A DNA stretch of 64,000 bases from assembly GCF_001997295.1 (NCBI RefSeq), contig NZ_CP019605.1, positions 806,001 through 870,000 on the forward strand, read 5' to 3'. Shown in pieces: positions 1 through 64,000 of this stretch; position 1 is the stretch's first letter; each line of letters starts with the position of its first letter. The position numbers and the translations under genes were made by a program. Source of the DNA: Tessaracoccus flavus. GTDB taxonomy: Bacteria > Actinomycetota > Actinomycetes > Propionibacteriales > Propionibacteriaceae. The notes under the pieces were generated by a model. It ran no database searches, was not told where the DNA came from, and saw only the letters and a program-made list of their open reading frames with translations.

Positions 1-883
1 GAGAGTAGTCATCACAGCCGACGCCGTCGCTGGGCTCAGCCCCGCGGCGGCGTCCGCGTTGATCGCCCGTGCCTTCTCCGATCGCGGCGCTCAGGTGGCC
101 GTCGTCCCGCTGGGGGTGAGTGGGGAGCCGCTGCGTGAGGCGCTCGAAGCCCTGGCACCCCGCACCGACGTCGTGCGCCCCGACGATGCGGCCGCACTGC
201 GGCAGGTGCTCCAGAGCGACCGATCTCCGCTAGTCGACCTCACCGGCACCGCGGCCCCCGAGCTTCAGGGGCTCGCGGCGGCGCTGGGGACCGACCCCGG
301 CGTCGCTCTGGAAGACGCGCGCGAGCGCTGGTCCGACCGCGACCTCGTGGCGCTGGTGCCGGAGGAGGAGGTGGCGCTGCCGTTGGTCGGCCTCAACGGG
401 CTGGCGGCGACGCAGGGGAGGCGTGCCGGCGACGACCTTTCGACCGTCCTTGCCCGCGACGCTGAGGCCGAGCGTTGGGCGTCGTCGCTGGGTCTCGATC
501 CCACGCTCCCCGGGGCTGGCGCGGCGGGCGGGCTCGGGCTGATCGTGCAGGCGCTCGGTGGACGGATGACCGATCCGTTGACCTACCTCGCGGACGTGGC
601 CGGCCTCGCGGACACCATGGGCGCCGCCGACCTTGTCGTCACGGCCGCGGAGTCGCTCGACTTCCACGCCGTCGGAGGGCCGATCGTCAAGCGCGCGGTG
701 GCGATGGCCGGAGCGGCGCTGCGCCCCGCGATCGCGATCGTCGGCCGCAACTTCGTCTCCGCACGGGAGTTGAGGCTGGCGGGATTCGAGGAGGCCTATC
801 CTCTGGGTGCTGCGGGGGAGGAGCCCACCCCCGAGAGGCTGTCGGAGGTGGCGATGCGAGTGGCCACCACGTGGTCGTGGTGA
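1..883 (+). CDS. Glycerate kinase family protein (lacks only the first two bases)
   Basis: Glycerate kinases (GlxK/GarK type) phosphorylate glycerate with ATP in the cytosol. The frame is open from base 2, and base 1 is a G that would complete an ATG followed by AGA GTA GTC, so probably only two bases are missing. The N-terminus (RVVITADAVAGLSPAAAS) has the family pattern of a beta strand followed by a short loop. The C-terminal part contains VVTAAESLDFHAVGGPIVKR and AIAIVGRN, which correspond to the glycerate-kinase segment around the ATP/substrate cleft. At about 293 residues it is shorter than typical 370-residue enzymes, so substrate specificity is uncertain. The gene lies just upstream of an ErpA/HesB gene, as its actinobacterial counterparts do. 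Family call good; activity inferred. Confidence 0.72.
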   Translation, partial: RVVITADAVAGLSPAAASALIARAFSDRGAQVAVVPLGVSGEPLREALEALAPRTDVVRPDDAAALRQVLQSDRSPLVDLTGTAAPELQGLAAALGTDPGVALEDARERWSDRDLVALVPEEEVALPLVGLNGLAATQGRRAGDDLSTVLARDAEAERWASSLGLDPTLPGAGAAGGLGLIVQALGGRMTDPLTYLADVAGLADTMGAADLVVTAAESLDFHAVGGPIVKRAVAMAGAALRPAIAIVGRNFVSARELRLAGFEEAYPLGAAGEEPTPERLSEVAMRVATTWSW

Positions 884-952
884 ACTCTTTGCCTCGGCGG
901 CGTAGACTCGACCCTCAGAACCGCAATTTCTACGAACGACTTGGAGCCAAGC

Positions 953-1300
953 GTGACCGATACCCAGACCACCCAGAGCGGCGTCGTCCTGACCGACGTC
1001 GCAGTGCAGAAGGTGCGCTCCCTGCTCGAGGCGGAGGGCCGCGACGATCTTGCGCTCCGCATCGCCGTCCAGCCCGGCGGCTGCTCGGGGCTGCGCTACC
1101 AGCTCTACTTCGACGACCGTGAGCTCGACGGCGACGTCGTCACCGACTACGACGGCGTGAAGGTTGTCACCGACCGCATGAGCTCTCCGTACCTCGGCGG
1201 CGCGAGCATCGACTTCATGGACACGATCGAACAGCAGGGGTTCACCATCGACAACCCCAACGCGCAGGGCTCCTGCGCCTGCGGCGACTCGTTCCACTGA
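953..1300 (+). CDS. erpA: Iron-sulfur cluster carrier/insertion protein, ErpA/HesB type
   Basis: A-type Fe-S carrier of 115 residues that would deliver clusters to apoproteins, plausibly including the nearby Rieske and respiratory proteins. The three conserved cysteines are visible: one in PGGCSGLRYQ near the middle and two in GSCACGDSF at the C-terminus. GTG at 953 is preferred over an upstream in-frame TTG at 941 because GGAG at 943-946 stands six bases before it. The gene stands alone between the glycerate kinase and a rho-independent terminator. The family is secure; calling it erpA rather than another HesB paralog rests on the single-copy actinobacterial type. Confidence 0.88.
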   Translation: MTDTQTTQSGVVLTDVAVQKVRSLLEAEGRDDLALRIAVQPGGCSGLRYQLYFDDRELDGDVVTDYDGVKVVTDRMSSPYLGGASIDFMDTIEQQGFTIDNPNAQGSCACGDSFH

Positions 1301-1342
1301 GCCACCCGCCGGGCCGCCCGTCGCGGAGCCGGTGCATTCTAC

Positions 1343-1382
1343 GCCACCCCTTCGGAGACAGTGCCGTGGGGGTGGCTTTTTG
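1343..1382 (+). terminator. Rho-independent terminator after erpA
   Basis: GCCACCCC at 1343-1350 pairs with GGGGTGGC at 1369-1376 and is followed by a run of five T. It separates erpA from the ctaC operon. Confidence 0.8.
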
Positions 1383-1427
1383 CGTTATGGTTGCACCCAA
1401 CAAGTGTGGTCAACGGAAGGGCAACTA

Positions 1428-2291
1428 GTGAGTGGCAATCCTGCTGCGTCGCGTCGACGGACGGTTCGGGCGGCCTTGGCCCTCGGCGTCCCGCTCGCTC
1501 TCGCGAGCCTGACAGCCTGTTCAGCTGAAGAGGGGGCGGTGTTCTTCGGTCTTCCCGAGGCGGCCTCCGAGCAGGCGGAGAACGTCGGCGACCTGTGGCT
1601 GGGCGCCTGGGTGGCCTCCCTGGTCATCGGCGGCTTGGTGTGGGGGCTCATCGGCTGGGCCGTCGTGCGGTACCGCAACCGGAATGGCGACGACGCCCCT
1701 CCGCGGCAGACCACGTACCACCTCCCGCTGGAACTGCTCTACACCCTCGTGCCGTTCCTCATCATCGGCGTGCTGTTCTTCTACACCGTCAAGACCCAGG
1801 ACAGCGTCCGGAACTTCGAAGGCGAGCCCGACGTCGAGATCGGCGTCATCGGCCAGAAGTGGTCCTGGACCTTCAACTACATGGAGGAGGGCAACCCCGA
1901 CGTCGGCACCAACGCCTACACCGTCGGCACCCTCGAGACCATCCCCGAGCTGTACCTGCCTGTCGACAAGACGATCCGCTTCAAGCTGGAGTCCGCCGAC
2001 GTCATCCACTCGTTCTGGGTGCCGGTGTTCCGCGACAAGCTGGACGTCATCCCCGGTCACACCAACTACCTGACGGTGACCCCCAACAAGGTGGGCACCT
2101 ACGACGGCAAGTGCGCCGAGCTCTGCGGCGAGTTCCACTCGCTCATGCTCTTCAAGGTGCACGTCGTCTCCGAAGAGGATTACGAGGCGCACGTCAGGGG
2201 GCTTGCCGAGGGCGGCAACGCCGGCGAGCGTCAACTGCAGGAGGCCTTGCAGGCCGTCCTGCCCACTGCCGCACCCGAGGAGAACCAGTGA
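1428..2291 (+). CDS. ctaC: Cytochrome c oxidase subunit II (CtaC), lipoprotein form
   Basis: Subunit II of the aa3 oxidase (287 residues). It accepts electrons at the CuA centre and passes them to subunit I. The start is GTG at 1428 with GGAAGG about seven bases upstream; the longer open frame from 1332 has no support. The N-terminus has a signal segment ending in the lipobox LTAC. Two transmembrane helices follow, then the extracytoplasmic cupredoxin domain with CuA ligands in [12 protein letters not shown] (Cys, Cys, His, Met) and an upstream His in VIHSFW. The stop overlaps the ctaD start (GTGA), so the two are translationally coupled. Confidence 0.96.
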
Positions 2292-4012
2292 GCAGCGATC
2301 TGACCGCGAGCCGCACTCAGCTCGTCGAAACACCCGTCCAGGCTGAGCCCCACCGGCTCGGCGCCACCATGATGAAGTACCTGACGACCACTGACCACAA
2401 GGTCATCGGCAACATGTACTTCTTCACTGCGTTCGCGTTCTTCCTGTTCGGTGGTCTGCTGGCGTTGGGCATCCGCGCTGAGCTCGCGAACCCGGGCATG
2501 CAGTTCATGAACTACGAGACGTACAACCAGTTCTTCACGATGCACGGCACGATCATGCTGCTGATGTTCGCGACACCGATGTTCGCGGGCTTCGCCAACG
2601 CCATCCTGCCGCTGCAGCTCGGCGCGCCCGACGTCGCCTTCCCGCGCATGAACGGCTTCTCGTTCTGGCTGTACGTCCTCGGTTCCCTCATCGCCTGCGC
2701 GGGCTTCCTCAGCCCGAACGGCGCCGCAAGCTTCGGCTGGTTCGCATACGCGCCGCTGAGCAACTCGATCCACTCGCCGGGGGTGGGGCACGATCTGTGG
2801 ATCGTGGGCCTCTACATGCTCGGCCTGTCGTCGATCCTCGGCGCGGTCAACTTCGTCACGACCATCATCACGATGCGTGCGCCCGGTATGACCATGTTCC
2901 GCATGCCGATCTTCTCGTGGAACATCCTCGTCACCTCGATGATGGTCCTCCTGGTGTTCCCGGTCCTCGGCGCCGGTCTGCTGGTGTTGGAGTCCGACCG
3001 CGTGCTCGGCAGCCACGTCTTCGATCCCGCGTCCGGCGGGCCGATCCTCTGGCAGCACCTCTTCTGGTTCTTCGGGCACCCCGAGGTCTACGTGATCGCC
3101 CTGCCGTTCTTCGGCATCATCACCGAGGTCCTGAGCGCCTTCAGCCGCAAGCCCGTCTTCGGCTATTACGGCCTGGTCTTCGCGACGCTGTCCATCGGCG
3201 CGCTGTCGGTGTCGGTGTGGGCGCACCACATGTTCGCCACCGGCGCGGTCAACCTGCCGTTCTTCTCGTTCATGACCTTCATGATTGCGGTGCCCACTGG
3301 GGTGAAGTTCTTCAACTGGATCGGCACGATGTGGCGAGGGTCGCTGGTGCTCAACACCTCCATGACCTTCGCGATCGGCTTCCTCACCACGTTCCTCTTC
3401 GGTGGACTCACCGGCGTCATCCTCGCAGCACCCGCTCTCGACTGGCACGTCACCGACTCGTACTTCGTCGTCGCCCACTTCCACTACGTGCTGTTCGGCA
3501 CGGTGGTGTTTGCGATGTTCGCCGGCTTCTACTACTGGTGGCCGAAGTTCACCGGACGCATGCTCAACGAGGGCTGGGGCAAGGTCCACTTCTGGACCAC
3601 GTTCGTCGGCTTCCACACCACGTTCCTCATCCAGCACTGGGCCGGCACGAAGGGCATGCAGCGCCGCATAGCGGACTACGGCGCCTGGGAGGGCTTCACG
3701 GTCTTCAACCAGATCTCGACGTTCGGCGCGTTCCTTCTCGGCGTCTCCATGCTCCCCTTCCTGTGGAACGTGTGGATCACCCGTAAGGCACCCAAGGTCA
3801 CGGTCAACGATCCGTGGGGCTGGGGCCGCTCGCTGGAGTGGGCGACGTCCTGCCCGCCCCCGCGGCACAACTTCGACTCGCTGCCGCGCGTCCGCTCGAT
3901 CAGCCCGGCGCTCGACGCCGCTCGACCGGAACTCGTCGACGTCGACCATCAGGCCGACCCGGGTGAGCTCCTCGACCACGATGTCAACGAACTGGAAGGC
4001 ACCCACCGATGA
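2288..4012 (+). CDS. ctaD: Cytochrome c oxidase subunit I (CtaD)
   Basis: Catalytic subunit (574 residues) holding heme a and the heme a3-CuB site where oxygen is reduced. Visible motifs are the HPEVY block (WFFGHPEVY), the CuB ligand region AHHMFATG and the late HFHYVLFG heme block. About twelve hydrophobic helices are present. GTG at 2288 overlaps the ctaC stop; the open frame extends far upstream to 1595, but that part only shadows ctaC. Unlike M. tuberculosis, where ctaD sits elsewhere, here it follows ctaC directly. The C-terminal 60 residues are hydrophilic. Confidence 0.97.
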
Positions 4013-4407
4013 AGTCGGAACGCTGGATCTTTGGATTCCTCGGGATCTACTTCGGGGTCGTGGCGCCCGTCTACTGGCTGATGTCCGGTGAGATCGCCGG
4101 CACGCTCGCCCTAGCCTTCTCGGGGCTGCTGGGCGCGCTGATCGCCGGTTATCTGCACATCCAGGCGCGGAACTTCGATCCTCGGCCCGAGGACCGGAAG
4201 GACGGCGAGGTCTACGAGGCCGCGGGCGAGCTGGGCTTCTTCGCGCCGAAGAGCATCTGGCCCTTCTGGGCGGCGGTGGTCGTCGCGGTCATCTTCCTCG
4301 GCCCCGCGCTGCAGCAGGCGTGGATCACGCTGCTCGGCCTGGGAATGGGGATTTGGGCCACGTCCGGTTGGGTCCTCGAGTTCTACCGGGGCGACTACAA
4401 GCACTGA
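4009..4407 (+). CDS. ctaF: Actinobacterial cytochrome c oxidase subunit IV (CtaF)
   Basis: Small membrane subunit (132 residues) found in the actinobacterial aa3 oxidase. It has two N-terminal and two C-terminal hydrophobic helices, with a hydrophilic middle starting at [13 protein letters not shown]. The ATG overlaps the ctaD stop (ATGA), so it is the third gene of the ctaC-ctaD-ctaF operon. Size, topology and position match the family. A strong terminator follows. Confidence 0.93.
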
Positions 4408-4426
4408 CCCGCCTCCAAAACGCGGC

Positions 4427-4462
4427 AAGCCCGCTCATCCCTCGGGGTGAGCGGGCTTCTTG
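4427..4462 (+). terminator. Rho-independent terminator after ctaCDF
   Basis: A 14-bp stem, AAGCCCGCTCATCC against GGGTGAGCGGGCTT, with a short loop and CTTGTT behind it. It closes the oxidase operon and directly borders the IS21 element. Confidence 0.88.
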
Positions 4463-4529
4463 TTGCCCACCCAACCGGTGTTTGCTCGAGGTCTTCGACC
4501 ACCACGAGCAGGTTCCACCGGAGGGACAC

Positions 4530-6100
4530 ATGAAGAAGTCTGCCAGGGAGATCATGGAAATCTTGGAGGCGTTCGACGCCACGGAGAGTGCGCACTCTGC
4601 GGCGCTGTTGGCGGGGGTGGATCCCAAGACGGTGCGTCGCTATGTCGCTGCGCGGGATTCGGGTCGGCCGGTGACGGGTCGGGGGCAGAGGCCCAGGATG
4701 CTGGATGGGTTCATGCCCAAGATCGAGGATTGGGTCGAGGTCGGCAAGGGCAAGGTCCGCGCCGATGTGGTCCATGCCCGCTTGGTCGCGAGGGGTTCGC
4801 CGGGACGGAGCGCACCACCCGCCGGGCGGTCGCGCAGGTGAAGGCGGCGTGGCGGGCTGGGCACCGACGCTCGTATCGGCCGTGGATCACCGAGCCGGGG
4901 TTGTGGTTGCAGTTCGACTGGGGACAGGGCCCCAGAGTTCCCGGTCCGGGCGGGCAGCTGCGCACGACGGTGTTGTTCTGTGCCTGGTTGGCGTGGTCCA
5001 GGTTCCGGGTCGTGATCCCGGTCTGGGACCCGACGTTGCCGACGTTGATCGCATGCTTGGACGCGACGCTGCGGCAGCTGGGTGGGGTCTGGTCGTATCT
5101 GTTGACCGACAACGCCAAGACCGTCACCGTCGACCATGTCGCCGGTGTCGCGGTCAGGCATCCACAGATCGTGGAAGTCGCCCGCCACTACGGATGTCAG
5201 GTCTACACGTGTGTCCCGTTCGACCCGGAGTCGAAGGGCGGCACCGAAGCGACGGTCCGGTTGGCGAAGGCTGACCTGGTCCCCACGGACGCGAACCTGC
5301 GTGAGTCGTATGGGTCCTTCGCGGAATTGGAGCAGGCGTGTGTCGAGTTCATGGGCAAGGTCAACGGCCGCAAACATCGCGAGACCGCCAGGATCCCAGC
5401 CGATGCTTTGGTCGATGAGCGCCACCGGCTGCACATGCTGCCAGTCGCCCCGCACACGGTCGCGTTGGGTCAGACCCGCACGGTCAACACTGACCAGACG
5501 ATCCGGTTCGGGTCGGTGCGCTACTCCACCCCGCCTGGGCTTGTCGGGGCTGAGGTGTGGGTCAGGGCAGCTGGGGACGAGCTGGTGGTCGTGGCCGACC
5601 TTGATGCCCTCCCAGCGGCGCCGGAATGGGTTGCTGGCCGGCGGGGTCTTGCGGAGGTCTGCAGGCATCGGCTCTCGACGCCCGGCAACCCGATGATCGA
5701 TCTGGCTCACTACCCGCACCATCCCCAGGACCCCGACGGGTCACCCCGAGTGCCCCAGCCACGGCCACGCAGCCGAGCCGAGTCCCAGTTCCTCCAGTTG
5801 GGTCCAGGGGCGGTCTCGTGGCTGGTTGAGGCCGCAGCTGCAGGGACGGTCCGGATCCGGTCGAAGATGGCCGCCGCAGTCGAACTCGCCGCCCTCATCG
5901 GCACCGACGCCGTCGATGCCGCCTTGGGTGTCGCTGCCGCGGCGGGCCGGTTCACCGAAGGTGATCTGGCAGCGATCGTCGAACACCAAGCCAGCGGCGC
6001 CACCAACGCCGACCTCGTCATCGCTGACGAGTCCCACTCCGCCCAGCCAGGCACCGCAGCCTGGGCCAACTTCACCACTTCGAAGGAACACAGCTCATGA
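4530..6100 (+). pseudogene. istA: IstA transposase of IS21, with a -1 frame break
   Basis: DDE-type transposase with an N-terminal helix-turn-helix (AALLAGVDPKTVRRYVAAR), then an integrase core: FDWGQGP with the first Asp, LLTDNAK with the second and FDPESKGGTEA with the Glu. Translation from ATG 4530 stays in one frame to the GGGG run at 4792-4795, and the rest of the protein continues in the -1 frame through GFAGTERTTRRAV. One missing G explains this exactly. IS21 elements are not known for frameshifted istA, so this is either an inactivating deletion or a sequence error. Otherwise it would be about 523 residues, a normal length. Confidence 0.85.
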
Positions 6101-6879
6101 ACCCCACCACCATGCACCCGGCGCCGCCGCTGCCAGAGGACCTCACGGGTCTGCTGCGAAGGATGCGGCTGCCCTACCTACGCGCCGCAGCCCCCGAGGT
6201 GTTGGCCACCGCGAAAGCCCAACGCTGGGACCCCGCCGAAGTGCTGCGGGTGCTCCTGACCGAGGAGATCCGTGGTCGGGACGAAGCCACCAAGACCATG
6301 CGGCGCAAAGCCGCCGGACTACCAGCCGGGAAAACGTTCGACTCCTGGCGGGAACACGATTCTTCCATCCCGGCCCCGACCCAGTCCGCCCTCGCCGGCC
6401 TGGAATGGATCAGCCGCGCCGAGAACCTCGCCATCACCGGGCCTTCCGGGACCGGGAAGACCCACTTCGTTGAGGCGCTGGCCCACAACGTCATCGACGC
6501 CGGCATGCGGGTGTCCTGGTTCACCCTGGAATCCCTCACCGCCGCCATCACCCGCGCTGGAGCCGACAACTCGGTCAACAAGGTGATCGCCCGCATCACC
6601 CGCGCCGAACTGATCGTGGTAGACGACATCGGCATGCTGCCCTCCGGGCAAGCAGCAGCCGAAGCGTTCTACCGCCTGGTCGATGCAACCTACGAACGAC
6701 GGTCTCTGGCGGTCACCAGCAACCTCCACCCCGCCGGGTTCGACACCATCATGCCGAAAACCCTCGCCACCGCAGCCGTCGACAGGCTCCTCCACCACGC
6801 CCACGTCATCGTCACCGAAGGCACCTCTCTACGCCTAACTGAAGCCACCGCCGGACGCGGGGCGGTCCCCTTGCACTGA
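6097..6879 (+). CDS. istB: IstB helper ATPase of IS21
   Basis: AAA+ ATPase (260 residues), related to DnaC, that helps IstA with target selection. Walker A is GPSGTGKTH near residue 112 and Walker B is LIVVDDIGML near residue 170. The N-terminal domain (PPLPEDLTGLLRRMRL) is the IstB family type. It starts by ATGA overlap with istA and is intact, in contrast to istA. Confidence 0.94.
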   Translation: MNPTTMHPAPPLPEDLTGLLRRMRLPYLRAAAPEVLATAKAQRWDPAEVLRVLLTEEIRGRDEATKTMRRKAAGLPAGKTFDSWREHDSSIPAPTQSALAGLEWISRAENLAITGPSGTGKTHFVEALAHNVIDAGMRVSWFTLESLTAAITRAGADNSVNKVIARITRAELIVVDDIGMLPSGQAAAEAFYRLVDATYERRSLAVTSNLHPAGFDTIMPKTLATAAVDRLLHHAHVIVTEGTSLRLTEATAGRGAVPLH

Positions 6880-6889
6880 CACCAACACG

Positions 6890-6981
6890 GGGAGATCAGC
6901 TGACCGCAGACAGGGAGATGAGCTGTCCGCCTACAAGGAGATCCCATGACCGCCCACAGGGACTTCCTCGTGTCCCAGACA
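6890..6981 (+). repeat. Four 23-bp direct repeats at the IS21 right end
   Basis: Units begin at 6890, 6913, 6936 and 6959, each close to GGGAGATCAGCTGACCGC plus five bases ending in ACA. The first three are most alike; the fourth has diverged. Such multiple terminal repeats are the expected binding sites of IstA. Confidence 0.8.
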
Positions 6982-7288
6982 CTGGTGGAGTCGAGCAGGG
7001 GGGAGAAGGCGCCTTCGGGGGCCAAGTGGTTGACGGCGATGTCGCCGGCAGGGAGGCTTGAGACTCCTCGGGACGACGTCGACCTGCGGACCCAACTGCG
7101 CCTGCCATACCGGAGCCAGTGTTCTCGTCGTCTCACGGCCGGGGCGGAAGAGGCTACCCACAGCAAGAGGACGGGGCGTTCTGCGGACAGAGCCCGTAAC
7201 GTCACCTATGTGCCATCGAGTCTGCGGAGACTCGCGTCAGGTCTGGGGATGCGGACATAGTCACCAAGGACCTGGCCGATCGCCGGAT
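6982..7288. other. Intergenic stretch without a recognisable gene
   Basis: Between the IS21 end and the convergent 7289 gene. Several short frames are open on both strands, but none has a start signal or a family I recognise. It may be displaced flanking DNA from the insertion. Confidence 0.5.
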
Positions 7289-8218
7289 TCATTCCCACAC
7301 CAGCGTTGGGAACATGGCCTCTGTGCGCCGAATGAGGTCGACATACTTCGAAGACGCTGACTGCGGCGACACAGTGATCTCCTTGTTAAAGGGCGACTCT
7401 ACCCACGAGATCTTGCAGAAGTGGGTCCCATCCTCGGTGACTTGGCCGGCGTTGTGAAAATATGGTTTGGAGTCCCACGCTGCTACGTCATGGTTCGCCC
7501 AATGGAAATCAAGCTCGGGGCTGGCGATGGGTGTGAAGCCCGCCCGCACCGTGATGAACTGCTGCATGTACATTTCGGCACACCACGCCTGGATGGGGTA
7601 CTGGTGCCCCTCCGGGTGGTAGCGATCCGCTGTCTCGACCATGTGCTTGAAGGCGCGGACGGAGGCCTTCTCCACATCTGACCAGAAGTCGGCGCCCGCG
7701 TCCTTGATGAAATACTGGGCACCGATGGAGTTGTGATCGTGTGCGAGCACGTCCCCGGGATCTGCCCCTGCGATGTCGCAGAGATCGAGAAAGAGCTGCT
7801 CGCCTTTCTCGCGGATGTATTGGGCCCCGGTGTAACTGCGCGTGTCGGAGCCGTACCAGCATCCGTCGTGTGCCTCGTACGGACTGAAATCCATGGGCCC
7901 GGTGAACATCACGTCGGGATCGAGGTAGTTGAAGACCATGCCCTCCGCTTCGGGGAACTGGCCGTAGAACTGACCCAGCAGCCACGGTTTCATCGACGCG
8001 CTATAGCTCCTGTCCTCCCGAGTATCCGGGTAGGCGTGGATGTAGCACTTCAAATCCTCGGACTCAAAGAAGTCGCGGAGGTGAATAGACGGCGGATCGT
8101 TGTAGGCCACCAAATAATGGACGTCCTCTTCGTAACCGATCTCACGAAAATGTGCGATCTGGACGAGCATCTGCCAGAGGTAGTACTTGTTATCCGGGAC
8201 GGGAATGAGAAACTGCAT
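7289..8218 (-). CDS. Glycosyltransferase-like protein of unknown specificity
   Basis: 309 residues with no signal peptide or membrane segment. The N-terminus (MQFLIPVPDNKYYLWQMLVQ) and a DPDV motif inside NYLDPDVMF near residue 120 suggest a GT-A fold with a DxD-type metal site. A second acidic patch, LAHDHNSIGAQYF, and many aromatic residues would fit a sugar-binding cleft. The gene lies 65 bp behind a Tat-exported Thr/Pro-repeat protein in the same orientation, with a long hairpin in the gap, so the two may form a unit. GC and codon use are less extreme than in the backbone, suggesting transfer. The glycosyltransferase call is inference from motif and fold-like pattern only. Confidence 0.5.
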   Translation of the reverse strand: MQFLIPVPDNKYYLWQMLVQIAHFREIGYEEDVHYLVAYNDPPSIHLRDFFESEDLKCYIHAYPDTREDRSYSASMKPWLLGQFYGQFPEAEGMVFNYLDPDVMFTGPMDFSPYEAHDGCWYGSDTRSYTGAQYIREKGEQLFLDLCDIAGADPGDVLAHDHNSIGAQYFIKDAGADFWSDVEKASVRAFKHMVETADRYHPEGHQYPIQAWCAEMYMQQFITVRAGFTPIASPELDFHWANHDVAAWDSKPYFHNAGQVTEDGTHFCKISWVESPFNKEITVSPQSASSKYVDLIRRTEAMFPTLVWE

Positions 8219-8223
8219 GGCTC

Positions 8224-8280
8224 CTCAGGCCTGAGAGGAGCGAGGCCCGGCGAGGATCTTCCTCGCGGGCCTCGCTCCTC
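8224..8280 (-). terminator. Long nested hairpin between the repeat-protein gene and the 7289 gene
   Basis: GAGGAGCGAGGCCCG pairs perfectly with CGGGCCTCGCTCCTC at 8266-8280, with an inner CGAGGA/TCCTCG stem. A second palindrome, CTCAGGCCTGAG, lies at 8224-8235. There is no T run after it on the minus strand, so it may act as an attenuator or mRNA stabiliser rather than a full terminator. Confidence 0.6.
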
Positions 8281-8283
8281 GGA

Positions 8284-8943
8284 TTAAGGCTGGACCGTGG
8301 TGGTGGGGGCGACCGTGGTGGTGGGGGCGACCGTGGTGGTGGGGGCGACCGTGGTGGTGGGGGCGACCGTGGTGGTCGGGGCGACCGTGGTGGTCGGGGC
8401 GACCGTGGTGGTCGGGGCGACCGTGGTGGTCGGGGCGATGCAGGAGTTCACCAGGGGTGCCTCGCAATCGGTGGGGGGCGCCTTGACGCTGAAGAGCTTG
8501 ATGTTCCCACTGTAGGCCTCAATGAACGCGGCGCTGCTTCCCGAGCCGTCTGCGTTTGCGGACGAGAAGTCGCCCAGAATGATCTCCGTGCATTCACCTG
8601 CTTCAAGTGTCTCGTTGATCGTGATCGGGAGCGTCTCCGCCCCGCAATCACGGAAGACCTTGCCGGAGTTATTCTGCAGCCTGGTGATTGTGAAGTTGAT
8701 GGTCTGGGTCGTTTGGCAGGTGTTGCAGATTTTGAGCACCAAGTAGTAGGACCACAGGTTGTTGCTGCCAGGCCACTTGCAGGCGGTGGGAGCGAACGTG
8801 TACGTGACGCACGGCGGCAGCGTGGTGGTCGGTGACATGGCGTAGGCCGGCGCTGCCCCCGCAACGGCGAGTACGGGGACGCTCCAAGCGGCGCCCTTGG
8901 CAACAGTGCGGCGTGTGATGCCGGACTTAGTGGGTTCGGTCAT
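8284..8943 (-). CDS. Tat-exported protein with a C-terminal Thr/Pro/Val repeat tail
   Basis: 219 residues from ATG 8943, with AGGGG seven bases upstream in the mRNA; the open frame reaches 9009 but has no better start. A twin-arginine signal, SGITRRTVAKGAAWSVPVLA, is followed by an AYA cleavage site. The mature domain (about residues 30-165) has six cysteines, including CNTCQ, and looks like a small beta-rich extracellular domain of the kind with SipW- or CalY-like conserved Asn/Thr strands. The tail is eight perfect APTTTV units. Thr/Pro tails of this kind are common sites of O-glycosylation or serve as wall-spanning stalks. Function unknown. Confidence 0.75.
   Translation of the reverse strand: MTEPTKSGITRRTVAKGAAWSVPVLAVAGAAPAYAMSPTTTLPPCVTYTFAPTACKWPGSNNLWSYYLVLKICNTCQTTQTINFTITRLQNNSGKVFRDCGAETLPITINETLEAGECTEIILGDFSSANADGSGSSAAFIEAYSGNIKLFSVKAPPTDCEAPLVNSCIAPTTTVAPTTTVAPTTTVAPTTTVAPTTTVAPTTTVAPTTTVAPTTTVQP
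8293..8436. repeat. Eight tandem 18-bp units encoding TTTVAP repeats
   Basis: Exactly 144 bp, 8 x 18. The units are of two types: those nearest the stop codon read GGTGGGGGC at their end and the others GGTCGGGGC. The block structure indicates expansion by slippage or unequal exchange from two founder units, so copy number is likely to vary between strains. Confidence 0.95.
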
Positions 8944-9425
8944 GGAGGTCCCCTTTGGTAAAGCCTGTTCTCGCCGCCAATATACCAGCGCTATCTCGGT
9001 TTCTCGCAACCGCCCAGTGATTGGGATGTTCGCGCACCGGTGGATGGGGTCCGACGTCCGCGCGACCCAGCGGCCCGCGACCAGGAATCAACGACGTCCC
9101 GAGCCCACGGTCCGCAGCGCCGGCGACTGAGGGAGTTCTCCGGGCAACCCTCCCGACTTCGAGGTGCGTGTCCGCGCTCCGGCAAGCAGCGGATGGCCGC
9201 GATGCAGATCGTCTTTGCCGCCATCCCAGCCCTGATCTGTCGCAGGTAGATTTCCGCAAGCTCGCACTCGCCATCACGATCGGCACGCTCGTTGCGATCA
9301 CCGCATCTGCGGAGCCAGATCTTCCGGCCGACCACGGGAGCTCTTAACGTGGGGGCCCAGTGGATCAGCTCGAGGGCCCTACTCCTACTCAGGGCGACGA
9401 CGAACTCCTCTACTGCGCCGCGTCC
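8944..9425. other. Intergenic stretch, no gene supported
   Basis: Upstream of the Tat-repeat gene. Open frames exist on both strands but lack start signals, family motifs and consistent codon use. It should contain the promoter of the repeat-protein gene, but I see no convincing hexamers. Confidence 0.5.
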
Positions 9426-9863
9426 TCATCCGCCTGAGCGACCCCAGCGACCGACACACCGGCTGATGACCGAGGGCCAGGAAGACGCAGGCTCGCCGGG
9501 GAGGTCAGGGAACGTGTGCAAAACGTCAGGGTCTCGGCGCCTCTCAGCTGGCCCCTTCCGTTTCCAGTGATCTCGACGTGCGTCGCCATCCGGACCGGGC
9601 CCCTGCCGCTCGGACTGATCAGCGTTCCTCTCGGACTGCGAGCGGGGTGCGAGGCATCCCAGTCGCCGACGGCAACGTGCCGCGGGAAGCAGGATCGGCT
9701 TGATCTCGCTCACGACGTGGACCGTGCCGCGGGTCACCCGCAGGCTCGTGACGACCGACAAGGTCAGGATGCTCGCGATGACCGCCAACGGCAACGGGTA
9801 CCGGAACCATGAGAAGCTCTCGATGAGGACAGCACCGACGGCGATGAACGCGCCGCGCAGCAC
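9426..9863 (-). pseudogene. Possible small or truncated membrane protein behind the ABC permease
   Basis: GTG at 9863 lies 22 bases after the permease stop. The first 60 residues look genuine: two hydrophobic helices (GAFIAVGAVLIESFSW and LPLAVIASILTLSVVTSL). After about residue 65 the frame turns into low-quality Arg/Pro-rich sequence, so I read this as a third operon member whose 3' end has been lost. No family recognised. Confidence 0.3.
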
Positions 9864-9884
9864 CAGCGCCCCGAACCCCAGGCG

Positions 9885-11042
9885 TCAGGCTCTGCGTAGG
9901 GCGTCCTTCCAACTCAGCACCGAACCGGTTTGGAGCAACCCGCGGCGGTAGATCGTCGTACCGACGGCGACCGCGAGGGCCATGAACGCGACGGCGACGA
10001 GAAGGGCCAGGCCGGCGTCGATCCAGGAGGCGTCCCCGCTCAGCAGGCGGCCGGGCATGACCACCGTGGAGGCGATGGGGACGTAGCTGAGGATCTCCTG
10101 CACCCGGCCCGTGGCGATGAATCCGGCGAAGTAGACGCCCATGATGATGATCATGAGCGGCGTGGTGGTCTGCTGGACGTCCTGTACGCGGGTGGCCATG
10201 GCCCCGGCGGCGGCCCAGAGGCAGGCCAGCGCCGCGAAACCGACCAGGAAGAACAGCACGAACCAGCCCGTGACCGGCGCGATGAGGCCGATGAACGAGC
10301 GGTACTCCGTGAGAGACAGTCCCACGAGGGCCACGGCGACGAAGAGCAACACCTGGCCAAGGGCAAGTGCGGTGTTGCCGACGACCTTCCCGATCAGCAG
10401 CTGGCGGGTCGGGATGGTCGCGGCGAGGATCTCGACGATCCTTGACTCCTTCTCCGTCACGACGGAGTTGGCGATCATGTAGCCGTACGTGAGCGCCGAG
10501 AACATGAACAGGATCGCGAAGGCGAGCGTGGCGATGATGATCGCAGGCACGTCTCCCGACTCGGCCCCGACGGGGCGCAAGGTCAAGACCGTATCGGCGG
10601 TTAGCTGGCGGGCGTCGACGCCCAACGCGGTGGCGTTCTGCTCCAACTGGTAGTCGCGCACCGCGCCGTCGAGGGTGGGGCTGGCACCCATCGACGGCTT
10701 GAGCAGCATCTCCCACCCCGCGTCACCCCGGTGGAGCGCACCCTCAACGTCCCCGTTCTCGACGGCGGACTCGAGTTCGGCGGTCTCGTAACGCACGCTC
10801 TCGACATTCTGCCCCTGGGCGTTGGCCAGTGCGACCACGCCCGCTGCGTCGTCGGAGTCGACCGCGATGAGGGTGGGGGAGCCGTCGCCGGCCTGCATGA
10901 GGAAGCTGAACCCGACGGCGGCGATCATCAACCCGATGGTGGTGAGCGTGCCGATCCAGAAGGTCTTGTCTGTCAGCTGGACGAACATCTCCCGCTTGGC
11001 GACGATCGCCCAGGGGGGTGTGCGGCGGGTGGTGGCGTTCAT
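9885..11042 (-). CDS. ABC-2 type exporter permease, NatB-like
   Basis: 385 residues. ATG 11042 has GAGAGG eight bases upstream. One N-terminal transmembrane helix is followed by an extracytoplasmic domain of about 150 residues, then five or six helices, with the conserved EKESRIVEILAATIPTRQLLIGK stretch that marks NatB/YhaP permeases just after helix 2. Such permeases pair with an NatA-type ATPase to export ions, lipids or antibiotics. The start overlaps (ATGA) the stop of a truncated ATPase relic; the intact ATPase now lies 2.6 kb away at 13691, beyond an inserted glycosyltransferase gene. Whether the two still work together is open. Confidence 0.88.
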   Translation of the reverse strand: MNATTRRTPPWAIVAKREMFVQLTDKTFWIGTLTTIGLMIAAVGFSFLMQAGDGSPTLIAVDSDDAAGVVALANAQGQNVESVRYETAELESAVENGDVEGALHRGDAGWEMLLKPSMGASPTLDGAVRDYQLEQNATALGVDARQLTADTVLTLRPVGAESGDVPAIIIATLAFAILFMFSALTYGYMIANSVVTEKESRIVEILAATIPTRQLLIGKVVGNTALALGQVLLFVAVALVGLSLTEYRSFIGLIAPVTGWFVLFFLVGFAALACLWAAAGAMATRVQDVQQTTTPLMIIIMGVYFAGFIATGRVQEILSYVPIASTVVMPGRLLSGDASWIDAGLALLVAVAFMALAVAVGTTIYRRGLLQTGSVLSWKDALRRA

Positions 11043-11190
11043 CGGACAACCTCTCGGTAGTGGTCGCTCAGCGGACGGACGATTGGGCCGAAGGAGTGGA
11101 CGGGTCCGCGGGCCAGGGCGTCGGCCAGCACTCGCTGAGCGGTGGCGGTGTCGGGGAAGGCCACCTGCGCGCTGGCTCCGTCGAGACCTG
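11039..11190 (-). pseudogene. C-terminal relic of an ABC ATPase gene (about 50 codons)
   Basis: Reading the minus strand gives QVAFPDTATAQRVLADALA and then RGPVHSFGPIVRPLSDHYRE, almost identical to the end of the intact ATPase at 13691-14572 (DTATAQRVLAEALARGPVHS). The stop overlaps the permease start exactly as in an intact operon. Homology stops near 11190, inside the leader of the GT2 gene. The differences are mainly conservative, so the copy diverged while it still coded. Confidence 0.85.
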
Positions 11191-11404
11191 CCTGACTTCC
11201 AGCATGCCACCATTCTGCCCCTTCGAGGGGCCTGGAGGCTCCTCACGATCTTGCCGCGTGTTGCCATGGACGCGTCGATGCTGGGTTGGCATGGCCACGC
11301 AGATCCGCGTACCCTCGGTATTCCTGGCCCTACTGCTCGGGGGAGCGGCCGCGGGTCATCGGTTCTTGAGCGGACCCCCGGTCCCGGAAGCTGGTTTCTC
11401 ACCC

Positions 11405-13624
11405 ATGCAGTACCCGCCTGGGCGCACTCTGCGCGCCTTCCCGTCCTCCACCTATCCCACGTTCGCCCATCGCAAGCCGGGTCTCATGAGCGCCGTGGTA
11501 GCGGTCGCCGCACCGTTGCTGACTTTCGTCCTGTGGCTCTGGTTCGTTATCGACACACTCGGTCGGCATCAGGCTCCCACCGTGGTGCAGGCCCTCTGGC
11601 TGGCCGTGTTGGTGTCGGCCGCCACGGCGCTGGCCTACTCCTCGGCCATGTATCTCCTGGGCCGCGCTGGCGCGATCGCGGTGTTGCGAGCACATCGTCG
11701 TACGGCCCGCGAGGAACTGGACGCGATGTTCGACGGGGACACCTCCTCGATGACGGTGCTCGTGCCGTCGTACCAGGAAGAGCCGCGGGTGGTGAGCGCG
11801 ACGCTGTGGTCGGCGGCCTTGCAGGACTTCCCGTCGCTGCGCGTCGTGCTGTTGGTTGACGACAAGCCGTTTCCCATCGACCCGACGGAACTCGCCAAGC
11901 TGGAGGCATCCCGGGCGCTGCCCTCGAGCATCGCGGCCGCGCTCACGGAGCCTCGGGTGTTCACCCGGGATGCGTTGGAGCGCTTCCGCAGTGCGGAAGG
12001 CACCGAGGTGCGCCCCGACGATGTCCTGGGCTTGGCGGCGACCCAGGTGCGTGCGGCCGAGTGGCTGATGGGGCTAGCGGCGACCTGGACGGTGGAGGAT
12101 CACGCCGACGCCTTCCTCGTCGACCAGGTGTTCCGGGGCCTGGGTGGGGACTTGCTCCAGCAGGCCACGGCGCTGCGGGGTCGCGCGGCGACCACGGACC
12201 TGCCGAGCCGGGCTGAATTGCGCAGGGGCTACGTGCGGTTGGTTCGGACCTTCTCTGCCGAACTGGACCTCTTCGAGCGGAAGCGTTACGTCTCCCTGTC
12301 GCAAGAGGCGAACAAGGCGATGAACCTCAACTCCTATCTGTCGCTGATGGGCCAGGCGTGGAGGGTCGACGCTGCCACTCAAGGCGACGTCCTGGTCGCG
12401 GTGTCCAGCCCCGCCGAGGCCGATCTGATCGTCCCTGAGACCGACTACGTGTTGACTCTCGACGCGGACTCGTTGGTGGTGCGTGACTACTGCACCCGGT
12501 TGGTCCATGAGTTGCGGCGTCCCGGCAACGAGCGAGTCGCCGTGATTCAGACGCCCTACTGCTCGATGCCCGGAGCTCCCACTCGAGTGGAGCGGGTCGC
12601 GGGAGCCACGACAGACCTGCAGCACCTGCACCACCTCGGGAAGACCAGGTTCAATGCCACGTTCTGGGTGGGCGCTAACGCGATCATCCGTCGGCAGGCG
12701 CTGCTCGACATCGAGCAGGTCGTCTCCGAGCGCGGCTTCCAAGTGCGAACCTATATCCAGGACCGAACCGTGATCGAGGACACCGAGTCGAGCATGGACC
12801 TCGCGGCGCGAGGATGGAGCCTGGTGAACTATCCCGAGCGGCTCAGCTACAGCGCCACCCCTCCTGACTTCGGGTCCCTGGTGGTGCAGCGACGGCGGTG
12901 GGCCAACGGCGGCCTGATCATCATGCCGAAGATTCTCGACGTCGTCCGGGGGCGGTTGGCGCGGAGAGAACCCATCCGAATCGGCGAGGTGGCCCTGCGC
13001 GTGGACTACCTGGGCTCCATCGCATGGACCAGCGTCGCCGCACTGATCCTGATGCTGGTACCGATGGTCGGGGAGCTGCTCAGCCCCTTCCTGTTCATCA
13101 CGGCCGTGCCGTATCTAGCGGCGCAGGCGGCTGACCTTCGCCGCGTCGGACATCGCGCGGTCGACGTCGTGTGGGTTCAAGCCCTGAACCTTGTGCTGAT
13201 CCCTGTGAACCTCGCGGGCGTGGTGAAGTCGGTGCAGCAGGGCATCACCAACCGCAAGATCCCGTTCGCGCGCACCCCGAAAGTCGCTAACCGCGTCGCC
13301 GCACCTGGGGTCTTCGTGGTGCTGCCCCTCCTGCTGTGGTTGGCTCTCGTCGCACTGTCCGTGCGGGGCTTCTCCCTCGGTTACGTGCTGGGTGGCTCGT
13401 TCGCTGCCGCCGCCTCGGTCCTCGTCGCAGTGGGGTCTGTCGCCTTCGTCGGCGTGCGCGATGGGTTTGTCGACGTCGTGGCCGGCCTGGGCCAGTGGCG
13501 AGCACATCGGGCGCTCCTGGGCCGGGGTCAGGCTGAACTCACCAACTCTGAACGAGCGGGCGACCCTCCTCGTACCGCGAGCCGGACTGCACGGCGACGA
13601 CTGCCCGCTCCGCAAACTCGGTAG
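11405..13624 (+). CDS. Membrane glycosyltransferase, GT2, cellulose-synthase-like
   Basis: 739 residues. Two N-terminal helices are followed by the GT2 domain with VLVPSYQEEPRVV, the DAD motif in LTLDADSLV, an acceptor-site Asp region IEDTESSMDLA and QRRRWANGG (the QxxRW motif of processive BcsA-like synthases). Four to five C-terminal helices complete a BcsA/NdvC-like topology. It would polymerise a surface polysaccharide from a nucleotide sugar. ATG 11405 is chosen because YPTFAHRKPG already looks coding; 11291 and 11486 are alternatives. The last 28 codons (from 13539) read through antisense guaB1 relic DNA, so the natural C-terminus has been replaced. No PilZ domain is visible. Confidence 0.83.
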   Translation: MQYPPGRTLRAFPSSTYPTFAHRKPGLMSAVVAVAAPLLTFVLWLWFVIDTLGRHQAPTVVQALWLAVLVSAATALAYSSAMYLLGRAGAIAVLRAHRRTAREELDAMFDGDTSSMTVLVPSYQEEPRVVSATLWSAALQDFPSLRVVLLVDDKPFPIDPTELAKLEASRALPSSIAAALTEPRVFTRDALERFRSAEGTEVRPDDVLGLAATQVRAAEWLMGLAATWTVEDHADAFLVDQVFRGLGGDLLQQATALRGRAATTDLPSRAELRRGYVRLVRTFSAELDLFERKRYVSLSQEANKAMNLNSYLSLMGQAWRVDAATQGDVLVAVSSPAEADLIVPETDYVLTLDADSLVVRDYCTRLVHELRRPGNERVAVIQTPYCSMPGAPTRVERVAGATTDLQHLHHLGKTRFNATFWVGANAIIRRQALLDIEQVVSERGFQVRTYIQDRTVIEDTESSMDLAARGWSLVNYPERLSYSATPPDFGSLVVQRRRWANGGLIIMPKILDVVRGRLARREPIRIGEVALRVDYLGSIAWTSVAALILMLVPMVGELLSPFLFITAVPYLAAQAADLRRVGHRAVDVVWVQALNLVLIPVNLAGVVKSVQQGITNRKIPFARTPKVANRVAAPGVFVVLPLLLWLALVALSVRGFSLGYVLGGSFAAAASVLVAVGSVAFVGVRDGFVDVVAGLGQWRAHRALLGRGQAELTNSERAGDPPRTASRTARRRLPAPQTR

Positions 13625-13680
13625 GGTGCGGGCCCCGGCGTACGTGCAGACGAACGCACACCGGAGGTGACCCAGACGAC
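13539..13680 (-). pseudogene. C-terminal relic of guaB1 (about 45 codons, frameshifted)
   Basis: On the minus strand the pieces WVTSGVRSS, CTYAGART and EFAERAVVAVQSGSRYEEGR match the guaB1 C-terminus (WITSGVRSS, CTYAGARS, EFAERAVVGVQSGSGYEEGR at 15696-15840) in order, ending at the same TGA. Two single-base deletions separate the pieces. The upstream side of the relic abuts the ATPase end/permease start at 13681-13694. It is a broken paralog, not an active gene. Confidence 0.88.
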
Positions 13681-13690
13681 CAGGTGGCAT

Positions 13691-14572
13691 TCATCGGACA
13701 ACCTCTCGGTAGTACTCGCTCAGCGGACGGACGATGGGGCCGAAGGAGTGGACGGGTCCGCGGGCCAGGGCCTCGGCCAGCACTCGCTGAGCGGTGGCGG
13801 TGTCGGAGAAGGCGACCTGAGCGGTTGGTCCGTCGAGGTCGACCACCTGCACGCCGGGCTGGGTCTGCAACCAGCCAAGGTCATTGTCCGTCACGATGCG
13901 GTGGTGGGTGGGCCCGGAGGTGCGCAGCTCCTCCACCGACCCCGCGGCGATCACCTCGCCCTTGCGGAGGATGACGATGTTGTCGCACAGCCGCTCGACC
14001 AGTTCGAGCTGGTGGGAGGAGAACAGCACCGGGACCCCGCGCGTCGTGAACTCCGTGAGGAGTCCGAACATCTCGTCCACGGCGTCGGGATCGAGTCCGC
14101 TGAAGGGCTCGTCCAGAATCAGCGCCTTTGGGCCGGCGATGACGGCCCCGGCGATCTGGACGCGCTGCTGGTTGCCGAGGGAGAGCTTCTCAAGTTTGTC
14201 CTTGGCACGGTCGGCCAGGTTGAAGCGGGCCAGCAGTCGCTCGCCGGCCTGGCGAGCCTCGCGGGCGCCCATGCCGTGGAGCTCGCCGAGGTAGACGAGC
14301 TGGGACAGGATCGGCTGCTTGGGGTAGAGGCCGCGTTCCTCGGGCAAGTAGCCGAACTGGGCGCGATCCGCCGCGGTGATTGGGGCGCCGTCCCAGCGGA
14401 CCTCCCCGGAGGTGGGAGCGAGCACCCCCATGATGATCCGCATGGCGGTGGTCTTGCCGGCGCCGTTGCCACCGACGAACCCCGTGAACTGGCCTGCCGG
14501 CACTGTGAACGAGACACGGTCAAGGGCGGTGAGATCGCCGAATCGTCGCGTGACCTCTAGGACTTCGAGCAT
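13691..14572 (-). CDS. ABC exporter ATPase, NatA/CcmA-like
   Basis: 293 residues. Walker A is GGNGAGKT near residue 38, the Q-loop region is YLPEERGLYPKQ, the signature is LSLGNQQR and Walker B is ALILDEPFSGLD. The C-terminal extension is the domain usual for NatA-type exporters. ATG 14572 is preferred (AGGGTGG about six bases upstream in the mRNA); GTG 14581 is possible. The stop overlaps an ATG that opens only the first codons (M-N-A-T) of a lost permease, after which guaB1 relic sequence begins. Its likely surviving partner is the permease at 9885. Confidence 0.9.
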   Translation of the reverse strand: MLEVLEVTRRFGDLTALDRVSFTVPAGQFTGFVGGNGAGKTTAMRIIMGVLAPTSGEVRWDGAPITAADRAQFGYLPEERGLYPKQPILSQLVYLGELHGMGAREARQAGERLLARFNLADRAKDKLEKLSLGNQQRVQIAGAVIAGPKALILDEPFSGLDPDAVDEMFGLLTEFTTRGVPVLFSSHQLELVERLCDNIVILRKGEVIAAGSVEELRTSGPTHHRIVTDNDLGWLQTQPGVQVVDLDGPTAQVAFSDTATAQRVLAEALARGPVHSFGPIVRPLSEYYREVVR

Positions 14573-14706
14573 GGCATCCACCCTGCCCTATGTCGGGTGC
14601 ACACGAAACCTGGGGCTGCCCGTCGTTTCACGGTGAATCGTCTCCGGTCCGGCGTCGGGGCGGCAGTCCCGATGTAGCGTGGTTGAATCCGCCGAGAGGA
14701 CTGGCC

Positions 14707-15708
14707 ATGAGCAACATCGAGAGTTCACCACAGGTGATGGAATGCGGGCACGAGCCCCACCCGCCGTCGGAGGTGCAGCGCCTTGAACCGAGGCTCGTGA
14801 GCCTAGGTGAGGGAGCGGACTCGATGACCGTGCGACGCACCATCCCGCAGCTGGAGCGGTCCTTCGTCGGCGCCTGGTGCTTCGCCGATCACTACGGACC
14901 CAACCTGGTAGAGGCCACCGGCGGGATGGACGTGGCCCCGCACCCGCACACGTCGTTGCAGACGGTCAGCTGGCTGTTCGACGGCGAGATCGAGCACCGG
15001 GACTCCGGCGGGATCCACGAACTCGTGCGGCCGGGGGAGGTGAACCTCATGACGTCCGGCTTCGGCATCTCGCACTCGGAGGTCACCACAGATCAGACCG
15101 AGTACCTGCACGGCGTCCAGCTGTGGGTGGTGCTGCCCGAACACGCCAAGAACATGGAGCGGGAGTTTCAGCACTTCCGGCCCGAGCCCGTCGACGTCGA
15201 CGGAGGCACCGCGAAGGTGCTCGTCGGGACTCTGGAGGAGGGCGTCTCACCTATCCACACGGAGACGCCGCTGCTGGGAGCCGAAATCGTGCTGAGGCCG
15301 GGCGCTATCTGGGAGTTCGAGGTGAACACCGGCTTCGAGCACGGCGTGCTGGTCGACTCCGGATCAATCGAGATGGACGGTGTCCTCATCGACAAGGACT
15401 CCATGGGGGTCCGCGACGCGGGCCTGGGGAATCTTCGCCTCAGCAACCCCACCGACCGTGAAGCCCGGATCATGCTGCTCGGCGGTGAGCCCTTCGATGA
15501 GGGGATCGTCATGTGGTGGAACTTCATCGGACGCAGCCACGAGGAGATCGTCGAACTGAGGGACGCGTGGCAGCGCGACGACGACCGCTTCGGCGGGGTG
15601 CGAGGCTACCGCGGCCAGCTCCGGCGCCTGGAGGCGCCGCCGCTGCCGTCGATGCGGCTGAAGCCTCGTTACCGGCGCCGTCGAGGGGGCAGGGGTCACC
15701 AGCTCTGA
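14707..15708 (+). CDS. Pirin family protein
   Basis: 333 residues, bicupin. The N-terminal cupin has the metal-binding pattern HPHTSLQTVSW followed by EIEHRDSGG, that is His-x-His, a spaced His and a later Glu/His (GISHSE), matching pirins with iron-dependent quercetinase-like or regulatory roles. ATG 14707 has GAGAGG upstream. It is divergent from the ABC ATPase and its stop overlaps the guaB1 stop by 13 bp tail to tail. Biological role not derivable from sequence. Confidence 0.87.
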   Translation: MSNIESSPQVMECGHEPHPPSEVQRLEPRLVSLGEGADSMTVRRTIPQLERSFVGAWCFADHYGPNLVEATGGMDVAPHPHTSLQTVSWLFDGEIEHRDSGGIHELVRPGEVNLMTSGFGISHSEVTTDQTEYLHGVQLWVVLPEHAKNMEREFQHFRPEPVDVDGGTAKVLVGTLEEGVSPIHTETPLLGAEIVLRPGAIWEFEVNTGFEHGVLVDSGSIEMDGVLIDKDSMGVRDAGLGNLRLSNPTDREARIMLLGGEPFDEGIVMWWNFIGRSHEEIVELRDAWQRDDDRFGGVRGYRGQLRRLEAPPLPSMRLKPRYRRRRGGRGHQL

Positions 15709-17156
15709 TCGAGCGGCCGACCCTCCTCGTACCCGGACCCGCTCTGCACACCGACGACGGCGCGCTCCGCGAACTCCTCCAGGCTCCGCGCACCGGCGTA
15801 GGTGCACGACGAGCGCACGCCCGACGTGATCCAGTCGAGGAGATCCTCGACGCCCGGGCGCCGCGGGTCGAGGTACATCCGCGAACTGGAGATGCCCTCC
15901 TCGAACATGGCGGCACGCGCGCGATCGAACGCCGAGTACTCACGGGTGCGGTTCCGCACCGCGCGGGCCGACGCCATGCCGAACGACTCCTTGTAGGCGC
16001 GCCCCTGGCTATCGGTCAGTTGGTCGCCGGTCGACTCATGTGTGCCGGCGAACCACGAGCCGATCATGACGGAGCCTGCGCCTGCCGCCAGCGCGAGGGC
16101 GACGTCGCGGGGATGGCGCACGCCGCCGTCGGCCCAGATGGACTTGCCCCGTTCCTTGGCCGCTGCAGCACACTCCAGAACCGCGGAGAACTGCGGCCGA
16201 CCGACGCCGGTCTGCATCCGGGTGGTGCACATCGCGCCTGGGCCGACGCCGACCTTGAGGATGTCCGCCCCCGCATTGATGAGGTCGTTGACGCCCTCTG
16301 CCGTCACCACATTGCCAGCCACGATCAGCACCGTGCGGCCGGTCTCGCCGGCGAACCGGTCGCGCTCGACCCGGGCCGCCTCCAGGGCGCCGATCATCTT
16401 GTCCTGGTGACCATGCGCGGTGTCCATGACGAGGACGTCGGCGCCGGCGTCCAGCGCGGCGCGGACCTTTGACGGGATGTCACCGTTGATCCCCACCGCC
16501 ACGCCGGCGCGGAGGCGGCCCTCGTGGTCGAGGGCGGGGGAGTAGATCGCGGAACGGAGTGCACCCTTGGGGGTCATGAGGCCCACCAGCGCACCGCCGT
16601 CGTCGACGGCGACGGCGACCTTCTGGTGCTGCTCCGAGAGGACGTCGAAGACTTCGGCCGGGGAGGAGCTGACGGACACGCGGGTGACGTCGGTGGTCAT
16701 GACGTCGCGCGCCTGGGCGAAGCGGTCGGAGCCGGCTGCGTCCTGGGGGGAGACGAGGCCGAGTACCCGGCGGTCCTCGTCGATGACGACGGCGACGCCG
16801 TGCGCGCGCTTGCCGATGAGCGACAGCGTCTCCCCGACGGTGGTGTCGAGCGCGACGGTGACGGCGGCGTCGAAGATGGGGTGGGCCCGCTTCACCTTGC
16901 TGATCGACTTCGCCACGACGTCGCTGGGGATGTCCTGCGGGAAGATCGCCAGACCGCCGCGGCGCGCCATGGTCTCCGCCATCCGTCGCCCGGAGACTGC
17001 GGTCATGTTGGCCGCCACCAGGGGGATCGGGGTGGCCAAGCCGTCGGTCGAGGTCAGGTCCACATCGAGACGGGAGCTCACAGCCGAGCGGCTGGGCACC
17101 ATGAAGACGTCGCTGTAGGTCAGGTCGTAGCCGGGGTCACCGTGAAGGAATCGCAC
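15696..17156 (-). CDS. guaB1: GuaB1 family IMP dehydrogenase/GMP reductase-like protein
   Basis: 486 residues. An N-terminal barrel part is followed by a CBS pair (about residues 90-205) and the rest of the barrel, with the catalytic Cys in GPGAMCTTRMQTGVG and the substrate loop IWADGGVRHPRD. Actinobacterial GuaB1 has been shown in mycobacteria to act as a GMP reductase in purine salvage; whether that holds here is inference. The only plausible start is GTG 17156. A TAGCAT -10 ends eight bases upstream, so translation may be leaderless. A degenerate partial copy of its 3' end lies at 13539. The upstream region holds the large periodic palindromic element. Confidence 0.9.
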   Translation of the reverse strand: MRFLHGDPGYDLTYSDVFMVPSRSAVSSRLDVDLTSTDGLATPIPLVAANMTAVSGRRMAETMARRGGLAIFPQDIPSDVVAKSISKVKRAHPIFDAAVTVALDTTVGETLSLIGKRAHGVAVVIDEDRRVLGLVSPQDAAGSDRFAQARDVMTTDVTRVSVSSSPAEVFDVLSEQHQKVAVAVDDGGALVGLMTPKGALRSAIYSPALDHEGRLRAGVAVGINGDIPSKVRAALDAGADVLVMDTAHGHQDKMIGALEAARVERDRFAGETGRTVLIVAGNVVTAEGVNDLINAGADILKVGVGPGAMCTTRMQTGVGRPQFSAVLECAAAAKERGKSIWADGGVRHPRDVALALAAGAGSVMIGSWFAGTHESTGDQLTDSQGRAYKESFGMASARAVRNRTREYSAFDRARAAMFEEGISSSRMYLDPRRPGVEDLLDWITSGVRSSCTYAGARSLEEFAERAVVGVQSGSGYEEGRPLDQSW

Positions 17157-17269
17157 GTGGCCACATGCTACCCCGCCGGTCCGGGCGCCGTAACCCTGTC
17201 CTGTTGAGAGGGAGGAAGGCGTGCGGGCACCCGCGTCGTGGCCTGGCGACGACGGCGCGGAGTGCGCGA

Positions 17270-17550
17270 CGCCAACCGTCGGCGCTCCACGCCAACGGAC
17301 CGCCGCAACGCCAACAGACCGCCGCAACGCCAACGGACGGGCCGAGACGCCGACGAGACTCAGCGACGCCCCCGAGATATCACGGGCGAAGCTGATAGCC
17401 GTCGGCGTATGGCCTTCTCAATTGGCGTTTGGGTCTACCTGTTGGCGTTTCCACTTCCGGCTTGGCGTTCAGCGACGGACGGTTGGCGTTTCCCGATTCC
17501 CGTTGGCGTTTCCCGATTCCCGTTGGCGTTTCCGTATTCCCGTTGGCGTT
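17270..17550. repeat. Palindrome-centred 20-bp periodic repeat element, copy 1
   Basis: Left arm: CGCCAAC at 17270, 17290, 17309 and 17328. Core: GACGCCGAC, ACTCAGC, GAGATATC (17374-17381), GCTGATA and GTCGGCGT. Right arm: TTGGCGTT at 17422, 17442, 17462, 17483, 17503, 17523 and 17543. The arms carry the same word in opposite orientation with a 19-21 bp pitch. The innermost pair (AACGCCAAC and ATTGGCGTT) is centred 47.5 bp on each side of the core centre at 17377.5. No credible reading frame crosses it. It lies between the guaB1 5' end and the qcrB 3' end. Confidence 0.9.
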
Positions 17551-17603
17551 CTGACCTGTTGGGTGGAGAGTTGGGGGCCTCTACCCAGCCCGACGACGCG
17601 AAC

Positions 17604-17631
17604 GAGGCGCCGTCCGGGTGGACGGCGCCTC
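17604..17631 (-). terminator. Hairpin after qcrB
   Basis: GAGGCGCCGTCC pairs perfectly with GGACGGCGCCTC across a 4-base loop. It is placed to end the qcrCAB/ctaE transcript. The U run on the minus strand is weak (GTTCG). Confidence 0.7.
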
Positions 17632-17646
17632 TTTCGGCTGGGAGGG

Positions 17647-19344
17647 TCAGTGCAGCTCGCGCGGAGGCGTCGAGCCTGAGCCGACCGCTACGTGATCATC
17701 GTCGTGGTGGTGAGCCGCCTCGATCTCGGCCGCAGTCGGTTTGGCGATCTCGTGGCCCAGATACCACCTGGACAGGCGCGCGCGGAGCTTGCTGATGCCG
17801 CCACGACGGGCGACGCCCGAGGCGTCCGTGCTGCCACCGGCAACGAGCGGCTTGTGCTGCAGGTGCTGCGTGAGGACGAACTGCTCGTCGTGGCTGAGCG
17901 GCAGGTGATCCTCGTAGTAGCGGCCCTCCGGCGTGCGGATGATGACGCCGGACTCGGAGCCGTGGAGCGCACGCTCGCGGTCGGCACGCTGCAGGGACAG
18001 GCAGATCCGCTTCGTGATGATGTAGGCGATCACGGGGCCGACGAACACGGCGACTCGCAGGAACATCGTGATCGCGTTCAGGTCGAGGTAGAACCGTGTC
18101 GCGATGATGTCGTTGCCGCCACCGATGAAGAACAGCCCGTAGGCGGTGATCCCCGCCACCCCGAGCGCAGTGCGCGTGGGGGCGTTGCGCGGCCGGTCGA
18201 GGAGATGGTGCTCCCGCTTGTCGCCGGTCAGCCAGGCCTCGATGAACGGCCACACGCCCAGCGCAGTGAAGAGCAGGCCCATGAGCCCCACACCGGGGAG
18301 GAACACCGCCCAGGTCCACGTGGTGCCGAGGAGGTAGCTTTCCCAGGCCGGCATGATGCGGATCGCGCCCTCGACCCAGCCCATGTACCAGTCGGGCTGG
18401 GACCCGGCGGTGACCTTGGCCGGATCGTAGGGGCCATAGGTCCACACGGGGTTGATCTGGAACAGGCCACCCATGAGCACCAGGACGCCGAAGACGATGA
18501 AGAAGAAGCCGCCGGCCTTCGCCATGTAGACGGGGAAGAGCGGGTAGCCCACCACGTTGTTCTCCGTGCGGCCGGGGCCCGGGTACTGGGTGTGCTTGTG
18601 GTAGACCACGAGCGCCAGGTGCGCCGAGATGAGACCGAGCAGGAGCCCGGGGATCAGCAGGATGTGGGCCATGTAGAGGCGCGAGATGATCAGGCCGCCG
18701 GGGTACTCCCCGCCGAAGACGAAGAACTCGGCCCACGTGCCGATGATCGGGATGGAGCGGATCAGCCCGTCGACGAAGCGGAGGCCAGTGCCCGAAAGCA
18801 GGTCGTCGGGCAGCGAGTAGCCGGTGAAGCCCGCCATCAGCGACATGGATAGCAGCCCGACGCCGATCAGCCAGTTCACCTCGCGGGGCTTACGGAACGC
18901 GCCGGTGAAGAAGACGCGCAGCATGTGCACCGTGGCCGAGGCCACGAAGAGCAGCGCCGCCCAGTGGTGGATCTGGCGCACGAGGAGACCGCCGCGCACA
19001 TCGAAGGAGATGTTCAACGTCGAGGCGAAGGCCTCCGAGACGGGCATGCCCTTGAGGAGCTGGTAGGAGCCGTCGTAGTGGATCTCCGCCATCGACGGCT
19101 TGAACCAGATGGTCAGGAAGACGCCGGTCAGCAGCAGGACGATGAAGGAGTAGAGCGCGATCTCGCCGAGCAGGAACGACCAGTGGTCCGGGAAGACCTT
19201 GCGGAGTCCCGCTTTGCCGATCTTGCCGAGCCCGAGCCGCTCGTCGGCCCAGCCGAGCGCGCCGGGAGCCCCGCCGCCCTTGCGGGGGGCCTGCTGGGCC
19301 TCGATGGCGGGGGAGGCGTCAACGACGCTGGTGGGCTTGGCCAT
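17647..19344 (-). CDS. qcrB: Cytochrome bc1 complex cytochrome b subunit (QcrB)
   Basis: 565 residues. It holds hemes bL and bH and both quinone sites. Visible are the paired heme histidines (RQIHHWAALLF and TVHMLRVFFTG; SAHLALVVYHKH for the second pair), GYSLPDDLLSGTGLRF at the Qo side and the PEW-equivalent loop QPDWYMGWVEG. Eight helices and the long actinobacterial C-terminal tail are present. ATG 19344 overlaps the qcrA stop (GTGATG), with GTG 19347 also possible. Last gene of the ctaE-qcrC-qcrA-qcrB operon. This subunit is the family target of bc1 inhibitors such as Q203 in mycobacteria. Confidence 0.97.
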   Translation of the reverse strand: MAKPTSVVDASPAIEAQQAPRKGGGAPGALGWADERLGLGKIGKAGLRKVFPDHWSFLLGEIALYSFIVLLLTGVFLTIWFKPSMAEIHYDGSYQLLKGMPVSEAFASTLNISFDVRGGLLVRQIHHWAALLFVASATVHMLRVFFTGAFRKPREVNWLIGVGLLSMSLMAGFTGYSLPDDLLSGTGLRFVDGLIRSIPIIGTWAEFFVFGGEYPGGLIISRLYMAHILLIPGLLLGLISAHLALVVYHKHTQYPGPGRTENNVVGYPLFPVYMAKAGGFFFIVFGVLVLMGGLFQINPVWTYGPYDPAKVTAGSQPDWYMGWVEGAIRIMPAWESYLLGTTWTWAVFLPGVGLMGLLFTALGVWPFIEAWLTGDKREHHLLDRPRNAPTRTALGVAGITAYGLFFIGGGNDIIATRFYLDLNAITMFLRVAVFVGPVIAYIITKRICLSLQRADRERALHGSESGVIIRTPEGRYYEDHLPLSHDEQFVLTQHLQHKPLVAGGSTDASGVARRGGISKLRARLSRWYLGHEIAKPTAAEIEAAHHHDDDHVAVGSGSTPPRELH

Positions 19345-20408
19345 CACTGGTCACCGTCCTTGAAATCGTTGCGCGAATCGCGCTCGAAGTAGCTGGGGCC
19401 GACGGGGACGCTGAAGTCGCCCTGAGCGACGAGGTAACCGTCCTGGTTCACCTTGATGGCGAGCTGCGGGAGTGCACGCGCGGCCGGGCCGAAGACGGGG
19501 ACACCGCTGTTGCCCAGATCGAAGGTGGACTGGTGGCAGGGGCACAGCAGGTGGTGCGTCTGACGCTCCCACAGCGAGATGGGGCATCCGACGTGCGTGC
19601 AGATCTTGGAGTAGGCGAGGATGCCGCTGACGTGCCAGTCCTTGCGCGACTCGGGGATCTTGATCGAGTTGGGATCCATCCGGACCACGATGATCGCGGC
19701 CTTGGCCTTCGCCTGGTGCGCCTCGACGCCGTGCAACTCCCGCAGGTTCTCCGGCTGCGCGTTGACGAGCTGGCCGATCTCGATGTCCTCGGGGCGGAGC
19801 TTGACCCAGTTCTCGTCGTTGACGAGGACGACGTCCTCGGCCCAGATGGTCCGCTCGATCGTCTGCTCGCGCACGCGCTTCGTCGGGTGGGGTCCCATGT
19901 CCGCGAGGAGCACGAGTGCGGGCACCACTGAGATCCCGAGCGCCCCGCCGAGGGCCCCGAGCAGCAGCTTCCGGCGGCGGACGCCCGACTGCTCGACGCC
20001 CTGGTCGTACAGTGCGCCCAGCGCTGCCCGGTCCTCGGCGGAGGTCGCCGCGGTGTGGCGGAACTCCACCGACTCCTCGTCACCCATGAGCACGCGTGCC
20101 CATTGGATGACGGCCACGCCGATGAGCGTGACGGCGAGGCCTGCGGTGAGGCCGAGGCCGACGTTGAGGGCGCTGGCCCGGATGATGCCGAAGTCGAGCA
20201 CCATGTCCTTCGGCACCGCGAAGTAGATGACGACGAACGCGATGGCCAGCAGCGGTACGAGGCCGAGCATGGTCAGGATCGCCAGATAGGCCCGGTTCCC
20301 GGCGCCCTCGTTGACGTCCGTGTAGCGCGGGATGTGCTCTTCCAGCCCCGGGTTCGCCACGCTGTGGCCCAGGTCTGGGTCGTGCACCGGGAGGTTGTCG
20401 TGGCTCAT
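19344..20408 (-). CDS. qcrA: Cytochrome bc1 complex Rieske iron-sulfur subunit (QcrA)
   Basis: 354 residues with three transmembrane helices, as in actinobacterial Rieske proteins. The [2Fe-2S] motifs are CTHVGCPIS near residue 267 and CPCHQSTFD near residue 288. It shuttles electrons from quinol at QcrB to QcrC. A signal-like KLLLGALGGALGIS follows SGVRRR, resembling the Tat-dependent third helix of these proteins. It overlaps qcrC at its start and qcrB at its end. Confidence 0.97.
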   Translation of the reverse strand: MSHDNLPVHDPDLGHSVANPGLEEHIPRYTDVNEGAGNRAYLAILTMLGLVPLLAIAFVVIYFAVPKDMVLDFGIIRASALNVGLGLTAGLAVTLIGVAVIQWARVLMGDEESVEFRHTAATSAEDRAALGALYDQGVEQSGVRRRKLLLGALGGALGISVVPALVLLADMGPHPTKRVREQTIERTIWAEDVVLVNDENWVKLRPEDIEIGQLVNAQPENLRELHGVEAHQAKAKAAIIVVRMDPNSIKIPESRKDWHVSGILAYSKICTHVGCPISLWERQTHHLLCPCHQSTFDLGNSGVPVFGPAARALPQLAIKVNQDGYLVAQGDFSVPVGPSYFERDSRNDFKDGDQ

Positions 20409-21214
20409 CGGGCGCGAGCCCCCTTCTTAGCGATCCAGGTGGCGATCAGCGCGAAGCCGCCGATGCCGATGATGAAGGCCCAGAAGCCCTCGGAGACTGG
20501 TCCGGCGTCACCCATGGTGATGCCGCCGTAGTTGGCCTGCTCCTCGGCACCATTGAGGTAGGCGATGATCTCGGCCACACTCTCGTCGGGCATGACCTCC
20601 TTGGAGAACAGCGGCATCTGCTGCGGTCCGGTCCGCACGGCCTCATAGATGTGGACGTCGGAGGTCTCCGCCAGGGAGGGAGCGAACTTGCCGTTGGGCA
20701 TTGCGCCGCCGCCGCCCACGATGCCGTGGCATGCCGAGCAGTTGGCGCGGAAGAGGGCGCCGCCGCGGGCGATCGCCTCGGCCTTCTCGTCGCCTTCGAG
20801 GGACAGGGTGTAGGCGGATTCGGCGGGGATTCCGGGGCCGGGGCCGAGCGTGGCGACGTAGGCGGCCACCGCCTCGATCTGTTCCTGCGTGTAGTTCACC
20901 TTGCGGGCGGGCAGCTGCGCCTCCTGGCGGGCGGCCGGCATGCGTCCTGTGCCCATCTGGAAGTCGACGGAGGCCGCGCCGACACCGATCAGGCTCGGCC
21001 CCTGGGAGGTGCCCTCGCCGCCGAGCCCGTGGCAGGACGAGCAGGTGAAGTCGAACAGGGCCTTGCCCTCTTCGATCTGCTGGGTCATCTCGGTCTCCGC
21101 GGACGAGCGCTGCGGGCTCACGGCGGAGTAGCTGAGACCGACCAGGAGGAGAGCCAGGATCAGCAGGAGCGGCCTGGCCGCCCCGTGCCGTCTGAGGGTG
21201 GAAAAGATCTGCAC
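20405..21214 (-). CDS. qcrC: Cytochrome bc1 complex diheme cytochrome c subunit (QcrC)
   Basis: 269 residues. Two heme c sites are visible, CSSCH near residue 56 and CSACH near residue 154, the fused dicytochrome typical of actinobacteria, which replaces soluble cytochrome c and feeds the CuA site of CtaC. It has an N-terminal signal/anchor (PLLLILALLLVGLSYSAV) and a C-terminal membrane helix. GTG 21214 has GGGAG eight bases upstream; the longer frame to 21322 shadows ctaE. Confidence 0.97.
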   Translation of the reverse strand: MQIFSTLRRHGAARPLLLILALLLVGLSYSAVSPQRSSAETEMTQQIEEGKALFDFTCSSCHGLGGEGTSQGPSLIGVGAASVDFQMGTGRMPAARQEAQLPARKVNYTQEQIEAVAAYVATLGPGPGIPAESAYTLSLEGDEKAEAIARGGALFRANCSACHGIVGGGGAMPNGKFAPSLAETSDVHIYEAVRTGPQQMPLFSKEVMPDESVAEIIAYLNGAEEQANYGGITMGDAGPVSEGFWAFIIGIGGFALIATWIAKKGARAR

Positions 21215-21236
21215 GATGAAGTCTCCCGGTCTTTCG

Positions 21237-21941
21237 TCAGCGGAGGAAGTACAAGACGCCGAACAGGATGATCCAGATGACGTCGACGAAGTGCCAGTAG
21301 TAGGACACGACGTGGGCGCCAACGGTCTGCTCGTGGGTGTGGGTGCGGGTCATGTAGGAGCGTGCCAGCACGTACCACATGGCGACGATGCCACCGAAGA
21401 CGTGGATACCGTGGAAACCGGTGGCGAGGAAGAAGACGGACCAGTACTGGTTCGTGGAGATGGTGTAGCCCTCGCTGAACAGCGTGAAGTACTCCCACAC
21501 CTGCCCGGCGATGAAGACCGACCCGAGGATCGCCGTGATGATGAACCCCTCGCGCATGCCCCACCTGAGGGGGTTCAGCCACGAGCCGCTGACCCTGCGC
21601 GCCTCCGCCGCGTTGGCCGCGAGCTGGCAGGTGACCGAACTCAGCACCAGGATCGCGGTGTTGACGCTGGCGAACGCCACGTCGAGGTGAGCGGTGTTCG
21701 TCTCCCACAGCGACGCCACCCCGGCGGAGGCCGCGGCCTCATTGGTGAGGTTGCGGATCCAGAAGTAGGCGGCGAACAGCGCAGCGAAGAACATGAGCTC
21801 GCTGGCGAGCCAGACGATGACCCCGACCGAGACGGTGTCAGGTCGGCCGTAGGGCTTGTTCAGACGTGCAGAGGGCAACTGGTGGATCGCGCCCGACGGC
21901 AACTCCGTTGGTGCGATCAGATCTTCATGTTTCGTGGCCAC
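21237..21941 (-). CDS. ctaE: Cytochrome c oxidase subunit III (CtaE)
   Basis: Subunit III of the aa3 oxidase, 234 residues from GTG 21941, with five hydrophobic helices in the five-helix actinobacterial form. Typical segments are SVGVIVWLASELMFFAALFA, TGFHGIHVFGG (with the conserved His) and YYWHFVDVIWIILF at the C-terminus. ATG 22019 in the same frame is an alternative start but adds an Arg-rich stretch that does not look coding. First gene of the ctaE-qcrCAB operon, with qcrC beginning 23 bp downstream. Confidence 0.95.
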   Translation of the reverse strand: MATKHEDLIAPTELPSGAIHQLPSARLNKPYGRPDTVSVGVIVWLASELMFFAALFAAYFWIRNLTNEAAASAGVASLWETNTAHLDVAFASVNTAILVLSSVTCQLAANAAEARRVSGSWLNPLRWGMREGFIITAILGSVFIAGQVWEYFTLFSEGYTISTNQYWSVFFLATGFHGIHVFGGIVAMWYVLARSYMTRTHTHEQTVGAHVVSYYWHFVDVIWIILFGVLYFLR

Positions 21942-22005
21942 GCCGTCATTATTGCCGGAAAAAACGTATTGGTCACGCCGACCGCGCGAATCAAGACGAC
22001 CCCGG

Positions 22006-22042
22006 TTGGGATCCGCCATGGGCCAGTGCGATAATGCGCCCT
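22006..22042 (+). promoter_or_regulatory. Leaderless promoter of the ctaG-like gene
   Basis: TTGGGA at 22006, an 18-bp spacer, then GATAAT at 22030-22035. Seven bases later is ATG 22043, so transcription would start at the start codon. No ribosome binding site is present. Confidence 0.65.
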
Positions 22043-23014
22043 ATGTTTACCGGGGTTTTGGCCACTTTTCCGCTGCACGCCAAGCCCGACGACGACATCA
22101 TCCCGCTCGAGGGCGCCCGCTACTTCACGGCCTGGGAGTTCCCCCCCTGGGCGGTCCTGATGCTGGTGACGGTGGCGGGGCTGTATCTGTGGGGAGTCCT
22201 CACCCTGCGCAGGCGCGGCGACGCCTGGCCGGTCGTGCGCACGATCTCCTTCGTCGGCCTGGGGCTCGGCTCCATCGCCGTGGCGAGCTTCTCCTTCCTC
22301 GGCGTCTACGACACGGTGCTGTTCTGGACCCACATGATCCAGCACATGCTGCTCAACATGATCGCCCCGGTGTTCCTCGTCTACGGCGCCCCCGCGACCC
22401 TGGCGCTTCGTGCCCTGCCCAAGCGGCAGCGAGGATGGCTGCTCGCCGTCCTGCACTCGATGGTGGCCAAGATCCTGCTGTTTCCGCCGCTCACGACCGG
22501 GCTCATGGTCGCCAGTCCCTTCGCGCTGTACATGACCGGGTGGTACGAGCTGACCCTGCGCAACGACTTCTTCCACGATTCGCTGCACCTCTATCTCGTC
22601 ACCGTCGGCACGCTCTTCTTCTTCCCCCTGCTCGGGGTCGACCCGGTGCCGATCAAGATGCCCTACCCGATCCGCATCCTGCTGTTCTTCCTCACCATGC
22701 CGTTCCATGCCTTCCTTGGCGTCACGATCATGGGTTCCAGCAGGCTCATCGCGGAGGAGTGGTATCTGGCTTTCGATCGCGATTGGGGCCTGGCGCCGCT
22801 CACCGACCAGACCTACGCGGGCGGGCTGATGTGGGCCACCGGCGACCTCACGATGCTCGCCGCGATGATCACGATCTTCGTCCAGTGGATCAAGGAGTCG
22901 AACCGCGAGGCCAAGCGCGTGGACCGTGCCCTCGACCGCGAGGACGCCGCGCGCGCCAGGGCTGCACGACTTGGCTACGATGAGCCTGTCAGCGACAACC
23001 ACGCGAAGGAATGA
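22043..23014 (+). CDS. CtaG-like cytochrome c oxidase assembly protein
   Basis: 323 residues, about seven transmembrane helices. Family features are the His-rich HMIQHMLLNMIAPVFLVYGAP, HSMVAKILLF, HDSLHLYLVTVGTLFFFPLLG and MPFHAFLGVTIM segments of the caa3-type CtaG copper/assembly proteins. It is divergent from ctaE and probably serves maturation of the oxidase encoded here. The start is set by the leaderless promoter; ATG 22034 overlaps the -10 and is unlikely. It ends in a charged tail overlapping the next open frame (ATGA). Confidence 0.88.
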   Translation: MFTGVLATFPLHAKPDDDIIPLEGARYFTAWEFPPWAVLMLVTVAGLYLWGVLTLRRRGDAWPVVRTISFVGLGLGSIAVASFSFLGVYDTVLFWTHMIQHMLLNMIAPVFLVYGAPATLALRALPKRQRGWLLAVLHSMVAKILLFPPLTTGLMVASPFALYMTGWYELTLRNDFFHDSLHLYLVTVGTLFFFPLLGVDPVPIKMPYPIRILLFFLTMPFHAFLGVTIMGSSRLIAEEWYLAFDRDWGLAPLTDQTYAGGLMWATGDLTMLAAMITIFVQWIKESNREAKRVDRALDREDAARARAARLGYDEPVSDNHAKE

Positions 23015-23019
23015 CCAAC

Positions 23020-23427
23020 ATGAGCGAAGCCCCCGCCAAGGTGCTTGTTTTCTCGGACGATCGCAACGTGCGCGAACAGATCCGGCTGACGCTGGGCCGC
23101 AAGGTTGCCTCGGATCTGCCCGACATCGAGGTGTTCGAGGTCGCCACCCAGGGGGCACTGCTGCGTGCGCTGGACACGGATCTGGGTTACGCGCTCATGA
23201 TCTTCGACGGCAATGCCCAGCCGTCGGGCGGCTTCGGCCTGGCCCACCAGGTCAAGGAGGAGTACGCCGACTCGCCCCCCATCATGCTGCTGATCTCCCG
23301 TGAGGCCGACGCCTGGCTGGCGACCTGGGCGCGCGCCGAGGCCGTCGCGCCGTTCCCCATCGACCCTGTGACGATGCCGCAACAGGCGGCCAACCTGATC
23401 CGCGCCCGGCTGGCGCAGGTCGCTTGA
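23020..23427 (+). CDS. Receiver-like protein without the conserved lysine (pseudo-receiver)
   Basis: 135 residues. The fold pattern is that of a response-regulator receiver: VLVFSDDRNVREQIRLTL with the acidic pair, LMIFDGNAQPSGG with the putative phospho-Asp and IMLLISREADAWL. At the place of the conserved Lys the protein reads APFPIDPVT, so the lysine is missing, and there is no output domain. AAGGA nine bases upstream of ATG 23020 supports this start over ATG 23011. Coupled to ctaG upstream and trpD downstream (TGATG). A small conserved actinobacterial companion of trpD; function unknown. Confidence 0.7.
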   Translation: MSEAPAKVLVFSDDRNVREQIRLTLGRKVASDLPDIEVFEVATQGALLRALDTDLGYALMIFDGNAQPSGGFGLAHQVKEEYADSPPIMLLISREADAWLATWARAEAVAPFPIDPVTMPQQAANLIRARLAQVA

Positions 23428-24464
23428 TGTCGGGGTACACCTGGCCTGACATCCTCACCGGCCTCGTTCGGCGCGAGGGCCTCGAGGCCACCGCCGCCAC
23501 GTGGGCGCTCAACGAGATCTTCGCCGGCCGCGCCTCCGACGTGCAGATCGCGGCCATGTTGACCGCCCTGCGGGCCAAGGGGGAGAGCGAGGACGAGATC
23601 TCCGGCCTGGCCGACGCGATGCTGGCCAACGCCATGCCGATCGCGCTCGATCCCGACGCCGTGGACGTGGTCGGCACTGGGGGAGACCGCGCCAACACCG
23701 TCAACATCTCGACGATGGCGGCCATCGTCGCCGCCGGTGCTGGGGCCAAGGTCGTGAAGCACGGCTCGCGCGCCGCGTCGTCGCAGTCCGGCACCGCCGA
23801 CACCCTCGAGGCGCTCGGGGTCAGGATCGACCTGGAGCCGAACCGTCAGGCCACCGTCCTGGACGAGGCGGGGATCGTGTTCCTCTTCGCCCAGCATTAC
23901 CACCCCGCGATGAGGAACGTCGCCGGGGTGCGCAAGGCGCTCGGCATCCAGACCACCTTCAACTTCATCGGCCCTCTCGCCAACCCCGCGCAACCGCGCG
24001 CCATGGCGCTCGGCGTGGCCAACGACGCTGTCGCCCCCGTCATCGCCCGCGTGTTGGCCGAGAGGGGCACGCGCGGGATGGTGTTCCGCGGGTTCGACGG
24101 GCTCGATGAGCTCACCACGACGTCGTCGTCGGACGTGTGGATGATCGCGGAGGGCCGCGTGCACCGCACGACGCTCGACCCGGTGGATCTCGACCTGGAG
24201 CCTGCTGCCCCCCATGACTTGGCCGGAGGCGAACCGGCGCACAACGCGCAGGTGGCCCGAGACACGATGAACGGGAAGGCGGGCCCCGTCCGCGACATCG
24301 TCGTGCTCAACGCCGCCGCCGCACTGCTCTCCTACCGCGGCATCTCCACGGTGGAGCCGCTCGTCGATCAGCTCCGCGGGCCGCTCAAGGCAGCGCAGGA
24401 GGCCATCGACTCGGGTCGGGCGGCGACGACGCTCGAGACGTGGGTCGCCGCTACCCAGCGATAG
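23427..24464 (+). CDS. trpD: Anthranilate phosphoribosyltransferase (TrpD)
   Basis: 345 residues. Transfers phosphoribose from PRPP to anthranilate in tryptophan synthesis. Motifs: DVVGTGGDRANTVNIST (PRPP pyrophosphate loop), KHGSRAASSQSGTAD, HPAMRNVAGVRKALG and FNFIGPLANPA. ATG overlaps the stop of the pseudo-receiver gene. The other trp genes are not here, as in mycobacteria where trpD also sits beside ctaE. Its 3' end overlaps the convergent prepilin peptidase by 14 bp. Confidence 0.96.
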   Translation: MSGYTWPDILTGLVRREGLEATAATWALNEIFAGRASDVQIAAMLTALRAKGESEDEISGLADAMLANAMPIALDPDAVDVVGTGGDRANTVNISTMAAIVAAGAGAKVVKHGSRAASSQSGTADTLEALGVRIDLEPNRQATVLDEAGIVFLFAQHYHPAMRNVAGVRKALGIQTTFNFIGPLANPAQPRAMALGVANDAVAPVIARVLAERGTRGMVFRGFDGLDELTTTSSSDVWMIAEGRVHRTTLDPVDLDLEPAAPHDLAGGEPAHNAQVARDTMNGKAGPVRDIVVLNAAAALLSYRGISTVEPLVDQLRGPLKAAQEAIDSGRAATTLETWVAATQR

Positions 24465-25083
24465 CCTGCGCCACGATCGGGCCCAGCCAGAGGGCAGGCC
24501 CGTACGGGAAGTGGGCCGGGCGGGCCCGGTCGCGGCGGGCCCAGAGGGCGTGCGCGATCCCGTGGACTGCGCCGAGCACGGTGCCTGCCAGCAACGAGGC
24601 GGCCCAGCCGCTCGCGCCGCCGAGGCCCGCGACGGCGCCGACGAGGAATGCCAGCCGGACGTCACCGAACCCGAGCGCGGCGGTGACGCGCCACGCGGTG
24701 TACAGGAACAAGCCGGCCGCGGCGGCTCCGGCCGCGGCGGCGACGGCCGTGCGCCAATCCGTCAAGGCCACCGCGATCCAACCAGCCGCCATGCCGGCGG
24801 CGGCCAGCCAGTGCAGTCTCTTCGGCAGCCAGGTCGTTCGGAGATCCACGTAGACCAACGGGGCCCCAAGCCCGAGGTAGGGCAGCCAGAGCATCCAGTG
24901 GAGCGGCTCGACGCCCGCGACGAGGCCTGCCAGCAGCGTCGTCGCGGCGATGGCGATCCAGCTCCACGGGGTGGACAGCGACGCGAAGTCCGGCGCCTCG
25001 GGGTCGGCGACGCGCACGCGCGGCACGACCCAAGCGAGCACCGCGACGGCCAGCAACGCCGCGCCCACCGCCGGTTCCCACAT
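24451..25083 (-). CDS. Type IV prepilin peptidase-like protein (A24 family)
   Basis: 210 residues, about six transmembrane helices. The two catalytic Asp sites of A24 aspartyl proteases are present in YVDLRTTWLPKRL and GFGDVRLA (the GxGD motif). The N-terminal methylase domain of classical PilD is absent, so it is the short form that processes Flp/tad-type or competence pseudopilins. No pilin gene lies in this window, so the substrate is unknown. ATG 25083 follows an in-frame GTG at 25086. Confidence 0.85.
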   Translation of the reverse strand: MWEPAVGAALLAVAVLAWVVPRVRVADPEAPDFASLSTPWSWIAIAATTLLAGLVAGVEPLHWMLWLPYLGLGAPLVYVDLRTTWLPKRLHWLAAAGMAAGWIAVALTDWRTAVAAAAGAAAAGLFLYTAWRVTAALGFGDVRLAFLVGAVAGLGGASGWAASLLAGTVLGAVHGIAHALWARRDRARPAHFPYGPALWLGPIVAQAIAG

Positions 25084-25159
25084 CACGCCCCCACCTTAGG
25101 GCGAGCGCCCGTCCGACCCGCTGCTTTCCTTCGGCCTGGGGATAACTGGGGCACGGGAG

Positions 25160-25239
25160 TTGAGCAAGTGAGATGGGTGAACGTTTCAAAACGACGTCAC
25201 CCCGGCGTGTCGCGGCGTCGACCCATCTCAATTGCTCAA
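25160..25239. repeat. 19-bp inverted repeat with 42-bp spacer in a divergent intergenic region
   Basis: TTGAGCAAGTGAGATGGGT (25160-25178) and ACCCATCTCAATTGCTCAA (25221-25239) are complementary at 18 of 19 positions. The spacer includes CGTTTCAAAACGACGTC. The element lies between the prepilin peptidase and the YcaQ-like gene and resembles an operator pair or a small palindromic repeat. Confidence 0.85.
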
Positions 25240-25280
25240 GTCAGCTCCTGCCGACGGCCCAGCGGAGAGGCCGGGGCGCG

Positions 25281-25292
25281 TAGGCTTCGACG
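25281..25292 (+). promoter_or_regulatory. Leaderless -10 of the YcaQ-like gene
   Basis: TAGGCT at 25281-25286 is followed by six bases and then GTG 25293. There is no ribosome binding site, so transcript and reading frame should start together. Confidence 0.5.
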
Positions 25293-26495
25293 GTGCCCCG
25301 ACGTCTCACACTCGCCGCCGCCCGCCGTGTCGCCGTCGCGGCGCAGGGGCTCGCCGCCCCGCGGCCATCCCGCATCGGACCCGCGGCGCTCGGGCGCGCG
25401 ATCGGACGCATGGGAGTGCTCCAGCTTGACTCCGTCAACGTCTTCGAACGTTCCCACTACATCCCCCTCTGGTCGCGGTTGGGCCCCTACGACAAGGCGG
25501 TGCTCGACCGCCTCCTGCACCACGATGCGGGCGGCGCGACGCTGGGCGCCTACACCGAATACACCGCGCACGAGGCCACGGTGCTGCCCGTGGCGGACTG
25601 GCCGCTCTGGGCTTGGCACCGGGCACGGCCGGAACGGCCGCGATACGAGCAGTGGCAGCGCGAGAACGCCTCGCTGCTCGACGAGGTGCGCGCCGAGTTC
25701 GCCGAACGAGGGCCGGCGCGCGTGCGTGATCTGGACCACCCCGACAACGTGGCCCTGGGCTCCGGGTGGTGGAACAAGAACCGCGTGCACAGCGCCGCGA
25801 CCGCGCTGTTTCGCCGCGGGGATCTGGTGGTGGTCGGACGCCGGCGGTTCGAGAGGGTGTTGGCTCCGGCCAGCGTCCTCCCCGTGGAGGCGCGCTCTGA
25901 CGTCGCCGAGGCCGACGCCGTCCTGGAACTGATCCGCCGGGCGGCCCGGGCGTACGGGGTGGCGACACTGGACGACCTGGCCGACTATCCACGACTGTCG
26001 GTGTCGACGGCGAAGGCGGCCGTCACCCGGCTGGAGGAGGCCGGCGAACTCGAGCCCGTCGTCGTCGCGGGATGGGACCGACCCGCCTGGCTCGCCGCCG
26101 GAACGACGGTGCCGCGCACCACCGCGGCCGCCGCGATCCTGTCCCCGTTCGACCCACTCATCTGGTACCGGCCGAGGGTGGAGAGGCTCTTCGGGATGAG
26201 GTACCGGATCTCGATCTACACGCCCGCCGCACAGCGCGAGCACGGCTACTACGTCATGCCCGTCCTCATCGACGACGAACTCGTCGGCCGGGTGGACCTC
26301 AAGAGCGATCGGGGCGCCGGGGCGCTCCGGGTGCAGCACGCCCACGTCGAGGGGCACGCCGCCCGCAGGGCACCGCAGTTGGCAACGCGACTCGCGCCGT
26401 TGCTGCAGGAGGCCGCGAGTTGGCAGGGCCTCACCGGGGTGACGGTCAGCGGCGCGGGCACCTGGGCGGCCGACGTGGGGCGCGCTTTGAGCTAG
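25293..26495 (+). CDS. YcaQ/AlkX-like winged-helix DNA glycosylase
   Basis: 400 residues of the HTH_42 family (AlkZ/YcaQ), which unhooks bulky lesions or interstrand crosslinks from DNA. The catalytic loop reads LQLDSVNV, a Q-x-D type as in YcaQ rather than the Q-x-Q of AlkZ. Three winged-helix units are suggested, with VNVFERSHYIPLWSRLG, NKNRVHSAATALFRRGDL and LILSPFDPL-like AAAAILSPFDPLIWYRPRVERLFG marking family blocks. GTG 25293 is supported by a leaderless promoter. No biosynthetic cluster nearby, so a housekeeping repair role is likely. Confidence 0.87.
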   Translation: MPRRLTLAAARRVAVAAQGLAAPRPSRIGPAALGRAIGRMGVLQLDSVNVFERSHYIPLWSRLGPYDKAVLDRLLHHDAGGATLGAYTEYTAHEATVLPVADWPLWAWHRARPERPRYEQWQRENASLLDEVRAEFAERGPARVRDLDHPDNVALGSGWWNKNRVHSAATALFRRGDLVVVGRRRFERVLAPASVLPVEARSDVAEADAVLELIRRAARAYGVATLDDLADYPRLSVSTAKAAVTRLEEAGELEPVVVAGWDRPAWLAAGTTVPRTTAAAAILSPFDPLIWYRPRVERLFGMRYRISIYTPAAQREHGYYVMPVLIDDELVGRVDLKSDRGAGALRVQHAHVEGHAARRAPQLATRLAPLLQEAASWQGLTGVTVSGAGTWAADVGRALS

Positions 26496-26519
26496 AACCC
26501 GTCCTACCCGCAGACGCAG

Positions 26520-26552
26520 TTGGGCGGCACCCCGTGAGGTGCCGCCCAACTG
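26520..26552. terminator. Bidirectional terminator between convergent genes
   Basis: TTGGGCGGCACC pairs with GGTGCCGCCCAA around a 6-base loop and is followed by CTGTCTT on the plus strand. It serves the YcaQ-like gene and the convergent sunset-domain gene. Confidence 0.85.
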
Positions 26553-26570
26553 TCTTGTAGTGGTGTGGAG

Positions 26571-27518
26571 TCAGCGCTGAGCGCGGGTGAATCCCGCAGC
26601 CTCGGCTGCTTCCTCCGAGTTGAACCACACCTCGGCGATGGTGCGCTCGTAACCGCCCGTGCCTTCGACGTGGTACTTCTTCGACCGTTCGTTGCCCTTG
26701 ATGTTGAAGCCCTCCGGCGGGTTGTCCCCGACGTAGGAGCCATCACCGTAGTGCTTCTCTTCCGTGGCCTCGGCCTCGACGGAGTCGACCGAGTCACCCT
26801 CGACCGGTGCGCCGTCGACGCCGGCGCCGACCTCGCCCGGCTGGGCGATGGGCTCGGTCTCGGTGGCAGACGGTCCGCCCTCGCTCGTCATGTCCTCGGC
26901 CTTCGCCTCGTCGTCCGGCGCCACCTCATCGGTGGTGGCGGTGTCGGCGGCGAACTTCGCGGCGGTCGAGAACGTGTCGTTGTTGTTCTGGTAGGCCTTG
27001 CTGGGCTCGTGAGCGGTCCACCCGTCGTCCTTCGGCGCCAGGAAGTGGCGCACAGCGGCGACTGCACCGGCCAGGATCGCGCCGACGGCGAGCAACTTGC
27101 CGACCTTCTTCAGCTTGCTCGGCTTGCGCACCGGCTCCACCTCGCCCTTGAGCGCCCGCACGGCGGCGGAACCGCGCTTCGAGGCCTCCGCCAGCGCGGG
27201 GTGCTCGGCAGCGTGGTGCAGTGCGTCCTGCAGCTTCGGCAACAGATCGTCGGCCACCTTGCCGCGGACGGCGTCGACGGCCGGGGTAACGCGATCCAAA
27301 GCGTCCTTGAGGTGGGGCTCAATGTCGTCGAGGCGACGAGACGCGAAGCTGGCGGAGCGGACCTTGGCATCGTGCAGATACGGCCCGGCCTGTTCGCGGG
27401 CTTCGTTCAGCAGATGCTGCGCACGTTCCAAGCCCTCCTTCAGCGCGACTGCTCCGTAATCGGCGGCGGCGGACGCGGTGTCGGCGGCGGCCTTCTTCAG
27501 TTCTTGTGACTTACCCAC
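26571..27518 (-). CDS. Membrane-anchored protein with C-terminal sunset domain
   Basis: 315 residues. The N-terminal 130 residues are Ala-rich, helical and amphipathic, like YtxH or apolipoprotein-type repeats. One hydrophobic helix lies near residue 140 (GKLLAVGAILAGAVAAVRHFL). An acidic disordered linker (about 165-260) follows, and then the domain YVGDNPPEGFNIKGNERSKK, KYHVEGTGGYERT and AEVWFNSEEAAEAAGF. This last part is the sunset domain also found as a tail of actinobacterial ribosomal and wall proteins. Monocistronic with its own terminator. Function unknown. Confidence 0.75.
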   Translation of the reverse strand: MGKSQELKKAAADTASAAADYGAVALKEGLERAQHLLNEAREQAGPYLHDAKVRSASFASRRLDDIEPHLKDALDRVTPAVDAVRGKVADDLLPKLQDALHHAAEHPALAEASKRGSAAVRALKGEVEPVRKPSKLKKVGKLLAVGAILAGAVAAVRHFLAPKDDGWTAHEPSKAYQNNNDTFSTAAKFAADTATTDEVAPDDEAKAEDMTSEGGPSATETEPIAQPGEVGAGVDGAPVEGDSVDSVEAEATEEKHYGDGSYVGDNPPEGFNIKGNERSKKYHVEGTGGYERTIAEVWFNSEEAAEAAGFTRAQR

Positions 27519-27613
27519 AAGTTCCTCCCATAGTTGTTGGCTCGTAATCGAGCAACCTCCACGCTACCTCGTTGTGGGGTTCGCTCAAGGGGGTAGCGGG
27601 CAAATGCCTACCG

Positions 27614-27649
27614 TTTACGACGTCGGACCGGTGCTGGAATAATCGCAGC
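27614..27649 (+). promoter_or_regulatory. Leaderless promoter of the MauE-like gene
   Basis: TTTACG at 27614-27619, an 18-bp spacer, then AATAAT at 27638-27643. GTG 27650 follows after six bases; no ribosome binding site is present. Confidence 0.5.
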
Positions 27650-29029
27650 GTGACCTTTCTCACGCTCGCCAGCCTGACCCTCGCCTTCCTCCTCGCCGTC
27701 TCCGGCATCGCGAAGTTGCGGTCGCCCGCGGCCACCCGCGAAGCGTTCACGGCGCTCAGGCTCCCAGAGGTCCTCCGTCGGTCGCCCGCGCCGGCCGCGC
27801 TGCCCTGGCTGGAGTTGCTCCTGGCCGTGGTCCTTGCGGCTGGTGTGGGGTGGCTGCTGATCGGTGGGGCCGTGGCTGCGCTGGCGCTGTTTGTCGCCTA
27901 CACCGTCGTGATCGGACGCGCACTGGGCTTCGACGAGCCCGTGCGCTGCGCCTGCTTCGGAACGCTGGGCACGCACGACGTCTCCACCCGCACCCTGGTG
28001 CGCAACGTCGTGCTCGTGCTCCTTGCCGTGGCTGCTGTCGTCGCAGCCGTCCTGGACCAGTCGGTCTACACGCTCGGTGCGTCGGGCTGGGGATGGGTCG
28101 CCGTCGCAGCCCTCGCCAGTGCCGCCGTCGCGCTGTCGCTCGGTGGCGCGCCCGGTCCCGTCGCCGGCGACGGCCCGGGGTGGCTCGGCGGCGCCGTCGT
28201 GACGCACGTCGCCAGCGGAGAGTCCATCGGTATCCGCAGCCTCGCGGCCCGGCACGACGGCGTGGTGCTGCTGTTCGTGCTGGCCGGGTGCGGCTCGTGC
28301 GAACGCGTGATCGCCGATCTGCCTGAGTGGCGCCAGCGGCACCCGGGCCGGGAGGTGGTCGTCCTGCGCGCGCCGGGCCAGATGTCCGACGGGTGGGCGG
28401 ACCTGGACCTGTACGAGGACCCGGGATTCAACCTGGCCCGGGCCCTCAGCGGTGGCTACACGCCGACCGCGGTGGAGTTGGGTCGCGACGGTGCCCCCGT
28501 CGGGAAGGTCGCCGTCGGCTACGAACCCGTGACGGCCCTCCTCAACGCAACCGCGACACCCGCCCCGCCCGAGGACGAGAGTGAAGCGAAACAGCAGGAA
28601 GTGGAAGCGGACTACGTGCGCCGGCCCATCCCGGATGTGGTGTTGCTCCGATCCGACGGCGAGCCCGCGACGGCCCGTGCCCTGGCCTCCCAGCAGGCGC
28701 AACTCCTCGTCGGAATCGACTGCCTCTGCACGCCAGCGCGCGAGGCGATCGACCGCCTGAGCGAGTGGCAGGAGCGGCTGCCGATCCTGCAGGTCTCGCT
28801 GGTGGTCCCGTTCACGATGGGTGGGTCCGAGTTGACCGAGCGGCAGGGCGTTATTGCGCTGTACGACCACGAAGGCATCGCGTCGCGTGCGCTCGGGCTC
28901 AGCGGGAATGTCTCCGCGGTGCTCCTCGGCGCCGACGGTGGGCTGGCCGGTGGGCCCGTCTCCGGACTGGATGAGGTGGAGGCGTTCGTCTCGGAGATCG
29001 AGGAGCAGATCCGGCTCGCGGCCGAGTGA
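27650..29029 (+). CDS. MauE/DoxX-type membrane protein fused to thioredoxin-like domains
   Basis: 459 residues. The N-terminal half has four to five helices of the MauE type (LRSPAATREAFTALRLPE between helices 1 and 2, CACFG in a loop), which in methylamine dehydrogenase systems helps disulfide formation. After residue 185 follow two soluble thioredoxin-like segments: one with AGCGSCERVIADLPEW, a CxxC-like site, and a second around DCLCTPAREAIDRL. I infer a role in extracytoplasmic thiol chemistry. GTG 27650 has a leaderless promoter; the open frame upstream to 27572 lies inside it. Confidence 0.72.
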   Translation: MTFLTLASLTLAFLLAVSGIAKLRSPAATREAFTALRLPEVLRRSPAPAALPWLELLLAVVLAAGVGWLLIGGAVAALALFVAYTVVIGRALGFDEPVRCACFGTLGTHDVSTRTLVRNVVLVLLAVAAVVAAVLDQSVYTLGASGWGWVAVAALASAAVALSLGGAPGPVAGDGPGWLGGAVVTHVASGESIGIRSLAARHDGVVLLFVLAGCGSCERVIADLPEWRQRHPGREVVVLRAPGQMSDGWADLDLYEDPGFNLARALSGGYTPTAVELGRDGAPVGKVAVGYEPVTALLNATATPAPPEDESEAKQQEVEADYVRRPIPDVVLLRSDGEPATARALASQQAQLLVGIDCLCTPAREAIDRLSEWQERLPILQVSLVVPFTMGGSELTERQGVIALYDHEGIASRALGLSGNVSAVLLGADGGLAGGPVSGLDEVEAFVSEIEEQIRLAAE

Positions 29030-29100
29030 GGACGGACGCGGTCGGTGCGGCGGGTTAGGACCGTCTGCAACACTGGTGCGGAACAACAGAAAGGACACCA

Positions 29101-29610
29101 GTGAGCACCGCTACGCTGCATACCAATCACGGCGACATCATCATCGACCTGTACGACGAGCACGCGCCCAAGACGGTCGAGAACTTCACGGGCCTGGCTT
29201 CCGGGACCAAGGAGTACACCGACGCTGAGACGGGCCAGACCACGACCGGCAAGTTCTACGACGGCCTGACCTTCCACCGCGTGATCGACGGCTTCATGAT
29301 CCAGGGCGGATGCCCGCGTGGCGACGGCCGCGGCGGCCCCGGCTACACCTTCGCCGACGAGTTCCACCCCGACCTCGTGTTCGACCGCGCCTACCTCCTG
29401 GCCATGGCCAACGCAGGTCCGGGCACGAACGGCTCGCAGTTCTTCATCACCGTCGCGCCGACGCCCCACCTCAACCGCAGGCACACGATCTTCGGTGCCG
29501 TCACCGACCCCGCCAGCCAGAAGGTCGTCGACGAGATCGCCAAGACCCCGACCTCCTTCGGCGATCGTCCGGTCGAGCCGGTCGTCATCGAGTCGGTCTC
29601 CCTCAGCTGA
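29101..29610 (+). CDS. ppiA: Cyclophilin-type peptidyl-prolyl cis-trans isomerase
   Basis: 169 residues, cytosolic, without signal peptide. Catalytic and binding blocks are FHRVIDGFMIQGG (Arg of the active site), MANAGPGTNGSQFFIT and HTIFGAVTD. It accelerates proline isomerisation in protein folding. GTG 29101 is preceded by AAAGGA. The stop overlaps the end of the convergent exonuclease gene by 8 bp. Confidence 0.95.
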   Translation: MSTATLHTNHGDIIIDLYDEHAPKTVENFTGLASGTKEYTDAETGQTTTGKFYDGLTFHRVIDGFMIQGGCPRGDGRGGPGYTFADEFHPDLVFDRAYLLAMANAGPGTNGSQFFITVAPTPHLNRRHTIFGAVTDPASQKVVDEIAKTPTSFGDRPVEPVVIESVSLS

Positions 29611-31411
29611 CCGCTGCTCGTAAGGCGCCTTCCCCGCCGGGGAGGCGCCTTACGTCTGCCGTCTGAAGCCACGACTCGTCGTCGCACCGGGGCGTCGAGG
29701 CCATCAGGTCGGAGCCCAGCAACTCCTCCGGCAATGCGTCGGCGGCAACCCCCGCCCCGACCGGCCACGCCCATTCGCCGTCGACGTCAATGAGCCGCAC
29801 ACCCGGAAGCTCCAGCCAGGACGCGATCCGCTCCGCCTCCTCGACACTGCCCGCCGGCAGCCCCGACACTGGTGCCAACACTGTCTCGGCGGCCGCCACC
29901 GCCTCTTCGGCCGCGGCTCGGGCGCGGGCCGAGGGAGCGGTCGTGGCTGCGGCGAGCCTGCCGTAGCGGATCACGTGGATGTCCCATCCCTCAGCGGATG
30001 GGACCGCCGCCACAATCTGGGGGCACCGGGCGAGTGAGCGGATGCGGTGGTAGCGGAGCGACGTGCGGTGGTAGGCGGACAGCCGCCCAGAGATGGCGCC
30101 GGCCTCCTCGAAACGCTGTTGGGAGATCAGCTTGGTCAGCCGGCCCCGGACGCTGCGCAGGACCGGGCGGACGTCGACCTCCCAGCTCCGCGTGACGGCC
30201 CCGACGACCCCGGCGTAGGCCTCGGCTGACGGCCCCAGCTCGCAGGGGGCCAGGCACCGGCCCATCTCGGCAAGGGCGCACGGTGCGGAGGCGCGGCGGG
30301 CGGAGAGTCGGGCGGTGCACCGGCGCAGTTGGAACGCGTCGTAGAGCGTCAACGCAGCCTCCTCGGCAGATTCCCTGCTGCGGAACGGCCCGAAATAGTG
30401 GTCGCCGTCGCGCACCTGCGTCACGATTGAAAGCCTCGGGAAGGCCTCTTTGGTCAGCTTCAACCAGAGCAGCCTCCGCTGCTGCTTGGAGCGTCGGTTG
30501 TAGCGCGGAGCGAGCGACTCGATCATCCGCAGCTCCCGGACCTCCGCCTCCAGCTCGGTGGCGCACGCCACGAACTCGACCCCCGTCGCCACCCGCACCA
30601 TCTCATGGATGCGGCCGCGCTTCTCCGCGGCGGAGAAGTAGGAGCGCACCCGCCGTCGGAGGTTGTTCGACTTGCCGACATACAGCACCTCGCGCTTCGG
30701 GGCGCCGCTCGCATCCACGGAGTCGGTGACGAAGTAGTAGACACCCGCCTGCTCCGGTGCGTCGCTCGCCCACACCCGCTTCGCGCGCCTGTCCGGCGAT
30801 ACCTGCAGGGAGAACTCGGCGAGGTCCTCGAGCGTGTGGACGCCCAGGTTGCCGACGCGCTCCATCAGCCCGTGGAGGACGTCGACGGTGGCGCGCGCGT
30901 CGCTCAGCGCGCGGTGGTTCGGCTCGGTGCTCGACCGGAAATAGCGGGCGAGCGTGGCCAACTTGCAGTTGGGCACCTCGTCCCTCAGCAGGGCGGTGCG
31001 GGCCACCGCGACCGTGTCGATGACGGTGGGGCGCGGCCAGGCCAGACCCAACTGTTCGTAACCGCGACGGAGGAAGCCGGTGTCGAAGCGGGCGTTGTGG
31101 GCAACGATCACCGACCCCGCTGCGAACTCAGCGAAGGCGGGCAGCACCTGCGAGGCAGGCGGGGCTGCCGCGACCATGTGGTTGGTGATCCCCGTCAGGA
31201 CCTGGATCATCGGGGGGATCGGGGTGGTGGGCCGGACCAGGCTCTGGAACTCTCCCTGCACCTCGCCGCCACGAACCTTGACCGCGCCCACCTCCGTGAT
31301 CTCCGCCTCGGCGGAGCCGCCGGTGGTCTCGAGGTCCACGACGACGAACGTGACGTCGGCCAGCGGGACGCCGAGATCGTCGAAGGACGGTTGCAGGTTG
31401 ACGCTCGACAT
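29603..31411 (-). CDS. DEDDh exonuclease fused to a GIY-YIG nuclease domain
   Basis: 602 residues. The N-terminal exonuclease domain, as in DNA polymerase III epsilon, has FVVVDLETTGG (Exo I), VAHNARFDTGFL (Exo II) and HRALSDARATVD (Exo III). The second domain, from about residue 215, is GIY-YIG as in UvrC/Cho: AGVYYFVTDS, VLYVGKSNNLRRRVRSYF and a Glu further on. It corresponds to M. tuberculosis Rv2191, which has the same neighbours. A role in DNA repair is inferred from the domains. A cysteine-containing segment (APCALAEMGRCLAPCELG) resembles the UvrC cysteine region. Confidence 0.9.
   Translation of the reverse strand: MSSVNLQPSFDDLGVPLADVTFVVVDLETTGGSAEAEITEVGAVKVRGGEVQGEFQSLVRPTTPIPPMIQVLTGITNHMVAAAPPASQVLPAFAEFAAGSVIVAHNARFDTGFLRRGYEQLGLAWPRPTVIDTVAVARTALLRDEVPNCKLATLARYFRSSTEPNHRALSDARATVDVLHGLMERVGNLGVHTLEDLAEFSLQVSPDRRAKRVWASDAPEQAGVYYFVTDSVDASGAPKREVLYVGKSNNLRRRVRSYFSAAEKRGRIHEMVRVATGVEFVACATELEAEVRELRMIESLAPRYNRRSKQQRRLLWLKLTKEAFPRLSIVTQVRDGDHYFGPFRSRESAEEAALTLYDAFQLRRCTARLSARRASAPCALAEMGRCLAPCELGPSAEAYAGVVGAVTRSWEVDVRPVLRSVRGRLTKLISQQRFEEAGAISGRLSAYHRTSLRYHRIRSLARCPQIVAAVPSAEGWDIHVIRYGRLAAATTAPSARARAAAEEAVAAAETVLAPVSGLPAGSVEEAERIASWLELPGVRLIDVDGEWAWPVGAGVAADALPEELLGSDLMASTPRCDDESWLQTADVRRLPGGEGALRAAVS
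29620..29653 (+). terminator. Hairpin after ppiA, inside the 3' end of the exonuclease gene
   Basis: GTAAGGCGCCT pairs with AGGCGCCTTAC, extended by TCCCC/GGGGA. The convergent gene still codes through it, giving its C-terminal RRLPGGEGALRAAVS. Confidence 0.65.
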
Positions 31412-31535
31412 GGCACCGGACCCTAGGCGCAGCCACTGACAGTTCTGGAGGGACCGTCCACAGGGCCGGAGATAGTTTGAGAATAACCTGAGGGGGACTT
31501 AAGCTTCTCTCAGACAGCCACCCTTGGGAGATCCT

Positions 31536-32678
31536 GTGAACCGTGCCCGACTCGCCCTGGCCAGCGCCGTGGCAGCCGCCCTGCTCGTTACGTCGGGCGC
31601 CGTGGCACAGGCGGACCCGGAAGCCGTCGAGCGGGCCCGCCAGGAGCTCGCGAGTATCCAGCAGCAGGCGTCGGCGATCGACCAGGAGATCATCGAGGCG
31701 AGCGAGCGCGCACAGGACGCGGAGGCTACGCTCAAGCACCTCAGTGCGGACCTCGCCGCGCAGGAGGGCAAGGTTGCCACGCTGACCAGCGAGCTGGGCG
31801 ACGTGGCTACCCTCCAGATGCACACCGACTCCATCAGCCTCACCGCACAGTTGCTGACCAGCGGATCATCGGACAGCTTCCTCAGCGGGCTCGCCACGAT
31901 GCAGAGCGAGCTGAACCGCGCCAACGCCGGAATCCAGCAGCTCCAACTCGACCAGGCACGGCTGACGACGCTGCGCGAGGACGCCGCGGCCGCCGAGGCA
32001 ACGCTCCGAGCTGAGCGGGACAAGGCCGTCGCGCTGGCCGAAGAGTTCGACGCGAAGGAAGCCGAAGCCGAGCGCGTGTACGAGCGCCTCTCGGAGGAGG
32101 AGCGGCAGCGACTCGCAGCTATCGAGGCCGAGCGTCAGCGCATCGCCGACGAGCAGCAGCGCCAGGCGGAGCAGCAGCAGCGCGAGGCGGAGCAGCGCGA
32201 GCGCGAAGCCCAGGCCGGATCCACGAGTCGGTCGCGGGACACCGCGAGCGCTCAGCCGTCGGCCTCCGCGACGGAGGCAGCGAAGAAGGATGAGCCGGCG
32301 CCCGCCGCGGAATCAGGTGGCTCGGACCGGGCGCAGAGAGCGGTGCAGGCCGCGCTCGCGCAGGTCGGAAAGCGCTACGTCTGGGGGACGTCGGGGCCCA
32401 ACACCTTCGACTGCTCTGGGCTCACGAGCTACGCCTACCGCCAGGTCGGCATCAACCTCACCCGCTCGTCGCGCGCGCAGTGGTCGTCGGTGGGGCGGAA
32501 GGTCTCCAAGTCCGAGCTCCGTCCCGGTGACCTCGTGTTCTACTACTCGCCGGTCAGCCACGTCGGGCTCTACATCGGCAACGGGAAGATCGTCGACGCA
32601 GCCAATCCGCGCAGCGGTATCCGGGTGACGAGCCTCAACTCCATGCCGTTCACCGGCGCACGCCGCGTCGTCGGCTGA
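31536..32678 (+). CDS. Secreted NlpC/P60 peptidoglycan endopeptidase
   Basis: 380 residues, RipA/Rv2190c-like. It has a Sec signal peptide (LALASAVAAALLVTSGAVAQA), a long coiled coil (about 25-235) rich in Glu, Gln and Arg, a Ser/Ala/Pro linker, then the NlpC/P60 domain with the Cys in FDCSGLTSYAY, the His in VSHVGLYIGNG and the third residue in VDAANP. It cleaves D-Glu to diaminopimelate links during cell separation. GTG 31536 has GGGAG six bases upstream. The coiled coil suggests autoinhibition or docking to a division complex. Confidence 0.92.
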   Translation: MNRARLALASAVAAALLVTSGAVAQADPEAVERARQELASIQQQASAIDQEIIEASERAQDAEATLKHLSADLAAQEGKVATLTSELGDVATLQMHTDSISLTAQLLTSGSSDSFLSGLATMQSELNRANAGIQQLQLDQARLTTLREDAAAAEATLRAERDKAVALAEEFDAKEAEAERVYERLSEEERQRLAAIEAERQRIADEQQRQAEQQQREAEQREREAQAGSTSRSRDTASAQPSASATEAAKKDEPAPAAESGGSDRAQRAVQAALAQVGKRYVWGTSGPNTFDCSGLTSYAYRQVGINLTRSSRAQWSSVGRKVSKSELRPGDLVFYYSPVSHVGLYIGNGKIVDAANPRSGIRVTSLNSMPFTGARRVVG

Positions 32679-32712
32679 GGCGACTCGCTTCTCGAGCCTG
32701 GCGGTAGTGCTC

Positions 32713-32896
32713 AACGCCAACCGACCAGGGACAACGCCAACTGAGATCCGACGACGCCCGCCAGACTCAGCGACGCCCGCGAGATCTCACGGGCGTAGCT
32801 GAGTTTCGTCGGCGTCTTGGCTTGTCGGTTGGCGTTTGCCGCTCTCCGTTGGCGTTTCCAGTTACCGGTTGGCGTTGGCCGCTCCCGGTTGGGGTT
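32713..32896. repeat. Palindrome-centred 20-bp periodic repeat element, copy 2
   Basis: Left arm: CGCCAAC at 32715 and 32735. Core: ACTCAGC, GACGCCCGC, GAGATCTC (32781-32788), CGGGC, GCTGAGT, then GTCGGCGTC. Right arm: TTGGCGTT at 32829, 32849 and 32869, and a degenerate TTGGGGTT at 32889. The 9-mers AACGCCAAC/GTTGGCGTT lie 47.5 and 67.5 bp from the core centre (32784.5) on both sides, an exact dyad. The internal distances are the same as in copy 1. It sits between two convergent genes. Confidence 0.9.
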
Positions 32897-32916
32897 CGGG
32901 CCGGGTCGTTGGCTCT

Positions 32917-33711
32917 TCAGCTCGCTCCCCGCGGTCCGGCAGCGCCGATGTCCAGGATGAAACGGCGCGACTCGTCGATGATCCGCTGGCGATCATAGTC
33001 CATCGTCGCGACGTGGTAGCTCCTGGTCAGCACGCGTTCCTCCACCCTGGGCACCGCGGCGCGGATCAGTTCTCCGCTCAGGTCGTCGACGACGTGGTCC
33101 TGGGCGGACCGCAGCAACAGCGTCGGCGCGGAGACACGGGGCAACCTCGGGCGGGTGTCTCGCCACAGGTCGTCCATCGTGCCCAGGCTCTTCACCGAGA
33201 ACCGTGGGTAGCCCGGCTCGCGCTGGGCGGGGTCGGCGATATCGGAGGAGATGCCCCGCTGGGGCGGCAGCACGTTGCGAAGGCGTGCGGCCACGGGAAT
33301 CCGACGGTCCCGTGACGCGACGGCCGGGTTGACCAGCAGCACGCCGTCGACTGGGTGCAGCGACGCCAGTCGAAGCGCCAGCGCTCCGCCCATCGACAGA
33401 CCGGCGACGAACACGGCGGAGCACTCCGCAGCCAGCCCCAGGTAGGCGTCCTCGACGGCGCCGTACCAGTCCCACCAGCGGGTGCGGGCCAGGTCCTGCC
33501 AGGACGTGCCGTGCCCAGGTAGCCGCGGGGCGACGACACGGGCACCTGGCCACTCGCCGGATGGTTCGGCCAGGCCTCGTGCCCAGGGGGCGACGGACGC
33601 GACGGAGCCGGTGAACCCGTGGGAGATGACGATGCCAGTGTCCCCGTCGCCCAGTCGGAGCGGCCGAGCCTCGGGCCAGACGGTGGGGGAGGGGGCAGGG
33701 AATACGCGCAT
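32917..33711 (-). CDS. Alpha/beta hydrolase (carboxylesterase/lipase type)
   Basis: 264 residues. The nucleophile elbow is VAGLSMGGALAL (Ser), the oxyanion region GIVISHGFTGS, the acid Asp probably in LLLRSAQDHVVDD and the catalytic His in TRSYHVATMDYD. It resembles bacterial monoacylglycerol lipase or carboxylesterase Est30. ATG 33711 is chosen; the frame extends to 33804 but overlaps the plsC promoter. Its divergent neighbour plsC suggests a lipid context. Confidence 0.88.
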   Translation of the reverse strand: MRVFPAPSPTVWPEARPLRLGDGDTGIVISHGFTGSVASVAPWARGLAEPSGEWPGARVVAPRLPGHGTSWQDLARTRWWDWYGAVEDAYLGLAAECSAVFVAGLSMGGALALRLASLHPVDGVLLVNPAVASRDRRIPVAARLRNVLPPQRGISSDIADPAQREPGYPRFSVKSLGTMDDLWRDTRPRLPRVSAPTLLLRSAQDHVVDDLSGELIRAAVPRVEERVLTRSYHVATMDYDRQRIIDESRRFILDIGAAGPRGAS

Positions 33712-33771
33712 ACCCCGAGCATAGGCACTGCGATCGTGGCGGAGGCGGGTAGAGCGGCCCGCGGTCTTCAC

Positions 33772-33784
33772 TAGACTTCGGGCC
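33772..33784 (+). promoter_or_regulatory. Leaderless -10 of plsC
   Basis: TAGACT at 33772-33777, seven bases, then ATG 33785. No ribosome binding site and no clear -35. Confidence 0.5.
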
Positions 33785-34543
33785 ATGTGGTACCGCCTGT
33801 TCAAGTTTGCGATCTTTCGTCCCCTGGTGAAGTACGGCTATGGGGCGCGCCTCATCGGGGCCGAGAACTTCCCCCGGCAGGGCGGCGCGATCCTCGCGAG
33901 CAACCACATCGGCGCACTGGACTCCCTCGTCATCCCCGCCATGGTCCCGCGACCGCTCCGATTCCCTGCCAAGGCGGAGTTGTTCAGCGGCGACGGTGGG
34001 CTGGGCGCCAAGATCATCGCGTGGTTCCTCAAGCGCATCGACATGGTGCCGATCGATCGAACCGGGGGGCGCGCCAGCGCGGACGCGCTGGGCGCGATCT
34101 CCGACACGCTGGCCGAGGGAAACGTCGTCGCCATCTACCCGGAGGGGACCAGATCCCCCGACGGACGTCTGTACAAGGGGAAGACGGGCATGGCGAGGAT
34201 CGCCCTGCAGAACCGCGTCCCGGTCATCCCCGTCGGCGTGGTGGGGACGAAGTCGCGCAAGGGCCCGCTCGGTATCCCGTGGGTCACCCGTCCGCTGGTC
34301 ATCATCGGCGAACCTCTGGACTTTTCCGCGTACGCGGGTACTCCCGGCAACACCAGGGTGCTCCGCTGGGTCACGGACGAGACGCTGGCCGCGATCCAAC
34401 AACTGACCGGTCAGGAATACGCAGACGTCTATGCGGCCAGGGTCAAGCAGGGCGACCTGGCCGAGCGTGGCTCCGACGACTTCGTCATCCCCCGGCCCGG
34501 GGGCGGCGAGCCCCCGCAACCGGCGGTGGAGAACGTTGCCTGA
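33785..34543 (+). CDS. plsC: 1-acyl-sn-glycerol-3-phosphate acyltransferase (PlsC)
   Basis: 252 residues. Acylates lysophosphatidate to phosphatidate at the membrane. The catalytic NHxxxxD motif is SNHIGALDS near residue 40, and substrate-binding blocks are IYPEGTRSPDG and VPVIPVGVVG. A hydrophobic N-terminus (YRLFKFAIFRPLV) attaches it to the membrane. Coupled by 8-bp overlap to the sensor kinase downstream. Confidence 0.94.
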   Translation: MWYRLFKFAIFRPLVKYGYGARLIGAENFPRQGGAILASNHIGALDSLVIPAMVPRPLRFPAKAELFSGDGGLGAKIIAWFLKRIDMVPIDRTGGRASADALGAISDTLAEGNVVAIYPEGTRSPDGRLYKGKTGMARIALQNRVPVIPVGVVGTKSRKGPLGIPWVTRPLVIIGEPLDFSAYAGTPGNTRVLRWVTDETLAAIQQLTGQEYADVYAARVKQGDLAERGSDDFVIPRPGGGEPPQPAVENVA

Positions 34544-35744
34544 CCCAGCGCGCCGGGGGCTGGGTCCCGGGCTCGGCTGGATCCGCGCCCGTGGCGTGTG
34601 GTTCCGTGAGCGCCACGACATGCTCGGTCGGGTCTACACGGTGGTCGCGGTGGCCCGCTCGCTGTTGGCCGCCCACGCAGTGGCCGTCAATCTGGCTATC
34701 GTCATGCCCCGCGCGCACAACCCGGCTGCCGTCGTCGCCGTATCGGTGGCGATCATCGTCTGGCACACCCTCATCACGCTGCGGATGCGCAAGGCGCACC
34801 GTCGCACGCCCGCTGCCCACCTGGCGGATCTTGGCGTGACCCTGGCGATCACGCTCACCACGGGACTGGTGGTCCGGCCCGGGGGCGCTCCACTCAGCCT
34901 CGCGGGGTACTGGATCGGGGGGTGCGCGGCCTACGCCGCGATCTTCCGGAGCACCCGTTGGGGGGTGGCCTTCGCCGCCGCCGTCGCGGCCGTGCTGGTG
35001 TTCACGCCTGGGCACTTCACCATGGAGCGGCTCGGCTCGAGCTTCGTCATCCTGCTGTTCACCGCCTGCCTGGGCGTACTCATCACTCAGTTCCGCGCCA
35101 CCCTGCGGGAGCAGGAGCAGGACCGGCTGCGCTCGGCTGCGTTGGCGGAGCGCGAACGTCTCTCCAGGATCGTGCACGACGGCGCCCTCCAGGTGTTGGC
35201 GCTGGTCGAGCGCGAAGGGCCGTCGCTCGGTCCACGGGGGGCCCGGTTGGCCGTGCTGGCCAGGGAGTCGGAGGCGCAACTGCGGACCCTGCTGCAGGAT
35301 CGGGAGATCGTCGGGCTCGAGCACAGCGAAGTGGTGGACCTGGCGGCGGTGCTGGACAAGTACCAGTCGGCTCGCGTCACCGTCTCCACCATGGCGAGCG
35401 GCGTGATGGCGTCCCGATCTCTCGTCGATGAGGTGGAGGCAGCCGTGGCCGAGATCCTCACCAACGTCGACCTCCACGCGGGCGCTGACGCTCAGGCGTG
35501 GATCCTGCTCGACCAGGAGGAGTGCGACGAAGTGATCCTGTGGGTGCGGGACAACGGCGTCGGGATGAGCGCGGAGCTCGTGCGGCAGGCCGCGGAGAGC
35601 GGCAGGTTGGGGATCCGGGACTCGGTCGTCGGCAGGATAGGTGCCGTGGGCGGGACTGCGACGCTCAGGTCCTCGCCCGGCGCGGGTGCCGAGTGGGAAC
35701 TGAGAGTGCCGATCAACGGAGAAAGGCAGAGGCACAGTGACTGA
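34536..35744 (+). CDS. Two-component sensor histidine kinase, MacS-like
   Basis: 402 residues. Five to six N-terminal helices form the membrane sensor, with no large extracellular domain, followed by a HisKA_3 dimerisation helix containing the phospho-His in RLSRIVHDGALQVLALV, and a HATPase domain with EILTNVDLHA (N box) and WVRDNGVGM (G1). TTG 34536 is preferred because a purine-rich GGTGGAGA lies upstream and it overlaps plsC. Together with the next gene it forms a MacSR-type pair; the coupling to plsC suggests control of membrane lipids or surface proteins, which is inference. Confidence 0.9.
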   Translation: MPDPARRGLGPGLGWIRARGVWFRERHDMLGRVYTVVAVARSLLAAHAVAVNLAIVMPRAHNPAAVVAVSVAIIVWHTLITLRMRKAHRRTPAAHLADLGVTLAITLTTGLVVRPGGAPLSLAGYWIGGCAAYAAIFRSTRWGVAFAAAVAAVLVFTPGHFTMERLGSSFVILLFTACLGVLITQFRATLREQEQDRLRSAALAERERLSRIVHDGALQVLALVEREGPSLGPRGARLAVLARESEAQLRTLLQDREIVGLEHSEVVDLAAVLDKYQSARVTVSTMASGVMASRSLVDEVEAAVAEILTNVDLHAGADAQAWILLDQEECDEVILWVRDNGVGMSAELVRQAAESGRLGIRDSVVGRIGAVGGTATLRSSPGAGAEWELRVPINGERQRHSD

Positions 35745-36411
35745 GGAGAAGAATCGGACGCGCGTGATGCTTGTCGACGACCACCCGATGTGGATCGACG
35801 CCCTCAGCGAGGACCTCGGCGAGGTCGGCTTCGAGATCGTCGCGGTCGCGAAGAGCGGCACGGAATGCCTGTCGCGTGCTCGGGCCGTGCGGCCGGACGT
35901 CATCGTCATGGATCTGCAGATCCCGGCCCCGGACGGAGCCACCTGCACCGAGACCCTCCTGGCGGAGTTTCCCGACATCCAGGTGCTCGTCATGTCCGCG
36001 TCGGGTGAGCGCGACGATGTGCTCCGCGCGATGAAGGCGGGGGCGAAGGGCTACCTGGTGAAGTCGGCCTCGAAGGCCGAGCTCATCGAGGGCGTCCGTC
36101 GTACCGCGGTCGGCGACGCGGTGTTCACGCCTGGGCTGGCAGGTCTGGTCCTGGGCGAATTCAGGCGCATGGTCAACGCGGCGCAGGCGCGCAACGAGGA
36201 GGGCCCGGTGCTCACCACCCGCGAGATCGAGGTGCTGCGTCGGGTGGCGAAGGGCATGGCGTACAAGGAGATCGCCGACGAGCTGTTCGTGTCGCACCGG
36301 ACGGTCCAGAACCACGTCCAGAACGTGCTGCGCAAGCTGCAGCTGCACAACCGCGTCGAACTGACGCTGTACGCGATCGATCAGGGCCTCCACGATCCCG
36401 GCCGCGGCTGA
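35737..36411 (+). CDS. NarL/LuxR-type response regulator, MacR-like
   Basis: 224 residues. Receiver domain with acidic pair in VMLVDDHPMW, phospho-Asp in VIVMDLQIP, Thr/Ser in LVMSASGE and Lys in GYLVKSAS. LuxR helix-turn-helix from about residue 155: LTTREIEVLRRVAKGMAYKE then VSHRTVQNHVQNVLRKL. GTG 35737 overlaps the kinase by 8 bp, so the pair is co-translated. Confidence 0.95.
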   Translation: MTEEKNRTRVMLVDDHPMWIDALSEDLGEVGFEIVAVAKSGTECLSRARAVRPDVIVMDLQIPAPDGATCTETLLAEFPDIQVLVMSASGERDDVLRAMKAGAKGYLVKSASKAELIEGVRRTAVGDAVFTPGLAGLVLGEFRRMVNAAQARNEEGPVLTTREIEVLRRVAKGMAYKEIADELFVSHRTVQNHVQNVLRKLQLHNRVELTLYAIDQGLHDPGRG

Positions 36412-36462
36412 GCCGATATTCCACCGCAACCGCGGTCGCGGGGAGGCCACGCCGGGTTGAGG

Positions 36463-36475
36463 TAACCTTCCCTCC
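36463..36475 (+). promoter_or_regulatory. Leaderless -10 of aroG
   Basis: TAACCT at 36463-36468, seven bases, then ATG 36476. Confidence 0.5.
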
Positions 36476-37861
36476 ATGTCGAGCATCATGTCCCGGGAAG
36501 AATTGCGCGCTCTGCCCTTGGTTCAGCAGCCCACGTATTCCGACCCCGAGTCCCTCGACCGCACCATCACAGCTCTCGAATCCCTCCCGCCTCTGGTGTT
36601 CGCAGGGGAATGCGACGACCTGCGGCTGAAGATGGCCGACGTCGCGGAGGGCAAGGCCTTCCTCCTGCAGGGCGGCGACTGTGCCGAGACGTTCGCGGCC
36701 GTCACCGCGGGCGACATCAAGGGCAAGCTGCTCGTGCAGCTCTCCATGGCGGTGGTCATGACCTACGCCGCGCAGGTCCCGGTGGTGAAGGTGGGCCGCA
36801 TCGCCGGCCAGTACGCGAAGCCGCGCTCGAAGGATACCGAGACCCGAGGCGATGTGACGCTCCCGGCCTACCGTGGCGACGCGATCAACGGCTTCGAGTT
36901 CACCGAGGAGTCGCGGGCCCACGACCCGGGTCGGCTGCTCCAGGTGTACAACTCCTCGGCCGCCACCCTCAACCTCGTGCGCGCCTTCGTCAAGGGGGGT
37001 TTCGCCGATCTGCGTGGCGTACACAGCTGGAACGCCCAGTTCGTGCGCGACTCCGCCGTCGAGGCCGCCTACGAGGAGCTGGCGTCGGAGATCGACCACG
37101 CGTTGGCCTTCATGGTCGCGTGCGGGGTCCAGGACGATTCGCTCAGCACCGTCGACTTCTACGCCAGCCATGAGGCGCTGCTCCTGGAATACGAGCGTGC
37201 CCTGACCCGCGTCGATTCGCGCTCCGAGCAGCTTTACGGCTGTTCGGGCCACATGCTGTGGATCGGGGAGCGCACGCGCCAACTCGACGGGGCCCACGTC
37301 GAGCTGCTTCGCCGGGTGCAGAACCCGCTGGGAGTCAAGCTGGGGCCGACGACCACGCCCGAGCAGGCGCTCGCCCTCGCCGACCGGCTGGACCCCGACC
37401 GGGTCCCGGGGCGTCTGACGTTCATCACCCGGATGGGTGCCCGCAAGGTGCGTGACGTCCTGCCGGGCATCATCGAGGGCGTCGAGGCCAGCGGGCGGAA
37501 GGTGGCCTGGGTCTGCGACCCCATGCACGGCAACACGTTCGAGGCCGCCAACGGCTACAAGACCAGGTCCTTCGCCGACGTGGTCGACGAGGTGCACGGC
37601 TTCTTCGATGTGCACGAGCAGCTCGGCACCTGGCCGGGCGGCCTGCACGTCGAACTTACGGGAGACGACGTCACCGAGTGCGTCGGTGGCGTCCACAACC
37701 TCGGCGAGGCGGACCTGTCCAGCCGCTACGAGACGGTGTGCGACCCGCGCCTCAACCGCAACCAGTCGCTCGAGCTCGCGTTCACCGTGGCGCAGCGCTT
37801 GCGTTCCGGCCGGCTGAACAGGGTCAACCCGGTGCAGGAGTTCAAGGCCAAGGACCTGTGA
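36476..37861 (+). CDS. aroG: Class II DAHP synthase (AroG)
   Basis: 461 residues. First step of the shikimate pathway, phosphoenolpyruvate plus erythrose 4-phosphate. Class II features are GKAFLLQGGDCAETF (metal Cys), VVKVGRIAGQYAKPRS, WIGERTRQLDGAHVELLR, VWVCDPMHGNT-like VAWVCDPMHGNTFEA and HVELTGDDVTECVGG. ATG 36476 is directly supported by a leaderless promoter; ATG 36488 is alternative. GTGA overlap with ltaE. Confidence 0.96.
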   Translation: MSSIMSREELRALPLVQQPTYSDPESLDRTITALESLPPLVFAGECDDLRLKMADVAEGKAFLLQGGDCAETFAAVTAGDIKGKLLVQLSMAVVMTYAAQVPVVKVGRIAGQYAKPRSKDTETRGDVTLPAYRGDAINGFEFTEESRAHDPGRLLQVYNSSAATLNLVRAFVKGGFADLRGVHSWNAQFVRDSAVEAAYEELASEIDHALAFMVACGVQDDSLSTVDFYASHEALLLEYERALTRVDSRSEQLYGCSGHMLWIGERTRQLDGAHVELLRRVQNPLGVKLGPTTTPEQALALADRLDPDRVPGRLTFITRMGARKVRDVLPGIIEGVEASGRKVAWVCDPMHGNTFEAANGYKTRSFADVVDEVHGFFDVHEQLGTWPGGLHVELTGDDVTECVGGVHNLGEADLSSRYETVCDPRLNRNQSLELAFTVAQRLRSGRLNRVNPVQEFKAKDL

Positions 37862-38876
37862 TCGACCTTCGCAGCGATACGGTCACCCGCCCGGACGAGG
37901 CGATGCGGGCCGCGATGGCCGCGGCTCCGGTCGGTGACGACGTCTACGGCGAGGACCCGACGGTGCTGCGGCTCGAGGCTGAGGTGGCGGGTCTCTTCGG
38001 CAAGGAGGCCGCACTCTTCTGCGCGACGGGATCGCTCGCCAACCTCCTCGGCGTGTGGCTGCACACGAAGCCGGGCACGGAGGTGCTCTGCGATGCCCAG
38101 GCGCACATCGCGCGCGCCGAGATGGGCGCGCACGCAGCGCTGCACGGCGTCACGATGCGCACCTGGGGCTCGGCGCGCGGCCGTCTTGTCGCCGACGACG
38201 CCCTCGCCCTGGCCGCGGTCGGCTGCGGCCCCTACCTCGTCGAGACGGCGTGCATCGCGGTCGAGGACACGCACAACTTCGGGGAGGGACCGTGCAGAGT
38301 CTCTCCGAGATGGAAATGCTCTCCGAGTCCGCGCGCGGGCTGGGGTTGAGGCTGCACCTCGACGGCGCCCGCCTCGCCAACGCCGCGGCCGCCACGGGCC
38401 GTTCCTTCGCCGACTACGGGGCCCTCTTCGACACCGTCAGCCTCTGCCTGTCGAAGGGACTGGGCGCCCCCGTCGGCAGCGTCCTGGTGGGCACCGCCGA
38501 GGAGATGGCGCGGGCGCGCACCCAGCGCAAGCGCCTCGGTGCGGGCTGGCGCCAGGCCGGCGTCCTGGCCGCCGCCGCGCTTCACGCGCTGGAGCACAAT
38601 CTGGACCGGGTGGCCGAGGACCACGCCTCGGCGCGCACGCTGGCACGGGCGATCAACGAGGCCGCCCCGGGGAGCCTGGCTGAGAGCGACGTCGAGACCA
38701 ACATCGTCGTCATCGAGGCGCCCAACGCGCCGACGGTGGCCGCACGGCTGGCCGAGCAGGGGGTGCGCGTATCCGTGCTGGGCCCGACGACGCTGCGAGC
38801 CGTCACGCACCTGGACGTCAGCGACGCCGACTGCCAGACGGCGGGCGCCGCCATCGGCGCTGCGCTCGCGAACTGA
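37858..38876 (+). pseudogene. ltaE: Low-specificity L-threonine aldolase with a -1 frame break
   Basis: PLP enzyme that cleaves threonine/allo-threonine to glycine and acetaldehyde. The first 140 codons (IDLRSDTVTRPDEAMRAAM, AHIARAEMGAHAA) and the rest (LHLDGARLANAAAATGR, PLP Lys in LCLSKGLGAPVGS) are in different frames. They meet at GGGGAGGG (38281-38288), where one extra G would restore the family sequence NFGGGTVQ. With it the protein would be 339 residues, a normal length. Either a recent inactivation or a homopolymer sequence error. GTG 37858 overlaps the aroG stop. Confidence 0.85.
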
Positions 38877-38920
38877 CGCTCCGGCTGGCTCCGGCCTTGC
38901 CAGCCAGGTAAACGACCGGG

Positions 38921-40024
38921 TCAGGCGGGTGCCGGCCCTGGTTCCAGCTCTGGGATGGGTCGCGGCCAGGCGCCCAGCTCCTTCCACACGTAGTCCGGCA
39001 CGCGGGCGAAGAACCCGCGCAGGAGTTGGTCCGCGCGGTCGATGTCCGTCGGCTCCCAGCCGCGGGCGTCACCGACGAGGATCCGGCCGTCGGCCTCGAT
39101 GGTGAAGCTCGGCCGGCCCAGGCTGAGCAGGTAGTCCATCTGGCGCTGGTGGATGACGTGGGACGCGAACCGCGCATCGGGGGCCCGAACCTTGCAGCGG
39201 TCGTTGAACGCCTCGAGCTCGAACTTCTGGGTCTTGCCGAGCCAGCCCCAGTTCACCGACAGGGGCCGGAACGGGAACGCCGCCCGGAACTCGCAGAGCA
39301 CTTCGGAATGGTGATCCACCTCCGTGCGAGTGCGCCCTTCGGAATCCCTGACCGTCCTGGTGGTCTCCCAGTCGTGGCGGAGCCGCACGAAGGGCAGCCC
39401 GGCGTTCTCGCTGTGGACGATGTCGTGAGCCTGATGGTTGCGCCCGCCGCGCGTGTGGGACACGTAGTCGAGGAACGAGTCGTCGCGCGGGACGTAGCGC
39501 CACCAGGGCCGCTCGTGGAAACTCAGACCGGGCGGGGGAGGTGGGCCGATCACATCCGGACCGGACGAGGCGAGGACGCCACCTCGCAGCTCCGCCAACT
39601 CGACGATGGCCCGCTCGAGCGACTCTGCGTCCTTCGGGGCCTCGACCAGGACGATCCAGGCGTGATCGACCTGGACACGCCACGGGCCGGACGCTGTGAT
39701 CTCCGTGGGAGGGAGCGATCTCCCCAGCGGCATCGCGACGACGTATCCGCTCGTGGACCACTCGCTGGACCGGTAGCGGAAGGCGGAGAACGGGGTGCCG
39801 TCCGGTGCTGCCCCGACGATCTGGTCATCCACGGAGCGCTGGAAGCCGACGCCGAACGGCGGCCTGTTGAGGCCGTAGGCGATCGAGATGTCGGGCGACG
39901 TGATGAAGGTCCAGCCCTTGTCGCGCAACGATTTGACGTACCGGTAGCGCAGCACCCCCCATACCGCGAAGCCCGCAGCGACGACGGCCAGCACAATGAG
40001 CACGATGATCATGAAATCGGGCAT
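38921..40024 (-). CDS. Single-pass membrane protein of unknown function
   Basis: 367 residues. One N-terminal helix (MIIVLIVLAVVAAGFAVWGV) and a large cytoplasmic part with the blocks GWTFITSPDISIAYGLNRPP and QIVGAAPDGTPFSAFRYRSS, rich in Trp and beta strands, with two related segments suggesting an internal duplication. The pattern resembles DUF3137-type proteins. Convergent to ltaE and 52 bp from pknL, same strand. No function assigned. Confidence 0.6.
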   Translation of the reverse strand: MPDFMIIVLIVLAVVAAGFAVWGVLRYRYVKSLRDKGWTFITSPDISIAYGLNRPPFGVGFQRSVDDQIVGAAPDGTPFSAFRYRSSEWSTSGYVVAMPLGRSLPPTEITASGPWRVQVDHAWIVLVEAPKDAESLERAIVELAELRGGVLASSGPDVIGPPPPPGLSFHERPWWRYVPRDDSFLDYVSHTRGGRNHQAHDIVHSENAGLPFVRLRHDWETTRTVRDSEGRTRTEVDHHSEVLCEFRAAFPFRPLSVNWGWLGKTQKFELEAFNDRCKVRAPDARFASHVIHQRQMDYLLSLGRPSFTIEADGRILVGDARGWEPTDIDRADQLLRGFFARVPDYVWKELGAWPRPIPELEPGPAPA

Positions 40025-40076
40025 CGAAGAATCCTCCCGAGGGACAGTCTGACAGGCCGTAGGCTCAGCGAACCCG

Positions 40077-42137
40077 TCACGCGACGTACAGCGTCACCTC
40101 GGAGCCCACAGGCACCTCGCTGCCTTCGGCGGGGTCAGTTCCGGAGGCGATGTTGAGCGGGATCGGGAAGTCCGTGTTCCGCTCGACCGTGACCACCAGA
40201 TCGAGGTCCTCAAGCTTCTTGACGGCATCGTCGGTGGACAGCAGGCGCACGCCCGGAATGGTCACCATCACCGGCCCCAGCGACCTGACGATCGTCACGG
40301 CGTCGCCCCGGTACCCGGTGGCGTTGCGCGGATTTTGCCGGATGACCAGGCCCGCGCTGATGTCGGGATGGTTCTCCTCCTCGACTGTGACCTCGAAGCC
40401 GAGATCGCCCAGTTCCTGCACAGCCGAATCGGCTGCCGCCCCCTGGAAGTCAGGGATCGCGATGGGCTCTCGACCCTTCGACACGGTCAGATCGACAGGT
40501 GTGTCGGGTTTCAGCTGTTCGCCGGGTTCCTGCGAGGCGGCCAGCACCTCGCCCTCCGGCCTGTCGTCCGACCAGACCTCCGTGACCTCACCCACCGCGA
40601 GACTGCCGTCGATCAACTCCCGCTCGGCGTCTCCCCGCTGCAGTCCGACGAGCGTCGGTACGGGGTAACGCTCTGGCCCCAGCGAGACGACCACCGTCAC
40701 GGGAGCCCCCCGCAACAGCCGTTCTCCGGCGCGGGGGTCGGTACGGATCACGAGCCCGTTGGCGACCGTCTCGGAGTACTCCGTCACGGTGCCGACGTCC
40801 AGGTCGTTGGCCACGGCGGCCTCCCGGGCGCGGGCCTCGTTGAGCGTCACCATCGCCGGGACGGTGGTGAACCGTCCGGAGAGCCACCACCACGAGCCCA
40901 CACCGGCTCCGACGGTGAGCAGTAGCACCAGCACGAGCGCTATCGCCCCGCGTCGTCGTCGGTGGACGGGGTCGTGAGAGATGTGGAGGTTGGGGAACGC
41001 CGGCGTCCGCTGGCTCCGGGGGGAGCCGGCAAGTTCGGCGGGGGACCGGTGAGCGACGGGCTCGGGGCGTGGGCTCGGCACCGGTGAGGTGGGTGACTGC
41101 GCCCGGCGCCACTGATGGTGCTGGACGACGACGGTGTCCGGTGTGGTGCCGGAGACTGCCGGACGCGGCCGCTCGGCGGTCCGTGGCCTGAACCGCTCGG
41201 TCTCCAACTCGACCGGACTGGCGGGCAACAGCGCCGCGGCGAGCCGGGGGTTGTCCCCGCCGCCGCTTCGGGCGAGCTCCTGACGGACGCGCCGAACGCC
41301 GCGCAGCAGCTCCCGGCCGTTCTCGATGCGCGCCCGGGGATCTCGCGCGGTGGAGGCCAGAACCAAGGTGTCCAGATAGTCGGGGATGGTCCAGTCGGCG
41401 CGGTAGCCGATCTCCGCGAGCCGCTCAGACGGCTTCTCGATGTCGACGTTCACGTGGCGGTAGGCGATCTGATAGTTGTTCTCGCCAGTGTGTGGCTTCT
41501 TCCCCGTCAGGAGCTCGAACAGGACGACGCCCGCGGAGTAGATGTCGCTACGCCCGTCAGGGCGGGAGTGGGTGACGAGCTCGGGCGGGAGATAGCTGGC
41601 GGTTCCGACCAACACCCCGGTGGCCGTCATCTGGGGCGAGCCCACCTGGCGGGCGAGTCCGAAGTCCGCCACCTTCACCTGTCCCCGGGAGGTCAGCATG
41701 ACGTTTTCCGGCTTGATGTCGCGGTGCACGACGCCGGACTCGTGTGCGCACGCCAGCGCCGCGGCGATCTGTTCGAAGAGTTCCAGCGCCCTGTGTGGCG
41801 GGAGCGGGGCCTCGCGGCTGATGATCCGACGCAGCGTCTCGCCCTCGATGTACTCCATCACGATGTAGGGCTGGCCGGCCGACGATCCCTGATCGAACAC
41901 GCTGACGACGTTGGGGTGACTGAGCACAGCGGCGGAACGCGCCTCGCGGTCGAACTTGGCCGCGAACTCGTCGTCCTCCCCGAGGTCGCTGCGCATGACT
42001 TTGACCGCCACTGCGCGGGACAGCCTGAGATCCCGCGCGCGGTACACCGTGGCCATGCCGCCGCGCGCCACTTTCGCCACGATCTCGTAGCGGCCGTCGA
42101 GCACTTGGCCGACCAACGGGTCGAAAGTGCTGTTCAT
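40077..42137 (-). CDS. pknL: Ser/Thr protein kinase with four PASTA domains (PknL)
   Basis: 686 residues. Kinase domain 15-280: glycine loop ARGGMATVYRA, VAVKVM (Lys), VVHRDIKPENVM, VADFGLA and GTASYLPPE. Pro-rich juxtamembrane segment (about 300-415), one helix (GAIALVLVLLLTVGAGVGSWWW), then four PASTA repeats on the outside, each ending near SLGP or SKG. PASTA domains bind peptidoglycan fragments. Position matches M. tuberculosis pknL (Rv2176), between aroG and the polyprenyl synthase/metF genes. ATG 42137 has GGAG upstream; the frame to 42500 is not coding. Confidence 0.94.
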   Translation of the reverse strand: MNSTFDPLVGQVLDGRYEIVAKVARGGMATVYRARDLRLSRAVAVKVMRSDLGEDDEFAAKFDREARSAAVLSHPNVVSVFDQGSSAGQPYIVMEYIEGETLRRIISREAPLPPHRALELFEQIAAALACAHESGVVHRDIKPENVMLTSRGQVKVADFGLARQVGSPQMTATGVLVGTASYLPPELVTHSRPDGRSDIYSAGVVLFELLTGKKPHTGENNYQIAYRHVNVDIEKPSERLAEIGYRADWTIPDYLDTLVLASTARDPRARIENGRELLRGVRRVRQELARSGGGDNPRLAAALLPASPVELETERFRPRTAERPRPAVSGTTPDTVVVQHHQWRRAQSPTSPVPSPRPEPVAHRSPAELAGSPRSQRTPAFPNLHISHDPVHRRRRGAIALVLVLLLTVGAGVGSWWWLSGRFTTVPAMVTLNEARAREAAVANDLDVGTVTEYSETVANGLVIRTDPRAGERLLRGAPVTVVVSLGPERYPVPTLVGLQRGDAERELIDGSLAVGEVTEVWSDDRPEGEVLAASQEPGEQLKPDTPVDLTVSKGREPIAIPDFQGAAADSAVQELGDLGFEVTVEEENHPDISAGLVIRQNPRNATGYRGDAVTIVRSLGPVMVTIPGVRLLSTDDAVKKLEDLDLVVTVERNTDFPIPLNIASGTDPAEGSEVPVGSEVTLYVA

Positions 42138-42273
42138 ACCACTCCATGCACGGTCGGGGAAGAGGCCGTACGAGCCCGTTGCTCCCCCGATTGTAGGGGG
42201 AGGGCGGCGAGGGCTCCGCCACCCAGCGCGGCGAGTTGCACCCAAGACCGTCCGCACAGTCGACCATCGGCAG

Positions 42274-42285
42274 TAGATTGGCCCG
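42274..42285 (+). promoter_or_regulatory. Leaderless -10 of the ThiE-like gene
   Basis: TAGATT at 42274-42279, six bases, then ATG 42286. Confidence 0.5.
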
Positions 42286-43014
42286 ATGACTGCACTCGTC
42301 GGTATCAAGACCCGCCTGCGTCTCGCCAGGCTCGCGATCGTCGTCCCGCCCGAGCATTCCGGGCCGGAATCAGCGGATTTCGCCGCCCACGGCGCCGACC
42401 TGCTCATCTTCACCAGGGGCGACCGTTCCGTCGACGACGCCGCCGCAGCCATCAGCGTGGCGCGCAAGAGACTGTTCGGCCTGCAGACGGTGGTCGGCAC
42501 CGACGACTCCGAGGTGGCCGAGGCCAGCCTGGCCGACGTGCTCTATCTGCGCCGTCCTGGCTGGCGCCCGTTCGGCTACAAGCGGCCCCACGAGCACGCC
42601 CTCATCGGCCGCTCCATCGACCGTGCTGCAGAGGCCGACAGGATCGACGGAGACCCCTTCGACTTCGGCTTCATCGGCCCTGCGATCGATGGTGGGGCGG
42701 TGGGCCACGAGGTGGCTGAGCTGGCGCGGCTGTACCCGGCCACGGCGCTCCCGGCGGGTCCGCTCTGGTTCGCCGCGGGCGGCATCACGCCGGACAACGT
42801 CGGCCAAGTGATTGCCGCCGGTGCACGTCGCGTCGTTGTCTCAACCGCCGTCTTCTCCGGATCCGATGCCTTCGCCACGACGCGCGCCATCGCCGATCAG
42901 CTGGCCGAGGCCTGGGACGGCGATCCCGGGGCTCGCTCCTATGGAGAGGACGCCTACGACAGCGACGGCCCTAACTTCCCCACGGCAACGCTGCGCCCAC
43001 GACCGGTGGACTAG
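42286..43014 (+). CDS. Thiamine phosphate synthase-like protein (ThiE/TenI fold)
   Basis: 242 residues. A barrel with the phosphate-binding C-terminal block [20 protein letters not shown] and VVVSTAVF clearly of the ThiE type. The N-terminal pyrophosphate region of ThiE (QLR.K, N-D) is not recognisable: the corresponding place reads [18 protein letters not shown]. It may therefore be a paralog with another role. Divergent from pknL and overlapping the convergent P-type ATPase by 4 bp. Confidence 0.75.
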
Positions 43015-45389
43015 TGGGACACGGCCTCCAGGGGAGCTGGCATCCCCCACAACCGGGGGCGTTCCCTGCGCACGGCGGCGGTGACCCACCAGGCGGCCTC
43101 GACCAGGGCCATGCCCACCACACCGGCGATGATGCCCGTGCGCATGCTGCCCGCGTCTGAGATGTCGAGCGAGAGGAACTCGCGGAACGCCGGCGTGGCG
43201 AAGACCGTGAAGTAGAAGCTGTAGGCGAAGGCGACGAGCCCCACCCGCCACCAGAGGTACGGCCGCGCGACGGTGGCCAAGACCCACGTCGCCGTCATGA
43301 TCAGCGCCGTCAGCGTGGCGGTCGACGCCTGCTCCTGCACCAGGTCTGAGACGTCCCCGAAGCCCCGGGTCAGGAGGTAGGTCACGATCGACACCCCCGC
43401 CACGATGAGACCGGCCGGCACCGCGACCGCGAGGGTCCGCGAGACGAACCCCGGGCGCGCCCGCTCCCGGTTGGGGGCCAGGCTCAGCAGGAACGCGGGG
43501 ATCCCGATCGTGAACCAGCCCACCACCGTCATCTGCAGCGGCAGGAACGGCATGGGCAGCCCCAGCAGCCCGATCACCAACGCGAGCGTCACCGCGTAGA
43601 TGGTCTTGGTGAGGAACAGCTTGGCGACGCGCTCCACGTTTCCGATGACGCGGCGCCCCTCAGCCAGCACGTACGGGAGGCTTGCGAACTTGTCGTCCAG
43701 GAGGACGATCTGCGCGACGGCCCGGGTGGCGGGAGCACCCGAGCCCATCGCGACGCCGAGGTCGGCGTCCTTGAGGGCGAGCACGTCGTTGACGCCGTCG
43801 CCGGTCATCGCCACCGTGTGGCCGCGGCTCTGCAGGGCCGTCACCATCTGGCGCTTCTGCTCGGGCGTCACCCGGCCGAAGACGTCGGAGTCGTTGACGG
43901 TGTCGGCGAACGCGTCTCCGGGGGGCGGTAGGCGCCGGGCGTCGACCGGGGCCTTGGTGGTGACGCCGAGCGACCGCGTGACGGCGCCGACCGAGGCGGC
44001 GTTGTCGCCGGAGATGACCTTGATGTCGACGCGTTGGTGGCGGAAGAACGCCAGCGTCTCGGCGGCGTCGGGCCGGACCAGTTGGTCGAGCACGATGAGG
44101 GCCGCCGGCCTAAGGGTCCCCGGTGCCTCGGGGGCGTCGACCCGGGTGTCGGAGGAGGCCAGCAGCAGCACCCGATGCCCGGTCACGCCGATCGCCTCGG
44201 CGCGTCGAGCCAGGGCCGCGTCGCCCAGGACGTCCGGCGCCCCGATGACCCAGTTGCCTTCGCCGGCGAAGCTGATCCCGGACCATTTCCTGGCCGACGT
44301 GAACGGTGCCCGCGCGACTGCCTTCCAGCGCGTTGCTGCGGGCGGGATGGCGCCAGCGATCGCCAGCATCGAGGCGTTGGGGGAGGGATCGGATGCCACC
44401 AGTTGGGACAGGACCTCCCGCAGCGGAACCTCGCCGTCGGTCAGATCGACGACCTCGCCTACGGTCATGGCGTGCTGGGTGAGGGTGCCGGTCTTGTCGG
44501 CGCACACGACGCTCACCCGCGCCAGTCCCTCGATGGCCGGCAGCTCCTGTACCAGGCACTGGCGCCGCCCCAACCGCACCACGCCGAGCGCGAACGCCAT
44601 GGAGGTGAGCAGCACCAATCCCTCCGGCACCATGGGCACCAGCGCGGCGGTCATCCTCAGCACCGCCTCGCGCCACGGGGTGTCGGGCTGGTTGAACTGC
44701 ACCGCGATGGTGAGGACCGCCACGGGCACCAGTAGATACGACACCACCTTGAGGATCCGGTTGATGCCCTGCCGGAGCTCGGAGGACACGAGGGTGAACT
44801 TCGCCGCCTGGGCGGTGATCTGCGCCGCGTAGGCCTCCGCCCCGATCTTCTCAGCGCGGTAGACGCCGTTGCCGGCGACGACGAACGCCCCTGACAGGAC
44901 CTGGTCACCCGGGCCCTTGGCCACAGGGTCAGCCTCGCCCGTGAGGAGGGACTCGTCGACCTCCAGGTAGTCGGCCGCGACGACGGACCCGTCGACGACG
45001 ATCTGGTCGCCCGGCGTCACTTCGATGAGGTCGTCGAGCACCACATCGTCGCGGGTGATGCGGTGGTGGGTGCCGTCACGGATGACGATGGGGTGGGCCT
45101 CGCCCACGACGGCCAGGTTGTCGAGGGTCCGCTTGGCGCGCAGCTCCTGGATGATCCCGATGCTGGAGTTGGCGATGATGAGGAGGCCGAAGATGCCCTG
45201 CTCGATGTGGCCGGTGATCATGACGAACACGAACAGCACGAACAGGATGCCGTTGACGCGCGTCACCACGTTGGCGCGGACGATCTCCAGGGTGGTGCGC
45301 CCGGACCGGGCGGGCAGGGTGTTGACGTGGCCGGCGGCGACGCGCTCGGCGACCTCCGCGGAGGTGAGCCCGCGGAGGTCAGTGAGCAC
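43011..45389 (-). CDS. P-type cation-transporting ATPase, CtpE-like
   Basis: 792 residues. Phosphorylation motif [14 protein letters not shown], actuator TGE in [10 protein letters not shown], hinge [21 protein letters not shown], and a nucleotide domain between. There are ten helices, no N-terminal heavy-metal domain and no CPC motif; helix 4 reads [12 protein letters not shown]. These features fit the CtpE group, linked in mycobacteria to calcium uptake and envelope integrity. GTG 45389 overlaps the start region of the upstream gene's end by 11 bp, so both are co-transcribed. Confidence 0.9.
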
Positions 45390-46470
45390 GCCGTACGCTC
45401 CTGAGCGCCAGTTCGGTCAGTGCGGTGCGGCCCTCCGAGGTCAGCGAGGCCTCCTCGAGCACGCGCAGCGCCTGATCGGTGCTGCGCTCGATGATGCTCT
45501 CGACGTGCCGCCGGGCACCGGACTCGTCGATGATGGCGGCGGCCCGGTCTACCTCGGCGTCGGTGAGGTCGTGGCGGCCGAGCAGATCCGACAACTCGGC
45601 CGCCTGGGCCTGGTTGGCGTCGTCGAGCGCCGTCAGAACCAGGACGGTGCGTTTGCCCTCGCGGATGTCCCCGCCGTACGGCTTGCCGGTCACGGCGGGA
45701 TCGCCGAACACCCCGAGGACGTCGTCGCGAAGCTGGAACGCTCGGCCGATCACGGAGCCGAACTCGCCCAGCGCGTCCTGCACCGCCGCGTCGGCCGCAG
45801 CCAGGGCCGCTCCGATCTGCGCGGGCCGTCGGATCGAGTAGCGGGCCGACTTGTATTCGAGCACGCGGCGGGCAACGGTCAACTCGTCGGCGTAGCTGGT
45901 GGCGGGCGCCACCCGGTACTGGGCCGCGACGTCGAGGAACTGGCCCGCCGTGACCTCGGTGCGCATGACGCTCAGCAGGGGCCGGGCGAGGTCGAGGCCC
46001 GGATGGCCGGACGCGTCGGCCAGCTCGATGCTCCACATCAGCAGCAGGTCCCCGAGCAGGATCGCCGACGACCGGCCGAAGTCCTCCCGCGAACCACGAC
46101 CGGCCTGACGCTCGTGAAGCTCCTCGAACCGCTTGTGCGCCGCGGGGACGCCGCGGCGGGTGTCCGAGTCGTCGATGAGGTCGTCGTGGACCAGCGCACT
46201 GACGTGCAGGAGGTCCAGCGACGACGCGACGGCCAGCAGGGCGGCGTCGTCGGCGGGTTCGCCGGCGGCGGCGACGTAGGACCAGTAGCAGTAGGCCGGG
46301 CGAAGACGCTTGCCCCCGGCGGTTGCCTCGCGCGCTACCTCCAGCATCGGCAGCGCACCCACGTCGTCGAGCAACGCCTCCTGGTCGGTCAGGAACGTGT
46401 CGAGGGTTTCGCTGATCGCTGACATCAGCGCGGTGCTGAGCGGGGCAGCGGGATCGAGGTTGCGTCTCAC
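45379..46470 (-). CDS. Trans-isoprenyl diphosphate synthase (polyprenyl synthetase)
   Basis: 363 residues, IdsA2/GrcC-like. It condenses isopentenyl diphosphate units. First Asp-rich motif [15 protein letters not shown] near residue 90, second [13 protein letters not shown] near residue 245, substrate Lys/Arg in GGKRLRP. The residues before the first Asp motif ([13 protein letters not shown]) contain Leu-His rather than bulky Phe, suggesting a C15-C20 or longer product. GTG 46470, divergent from metF. Confidence 0.94.
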
Positions 46471-46480
46471 GCGGACGAGC

Positions 46481-46517
46481 TTAATCGAGCCCCCGGCCGG
46501 ACTCTATTGTTGGGCGC
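46481..46517 (+). promoter_or_regulatory. Leaderless promoter of metF
   Basis: TTAATC at 46481, 18-bp spacer, TATTGT at 46505-46510, seven bases, then ATG 46518. Confidence 0.5.
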
Positions 46518-47408
46518 ATGCCCACCCCTCCACCGACCCCCGGCAGCGTGCGAGAACTCCTCGACGCCGCCACCGGACCACTGTTCTCATTCGAGTTCTT
46601 CCCTCCCCGGACGGACGACGAGGAGCCGGTGCTGTGGGCCGCCGTCGAGGCGCTTGCGCCGCTGGATCCCGACTTCGTGTCGGTCACCTACGGTGCGACC
46701 GGGTCGAGGCGCGACCGGACCATCCACGCGACACGGCGGATCGCGTCGTCGGGCGGCCCCCTGACCGTGGGGCACCTCACCTGCGTCGCACAGTCGAAGG
46801 CCGAGATCGCCGAGGCGTTGGCCGCCTATCGGGACGTGGGAGTGACGAACATCCTGGCCATCAGAGGCGACATGCCGGGCGGAGGGGACTGGGTCCGGCA
46901 TCCTGACGGGCTCGCCAACGCCACCGAACTGGTGTCGTTCATCAAGGAGCAGGGCGATTTCTGCGTGGGGGTGGCCGCGTTCGCCAACCCCCACGAGACC
47001 ACGCTCGATCCGGAGCTGGACGCCCAGATCCTTGCGGCCAAGGTGGAGGCCGGGGCCGAGTTCGCGATCACGCAGCTGTTCTTCGAGGCCGAGCGCTATG
47101 CCGAGCTTGTCGCGCGGATGAGGGCCATGGACTGCGAGGTGCCGATCATCCCGGGCATCATGCCGCTGACCGTCATCACCCAGATCGAACGCTTCGCCGC
47201 CCTGTCCGGATGCCCCCTGCCCGAGCGCTTCGTCGGCGAACTGCGGGCGCTCGGTTCGAAGGAGGAGGTCCGGGCGCATGGGCTGGCGGAGGCGGTGCGG
47301 TTGTGTCGGGAGCTGCTCGACGCCGGAGCCCCGGGGCTGCAGTTCTTCACGCAGAACCGCTCCAAGGCCACGCGCGAGGTGCTGGCCGCCCTCAAGGGGC
47401 GGGTCTGA
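46518..47408 (+). CDS. metF: 5,10-methylenetetrahydrofolate reductase (MetF)
   Basis: 296 residues, TIM barrel with FAD. Supplies 5-methyltetrahydrofolate for methionine synthesis. Conserved: FSFEFFPPRTDDEE with the catalytic Glu, SVTYGATGS, HLTCVAQS, NILAIRGDMP, AEFAITQLFFE and PIIPGIMPLT. ATG set by the leaderless promoter. Its actinobacterial counterpart Rv2172c is also beside the polyprenyl synthase. Confidence 0.95.
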   Translation: MPTPPPTPGSVRELLDAATGPLFSFEFFPPRTDDEEPVLWAAVEALAPLDPDFVSVTYGATGSRRDRTIHATRRIASSGGPLTVGHLTCVAQSKAEIAEALAAYRDVGVTNILAIRGDMPGGGDWVRHPDGLANATELVSFIKEQGDFCVGVAAFANPHETTLDPELDAQILAAKVEAGAEFAITQLFFEAERYAELVARMRAMDCEVPIIPGIMPLTVITQIERFAALSGCPLPERFVGELRALGSKEEVRAHGLAEAVRLCRELLDAGAPGLQFFTQNRSKATREVLAALKGRV

Positions 47409-47417
47409 CGGCCCGGT

Positions 47418-49265
47418 TCAGCGGAAGAGCACCAGCGAGTTGAACAGCCAGACCTGCCGCTGCCACTCGTAGCCGGCTGTGCCGTCCCGGCGCGGCCCGA
47501 CGACGTCGGCGCGCAGGTAGTTGCGGCAGGCGTTCCGCCCAGTCGCCGGGGTGTCGCACTCGCTTCGCCACTGACGGCCCTCAGCGCTGACCCACGTGCC
47601 GGTCCTGGCCAGTGGGTTGCCCTGCCACACCGAGCGGGGCAGGGGCTTGTAGGTGAGGTTGTTGAAGACCCATCCGGTGCTGCGGATAAAGCCGGTCCCG
47701 CTAGGCCGGACAGTGGTGGCCCAGATCTCCGTGCGGCAGCGCTCCGTCTGCGAGTACGCCTCGCAGACGGTTCGCCAGCGCCGCCCGTTGACGAGGTGTT
47801 CGCCCGGGGTGACGTAGACGAGTTCCGGACGTTTCTCGAGGTCGGGCGTGCTGGGGAAGCGGAGCGCCAGCGGGCCCTTGGCCGCCTCGACGACGAGGTT
47901 GCGCAGGAACCCTCGCGCAAAGGCGCGGGACTCCGCCGGTGCCACGTCGATCCACGGCGACACGGCCCAGGCGAACCCGAACGTGGCCACGTTGACCACC
48001 CCCGCACCCGAGGGGGCGGTGTAGTAGGTCAGGTCCGAGCGTCCCATCATGTTCTTGCATTGCAGCGGGCTGCTCGCGACGACGCTGGTCGTCGACGGGG
48101 AGGCTGCTGCGACCTGGTCGATCTCGTGTCCCACGAGGCCCGGGAACTGCGACCCCGCCCGGACCCCCAGGCCAGCGAACCCCCAGAAGCCGGGGTCGGT
48201 GACCACCAGGGGGGCGGCTACGTACGATGGGCTGGCGCAGACGTACTGCCCGCCCAGGAGCGAGGCCTCGGGGGCGGCTGCGGGCGGCGAGCGCCAGAGC
48301 GTCGTCGTGTCCCGGGAGTTCTGGACGGGGTCCTCGGCTGCGTCCTTGTAGCTTGTGATGACCGTGCCGTCGTCGTTCCACCTGATGCGCCAGTAGGCGG
48401 TGTTGCCACCCAGGAACAGCAGGTTCGTGCCGCTGTCGCGGAGCTTTTCGACTGCGGTGCGCATCTCGACGCTCCAGTACTCGTCGTGGCCGAGGAACAC
48501 CATCGCGGGGGAGCCCGCATACTGCCCGGCGCCGTCCCGGTGCAGCGCGAAGTTGGTGGTGTAGGACAGCGGGACGCCCAGGGAGTCGAGATGGTGGATC
48601 AGGCCCACCTCGTAGTTCAGGATCTTCTGGACCCGTCCAGTGCCCTGGGAGGCGAACGGCCGGTTGAACGTCACGCGCCGTGAACGGTGGTCCCACGAGA
48701 TCCGGCCGTCTCCGTCGACCCCCTGGTAGAGGCTGGAGCCGCCCGTGGGGTTGTAGGCCTGATGGGTGGCGGTGCCGGACATGATCGTGACCGTGCCTGC
48801 GTGGCTGGCCGAGCGCAGGATCACCGGAACTGTCTTGCGGAGTCCTGACGGGTGACGCAGGTTGAAGAAGTACACGCCCGGCTGCCAGCCCGCGGTGTCG
48901 ATCGAGTGGGTGACGGACCAGGCAGAGCAGTCCACCATGTAGTCCGCCTCGACGGTGCAGGGCGGCTGGTCGGTGCCTGCCTGGGAGGGGATCTGGGCGA
49001 CGAGCCGCCCGCCCGTGCCGCCGTAGTGGCCGATGCGGTACACATCGATGGCCACCGGCTGCCCGGGGCTGTGGACCCGCAAGGCAACCGTGTCACCGGC
49101 GAGGACGCTCTCGGCGCCGTGGAAACCGCTCAGGGCCGAGTCGGTGGCCTGTTCCTCCACGAGGACCCGCCAATCGTCTGGGCCAGGCGTAGCGTGCGCG
49201 TCCGGTGCCGAGGCACCGCCCCAGGCGAGACAAGCAGCCAACAGCAGCAGTGCCCAGCGCACCAT
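47418..49265 (-). CDS. Secreted dimethylformamidase beta-subunit-like protein
   Basis: 615 residues. Signal peptide RWALLLLAACLAWGGASA from ATG 49265, with GGGGGA five bases upstream. The central part matches the N,N-dimethylformamidase large-subunit fold used by many secreted actinobacterial proteins: IDVYRIGHYGGTGGR, VFLGHDEYWSVEMR and LLFLGGNTAYWRIRW, a glutamine-amidotransferase-like core. The C-terminal 130 residues hold two copies of a Cys-containing unit, WRTVCEAYSQTERCRTEIWA and WRSECDTPATGRNACRNYLR, each with a W-F-N segment, probably a wall- or sugar-binding repeat. Substrate unknown. Confidence 0.75.
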   Translation of the reverse strand: MVRWALLLLAACLAWGGASAPDAHATPGPDDWRVLVEEQATDSALSGFHGAESVLAGDTVALRVHSPGQPVAIDVYRIGHYGGTGGRLVAQIPSQAGTDQPPCTVEADYMVDCSAWSVTHSIDTAGWQPGVYFFNLRHPSGLRKTVPVILRSASHAGTVTIMSGTATHQAYNPTGGSSLYQGVDGDGRISWDHRSRRVTFNRPFASQGTGRVQKILNYEVGLIHHLDSLGVPLSYTTNFALHRDGAGQYAGSPAMVFLGHDEYWSVEMRTAVEKLRDSGTNLLFLGGNTAYWRIRWNDDGTVITSYKDAAEDPVQNSRDTTTLWRSPPAAAPEASLLGGQYVCASPSYVAAPLVVTDPGFWGFAGLGVRAGSQFPGLVGHEIDQVAAASPSTTSVVASSPLQCKNMMGRSDLTYYTAPSGAGVVNVATFGFAWAVSPWIDVAPAESRAFARGFLRNLVVEAAKGPLALRFPSTPDLEKRPELVYVTPGEHLVNGRRWRTVCEAYSQTERCRTEIWATTVRPSGTGFIRSTGWVFNNLTYKPLPRSVWQGNPLARTGTWVSAEGRQWRSECDTPATGRNACRNYLRADVVGPRRDGTAGYEWQRQVWLFNSLVLFR

Positions 49266-49377
49266 GTTTTCCCCCAAGCGTCATTGCTGGAAGTAGCGTA
49301 CCGAGATCAGGCGGCACCCCGTCCAGCGACTCGGTCTAACAGGCGTGGCCGGTCGCCGAACCTTGAATGTCCCGGGC

Positions 49378-51573
49378 TCAGTCGAGGGGGGCGCGCCAGG
49401 TGCTCGTGTCGACGTCGAGGATCGTCATCCGCTGCGTGGCGCGGGTCAGGGCGACGTAGAGCACGCGCTCGCGTCCTGGGACCTCCTCCACGATGCGGTC
49501 GGGAGCGAGCACCAGCACCCCGTCGTACTCCAGCCCCTTGGCCTGGAGCGGGGTGACAACAATGAGCCGGTCCTCGAAGGCACGCAGCCGGTCATCCTCC
49601 ATGACGAACAGTTGGACGTCCTTGAGCATCGACGGCGGACACACGACGCCGATGGTCCCGTTGACCTGGCCGGCGAGATCGATCAGGTGCTCGCGCAACG
49701 CGCCGTGCAGATCGGCGGACGAGGTGGCATCGAGGTGCGGTTCCACGCCGGTGGAACGCACCGCCCGTGGCAGGTCGGCGTCGGGGAAGACCTGGGTGAT
49801 GACCTTCGCCGCCAGTTCGAACACCTCGCTGGGGGAGCGGTAGTTCGTGCTGAGGGTGAAGGTGCGGCTCTGGCCGCGGCCGACGAGGTCAGCCATGGCC
49901 GCCGCCGTCTCATCCTGGCGGGGATAGGAGCTCTGGGCAGGGTCGCCCACGATGGTCCAGGACGACTGCGGCCCCCGACGGCGCAGCATCCGCCACTGCA
50001 TGGGCGTCACATCCTGCCCCTCGTCGACCAGGATGTGCGCGTACGTGGTCACCGGATCCTCGTCGGGCTCGCGGGCGCGCTCCTGCCGGAGGAGGTCAGC
50101 TGTGGTCAGCACCTCCGCGACGTCGCCGCCCTCGAGGAACAGGTCGATCTCCTCGGCCTCATCCGGAGCCTGGCCCAGGATGTCCACCAGTTCGTCGAGC
50201 AGCGCGATATCGGCCACCGACCAGCCGCGGACGATCTCGGCGCCCTCGTCCGAGCCGGCGACCCAGGCGTACGACCTGGCCAGCGCGGTCCGTTCATCAG
50301 CGGTGAGCCGGTCGCCGACCTTCGCCACGACGGCCGGGTCGGCCAGCCGGGCGAGCACGCGGGTCGCGCTCAGCGTGGGCCACCAGGCGTTCATGAACAT
50401 CAGCAGGCTCGGGTGCTCGCGGACCCGCTCCTCCAGCTCGGCGGGCTCGATCGACACGTCGTCGGGGAACTTGCGGAGCAGCGCCTGCACCACCGCGTCG
50501 AACGCCATCGCGCGGCCGCGGTTGAGCTTGGTCGACGCCAGCACGTGGTCGCGGATCCGGTTGAGCTCGGCCTCCCCGAGTCCGAGAACCTCACCCTTGA
50601 CCGTCACGCGGACGCGCAGCGCCTCGGGATGGTCGATGAGCGGCAGCCGCACCAGCCGGCGCAGCACATCGAGCATCGACAGGCTGCCCTTCACGGTCGC
50701 CGACGCCGCGTCGTCCACCCGTTCGCTGGCGAATCCCAGCACGTCGTTGGCGGCCGAACCGATGGCCTTGAGCGTCACCGAGTCCTCACCGAGGCTGGGC
50801 AGGACGCGCTCGATGTAGTTCATGAACACGTTGGACGGGCCGACGACGAGCACCCCGCCCTTCTCCAGCCGTGCCCGGTTGGTGTAGAGCAGGTAGGCGG
50901 CGCGGTGGAGGGCGACGACGGTCTTGCCGGTGCCGGGGCCGCCCGAGATGATCGTGACGCCCTGGTAGGGCGCGCGGATCGCTTCGTCCTGCTCGGCCTG
51001 GATGGTGGCGACGATGTCGCGCATGGTCCGGCCGCGCGCCCTCGTGAGCGCCGCCATGAGGGCGCCCTCGCCGAAGATCGGCAGGGACGTCTCGGCGGAG
51101 CCGTCGAGGAGGTCGTCCTCGATGCCGACCACCCGGTCGTCGCGGCACCGCAGCACCCGGCGCCGGACGACGCCCATGGGCTCGGCCTGCGTGGCGCGGT
51201 AGAACGGCTCGGCCGCCGGCGCGCGCCAGTCGATGACCAGGGGCTCGTACTCCTTGTCGCGCACCCCGATCCGGCCGATGTATCGGGTCTCGTCCGGGCT
51301 GAGATCGATGCGGCCGAACACCAGCCCCTCATGCTCCGAGTCGAGCACCGCCAGCCGGCGGGCGGCCTGGTAGGCGAAGGCGTCGCGCTCGAAGAGGGCG
51401 GTGCTGTCCTCCTCGCGGAGGAAGTTCGTGCGGTCGGAAAGGAAGATCTCGCGACCCTGCCGGGCCATGGACTTGGCGTTGGCGGTGGCGGTGTTCAGGT
51501 TGGCGTAGACCTTGTCCACGTGGGCCTGCTCCAGCGCGATCTCGCGTTCCAAATCAGCGCGCGATGTACTCAA
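49378..51573 (-). CDS. UvrD/Rep-type helicase, HelD/HelR-like
   Basis: 731 residues. SF1 motifs: Walker A GGPGTGKTVVALHRA, Walker B ILVDEGQDVTPMQW, TNYRSPSEVFELAAKV and YVALTRATQRM. The N-terminal coiled coil (ADLEREIALEQAHVDKVYAN) and the block YIGRIGVRDKEYEPLVIDWR are those of HelD proteins, which release stalled RNA polymerase from DNA; HelR forms protect against rifamycins. I cannot tell HelD from HelR here. TTG 51573 is the start (AGTACATCG follows). Confidence 0.88.
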   Translation of the reverse strand: MSTSRADLEREIALEQAHVDKVYANLNTATANAKSMARQGREIFLSDRTNFLREEDSTALFERDAFAYQAARRLAVLDSEHEGLVFGRIDLSPDETRYIGRIGVRDKEYEPLVIDWRAPAAEPFYRATQAEPMGVVRRRVLRCRDDRVVGIEDDLLDGSAETSLPIFGEGALMAALTRARGRTMRDIVATIQAEQDEAIRAPYQGVTIISGGPGTGKTVVALHRAAYLLYTNRARLEKGGVLVVGPSNVFMNYIERVLPSLGEDSVTLKAIGSAANDVLGFASERVDDAASATVKGSLSMLDVLRRLVRLPLIDHPEALRVRVTVKGEVLGLGEAELNRIRDHVLASTKLNRGRAMAFDAVVQALLRKFPDDVSIEPAELEERVREHPSLLMFMNAWWPTLSATRVLARLADPAVVAKVGDRLTADERTALARSYAWVAGSDEGAEIVRGWSVADIALLDELVDILGQAPDEAEEIDLFLEGGDVAEVLTTADLLRQERAREPDEDPVTTYAHILVDEGQDVTPMQWRMLRRRGPQSSWTIVGDPAQSSYPRQDETAAAMADLVGRGQSRTFTLSTNYRSPSEVFELAAKVITQVFPDADLPRAVRSTGVEPHLDATSSADLHGALREHLIDLAGQVNGTIGVVCPPSMLKDVQLFVMEDDRLRAFEDRLIVVTPLQAKGLEYDGVLVLAPDRIVEEVPGRERVLYVALTRATQRMTILDVDTSTWRAPLD

Positions 51574-51737
51574 AACAATGCATCCTCGGGGTGAGACAGA
51601 CAGTCCAGCCTACTACCCCGCAGGGGTCGCAGTGCGCGCGACGCCCAGCCCTGCGGTGTCGTGGCGCGGGCTCCGCTGGGATTTGTGCGCGGCGTCGGGC
51701 ACAGTGGAGGCCGAACCCTCGAACCAGAAGCGAGCCC

Positions 51738-52580
51738 ATGACCGACGCGCAGCCCATCGACCAGCCGGACGACACCGCCCCCGCCGAAACCTTCAGCGGT
51801 GCGCCGGATCAGTCGCCCAAGGACCCCACCATGGTCTACAAGGCGGTGATCGTCGGTCTCGTCCTCGTCGTCGTCGTGCTCGGCGGGCTGCTGGCGATGC
51901 GGCCAGGAACTCCCGCAGCGGTGCCCGCTCCTGCGGCCACCTCGACGCCGCCGGCCACACCGGCGCCGGACCAGCCGGCTCCCCAGCCCTCCATCGACCC
52001 GCAGCAGGTGGCGGAGATGGAGCGCTTCATGGTGGAAGACCTGCCGAGGCGGATCGAGGGCGATCCCCTCGCGATGGGCAACATCGATGCGCCTGTGGTG
52101 CTGACCGAGTGGGCCGACTACCGGTGCCCCTTCTGCTCGGTGTGGGCCGAGGATGTGCTCCCGGGCCTCCAGCGCTACATCGACGACGGGACGCTACGGG
52201 TGGAGTTCCGCGACCTGGCCATCTTCGGTGACGAATCGATCAGGGCCGCTACCGCTGCGCGCGCCGCGGGCGAGCAGGGGCAGTTCTTCGAGTTTTCGCA
52301 CGAGTTGTTCAGCGCGCTGCCCAACGAGGGCCACCCCGACATTCCCGACGAGCTCGTGTACGGCATCGTCGCCGACCTCGGCCTGGACCGGGCCACGTTC
52401 GAAGCAGACTGGGCCGACCCCGCCCATCAGGAGGCGGTGCTGGCCGACAGCGCCGAGGCCAACGGGTTCGGCGTCACGTCCACGCCGTCGTTCGTGATCG
52501 GCAGCCAGTTCGTCTCGGGTGCCCAGCCGCTGTCGACGTTCGAGCAGATCATCGAAGAGCAGCTCGCCCTCCACGGCTGA
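51738..52580 (+). CDS. Membrane-anchored DsbA-like thioredoxin-fold protein
   Basis: 280 residues. One N-terminal helix (VYKAVIVGLVLVVVVLGGLL), an Ala/Pro linker and a DsbA-type domain with the CxxC site in YRCPFCSVWAED and the cis-Pro loop GVTSTPSFVIG. Acts outside the membrane in disulfide formation or reduction. ATG 51738 has only a weak ribosome site. Coupled (TGATG) to the CcdA-like gene, its probable electron partner. Confidence 0.92.
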   Translation: MTDAQPIDQPDDTAPAETFSGAPDQSPKDPTMVYKAVIVGLVLVVVVLGGLLAMRPGTPAAVPAPAATSTPPATPAPDQPAPQPSIDPQQVAEMERFMVEDLPRRIEGDPLAMGNIDAPVVLTEWADYRCPFCSVWAEDVLPGLQRYIDDGTLRVEFRDLAIFGDESIRAATAARAAGEQGQFFEFSHELFSALPNEGHPDIPDELVYGIVADLGLDRATFEADWADPAHQEAVLADSAEANGFGVTSTPSFVIGSQFVSGAQPLSTFEQIIEEQLALHG

Positions 52581-53386
52581 TGGGCGTCGGTTACGCTGGC
52601 GCCTTCCTCGGCGGGGCGGCGGCTCTGTTCAGTCCGTGCGCGGCGTTGCTGCTCCCCGCCTTCTTTGCCTACGCCTTCGGCGGCTCGAAAGCCACCCTGC
52701 TCGGGCGCACAGCGCTGTTCTATCTGGGTCTTCTGCTGACGCTGGTGCCGCTCGGCGTGGCGGCCGGCGCACTGGGAGGGTTACTCACCACGCACCGGGG
52801 TACTGTCGCAACGATCGGCGGCGTCGTGCTGATCGGCTTCGGTCTGCTCACCGCGCTCGGCATCCAGCTGCCGGTGCCTGGCGTGAAGCAGAGCGGCCGG
52901 GACCCGCGGGGCGCCCTGGGCACAGTGCTGCTCGGCGCGACCTACGGGCTCGCGGGGGCGTGCACCGGGCCCCTCCTCGGCGCGGTGCTGACGATGGCGG
53001 CGGTCGGCGGCAGCGTCGGGTACGGCGCGGTGCTGCTGGCGTTGTTCGGCGCCGGGATGGTCGTGCCGCTCGTGCTGCTGGCGCTCGTCTGGGACCGGCT
53101 GCGGCTCGGCCAGCGGTGGGGTCGGGCGCGGGCGCTGAGAATCGGTCCGTTCACGACGTCGGTGCTGGGCTTGGTGAGCGGGTTGCTCTTCGCCGCCGTC
53201 GGAGTGCTCTTCGTGGCCACCGACGCGACTGCGGGGCTCGGCGGCATCCTCGACGCCACGGCACAGTTCCGCCTGGAGTCCTGGCTGGCGGAGGTGGGCC
53301 GGGCGGTGCCGGACCTCGCGGTCATGGGGGCGGCCGCCGTCGTCGTCCTGCTGGTCGGCTGGGGATGGCTGCGCGGGTCGCGCTAG
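52580..53386 (+). CDS. CcdA/DsbD-like membrane thiol transporter
   Basis: 268 residues, six to seven helices. The two membrane Cys expected for CcdA are in LFSPCAALLLPAF and GLAGACTGPLLGAV. It would move reducing power from cytosolic thioredoxin to the DsbA-like partner. Overlaps the convergent oxidoreductase gene by 4 bp. Confidence 0.9.
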   Translation: MGVGYAGAFLGGAAALFSPCAALLLPAFFAYAFGGSKATLLGRTALFYLGLLLTLVPLGVAAGALGGLLTTHRGTVATIGGVVLIGFGLLTALGIQLPVPGVKQSGRDPRGALGTVLLGATYGLAGACTGPLLGAVLTMAAVGGSVGYGAVLLALFGAGMVVPLVLLALVWDRLRLGQRWGRARALRIGPFTTSVLGLVSGLLFAAVGVLFVATDATAGLGGILDATAQFRLESWLAEVGRAVPDLAVMGAAAVVVLLVGWGWLRGSR

Positions 53387-54537
53387 CGGCGGCTGCGGTT
53401 GGTCGGTCGGCAATCCTCGCCGGTCAGCCGCTCGTGCACCTCGTACACGGCCAGGGCCGCGCTGGCCAGTTCCGCCCATGGCTCCGGGCCGGCGGGTGAG
53501 CAGGCCGAGGCGCGGGACGGAGCGCCCGCACGGTCGATCGGGACCCGGCGCAGCACGGAGCGTGCCGATCGCGGCTCCAGGCCCCAGCTGACGGCGCGGT
53601 GTGCGTGGTTGTAGTCGCGGGTCAGCACGCTGACCCCCTCCGCGGTGGGCACCCGCCAGGTCACCACCGGCCACCTGCCCGTGTGGTCGATCACCTCGGA
53701 GAACGGTTCCTCACCGGCCCTGTCCTCCCAGGAGTGGCTCGTCGCCGGAGCGAGCGCTGCCCGGGTGAGCAGCGGCGCCCGCGGCAGGCAGTCCACCGAG
53801 TGCTCCTCGGCTCCGAGACCCTCCACCACGCGCACTCGACGGGTGGCCAGCCGCTCCTCCAACAGGCCGAGGAGGCGCGTAGCGGGGAGAGCTGCGCCGT
53901 CGGCGTCGACGAGCCGCCACCGGCCGAACGTGCGCTCCACCACCAACCGGCTCGCGAGCAACCCAGGAGCGCGCCGGGAGCGGGTTCCCGCGAGCGGGGC
54001 CAGACTCAGCACAATCTCGGCAAGATGAGGATGCCCGACCCTCTCGGCGACGTCGGCGAGGGTCCGGTCGAGCCACAGCGCGCGGAGGTTTGCTCCGCCG
54101 GTTGGGGAAGCAGGGCTCTCGACGCCGAAGCGACGCGCCGCCAGCCATACCTCGTCCAGTGCATCCAGCGTGTCGCGCCACCGCTCGGCCACGGGCTGGC
54201 CGTAGCGGGCGGTGAGGATCGCGAACTGACGGCCACGCTCGGTCGGCAGTGGCAGCTCGGCGCCGTCGACGAAGCGGTGGATGGCGGGTGGCGCCTCGAT
54301 CAGCTCCAGACTCGAGCGGGCCAGCTCGGCGTCCAGGGTGCGGCCCGACTTCTTGAACAGGTCGCGCCACGTAGCGGGCAGGGTGAGCACCGGTGCCAGG
54401 CGGTCCTGCGCGGGGGACCAGTGGGCGCCAAGGTCGTCGCCGCCGGTGTCGAGCTCGACGATATGACCGAGCTTGGCCAACCGGGCGGCGCACGCGATGC
54501 CGGCGAGAGTGGCACCGCGGATCCTGAGGCTGGGCAT
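53383..54537 (-). CDS. NAD(P)/FAD-binding oxidoreductase-like protein
   Basis: 384 residues. A Rossmann-type dinucleotide-binding start, LRIRGATLAGIACAARLAKL, lies at residue 4 but with GxxxxG instead of the full GxGxxG. The later parts (RAPGLLASRLVVERTFGRW, EVIDHTGRWPVV) suggest an amine-oxidase/protoporphyrinogen-oxidase-like fold. Activity uncertain because of the degenerate loop. It borders the accessory island on its 5' side, 35 bp before an ISL3 end. Confidence 0.65.
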   Translation of the reverse strand: MPSLRIRGATLAGIACAARLAKLGHIVELDTGGDDLGAHWSPAQDRLAPVLTLPATWRDLFKKSGRTLDAELARSSLELIEAPPAIHRFVDGAELPLPTERGRQFAILTARYGQPVAERWRDTLDALDEVWLAARRFGVESPASPTGGANLRALWLDRTLADVAERVGHPHLAEIVLSLAPLAGTRSRRAPGLLASRLVVERTFGRWRLVDADGAALPATRLLGLLEERLATRRVRVVEGLGAEEHSVDCLPRAPLLTRAALAPATSHSWEDRAGEEPFSEVIDHTGRWPVVTWRVPTAEGVSVLTRDYNHAHRAVSWGLEPRSARSVLRRVPIDRAGAPSRASACSPAGPEPWAELASAALAVYEVHERLTGEDCRPTNRSRR

Positions 54538-54571
54538 GAGAGTCAGGATAGGCGAGGCTGGCGGGTGGGGT

Positions 54572-54632
54572 TATGCAACAGAAGGGCGGGGCCGGAGAAT
54601 CAACGACCGCGAGCGTGAGCCCCAGAGACTGA
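54572..54632. mobile_element. Solo ISL3 right-end sequence (left copy)
   Basis: About 60 bp beginning GGTTATGCAACAGAAGG nearly identical to 59651-59715, which directly follows an ISL3 transposase fragment. No transposase codons remain beside this copy. Both copies have the same orientation and bracket the exporter operon. Confidence 0.7.
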
Positions 54633-54703
54633 TGAACCGCGTTTGACCGTAGTGGGTGGTAGCCTCCCGTGAGACCCATGGTGATCGATGTGTGAGGAAT
54701 CCA

Positions 54704-55009
54704 ATGGTAGAGAGCCGAATGAACCGTCGAGGCCGCCAGAAAGCAGCGTTGGGAGCAGCCGTCGCCACCTACCGTTACCCACATGGATGCTTGACCGCCG
54801 AGAACACCGACGCCGAAATTCCTCGCGCAGTGATGCCCACCGGATGGAACGATGTGGTTTCGTCGGTCAAAGACTCATACAAATGTGACTTTGTCCTTTT
54901 CTGGGATGGTGGCTTAGTGGGGGCCCGTACCTACAAGGACACACAGATGAGTTGGAACAACGTAGGTTCCACCTGGAACAATCAGACAAGTTCGTTCTGG
55001 ATCTCGTGA
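54704..55009 (+). CDS. Small protein resembling peptidase inhibitor I36/crystallin fold
   Basis: 101 residues. ATG 54704 has GAGGA five bases upstream. The C-terminal 55 residues, GWNDVVSSVKDSYKCDFVLF, WDGG and MSWNNVGSTWNNQTSSFWIS, follow the beta/gamma-crystallin pattern of small secreted I36-type proteins (W-N-D-V-x-S-S early, W-N-N-x-T-S-S late). No classical signal peptide is visible, which is odd for this family. It is the first gene of the exporter operon and could be a substrate of it, or a truncated remnant. Confidence 0.5.
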   Translation: MVESRMNRRGRQKAALGAAVATYRYPHGCLTAENTDAEIPRAVMPTGWNDVVSSVKDSYKCDFVLFWDGGLVGARTYKDTQMSWNNVGSTWNNQTSSFWIS

Positions 55010-55062
55010 TGGTGTCTAGGGGGATCCGCTCGGCATCCCCACGAGAAGGATCCCTGATATCG

Positions 55063-55977
55063 ATGGTTTTCAGAGGTGCCTGTGCCGCGCTGCTTGTGGT
55101 CGCACTAGCGGGATGCGTTCCTGAAGTCGGGTCGAGGCCGCCGAACGAGCGCGTCGGCGCCACTCCTGCAACCACAGGACTCACGCCGGTAACGTCCGAG
55201 AGCCAGCTGGTCTTGCCGCTTGATCGCTATCAGACCACGGTGGATGAGTGGCGCTTGATAATGGATAGCCAGCAGCACGCTCGGGTCGAATGTATGGGTC
55301 GCTTCGGGCTCGAAACCAGGCCTGAGCGATTCGAGCCAGATTTATATGAGGATGTTTACGACAGCGGACATCTTCGATACGGTCTTTTCGATAGAGAGGC
55401 CGTGGAGGAGAACGGCTATGGTTCCGGGGAGTCGTCATTGGTTGACGATGCTATCGAGATTCCCATAACAGACGACGTCAGGCGGTTCAAGGAACTGCTG
55501 CTGGGGACGGATGCCGTTGGAAATCCCGTCGCGGCAGTCGATGTGTCCGGTGTTCCGCTTCCTAAAGGTGGTTGTAACGCCGAGGTGCAACAGAGGCTCA
55601 CTGACGGCGTGACTGCAGATGCGGCGTTCTTGGATTTGCCTAACAAACTGTCTTCCGAGGCGCAAGAGGAACTTCTCAGTTCCCAAGAGTTTGCAGCACT
55701 CGAAGCAGAGTGGTCAGAGTGCATGGCCGAGTCCGGGTATGAGTTTGTCCACCGCTGGGATGCTGAGGAGTCAGTACTTCGAGAGTCGCCAGCCAGGCAA
55801 CGAGAGATGGCACTCGAAGACCTGGAGTGTGGTGAGAGGACCAATTTCGTGGCGAGAATGATGTCTCTTGACGCTGCCATACAGGAACGGCTGATCGCAG
55901 AAAACGAGGCGTCATTGCGCGGAGCGCTCGAGATGAAGAGGAAGCTTCTGGAGAATGCTAAGGAGCTCTTTCGTTGA
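55063..55977 (+). CDS. Lipoprotein of the MacB-type exporter operon
   Basis: 304 residues. Lipobox VALAGC follows the hydrophobic segment GACAALLV. The mature part is acidic and helical with CMGRFG and CMAESG cysteine sites and a long C-terminal coiled coil (RQREMALEDLECGERTN onward). ATG 55009, overlapping the previous stop, is an alternative start. The GTT/ATA-rich codon use differs from the backbone. It probably serves as an extracytoplasmic partner of the exporter; no family name known to me. Confidence 0.7.
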   Translation: MVFRGACAALLVVALAGCVPEVGSRPPNERVGATPATTGLTPVTSESQLVLPLDRYQTTVDEWRLIMDSQQHARVECMGRFGLETRPERFEPDLYEDVYDSGHLRYGLFDREAVEENGYGSGESSLVDDAIEIPITDDVRRFKELLLGTDAVGNPVAAVDVSGVPLPKGGCNAEVQQRLTDGVTADAAFLDLPNKLSSEAQEELLSSQEFAALEAEWSECMAESGYEFVHRWDAEESVLRESPARQREMALEDLECGERTNFVARMMSLDAAIQERLIAENEASLRGALEMKRKLLENAKELFR

Positions 55978-57317
55978 GGAGCCTCGTCAGGAAGCGTCCG
56001 CTCTTGGCTATGACCCTTCCCGCCATGTTGATGTTGATCATCGGCATGCTTGCTGGCCAGTTGGTGCGGTCGCCGGACCAAGTTGCTGCGGACGCTGCGC
56101 CCCCGGCTCCAGCCACTCTCACCTCGAGAGTCGCTCTAGGTAAGATTCAGCGTACCGAATCTGCTGATGCTCGGTTGGAGCAGACGCAGATCGCCCTCGT
56201 GTCTCCTGCTATACCGACTAGTGCTGCCCGGCCTATCGTGTCAGCGCTTTGGGTTGACGTTGGCGACGAGGTGACGCAGGGCGATGCACTGCTTGATGTG
56301 GGCGGACGTCCCACTTTCCTGATGCCTGGGCGGGTCGCTGCCTATCGAGCCCTAGGGCCCGGTATGAACGGGCCCGACGTGACCCAGCTGCAAGTCGGCC
56401 TCCGAAGTCTCGGTTACAGCGTGGAGGAGGGTGAAACCACGTTTGGGGCGTCAACCAAGTCTGCCGTCACACGCTTCTATGAAGATCGCGGCTACTCGGT
56501 CGTCGAAGTCGGAGGTGAGGAGTTGAAGGCTGCGGAAGATGCTTTCACTGCAGCTGACCGTGCGGCCGCAACTGCCGAAACTGCGCTGAGGCGGGCTAAG
56601 CGCGACTACGACCATGCCGTGGAGGCAGCGGAAGCACTCGGACCAGCGGAGCGGCCAACGCTCGACGGTGTCGATGACGCGACCAGCGCTGTCGAATTTG
56701 CGCACGAGGATCTGGAGGCCGCTCGAGAGGCCGTCAACACCGCTCGAGCGGCTGCCGGCCCTCAGATTCCTCTGGGTGAAGTGGCCTTTCTTGTTTTCCT
56801 ACCAGTGACAGTGGACAAGATTTCCGTTGTGGTTGGTCGTGAGGTTGGTGAGGGGACGGTCCAATTGGCTGCTGGACCTCTGTCCGCGATCGCTACCTTC
56901 CCCCGCCCCGTCGGAGACGCGGTTTCGATAGATAACCATGCCACACTCATCGCGCCGGACGGCGAACGATGGGAGGGAGTCGTGAGCAACGTCAAGTTGG
57001 TGTCGGAGACCGAAAGCGAAAGCGATGACCGCGTTGAGGTGACGGTTTCCCTCAACGTACCGATCGAGATTCCTAGTGGCTCGACCATGAGGGTGAATGT
57101 CGCGACTTTCACCTCTCCTTTCGATCAATTAATGGTTCCCGAGGCAGCCCTCGTGACGAGCGCGGACGGTGAGACCCGCGTTCGCGTCGAGAAGGGCCAA
57201 GAGGTCCGCGATGTTGTTGTCACGGTCGGGGAGTCGGGCGACGGCATGGTCGCAGTGACTCCGGTCACCGAGGGAACGCTTGCCGAGGGCGACTTGGTGG
57301 TGATCGGGGTCGGATGA
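55974..57317 (+). CDS. HlyD-like adaptor with peptidoglycan-binding domain
   Basis: 447 residues from TTG 55974 (overlap with the lipoprotein stop). One N-terminal helix (LAMTLPAMLMLIIGMLAGQL), then part of a biotinyl-lipoyl-like half-motif (ALWVDVGDEVTQGDALLDVGG), a PG_binding_1 domain (GPGMNGPDVTQLQVGLRSLG to AVTRFYEDRGY), a coiled-coil hairpin (about 180-255) and the second lipoyl/beta-barrel half. Adaptors of this build link an inner-membrane exporter to the Gram-positive wall. Next gene overlaps by ATGA. Confidence 0.85.
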   Translation: MRSLVRKRPLLAMTLPAMLMLIIGMLAGQLVRSPDQVAADAAPPAPATLTSRVALGKIQRTESADARLEQTQIALVSPAIPTSAARPIVSALWVDVGDEVTQGDALLDVGGRPTFLMPGRVAAYRALGPGMNGPDVTQLQVGLRSLGYSVEEGETTFGASTKSAVTRFYEDRGYSVVEVGGEELKAAEDAFTAADRAAATAETALRRAKRDYDHAVEAAEALGPAERPTLDGVDDATSAVEFAHEDLEAAREAVNTARAAAGPQIPLGEVAFLVFLPVTVDKISVVVGREVGEGTVQLAAGPLSAIATFPRPVGDAVSIDNHATLIAPDGERWEGVVSNVKLVSETESESDDRVEVTVSLNVPIEIPSGSTMRVNVATFTSPFDQLMVPEAALVTSADGETRVRVEKGQEVRDVVVTVGESGDGMVAVTPVTEGTLAEGDLVVIGVG

Positions 57318-57982
57318 ACGTCCTCGAGTTTCGCTGCGTCGCCAAGGTCTTCGCAGGGCCGCCTCAAGTGCAGGCGCTCCAGCCGTGCTCGTTCGCGATC
57401 TCGTCGGGGGAACTTGTTACTATCACTGGGCCCTCCGGCTCGGGGAAGTCGACACTTCTCAACCTGGCAGGGCTCCTGGATTGCCCAAGTCAGGGCCATG
57501 TGTTAGTGAATGGCATCGACACGAGTGAGTTGCGCGAGCAGGAACGAACAGCCATCCGTGGGCAAACTATCGGTTTCGTGTTCCAAGCCTTCCACCTTAT
57601 GGCTCGACGAACTGTCCTGGAGAACGTCAGTCTTGCCGGGCTTTACCGTCACCAGGACGCCGCAACAAGGATGCGTGGTGCCAGTGCGGCGATCAAACTC
57701 GTCGGCCTCGCCGATCGCTCTGAATCACACGCTGGAGTTCTCTCGGGGGGCGAGAGGCAGCGCGTGGCGATAGCGCGTGCGATGGCGGTTCAGCCGACGG
57801 TCCTGCTGTGCGACGAACCCACGGGCAACTTGGATTCTGTTAACTCAGCACTCATCGTCGATCTACTCCTCAAGCTCAGTCGATCTGGGACGACGGTAAT
57901 CTTGATCACGCATAACGCTGCCATTGCTGAAATTGGCACCCGGCGGATGACTCTGCTCGATGGCGTGGTCCACGATGGTTGA
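57314..57982 (+). CDS. ABC transporter ATPase, MacB/LolD type
   Basis: 222 residues. Walker A GPSGSGKST, Q-loop FVFQAFHL, signature LSGGERQRVAIARAMA, Walker B VLLCDEPTGNLD, switch His in ILITHN. Standard length for the MacB/LolD group. Works with the permease that begins eight bases before its stop. Confidence 0.95.
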   Translation: MNVLEFRCVAKVFAGPPQVQALQPCSFAISSGELVTITGPSGSGKSTLLNLAGLLDCPSQGHVLVNGIDTSELREQERTAIRGQTIGFVFQAFHLMARRTVLENVSLAGLYRHQDAATRMRGASAAIKLVGLADRSESHAGVLSGGERQRVAIARAMAVQPTVLLCDEPTGNLDSVNSALIVDLLLKLSRSGTTVILITHNAAIAEIGTRRMTLLDGVVHDG

Positions 57983-59177
57983 GATTCAGCGCAGTCGCGT
58001 CCAAACGACTGCGCTCCTCAACGAAGCGATTGCAGGAATCACACAGCGTCCTGGACGCGCGGTGCTCACGGCGCTAGGAACCGTCATCGGTATCGCGGTC
58101 CTCATCGCCATCCTTGGGCTCACCAGCTCTGCGAGCGTGCAAGTCTCCAAGGCCTTCAGCCTCGTCGAGGCGACGGAAGTGAGGGTCACCCAGGAAGTCA
58201 CCTCAATCGGGAGCCGAATAGATGCGCTCGCCTTTCCCTTGAACGCGGGAGACCGGGCTAAGGCCATCACCGGCGTGCGGAACGCTGGTTTACGGTGGCA
58301 TCTTCAACAGTCAGTCAGCAACCCACCCAGCACCAGAACAATCGAGCTACCCTTTGCAGCCAGCGCCGGCTTCTTGGAAACGGCCGGAGCCACCTACTCG
58401 CAGGGCCGTGGCTTCGATACGGGACATGAGGAGCGGACGGCACGGGTCGCCGTGATGGGTATTGGCGCTGCCAACGACCTCGGCATCTCCGACATCAGCC
58501 GTTCGCCCGCTGTGATCATCGGTGGTGCCTGGTTCACCGTTATCGGCATCATCGACGACACCCAACGCCTGCCTGAGTTACTCTCCGCCGTCGTGGTGCC
58601 GATGACGACGGCCCACGTTTTGTGGCACGATCCGATGCCTGAAATGCAGGTGGACCTCGTCGTCGACGTCGAGCCGGGAGCAGGTCCTATCGTCGGTCAG
58701 CAGTTGCCCCTTGCAATGTCTGCGACTCACCCGAACCGTTTCAGCGTCACTCTGCCACCGGATCCCACCAGTCTCCGGGAGACGGTCGACGCTCAACTTA
58801 GCGGACTCTTCCTTGTCCTGGCCGTGGTATGCCTGGTGGTCGGTATGGTCGGCATCGCGAACACCACGGTCGTCGCTGTCATGGAGCGCACGGGTGAAAT
58901 CGGGCTACGGCGGGCGATGGGAGCGCTTCCTCGGCACATCGCGGCGCAGTTCCTCGTTGAGGCGTCCGTGCTGGGGGCTCTTGGCGGCCTGACCGGCACA
59001 TCGATAGGCGTCGTCACGGTGGTGATCGCATGTTCCGTCCTCGGGTGGACAGCCGTCATTTCGCCTCTGTTAGTCATCCTCGGTCCGCTGGTCGGGCTGG
59101 TGGCAGGTGCGGTGGCTGGAATCTACCCGTCGCTTCGGGCGGCCAGCCTAGAACCGGTGGACGCTCTTCGATCCTGA
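57975..59177 (+). CDS. MacB/FtsX-type ABC permease
   Basis: 400 residues. Helix 1 (AVLTALGTVIGIAVLIAILG), a large extracytoplasmic MacB core domain (about 60-270), then three helices with MERTGEIGLRRAMGALPRHI, the family coupling motif. MacB proteins act as mechanotransmitters for peptide or antibiotic export rather than moving substrate through the membrane. ATG 57975 preferred to 57960. A 26-bp piece of this gene (58168-58193) recurs exactly at 59733-59758. Confidence 0.92.
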   Translation: MVEIQRSRVQTTALLNEAIAGITQRPGRAVLTALGTVIGIAVLIAILGLTSSASVQVSKAFSLVEATEVRVTQEVTSIGSRIDALAFPLNAGDRAKAITGVRNAGLRWHLQQSVSNPPSTRTIELPFAASAGFLETAGATYSQGRGFDTGHEERTARVAVMGIGAANDLGISDISRSPAVIIGGAWFTVIGIIDDTQRLPELLSAVVVPMTTAHVLWHDPMPEMQVDLVVDVEPGAGPIVGQQLPLAMSATHPNRFSVTLPPDPTSLRETVDAQLSGLFLVLAVVCLVVGMVGIANTTVVAVMERTGEIGLRRAMGALPRHIAAQFLVEASVLGALGGLTGTSIGVVTVVIACSVLGWTAVISPLLVILGPLVGLVAGAVAGIYPSLRAASLEPVDALRS

Positions 59178-59314
59178 CACCGGTGTGGAGGAGGTCGCAG
59201 CCAAGGTCGCGCATCTGGCCGAGGGAGACAAGGGCGGGCAGAAGCACACTGCCGCGAGGAGGTCCCTCAGCAGTCCGACGTGACCACCCTGTATTGCGAG
59301 ACCGATGAGGCGCC

Positions 59315-59735
59315 TTGAGATACCAGGATGTGATCGACGCCTACCAAGCCCCCGACCCGGTCGAGGGAAAGAAGATCATGACCCGGCTGGTCACCAGCCT
59401 CCAAAGCGGGGTTCCTGCCGGCCTCGACGAGCTCCGCTCGCTCGGGCAGACCATGAAACGGCGCCGCGATGACATCCTCGCATTCTTCGACCACCCCGGC
59501 ACCTCGAACGGTCCCACCGAAGCGATCAATGGCTTACTCGAGCATCTGCGAGGCACAGCCCGAGGGTTCCGCAGCATCGTCAACTACGTCGCCAGATGCC
59601 TACTCGACGCTGGCGGGTTCAGACCCCTGATCCACTCACTCTGTGAAGAGCCGGTTATGCAACCAGAAGGGCGGGGCCGGAGAATCGACGACCGCGAGCG
59701 TGTGCCCCCAGAGACGGGCAGTGGAACTGGATAGG
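59315..59735 (+). mobile_element. ISL3 transposase C-terminal fragment and right end
   Basis: About 110 codons remain: DVIDAYQAPDPVEGKKIMTR, GTSNGPTEAINGLLEHLRG, VARCLLDAGGFRP. This is the end of the ISL3 DDE domain (final catalytic Glu in PTEAING). The N-terminal three quarters are missing. The terminal GGTTATGCAACCAGAAGG sequence (59651-59715) follows. Confidence 0.87.
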
Positions 59736-59758
59736 CGACGGAAGTGAGGGTCACCCAG
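59733..59758. repeat. 26-bp exact copy of part of the MacB permease gene
   Basis: Identical at all 26 positions to 58168-58193, in the same orientation. The flanks on both sides differ. It lies between the ISL3 right end and an IS1634 fragment, so it looks like a scar of a lost second permease copy. Confidence 0.9.
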
Positions 59759-59884
59759 TGACCCTGATCGATTTCGAAATACAGCGTGGACACGTCGTAG
59801 AGGACCAACGTCGCTGGCCCCAGATTCACATGCGCCGTACACGCCGCCGCAAGCCGGCGCCGACAACGGCAACCCGCTTGGTAC
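59758..59884 (-). mobile_element. IS1634-family transposase fragment
   Basis: The minus strand reads CTAHVNLGPATLVLYDVSTL then YFEIDQGHW, matching the first DDE Asp block of IS1634/IS4-type transposases (LVLYDVTTLYFE). Nothing else of the gene is present. Confidence 0.7.
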
Positions 59885-59975
59885 ACTCCTGTTATCGGAA
59901 ACTGAGGAAGCTGTCCATCAAGGGGGACCCTGCACCGCTTCGCAATCCTACGACGATCCTACATAAGAGCAGCTT

Positions 59976-60502
59976 GTGGGACTTCTCGCCTTGGCGTTCG
60001 CACTCGGGACGGTTCAGCCTGCTAATGCCGCGATCTACAGCGGCACTGGGATGCCCTCGGCAACTCAAACCTATTATCGACCGCTCTACAGTCCAAGCTG
60101 GAATGTGCTGCTCCAGTACTCGGACGACGCTTGGGAGCAAGTCCCCGAGGTGAATTTCACCCGCGTCCCGATTATAGGCGAACACCCAACGCGATGTATG
60201 TCGGCTCTTACACGGAGTCTTGGTGCGGCGCCTACTATCGGTACACCTCAACCTTCAAGATCAGCATCAACTCTAGAACGATTAATGACGCGTACCGGCG
60301 CGATTGCAGCAACTGCTGGCACAACTTCGTACGGTCCGTGACAGTCCACGAACTCGGACACGTCCTCGATCTCATTGATAATCCCGTCGCTCCAGGGAAG
60401 CCGCCGGGATACTACCTCTCCATCATGGCTTACAACCGTGACAGGAACGCCGTCATCACTCCCTACTATTTCGATCAAATGAACGTCTCCTCTCGTTATT
60501 AG
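59976..60502 (+). pseudogene. Secreted zincin metalloprotease with a -1 frame break
   Basis: GTG 59976 opens a signal peptide (GLLALAFALGTVQPANA) and the N-terminal half (SPSWNVLLQYSDDAWEQV). Near 60175 the coding moves to the -1 frame, which carries AMYVGSYTESWCGAYYRYTS, the zinc site VHELGHVLDLID and the Met-turn SIMAYNRDRN. The site has the form HExxHxxxxxD, as in snapalysin-like proteases. With one base restored it would be about 175 residues, normal for this small actinobacterial family. Mutation or sequence error cannot be told apart. Confidence 0.75.
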
Positions 60503-60509
60503 GAAAATC

Positions 60510-61145
60510 ATGAGGTATCTTCGACCAGTCGCAGCAGCCATTCTGGCGCTATTCGTCGCGTCCTGCGCCACTGTTCGTGAGACGCCAGGCGACCCGTCCG
60601 TAGCGCCCTCGCCCACAGAGACCCTCACCATCCTCGTCGACCTTCCGCACTACGAGTCCGTGGAGGACTTGGCATCAGCGGCCGATGCCATCGTGAAAGC
60701 AAGGGTCATTAGTTCGCGCAGCGACCTCGACCTTCCCGACTACACGTCAGACGATCCACGCGTGAACCCCTACATCGGTGCCTCCGAGGCTCCCTCACCC
60801 GAGGAGATCAAGGCCATGGGCATCCCGATCACGGTATACACAGTTGAAATTACCGAGAGTCTCGCCGGAAAGTTGTCTGAGCGCTCCACCATCGAAGTTG
60901 TCGAAATGGGTGGGCTTGTGGACGGAGTCGACCACCGCGTCGCGAACCTTCAGCCGCTGGCAACGTCAAAGCCCGATCTGCTCTTCCTGGAAGAAGTGCG
61001 GGACGGACGCTATGCCACCGTGGGCATGGCCCAAGGACGATTCACCGCACTCAGTGACGGCAGCTACGTCAGCCTGAGCGACACCCCACTGAAGATCGGC
61101 ACCAGCGCAGACCTGCAACGCCTGGAGCAGGTCGTCGACGGCTAG
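60510..61145 (+). CDS. Putative lipoprotein
   Basis: 211 residues. Lipobox FVASC after a short hydrophobic start. The mature part contains ESVEDLASAADAIVKARVIS and an ITVYTVEITESLAGKLSERS block, a beta-rich pattern common in extracellular proteins of unknown function. It begins 7 bp after the zincin, so the two may be co-transcribed. Confidence 0.7.
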   Translation: MRYLRPVAAAILALFVASCATVRETPGDPSVAPSPTETLTILVDLPHYESVEDLASAADAIVKARVISSRSDLDLPDYTSDDPRVNPYIGASEAPSPEEIKAMGIPITVYTVEITESLAGKLSERSTIEVVEMGGLVDGVDHRVANLQPLATSKPDLLFLEEVRDGRYATVGMAQGRFTALSDGSYVSLSDTPLKIGTSADLQRLEQVVDG

Positions 61146-61214
61146 CTGACCCGCCACATAGCCCGAAGTGTCCTCGAAACCGGAGGATTCAGACCCCGAC
61201 TGCTAACCTCGATT
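61146..61214 (+). mobile_element. ISL3 transposase tail (third ISL3 remnant)
   Basis: In the plus frame it reads LTRHIARSVLETGGFRPRLL, which matches the very end of ISL3 transposases (compare VARCLLDAGGFRP at 59.6 kb). Sequence differs enough to come from another ISL3 element. It runs in frame into the following membrane ORF. Confidence 0.75.
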
Positions 61215-61664
61215 GTGAAGACTAAAGGTCTACGGCGAAGGATTCTGAGAATGAGGGAGCGGATGAGAGTTGGCCTGACAGCGGGCATAGCGTTATTGCT
61301 ATCGGTGGTGATCTGGGTGAGTGGAGGAGGTCCCTCAGAAGTTACCGTCCCCTCATGGCTCTGGACGTTCACCAGTTGGGTATCTACAGCGCTGCTGATC
61401 TTCGGTTCCTGTTTAATAGCGCTCCTGATTTCCGGGAACTTCTCGTGGTCGAAAGGTTCTCCTCCGAAACTGCTGAGAAATACCGCGATCGCACTCCTGG
61501 CAGTTGGCGTAGCCATCACCGCCATCACCGCCGCGGCAGCTGGGCTTATCAGTTCAGTACCTTTTGCCGCGGTACTTGCCAGCCTGTCTCTGTTCCTCCA
61601 AGTCACAGGGGCGACGATGTTAGCCATGAGTATGCGAACCAGTCGGCACTCAAACGAGTGCTGA
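61215..61664 (+). CDS. Small four-helix membrane protein of unknown function
   Basis: 149 residues. Helices: GLTAGIALLLSVVIWVSG, VSTALLIFGSCLIALLI, NTAIALLAVGVAITAITAA and SSVPFAAVLASLSLFLQ. GTG 61215 is the first start after the ISL3 tail, which is open in the same frame. The Arg-rich N-terminus suggests a cytosolic start. No family recognised; possibly a shortened gene. Confidence 0.5.
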   Translation: MKTKGLRRRILRMRERMRVGLTAGIALLLSVVIWVSGGGPSEVTVPSWLWTFTSWVSTALLIFGSCLIALLISGNFSWSKGSPPKLLRNTAIALLAVGVAITAITAAAAGLISSVPFAAVLASLSLFLQVTGATMLAMSMRTSRHSNEC

Positions 61665-61669
61665 ACGTC

Positions 61670-61924
61670 TGCTCCGAGGACCGCATTCACCAAGAGCGCG
61701 AGCCTCGGCGCACGGGCAAGCCGATCGCCATGGTGATCCAGCGCCATTGGGATGGTCCTGCTGTTGAGATGTCTACCTACGTAACCACCGGGGGCGACTC
61801 TGGCTCACCGTGGGGTGTTGCGACTGCGACGACGATGACTGCTTTTGGTCAGCACTTCGGCATGATTTGCCGCGGCCAGAACGCATGGATCGACGAAGCT
61901 GGCGTCTGCCGCGACGGCAGTTGA
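61670..61924 (+). pseudogene. Fragment of a chymotrypsin-like serine protease
   Basis: The frame contains MSTYVTTGGDSGSPWGVATA, with the GDSGS site of S1 proteases, and GQHFGM where family members often have a His-Ser/Gly pair. The catalytic His and Asp parts are absent. The fragment ends against the IS110 remnant, which probably truncated it. Confidence 0.5.
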
Positions 61925-62693
61925 ACCGGTTGTCGGCGTGTCTGCGGCAGTACTACCCGGCGGCGTTACCGCTGCTCGACGACAAGTTCGACCGGCGTGA
62001 CGTGTGGGCGGTGCTGGCCAAGGCACCCGACCCGGGATCGGGCCGTAAGTTGACCCATGCGCAGACGGTCACCACGTTGAAACGGGCCGGCCGGAAACGC
62101 TATCTCGATCACACCGCCGCCAAGATCCTTGACGTGCTCCACAGTGATCAGCTTGCGGCCCCGCCACAGCAGTCCCGGGCGCTGGCGGTGCGCACCGTGA
62201 CGCTGATCAGGATCCTGCAGGCCACCCGTGCTGAGATCGAGTCGGTCGAGGCCGAGATGGCAGCGGCTTTTGAGCAGCACCCGGACGCCGAGATCTACCT
62301 CTCGCTACCAGGCAAGGGGCACGTGATCGGCGCCCGGGTGCTTGGCGAGTTCGGGGACGACCCCGACCGCTACGAGGATGTCAAAGCGCGTCGTAACTAC
62401 GCCGGTACCTCACCCCTGACGATAGCCTCTGGGCGACAACGGATCGTCAAAGCCCGCCATGTGCGTCCCCGCGATTGGCCGACGCCATGGACCGGTGGGC
62501 CTTCAGTAGCCTGTCGCGCAGCCCTGGGGCGCTGGACTATTACCACGCGAAGACAGCTGCCGGTTACAAGCATCATGAAGCCCTCCGGGCCCTCGCCAAC
62601 CGACTCACGGGCATCCTCCACGGCTGCCTCAAAACACGCACCCTCTACGACGAGAACACCGCCTGGCAACACCGATACCAGCCTGCCGCTTGA
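61864..62693 (+). mobile_element. IS110-family transposase remnant with a -1 frame break
   Basis: The C-terminal transposase_20 domain is present: LSLPGKGHVIGARVLGEFGD, RYEDVKARRNYAGTSPLTIA and RQRIVKARHVR; then, in the -1 frame from about 62470, LADAMDRWAFSSLSRSPGAL and YYHAKTAAGYKHHEALRALA. The N-terminal DEDD/RuvC-like domain is missing, so it is not mobile by itself. Confidence 0.85.
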
Positions 62694-62737
62694 CACCTTA
62701 GACACCTGGGGTATCTGAGCCGCCGTGTCTGAAGGCC

Positions 62738-62912
62738 GCTCCCTGAGCCGCCGCGTGAGCGCTTGCGCGAACCGGCGTGTCGAAGGGTAACGAACCCTCG
62801 CCCGCACGCCGCCCCGAGTCGGGGTCAAGGGCGGCGACCGAGGTCGCGGCCGTTACCCTTCGAGACGGCCGCCCGGCCTCGCAAGCTCGGCGTGGCGACC
62901 TCCTCAGGGAGC
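62738..62912. repeat. Inverted-repeat element with two nested stems
   Basis: GCTCCCTGAG (62738-62747) pairs with CTCAGGGAGC (62903-62912), and GTGTCGAAGGGTAAC (62777-62791) with GTTACCCTTCGAGAC (62852-62866; 14 of 15). Words such as GCTCCCTGAGCC and TCGAAGGG recur in intergenic repeats of high-GC actinobacteria. A 20-bp word, TGGCGACCTCCTCAGGGAGC, is repeated at 62893 and 62925, the second copy running into the end of the ugd gene. Confidence 0.75.
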
Positions 62913-62935
62913 GATGACTCGGCATGGCGACCTCC

Positions 62936-64000
62936 TCAGGGAGCAGCGGGGCGGCCGAGGCCGGTGTAGGTCCAGCCTGCCTCGCGCCAATGGGCGGGGT
63001 CGATCGCGTTGCGGCCGTCGATGAGCACCGGGCGCGCCACAAGGGTCCGCACCGAGGCCGGATCCAGGTCCACGTACTCGCGCCACTCGGTCAGCAGGAC
63101 GACGAGGTCCGCGCCCTCGAGCGCGACCTGGGTGTCGGGCTCCAGCGGCAGCCCGGGCGCGACGCGACGCACGGTCGGCAGCGCCTCCGGGTCGGTCACC
63201 GTGACCGCGGCGCCCATGTCGGCCAGGCGGCGCGCCACGTCCAGGGCGGGCGAGTCACGCACGTCGTCGCTGTTGGGCTTGAACGCGGCACCGAGCACGG
63301 TGATCCGGCGGCCGGTGACGTCGCCGTCGAGCGCCTTGGTGGCCAGGTCGACGACCCGGTCGCGACGACGCAGGTTGATCGCGTCCACCTCGTTGAGGAA
63401 CGCCACAGCGTCCGCGACACCGAGCTCCTCCGCGCGCGCCATGAACGCGCGAATGTCCTTCGGCAGGCAGCCACCGCCGAAGCCGACGCCAGCGCGCAGG
63501 AACTTCTTGCCGATCCGGTCGTCGTGGCCGATGGCCTCCGCGAGGTCCGCGACGTCGCCGCCGGTCGCCTCACACAGCTCGGCCATCGCGTTGATGAACG
63601 AGATCTTGGTGGCCAGGAAGGAGTTGGCCGCCACCTTGACGAGTTCGGCGGTCGGGTAGGTCGTGACGATCTGCGGGATGCCCGACGCCAGCAGGCTCGC
63701 GTACACCTCGTCGAGGGCCGCGCGGCCGCGCTGCGCGTGCTCGGGATCGTTGGAGACGCCGTAGACGATGCGGTCCGGGCTGAGCGTGTCCTGCACCGCG
63801 AACCCCTCGCGGAGGAACTCGGGGTTCCAGACGAGCGTGATGCCGCGCGCCTCGAGGATCTCGGCCAGCGCCTCCGCGGTGCCGACGGGGACCGTCGACT
63901 TGCCGACCACCACCGGGTGCGACCCCTCCGGGATCGCCTCCAGGAGCAGCGCGACGGCCGACGTCACGTAAGTGAGATCCGCGGCGCCGGTGTCGTCCTT
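62936..64000 (-). CDS. UDP-glucose/GDP-mannose dehydrogenase family protein (5' part outside)
   Basis: The last 355 codons of a Ugd-type enzyme, which oxidises UDP-glucose to UDP-glucuronate with NAD+. Present: VGKSTVPVGTAEAL, NPEFLREGFAVQD, KVAANSFLATKISFINAMAE, the catalytic Cys in GVGFGGGCLPKD and FKPNSDDVRDSPALDVARRL. The N-terminal NAD-binding domain lies beyond the window edge; the frame is open to base 64000 with LTYVTSAV at the break. The product would feed exopolysaccharide synthesis, possibly also by the GT2 gene at 11405, which is only a suggestion. Confidence 0.93.
   Translation of the reverse strand, partial: KDDTGAADLTYVTSAVALLLEAIPEGSHPVVVGKSTVPVGTAEALAEILEARGITLVWNPEFLREGFAVQDTLSPDRIVYGVSNDPEHAQRGRAALDEVYASLLASGIPQIVTTYPTAELVKVAANSFLATKISFINAMAELCEATGGDVADLAEAIGHDDRIGKKFLRAGVGFGGGCLPKDIRAFMARAEELGVADAVAFLNEVDAINLRRRDRVVDLATKALDGDVTGRRITVLGAAFKPNSDDVRDSPALDVARRLADMGAAVTVTDPEALPTVRRVAPGLPLEPDTQVALEGADLVVLLTEWREYVDLDPASVRTLVARPVLIDGRNAIDPAHWREAGWTYTGLGRPAAP

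Follow-up and report, generated by a model that had tools for sequence, protein, structure and literature searches.

The window analysed here, a stretch of 64,000 nucleotides, corresponds to bases 806001–870000 of the Tessaracoccus flavus genome (G000), a single contig of 3,222,890 bases. A dyad-symmetric element, copy 1, occupies positions 17269–17550 of the window between an IMP dehydrogenase-type gene (PF00478; 15696–17156, minus strand), whose start points towards the element, and a cytochrome b (qcrB-like) gene (17647–19347, minus strand), whose 3′ end points towards it. Copy 1 consists of a core, placed at genome position 823322 by the covariance model R1, with four full words on its left and seven on its right. 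The left array (17269–17334, minus strand) carries CGCCAAC words at 17270, 17290, 17309 and 17328 with spacings of 20, 19 and 19 bp, and the right array (17422–17550, plus strand) carries TTGGCGTT words at 17422, 17442, 17462, 17483, 17503, 17523 and 17543 with spacings of 20, 20, 21, 20, 20 and 20 bp. The initial annotation had reported these four and seven words at 19–21 bp spacing, and re-reading bears it out; the words are not due to chance, because ten pairs of TTGGCGTT 11–14 bp apart occur in the window and none in 100 dinucleotide shuffles. The core palindrome (17348–17407, dyad between 17377 and 17378), read in the sequence and in the consensus of 76 cores, contains two degenerate inner words per side on the same lattice that the annotation had overlooked: CGCCGA (17348–17353) and TCGGCG (17402–17407) at 27 bp from the dyad, and CGCCCC (17367–17372) and CGGGCG (17383–17388) at 8 bp.

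Outside copy 1 and directly behind the cytochrome b gene, a hairpin with 17-nt arms of 94% complementarity (17599–17636, minus strand) is probably the terminator of this gene. Rfam produces three matches at E ≤ 1 between 16800 and 18000, all far under the gathering scores, and the RF02552 match (17550–17635) touches only the last base of copy 1. Behind the cytochrome b gene (qcrB) of another genome, G018, GGACGGCGCCCTCCGG tracts stand in several tandem copies and resemble a multiplied terminator stem. A second element, copy 2 (32713–32896; dyad between 32784 and 32785; R1 core at genome position 838729), has two full words on the left and three on the right, plus a degenerate fourth as the last unit. 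It is located between the 3′ ends of two convergent genes, namely an NlpC/P60 gene (31536–32678, plus strand) ending 34 bp from the element and an alpha/beta hydrolase gene (32917–33711, minus strand) ending at it.

The genome of T. flavus contains at least 80 copies of the element in 3.22 Mb. R1, which was built from 23 cores, gives at least 150 matches that reduce to 76 distinct cores, 74 of them matched on both strands, and all 150 matches listed cover model positions 1–114 over 114 bases without an indel. Four further word clusters outside the R1 list each have a core and arms on reading; the statistics on G000 elements rest on the 76 R1 cores. A BLAST search of G000 with the core of copy 2 finds, among the matches listed, 78 at 40 places. 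The word-pair pattern occurs 130 times on the forward and 127 times on the reverse strand of the whole genome, and its reversed control pattern does not occur at all. Eleven stretches of G000 away from known cores contain at most one word apiece.

All of this describes a palindromic core of fixed build from which arrays lead outward, in which the innermost GTTGGCGTT word is centred 47 bp from the dyad and the next ones follow on a 20-bp lattice. For the exact 6-mer, 66 right and 67 left sides among the 76 cores place the centre of this innermost word at 47.0 bp, and outer word peaks lie at 67, 87, 107, 127, 147 and 167 bp. The innermost words are thus equidistant from the core centre, as the annotation had claimed; its distance of 47.5 bp fits a longer word, and the centre of the 6-mer gives 47.0 bp. 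Up to 400 bp from the 76 dyads, 610 words point outward and 11 inward. Consistently, an arm walk that tolerates a single mismatch and shifts of at most 2 bp meets the first word at 47 bp in 149 of 152 arms and in none elsewhere. It counts 317 right and 316 left words, and the earlier claim of variable arm length is confirmed by a range of 0–11 words per arm over the 152 arms; these are under-counts, because the walk ends at the first degenerate unit, and the element at 1914604 yielded no words although words follow there. Among 484 steps, the spacing is 20 bp in 429, 19 bp in 24, 21 bp in 27 and 18 or 22 bp in 4. The consensus of the 76 cores extends the lattice inward, where GGCG words have their centres at 27 and 8 bp. 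In the 429 units of exactly 20 bp, the information amounts to 16.2 bits in the nine word columns and to 3.2 in the eleven spacer columns. The outermost word is GTTGGCGTC in 48 of 124 arms compared with 18 of 125 one step inward. Left and right arm sizes are weakly correlated (r 0.25). Arm length changes by tandem duplication, because units resemble their neighbours within one arm (identity 0.50 at lag 1 and 0.48 at lag 2, compared with 0.37 between elements).

Genes were called with a home-made caller based on codon usage; all 76 elements lie between called genes, and six of them overlap a called gene end by 1–36 bp. Convergent gaps hold 33 of the 76 elements and make up 14 of 126 element-free control gaps of at least 80 bp from the same stretches (Fisher p 2.8e-7); divergent gaps hold 5 of 76 compared with 50 of 126 (p 8e-8). 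Elements between co-directional genes are nearer to the upstream stop in 30 of 38 cases (medians 44.5 and 150 bp), and 48 of 104 element-side gene ends lie within 40 bp of the element. G020 elements often separate C-rich from G-rich DNA; a GAGCGACCGTATCGAGGGGCGTCC tract stands on either side of the G000 element near 548010, and a CTGAGTAGCGCCGACGAG tract is repeated beside the one near 2715830. One frame, open at the left end and at least 6,666 codons long, spans G000:C1:220001–240000 and would encode a giant, repetitive-looking protein. An AbiEi/DUF559-like gene beside one element was considered as a driver and rejected, there being no second homologue among the 430 called genes of the G000 stretches examined.

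The initial annotation had proposed to look for copies in relatives, and R1 indeed matches at E ≤ 0.05 in 12 of 38 other genomes of the genus; searched with this single model, 26 have no match. The annotation had also tied its reading to conservation of pitch and symmetry. In the relatives read, the elements retain the pitch and the dyad but mostly not the word, so that this check did not refute the reading. The word is GACGCCAACGATATT in G020, G045 and G019, GACGCCCGCC in G012 and G024, GACGCCAGC in G022, GCGCCAAC in G053 and G014, and GCTGGTGTC in G010; that of G043 is close to the G000 word. There is a tendency towards one word per genome, and G012 and G024 mix word types. The inner words are 26 bp apart at all 24 R1 places read in G020 and all 16 in G045. 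Including two extra places, the next word stands exactly 32 bp from the dyad on each side in 40 of 42, and the third stands at 52 bp in 17 and 18. Words at 13, 32 and 52 bp thus compare with 8, 27 and 47 bp in the G000 core, with steps of 19 and then 20 bp in both, and the distance between the inner words is one helical turn more (26 bp compared with 16 bp). Exactly five words are present in 20 of 25 G020 elements, and both ends of the G020/G045 consensus read GTTGGCGTCTGC outward.

Beyond the genus, three TGGCGTY words at the element pitch match in 7 of 393 genomes of the class, with 231 matches in G000 (control 2). Outside G000 there are at most three per class genome and the control pattern also reaches three, so that a wide occurrence of such triples in the class was rejected. 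A scan of named genomes gave at least 120 stretches, and the 80 listed are mostly 49-base matches, which correspond to a 21-bp pitch. Of 13 others that were read, five loci, from Sporosarcina sp. NCCP-2222 and Sporosarcina cyprini, of an unrelated phylum, have long one-sided arrays at 20-bp pitch; their words TTGGCGTTC and CTGGCGTTC are similar to the G000 word, the spacers alternate, and there is no palindromic core. Short TTGGCGT or ACGCCAA arrays at 19–21 bp pitch are also seen in Nocardia colli, a Nonomuraea sp. and a Lachnospiraceae MAG.

Element positions mostly differ between G000 and the other genomes. Ten clusters of similar flanking proteins appear to join nine G000 elements to elements of other species at 48–97% identity. 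In the clearest of them, a MerR-family gene, which we take to be hspR, flanks an element in four species (G000, G020, G012 and G043) and lies 1.2 kb from one in G024; its family assignment is a PF13411 match, scanned in G000 only. The words of the elements at this gene follow the species, and therefore either the position is old and its words have changed in concert, or the place has been targeted repeatedly. A 681-aa gene, read as gyrB, flanks an element in G000, G020 and G045. For the site of copy 1, the cytochrome b protein is found in 28 of 37 genomes of the genus, and no YTGGCG word pair 18–22 bp apart occurs in the gap behind the gene or within 400 bp at any of 30 loci (28 relatives). 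The pair of cytochrome b and IMP dehydrogenase-type genes (qcrB–guaB) is kept in 23 relatives with gaps of 6–349 bp, compared with 490 bp in G000, and copy 1 is absent in all 23; it is therefore either a gain of this lineage or has been lost from every one of those relatives.

Gain and loss were followed by comparing G020 with G045. For 12 G020 elements with no counterpart detected in G045, the flanking sequences gave 19 matches in that genome, from which nine sites were aligned and five judged. The elements at 192355, 231211 and 2525262 are missing from the aligned G045 site, where the nearby flank has changed too. At the G020 loci 1429289 and 2477639, G045 retains a piece of the element end, and these two are therefore losses by deletion, not insertions. 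A 2.3-kb block of G042 (G042:C268, about 1590–3955) has the one G000-type element of that genome at its edge. The block is 92.7% identical to G000, compared with 82–83% for the other G042 stretches that were compared, and is flanked on either side by the end of a transporter gene. Because of this high identity and the transporter ends, the element would have come with transferred DNA, and the block is an apparent gene transfer carrying one element.

An alternative explanation is a MITE-like or REP-like mobile repeat that is non-autonomous: its words would bind a copying enzyme, its placement would reflect tolerated insertions, and its function for the host would be none or secondary. The lineage-specific positions, including the empty qcrB–guaB gap, and the three elements absent from aligned G045 sites would agree with this, and so would the five-word G020 copies, whose consensus reads alike outward at both ends as in copies of a master, and the outermost word of G000, which often differs from the inner ones. 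However, no target-site duplication as in a MITE was found: best k-mer counts are not above those of shuffled pairs, in a test that a variable or lost duplication would escape. The Y1 transposase family PF01797 has no match in G000, with control matches in 5 of 14 genomes, and the element-end remnants in G045 speak of loss. Moreover, words conserved in every copy next to free spacers are unexpected of decaying neutral copies. A mobile repeat is unlikely as the whole explanation. A phage or plasmid origin was rejected since no phage or plasmid sequence matches the element; 19 viral stretches with three words have only 50-base matches, that is, a 21-bp pitch, and are taken for coding repeats.

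The symmetry of the element raises the question of whether nucleic acid pairing or protein binding is kept by selection, and the initial annotation had offered both a very long imperfect hairpin and cooperative protein binding on one DNA face. When left-arm spacers are compared with the right arm of the same element and with the arms of other elements, the complementarity of the first spacer is 0.401 within and 0.398 between elements (z 0.1; 64 elements). The next spacer gives z 0.3 (43 elements), the spacer inside the first word z −1.6 and the inner word z −2.2. Copy 1 folds well as one RNA strand (z −6.1), as any inverted set of words would. The long hairpin as a selected feature is not supported by the co-variation test, despite this single-strand fold. 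Only core positions 8–15 co-vary in G000 (0.901 compared with 0.842 in shuffles, z 8.1), and positions 0–7 and 16–23 are not above shuffle (z 0.6 and 1.4). Such co-variation favours a possible short core hairpin, or it may reflect two core subfamilies of the CAGCGACG and CATCGACG types. No co-variation is seen in the loop, word and first spacer of the G020/G045 elements (z −1.0, 0.0 and 0.6); their second spacer has a pairing deficit (z −4.1) because the third word is usually one-sided. Protein on one face of the helix seems to fit better than a long hairpin, because words are conserved and spacers free, the phase is exact, the spacing to the dyad is fixed and the arms do not pair. The other proposal of the annotation is thereby supported indirectly, through the 20-bp lattice, the fixed core spacing, the outward words and their conservation.

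A related possibility is that the element acts at gene 3′ ends as a transcription terminator or RNA element, in either direction, via the core hairpin. The convergent and 3′ placement, with nearly half of the element-side gene ends within 40 bp, would be expected of it, as would the co-variation of core positions 8–15 and the fold of copy 1; G020 elements between co-directional genes also turn the longer arm towards the upstream gene in 10 of 12 cases (p 0.04). However, this orientation bias is absent in G000 (20 against 14, p 0.39), the core co-variation is absent in G020/G045, and the upstream gene at copy 1 already has a separate hairpin behind it. A scan for a hairpin plus T-run finds 8 of 104 element-side gene ends compared with 9 of 100 other ends. 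Furthermore, the arms do not co-vary, and a terminator has no need of them. This explanation is improbable.

The distribution along the chromosome is uneven. By quartile of distance from dnaA (2,946,046), G000 has 26, 23, 20 and 7 elements (KS p 0.003), uncorrected for gene content; elements are sparse near the terminus, and core-gene content could account for this depletion. Arm size does not depend on the distance from the origin. Among the R1 places listed, 24 of 25 in G020 (p 2e-5) and 11 of 16 in G045 (p 0.016, with loci shared with G020) are in the origin half. To our knowledge, the sites of Noc (Bacillus subtilis) and SlmA (Escherichia coli) are single sites without outward phased arrays. 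They are otherwise alike to the element in being of similar number and palindromic, spread over most of the chromosome and few near the terminus, as far as counts uncorrected for gene content allow. Noc has about 70 palindromic sites, of which the terminus region is largely free, and the protein nucleates at them and then spreads (PMC4331003). Nucleoid-occlusion-like sites that mark unsegregated DNA for the division machinery would be a special case of a chromosome-wide protein site, to which the roughly 80 palindromic G000 sites and the origin bias in G020 correspond. However, the ParB family PF02195 has a single match in G000, at 2941123 near dnaA, where an ordinary ParB is expected; hence there is no second ParB-like protein and a Noc paralogue of that family is ruled out. 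The bias in G045 is also less clear, and a nucleoid-occlusion role is improbable.

Several known repeat systems share parts of the layout. Plasmid iterons are direct repeats at a replication origin, spaced by about two helical turns, to which a protein binds cooperatively. The direct repeats of the element have about the same step; unlike iterons, they stand as inverted sets about a dyad in at least 80 chromosomal copies between ordinary genes. BOX elements of pneumococci are modular intergenic repeats whose middle module varies in number. The present elements are likewise modular and intergenic with a variable number of internal units, but in them it is the outer units, on either side of a fixed middle, that vary. 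REP, REPIN and BIME repeats are described in PMC3733652 and PMC3116915 as dispersed, intergenic and palindromic, placed behind genes or between convergent or co-directional genes in lineage-specific sets, and the elements resemble them in lying between genes, at gene 3′ ends and between convergent genes. The REP repeats of the GTAG and CGTC super-families are 20–40 bp hairpins with a GTAG or CGTC tag, single or in dimers, and the CGTC-tagged ones have, according to PMC3733652, a stem of 8–9 bp, a loop of 4–5 nt and an unpaired CGTC at one end. In contrast, the element repeats a 9-bp word, not itself palindromic, in 20-bp steps outward from a single fixed core, and by eye this word is not a stem-loop. 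A REPIN driven by a RAYT is ruled out by the absence of a PF01797 match in G000.

The explanation towards which we lean, by a modest preference, is that each element is a composite site recognised by a DNA-binding protein that is sequence-specific and oligomerises, with a chromosome-wide role rather than control of a single promoter. Binding would start with a symmetric pair of subunits at the palindromic core and continue away from it in both directions, with one subunit to each 9-bp word; as the words are two helical turns apart, all subunits would lie on one face of the DNA. The role may be to anchor or organise the nucleoid or to insulate gene ends, as is suggested by the preference of the copies for gene 3′ ends and convergent gaps and by their scarcity near the terminus. 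However, the placement by itself might also reflect where insertions are tolerated, and core positions 8–15 co-vary as those of a hairpin would. The 26 of 38 genomes of the genus without an R1 match also stand against a protein site of this kind, in that such sites would not be needed genus-wide unless other words hide them. Judging from the lineage-specific positions and the uniform five-word copies of G020, the sites seem to spread in the manner of a repeat family as well, and both readings can hold.

The composite site may, more tentatively and with the odds rather against it, belong to a new class of chromosomal nucleoprotein sites. Members of such a class would be nucleated at a dyad and extended outward in two-turn steps at about 80 places in one species, with words that change together genome-wide at positions some of which, such as that at the MerR-type gene, persist across species, which would amount to concerted co-evolution of site and protein. 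No description of the layout was found in the openly licensed papers searched, from which a class with dyad-nucleated two-turn arrays is absent and in which the element words occur as whole words only in an unrelated context. If the element is a mobile repeat instead, its inner lattice is kept far better than its spacers, unlike in simple decaying REP or MITE models. If a protein coats the arrays, the genus would have a system for organisation or insulation across the chromosome, and its DNA code would be unusually clean. Because the number of sites and the arm length vary by copy and the word varies by species, the binding rules and their co-evolution would be readable from sequence.
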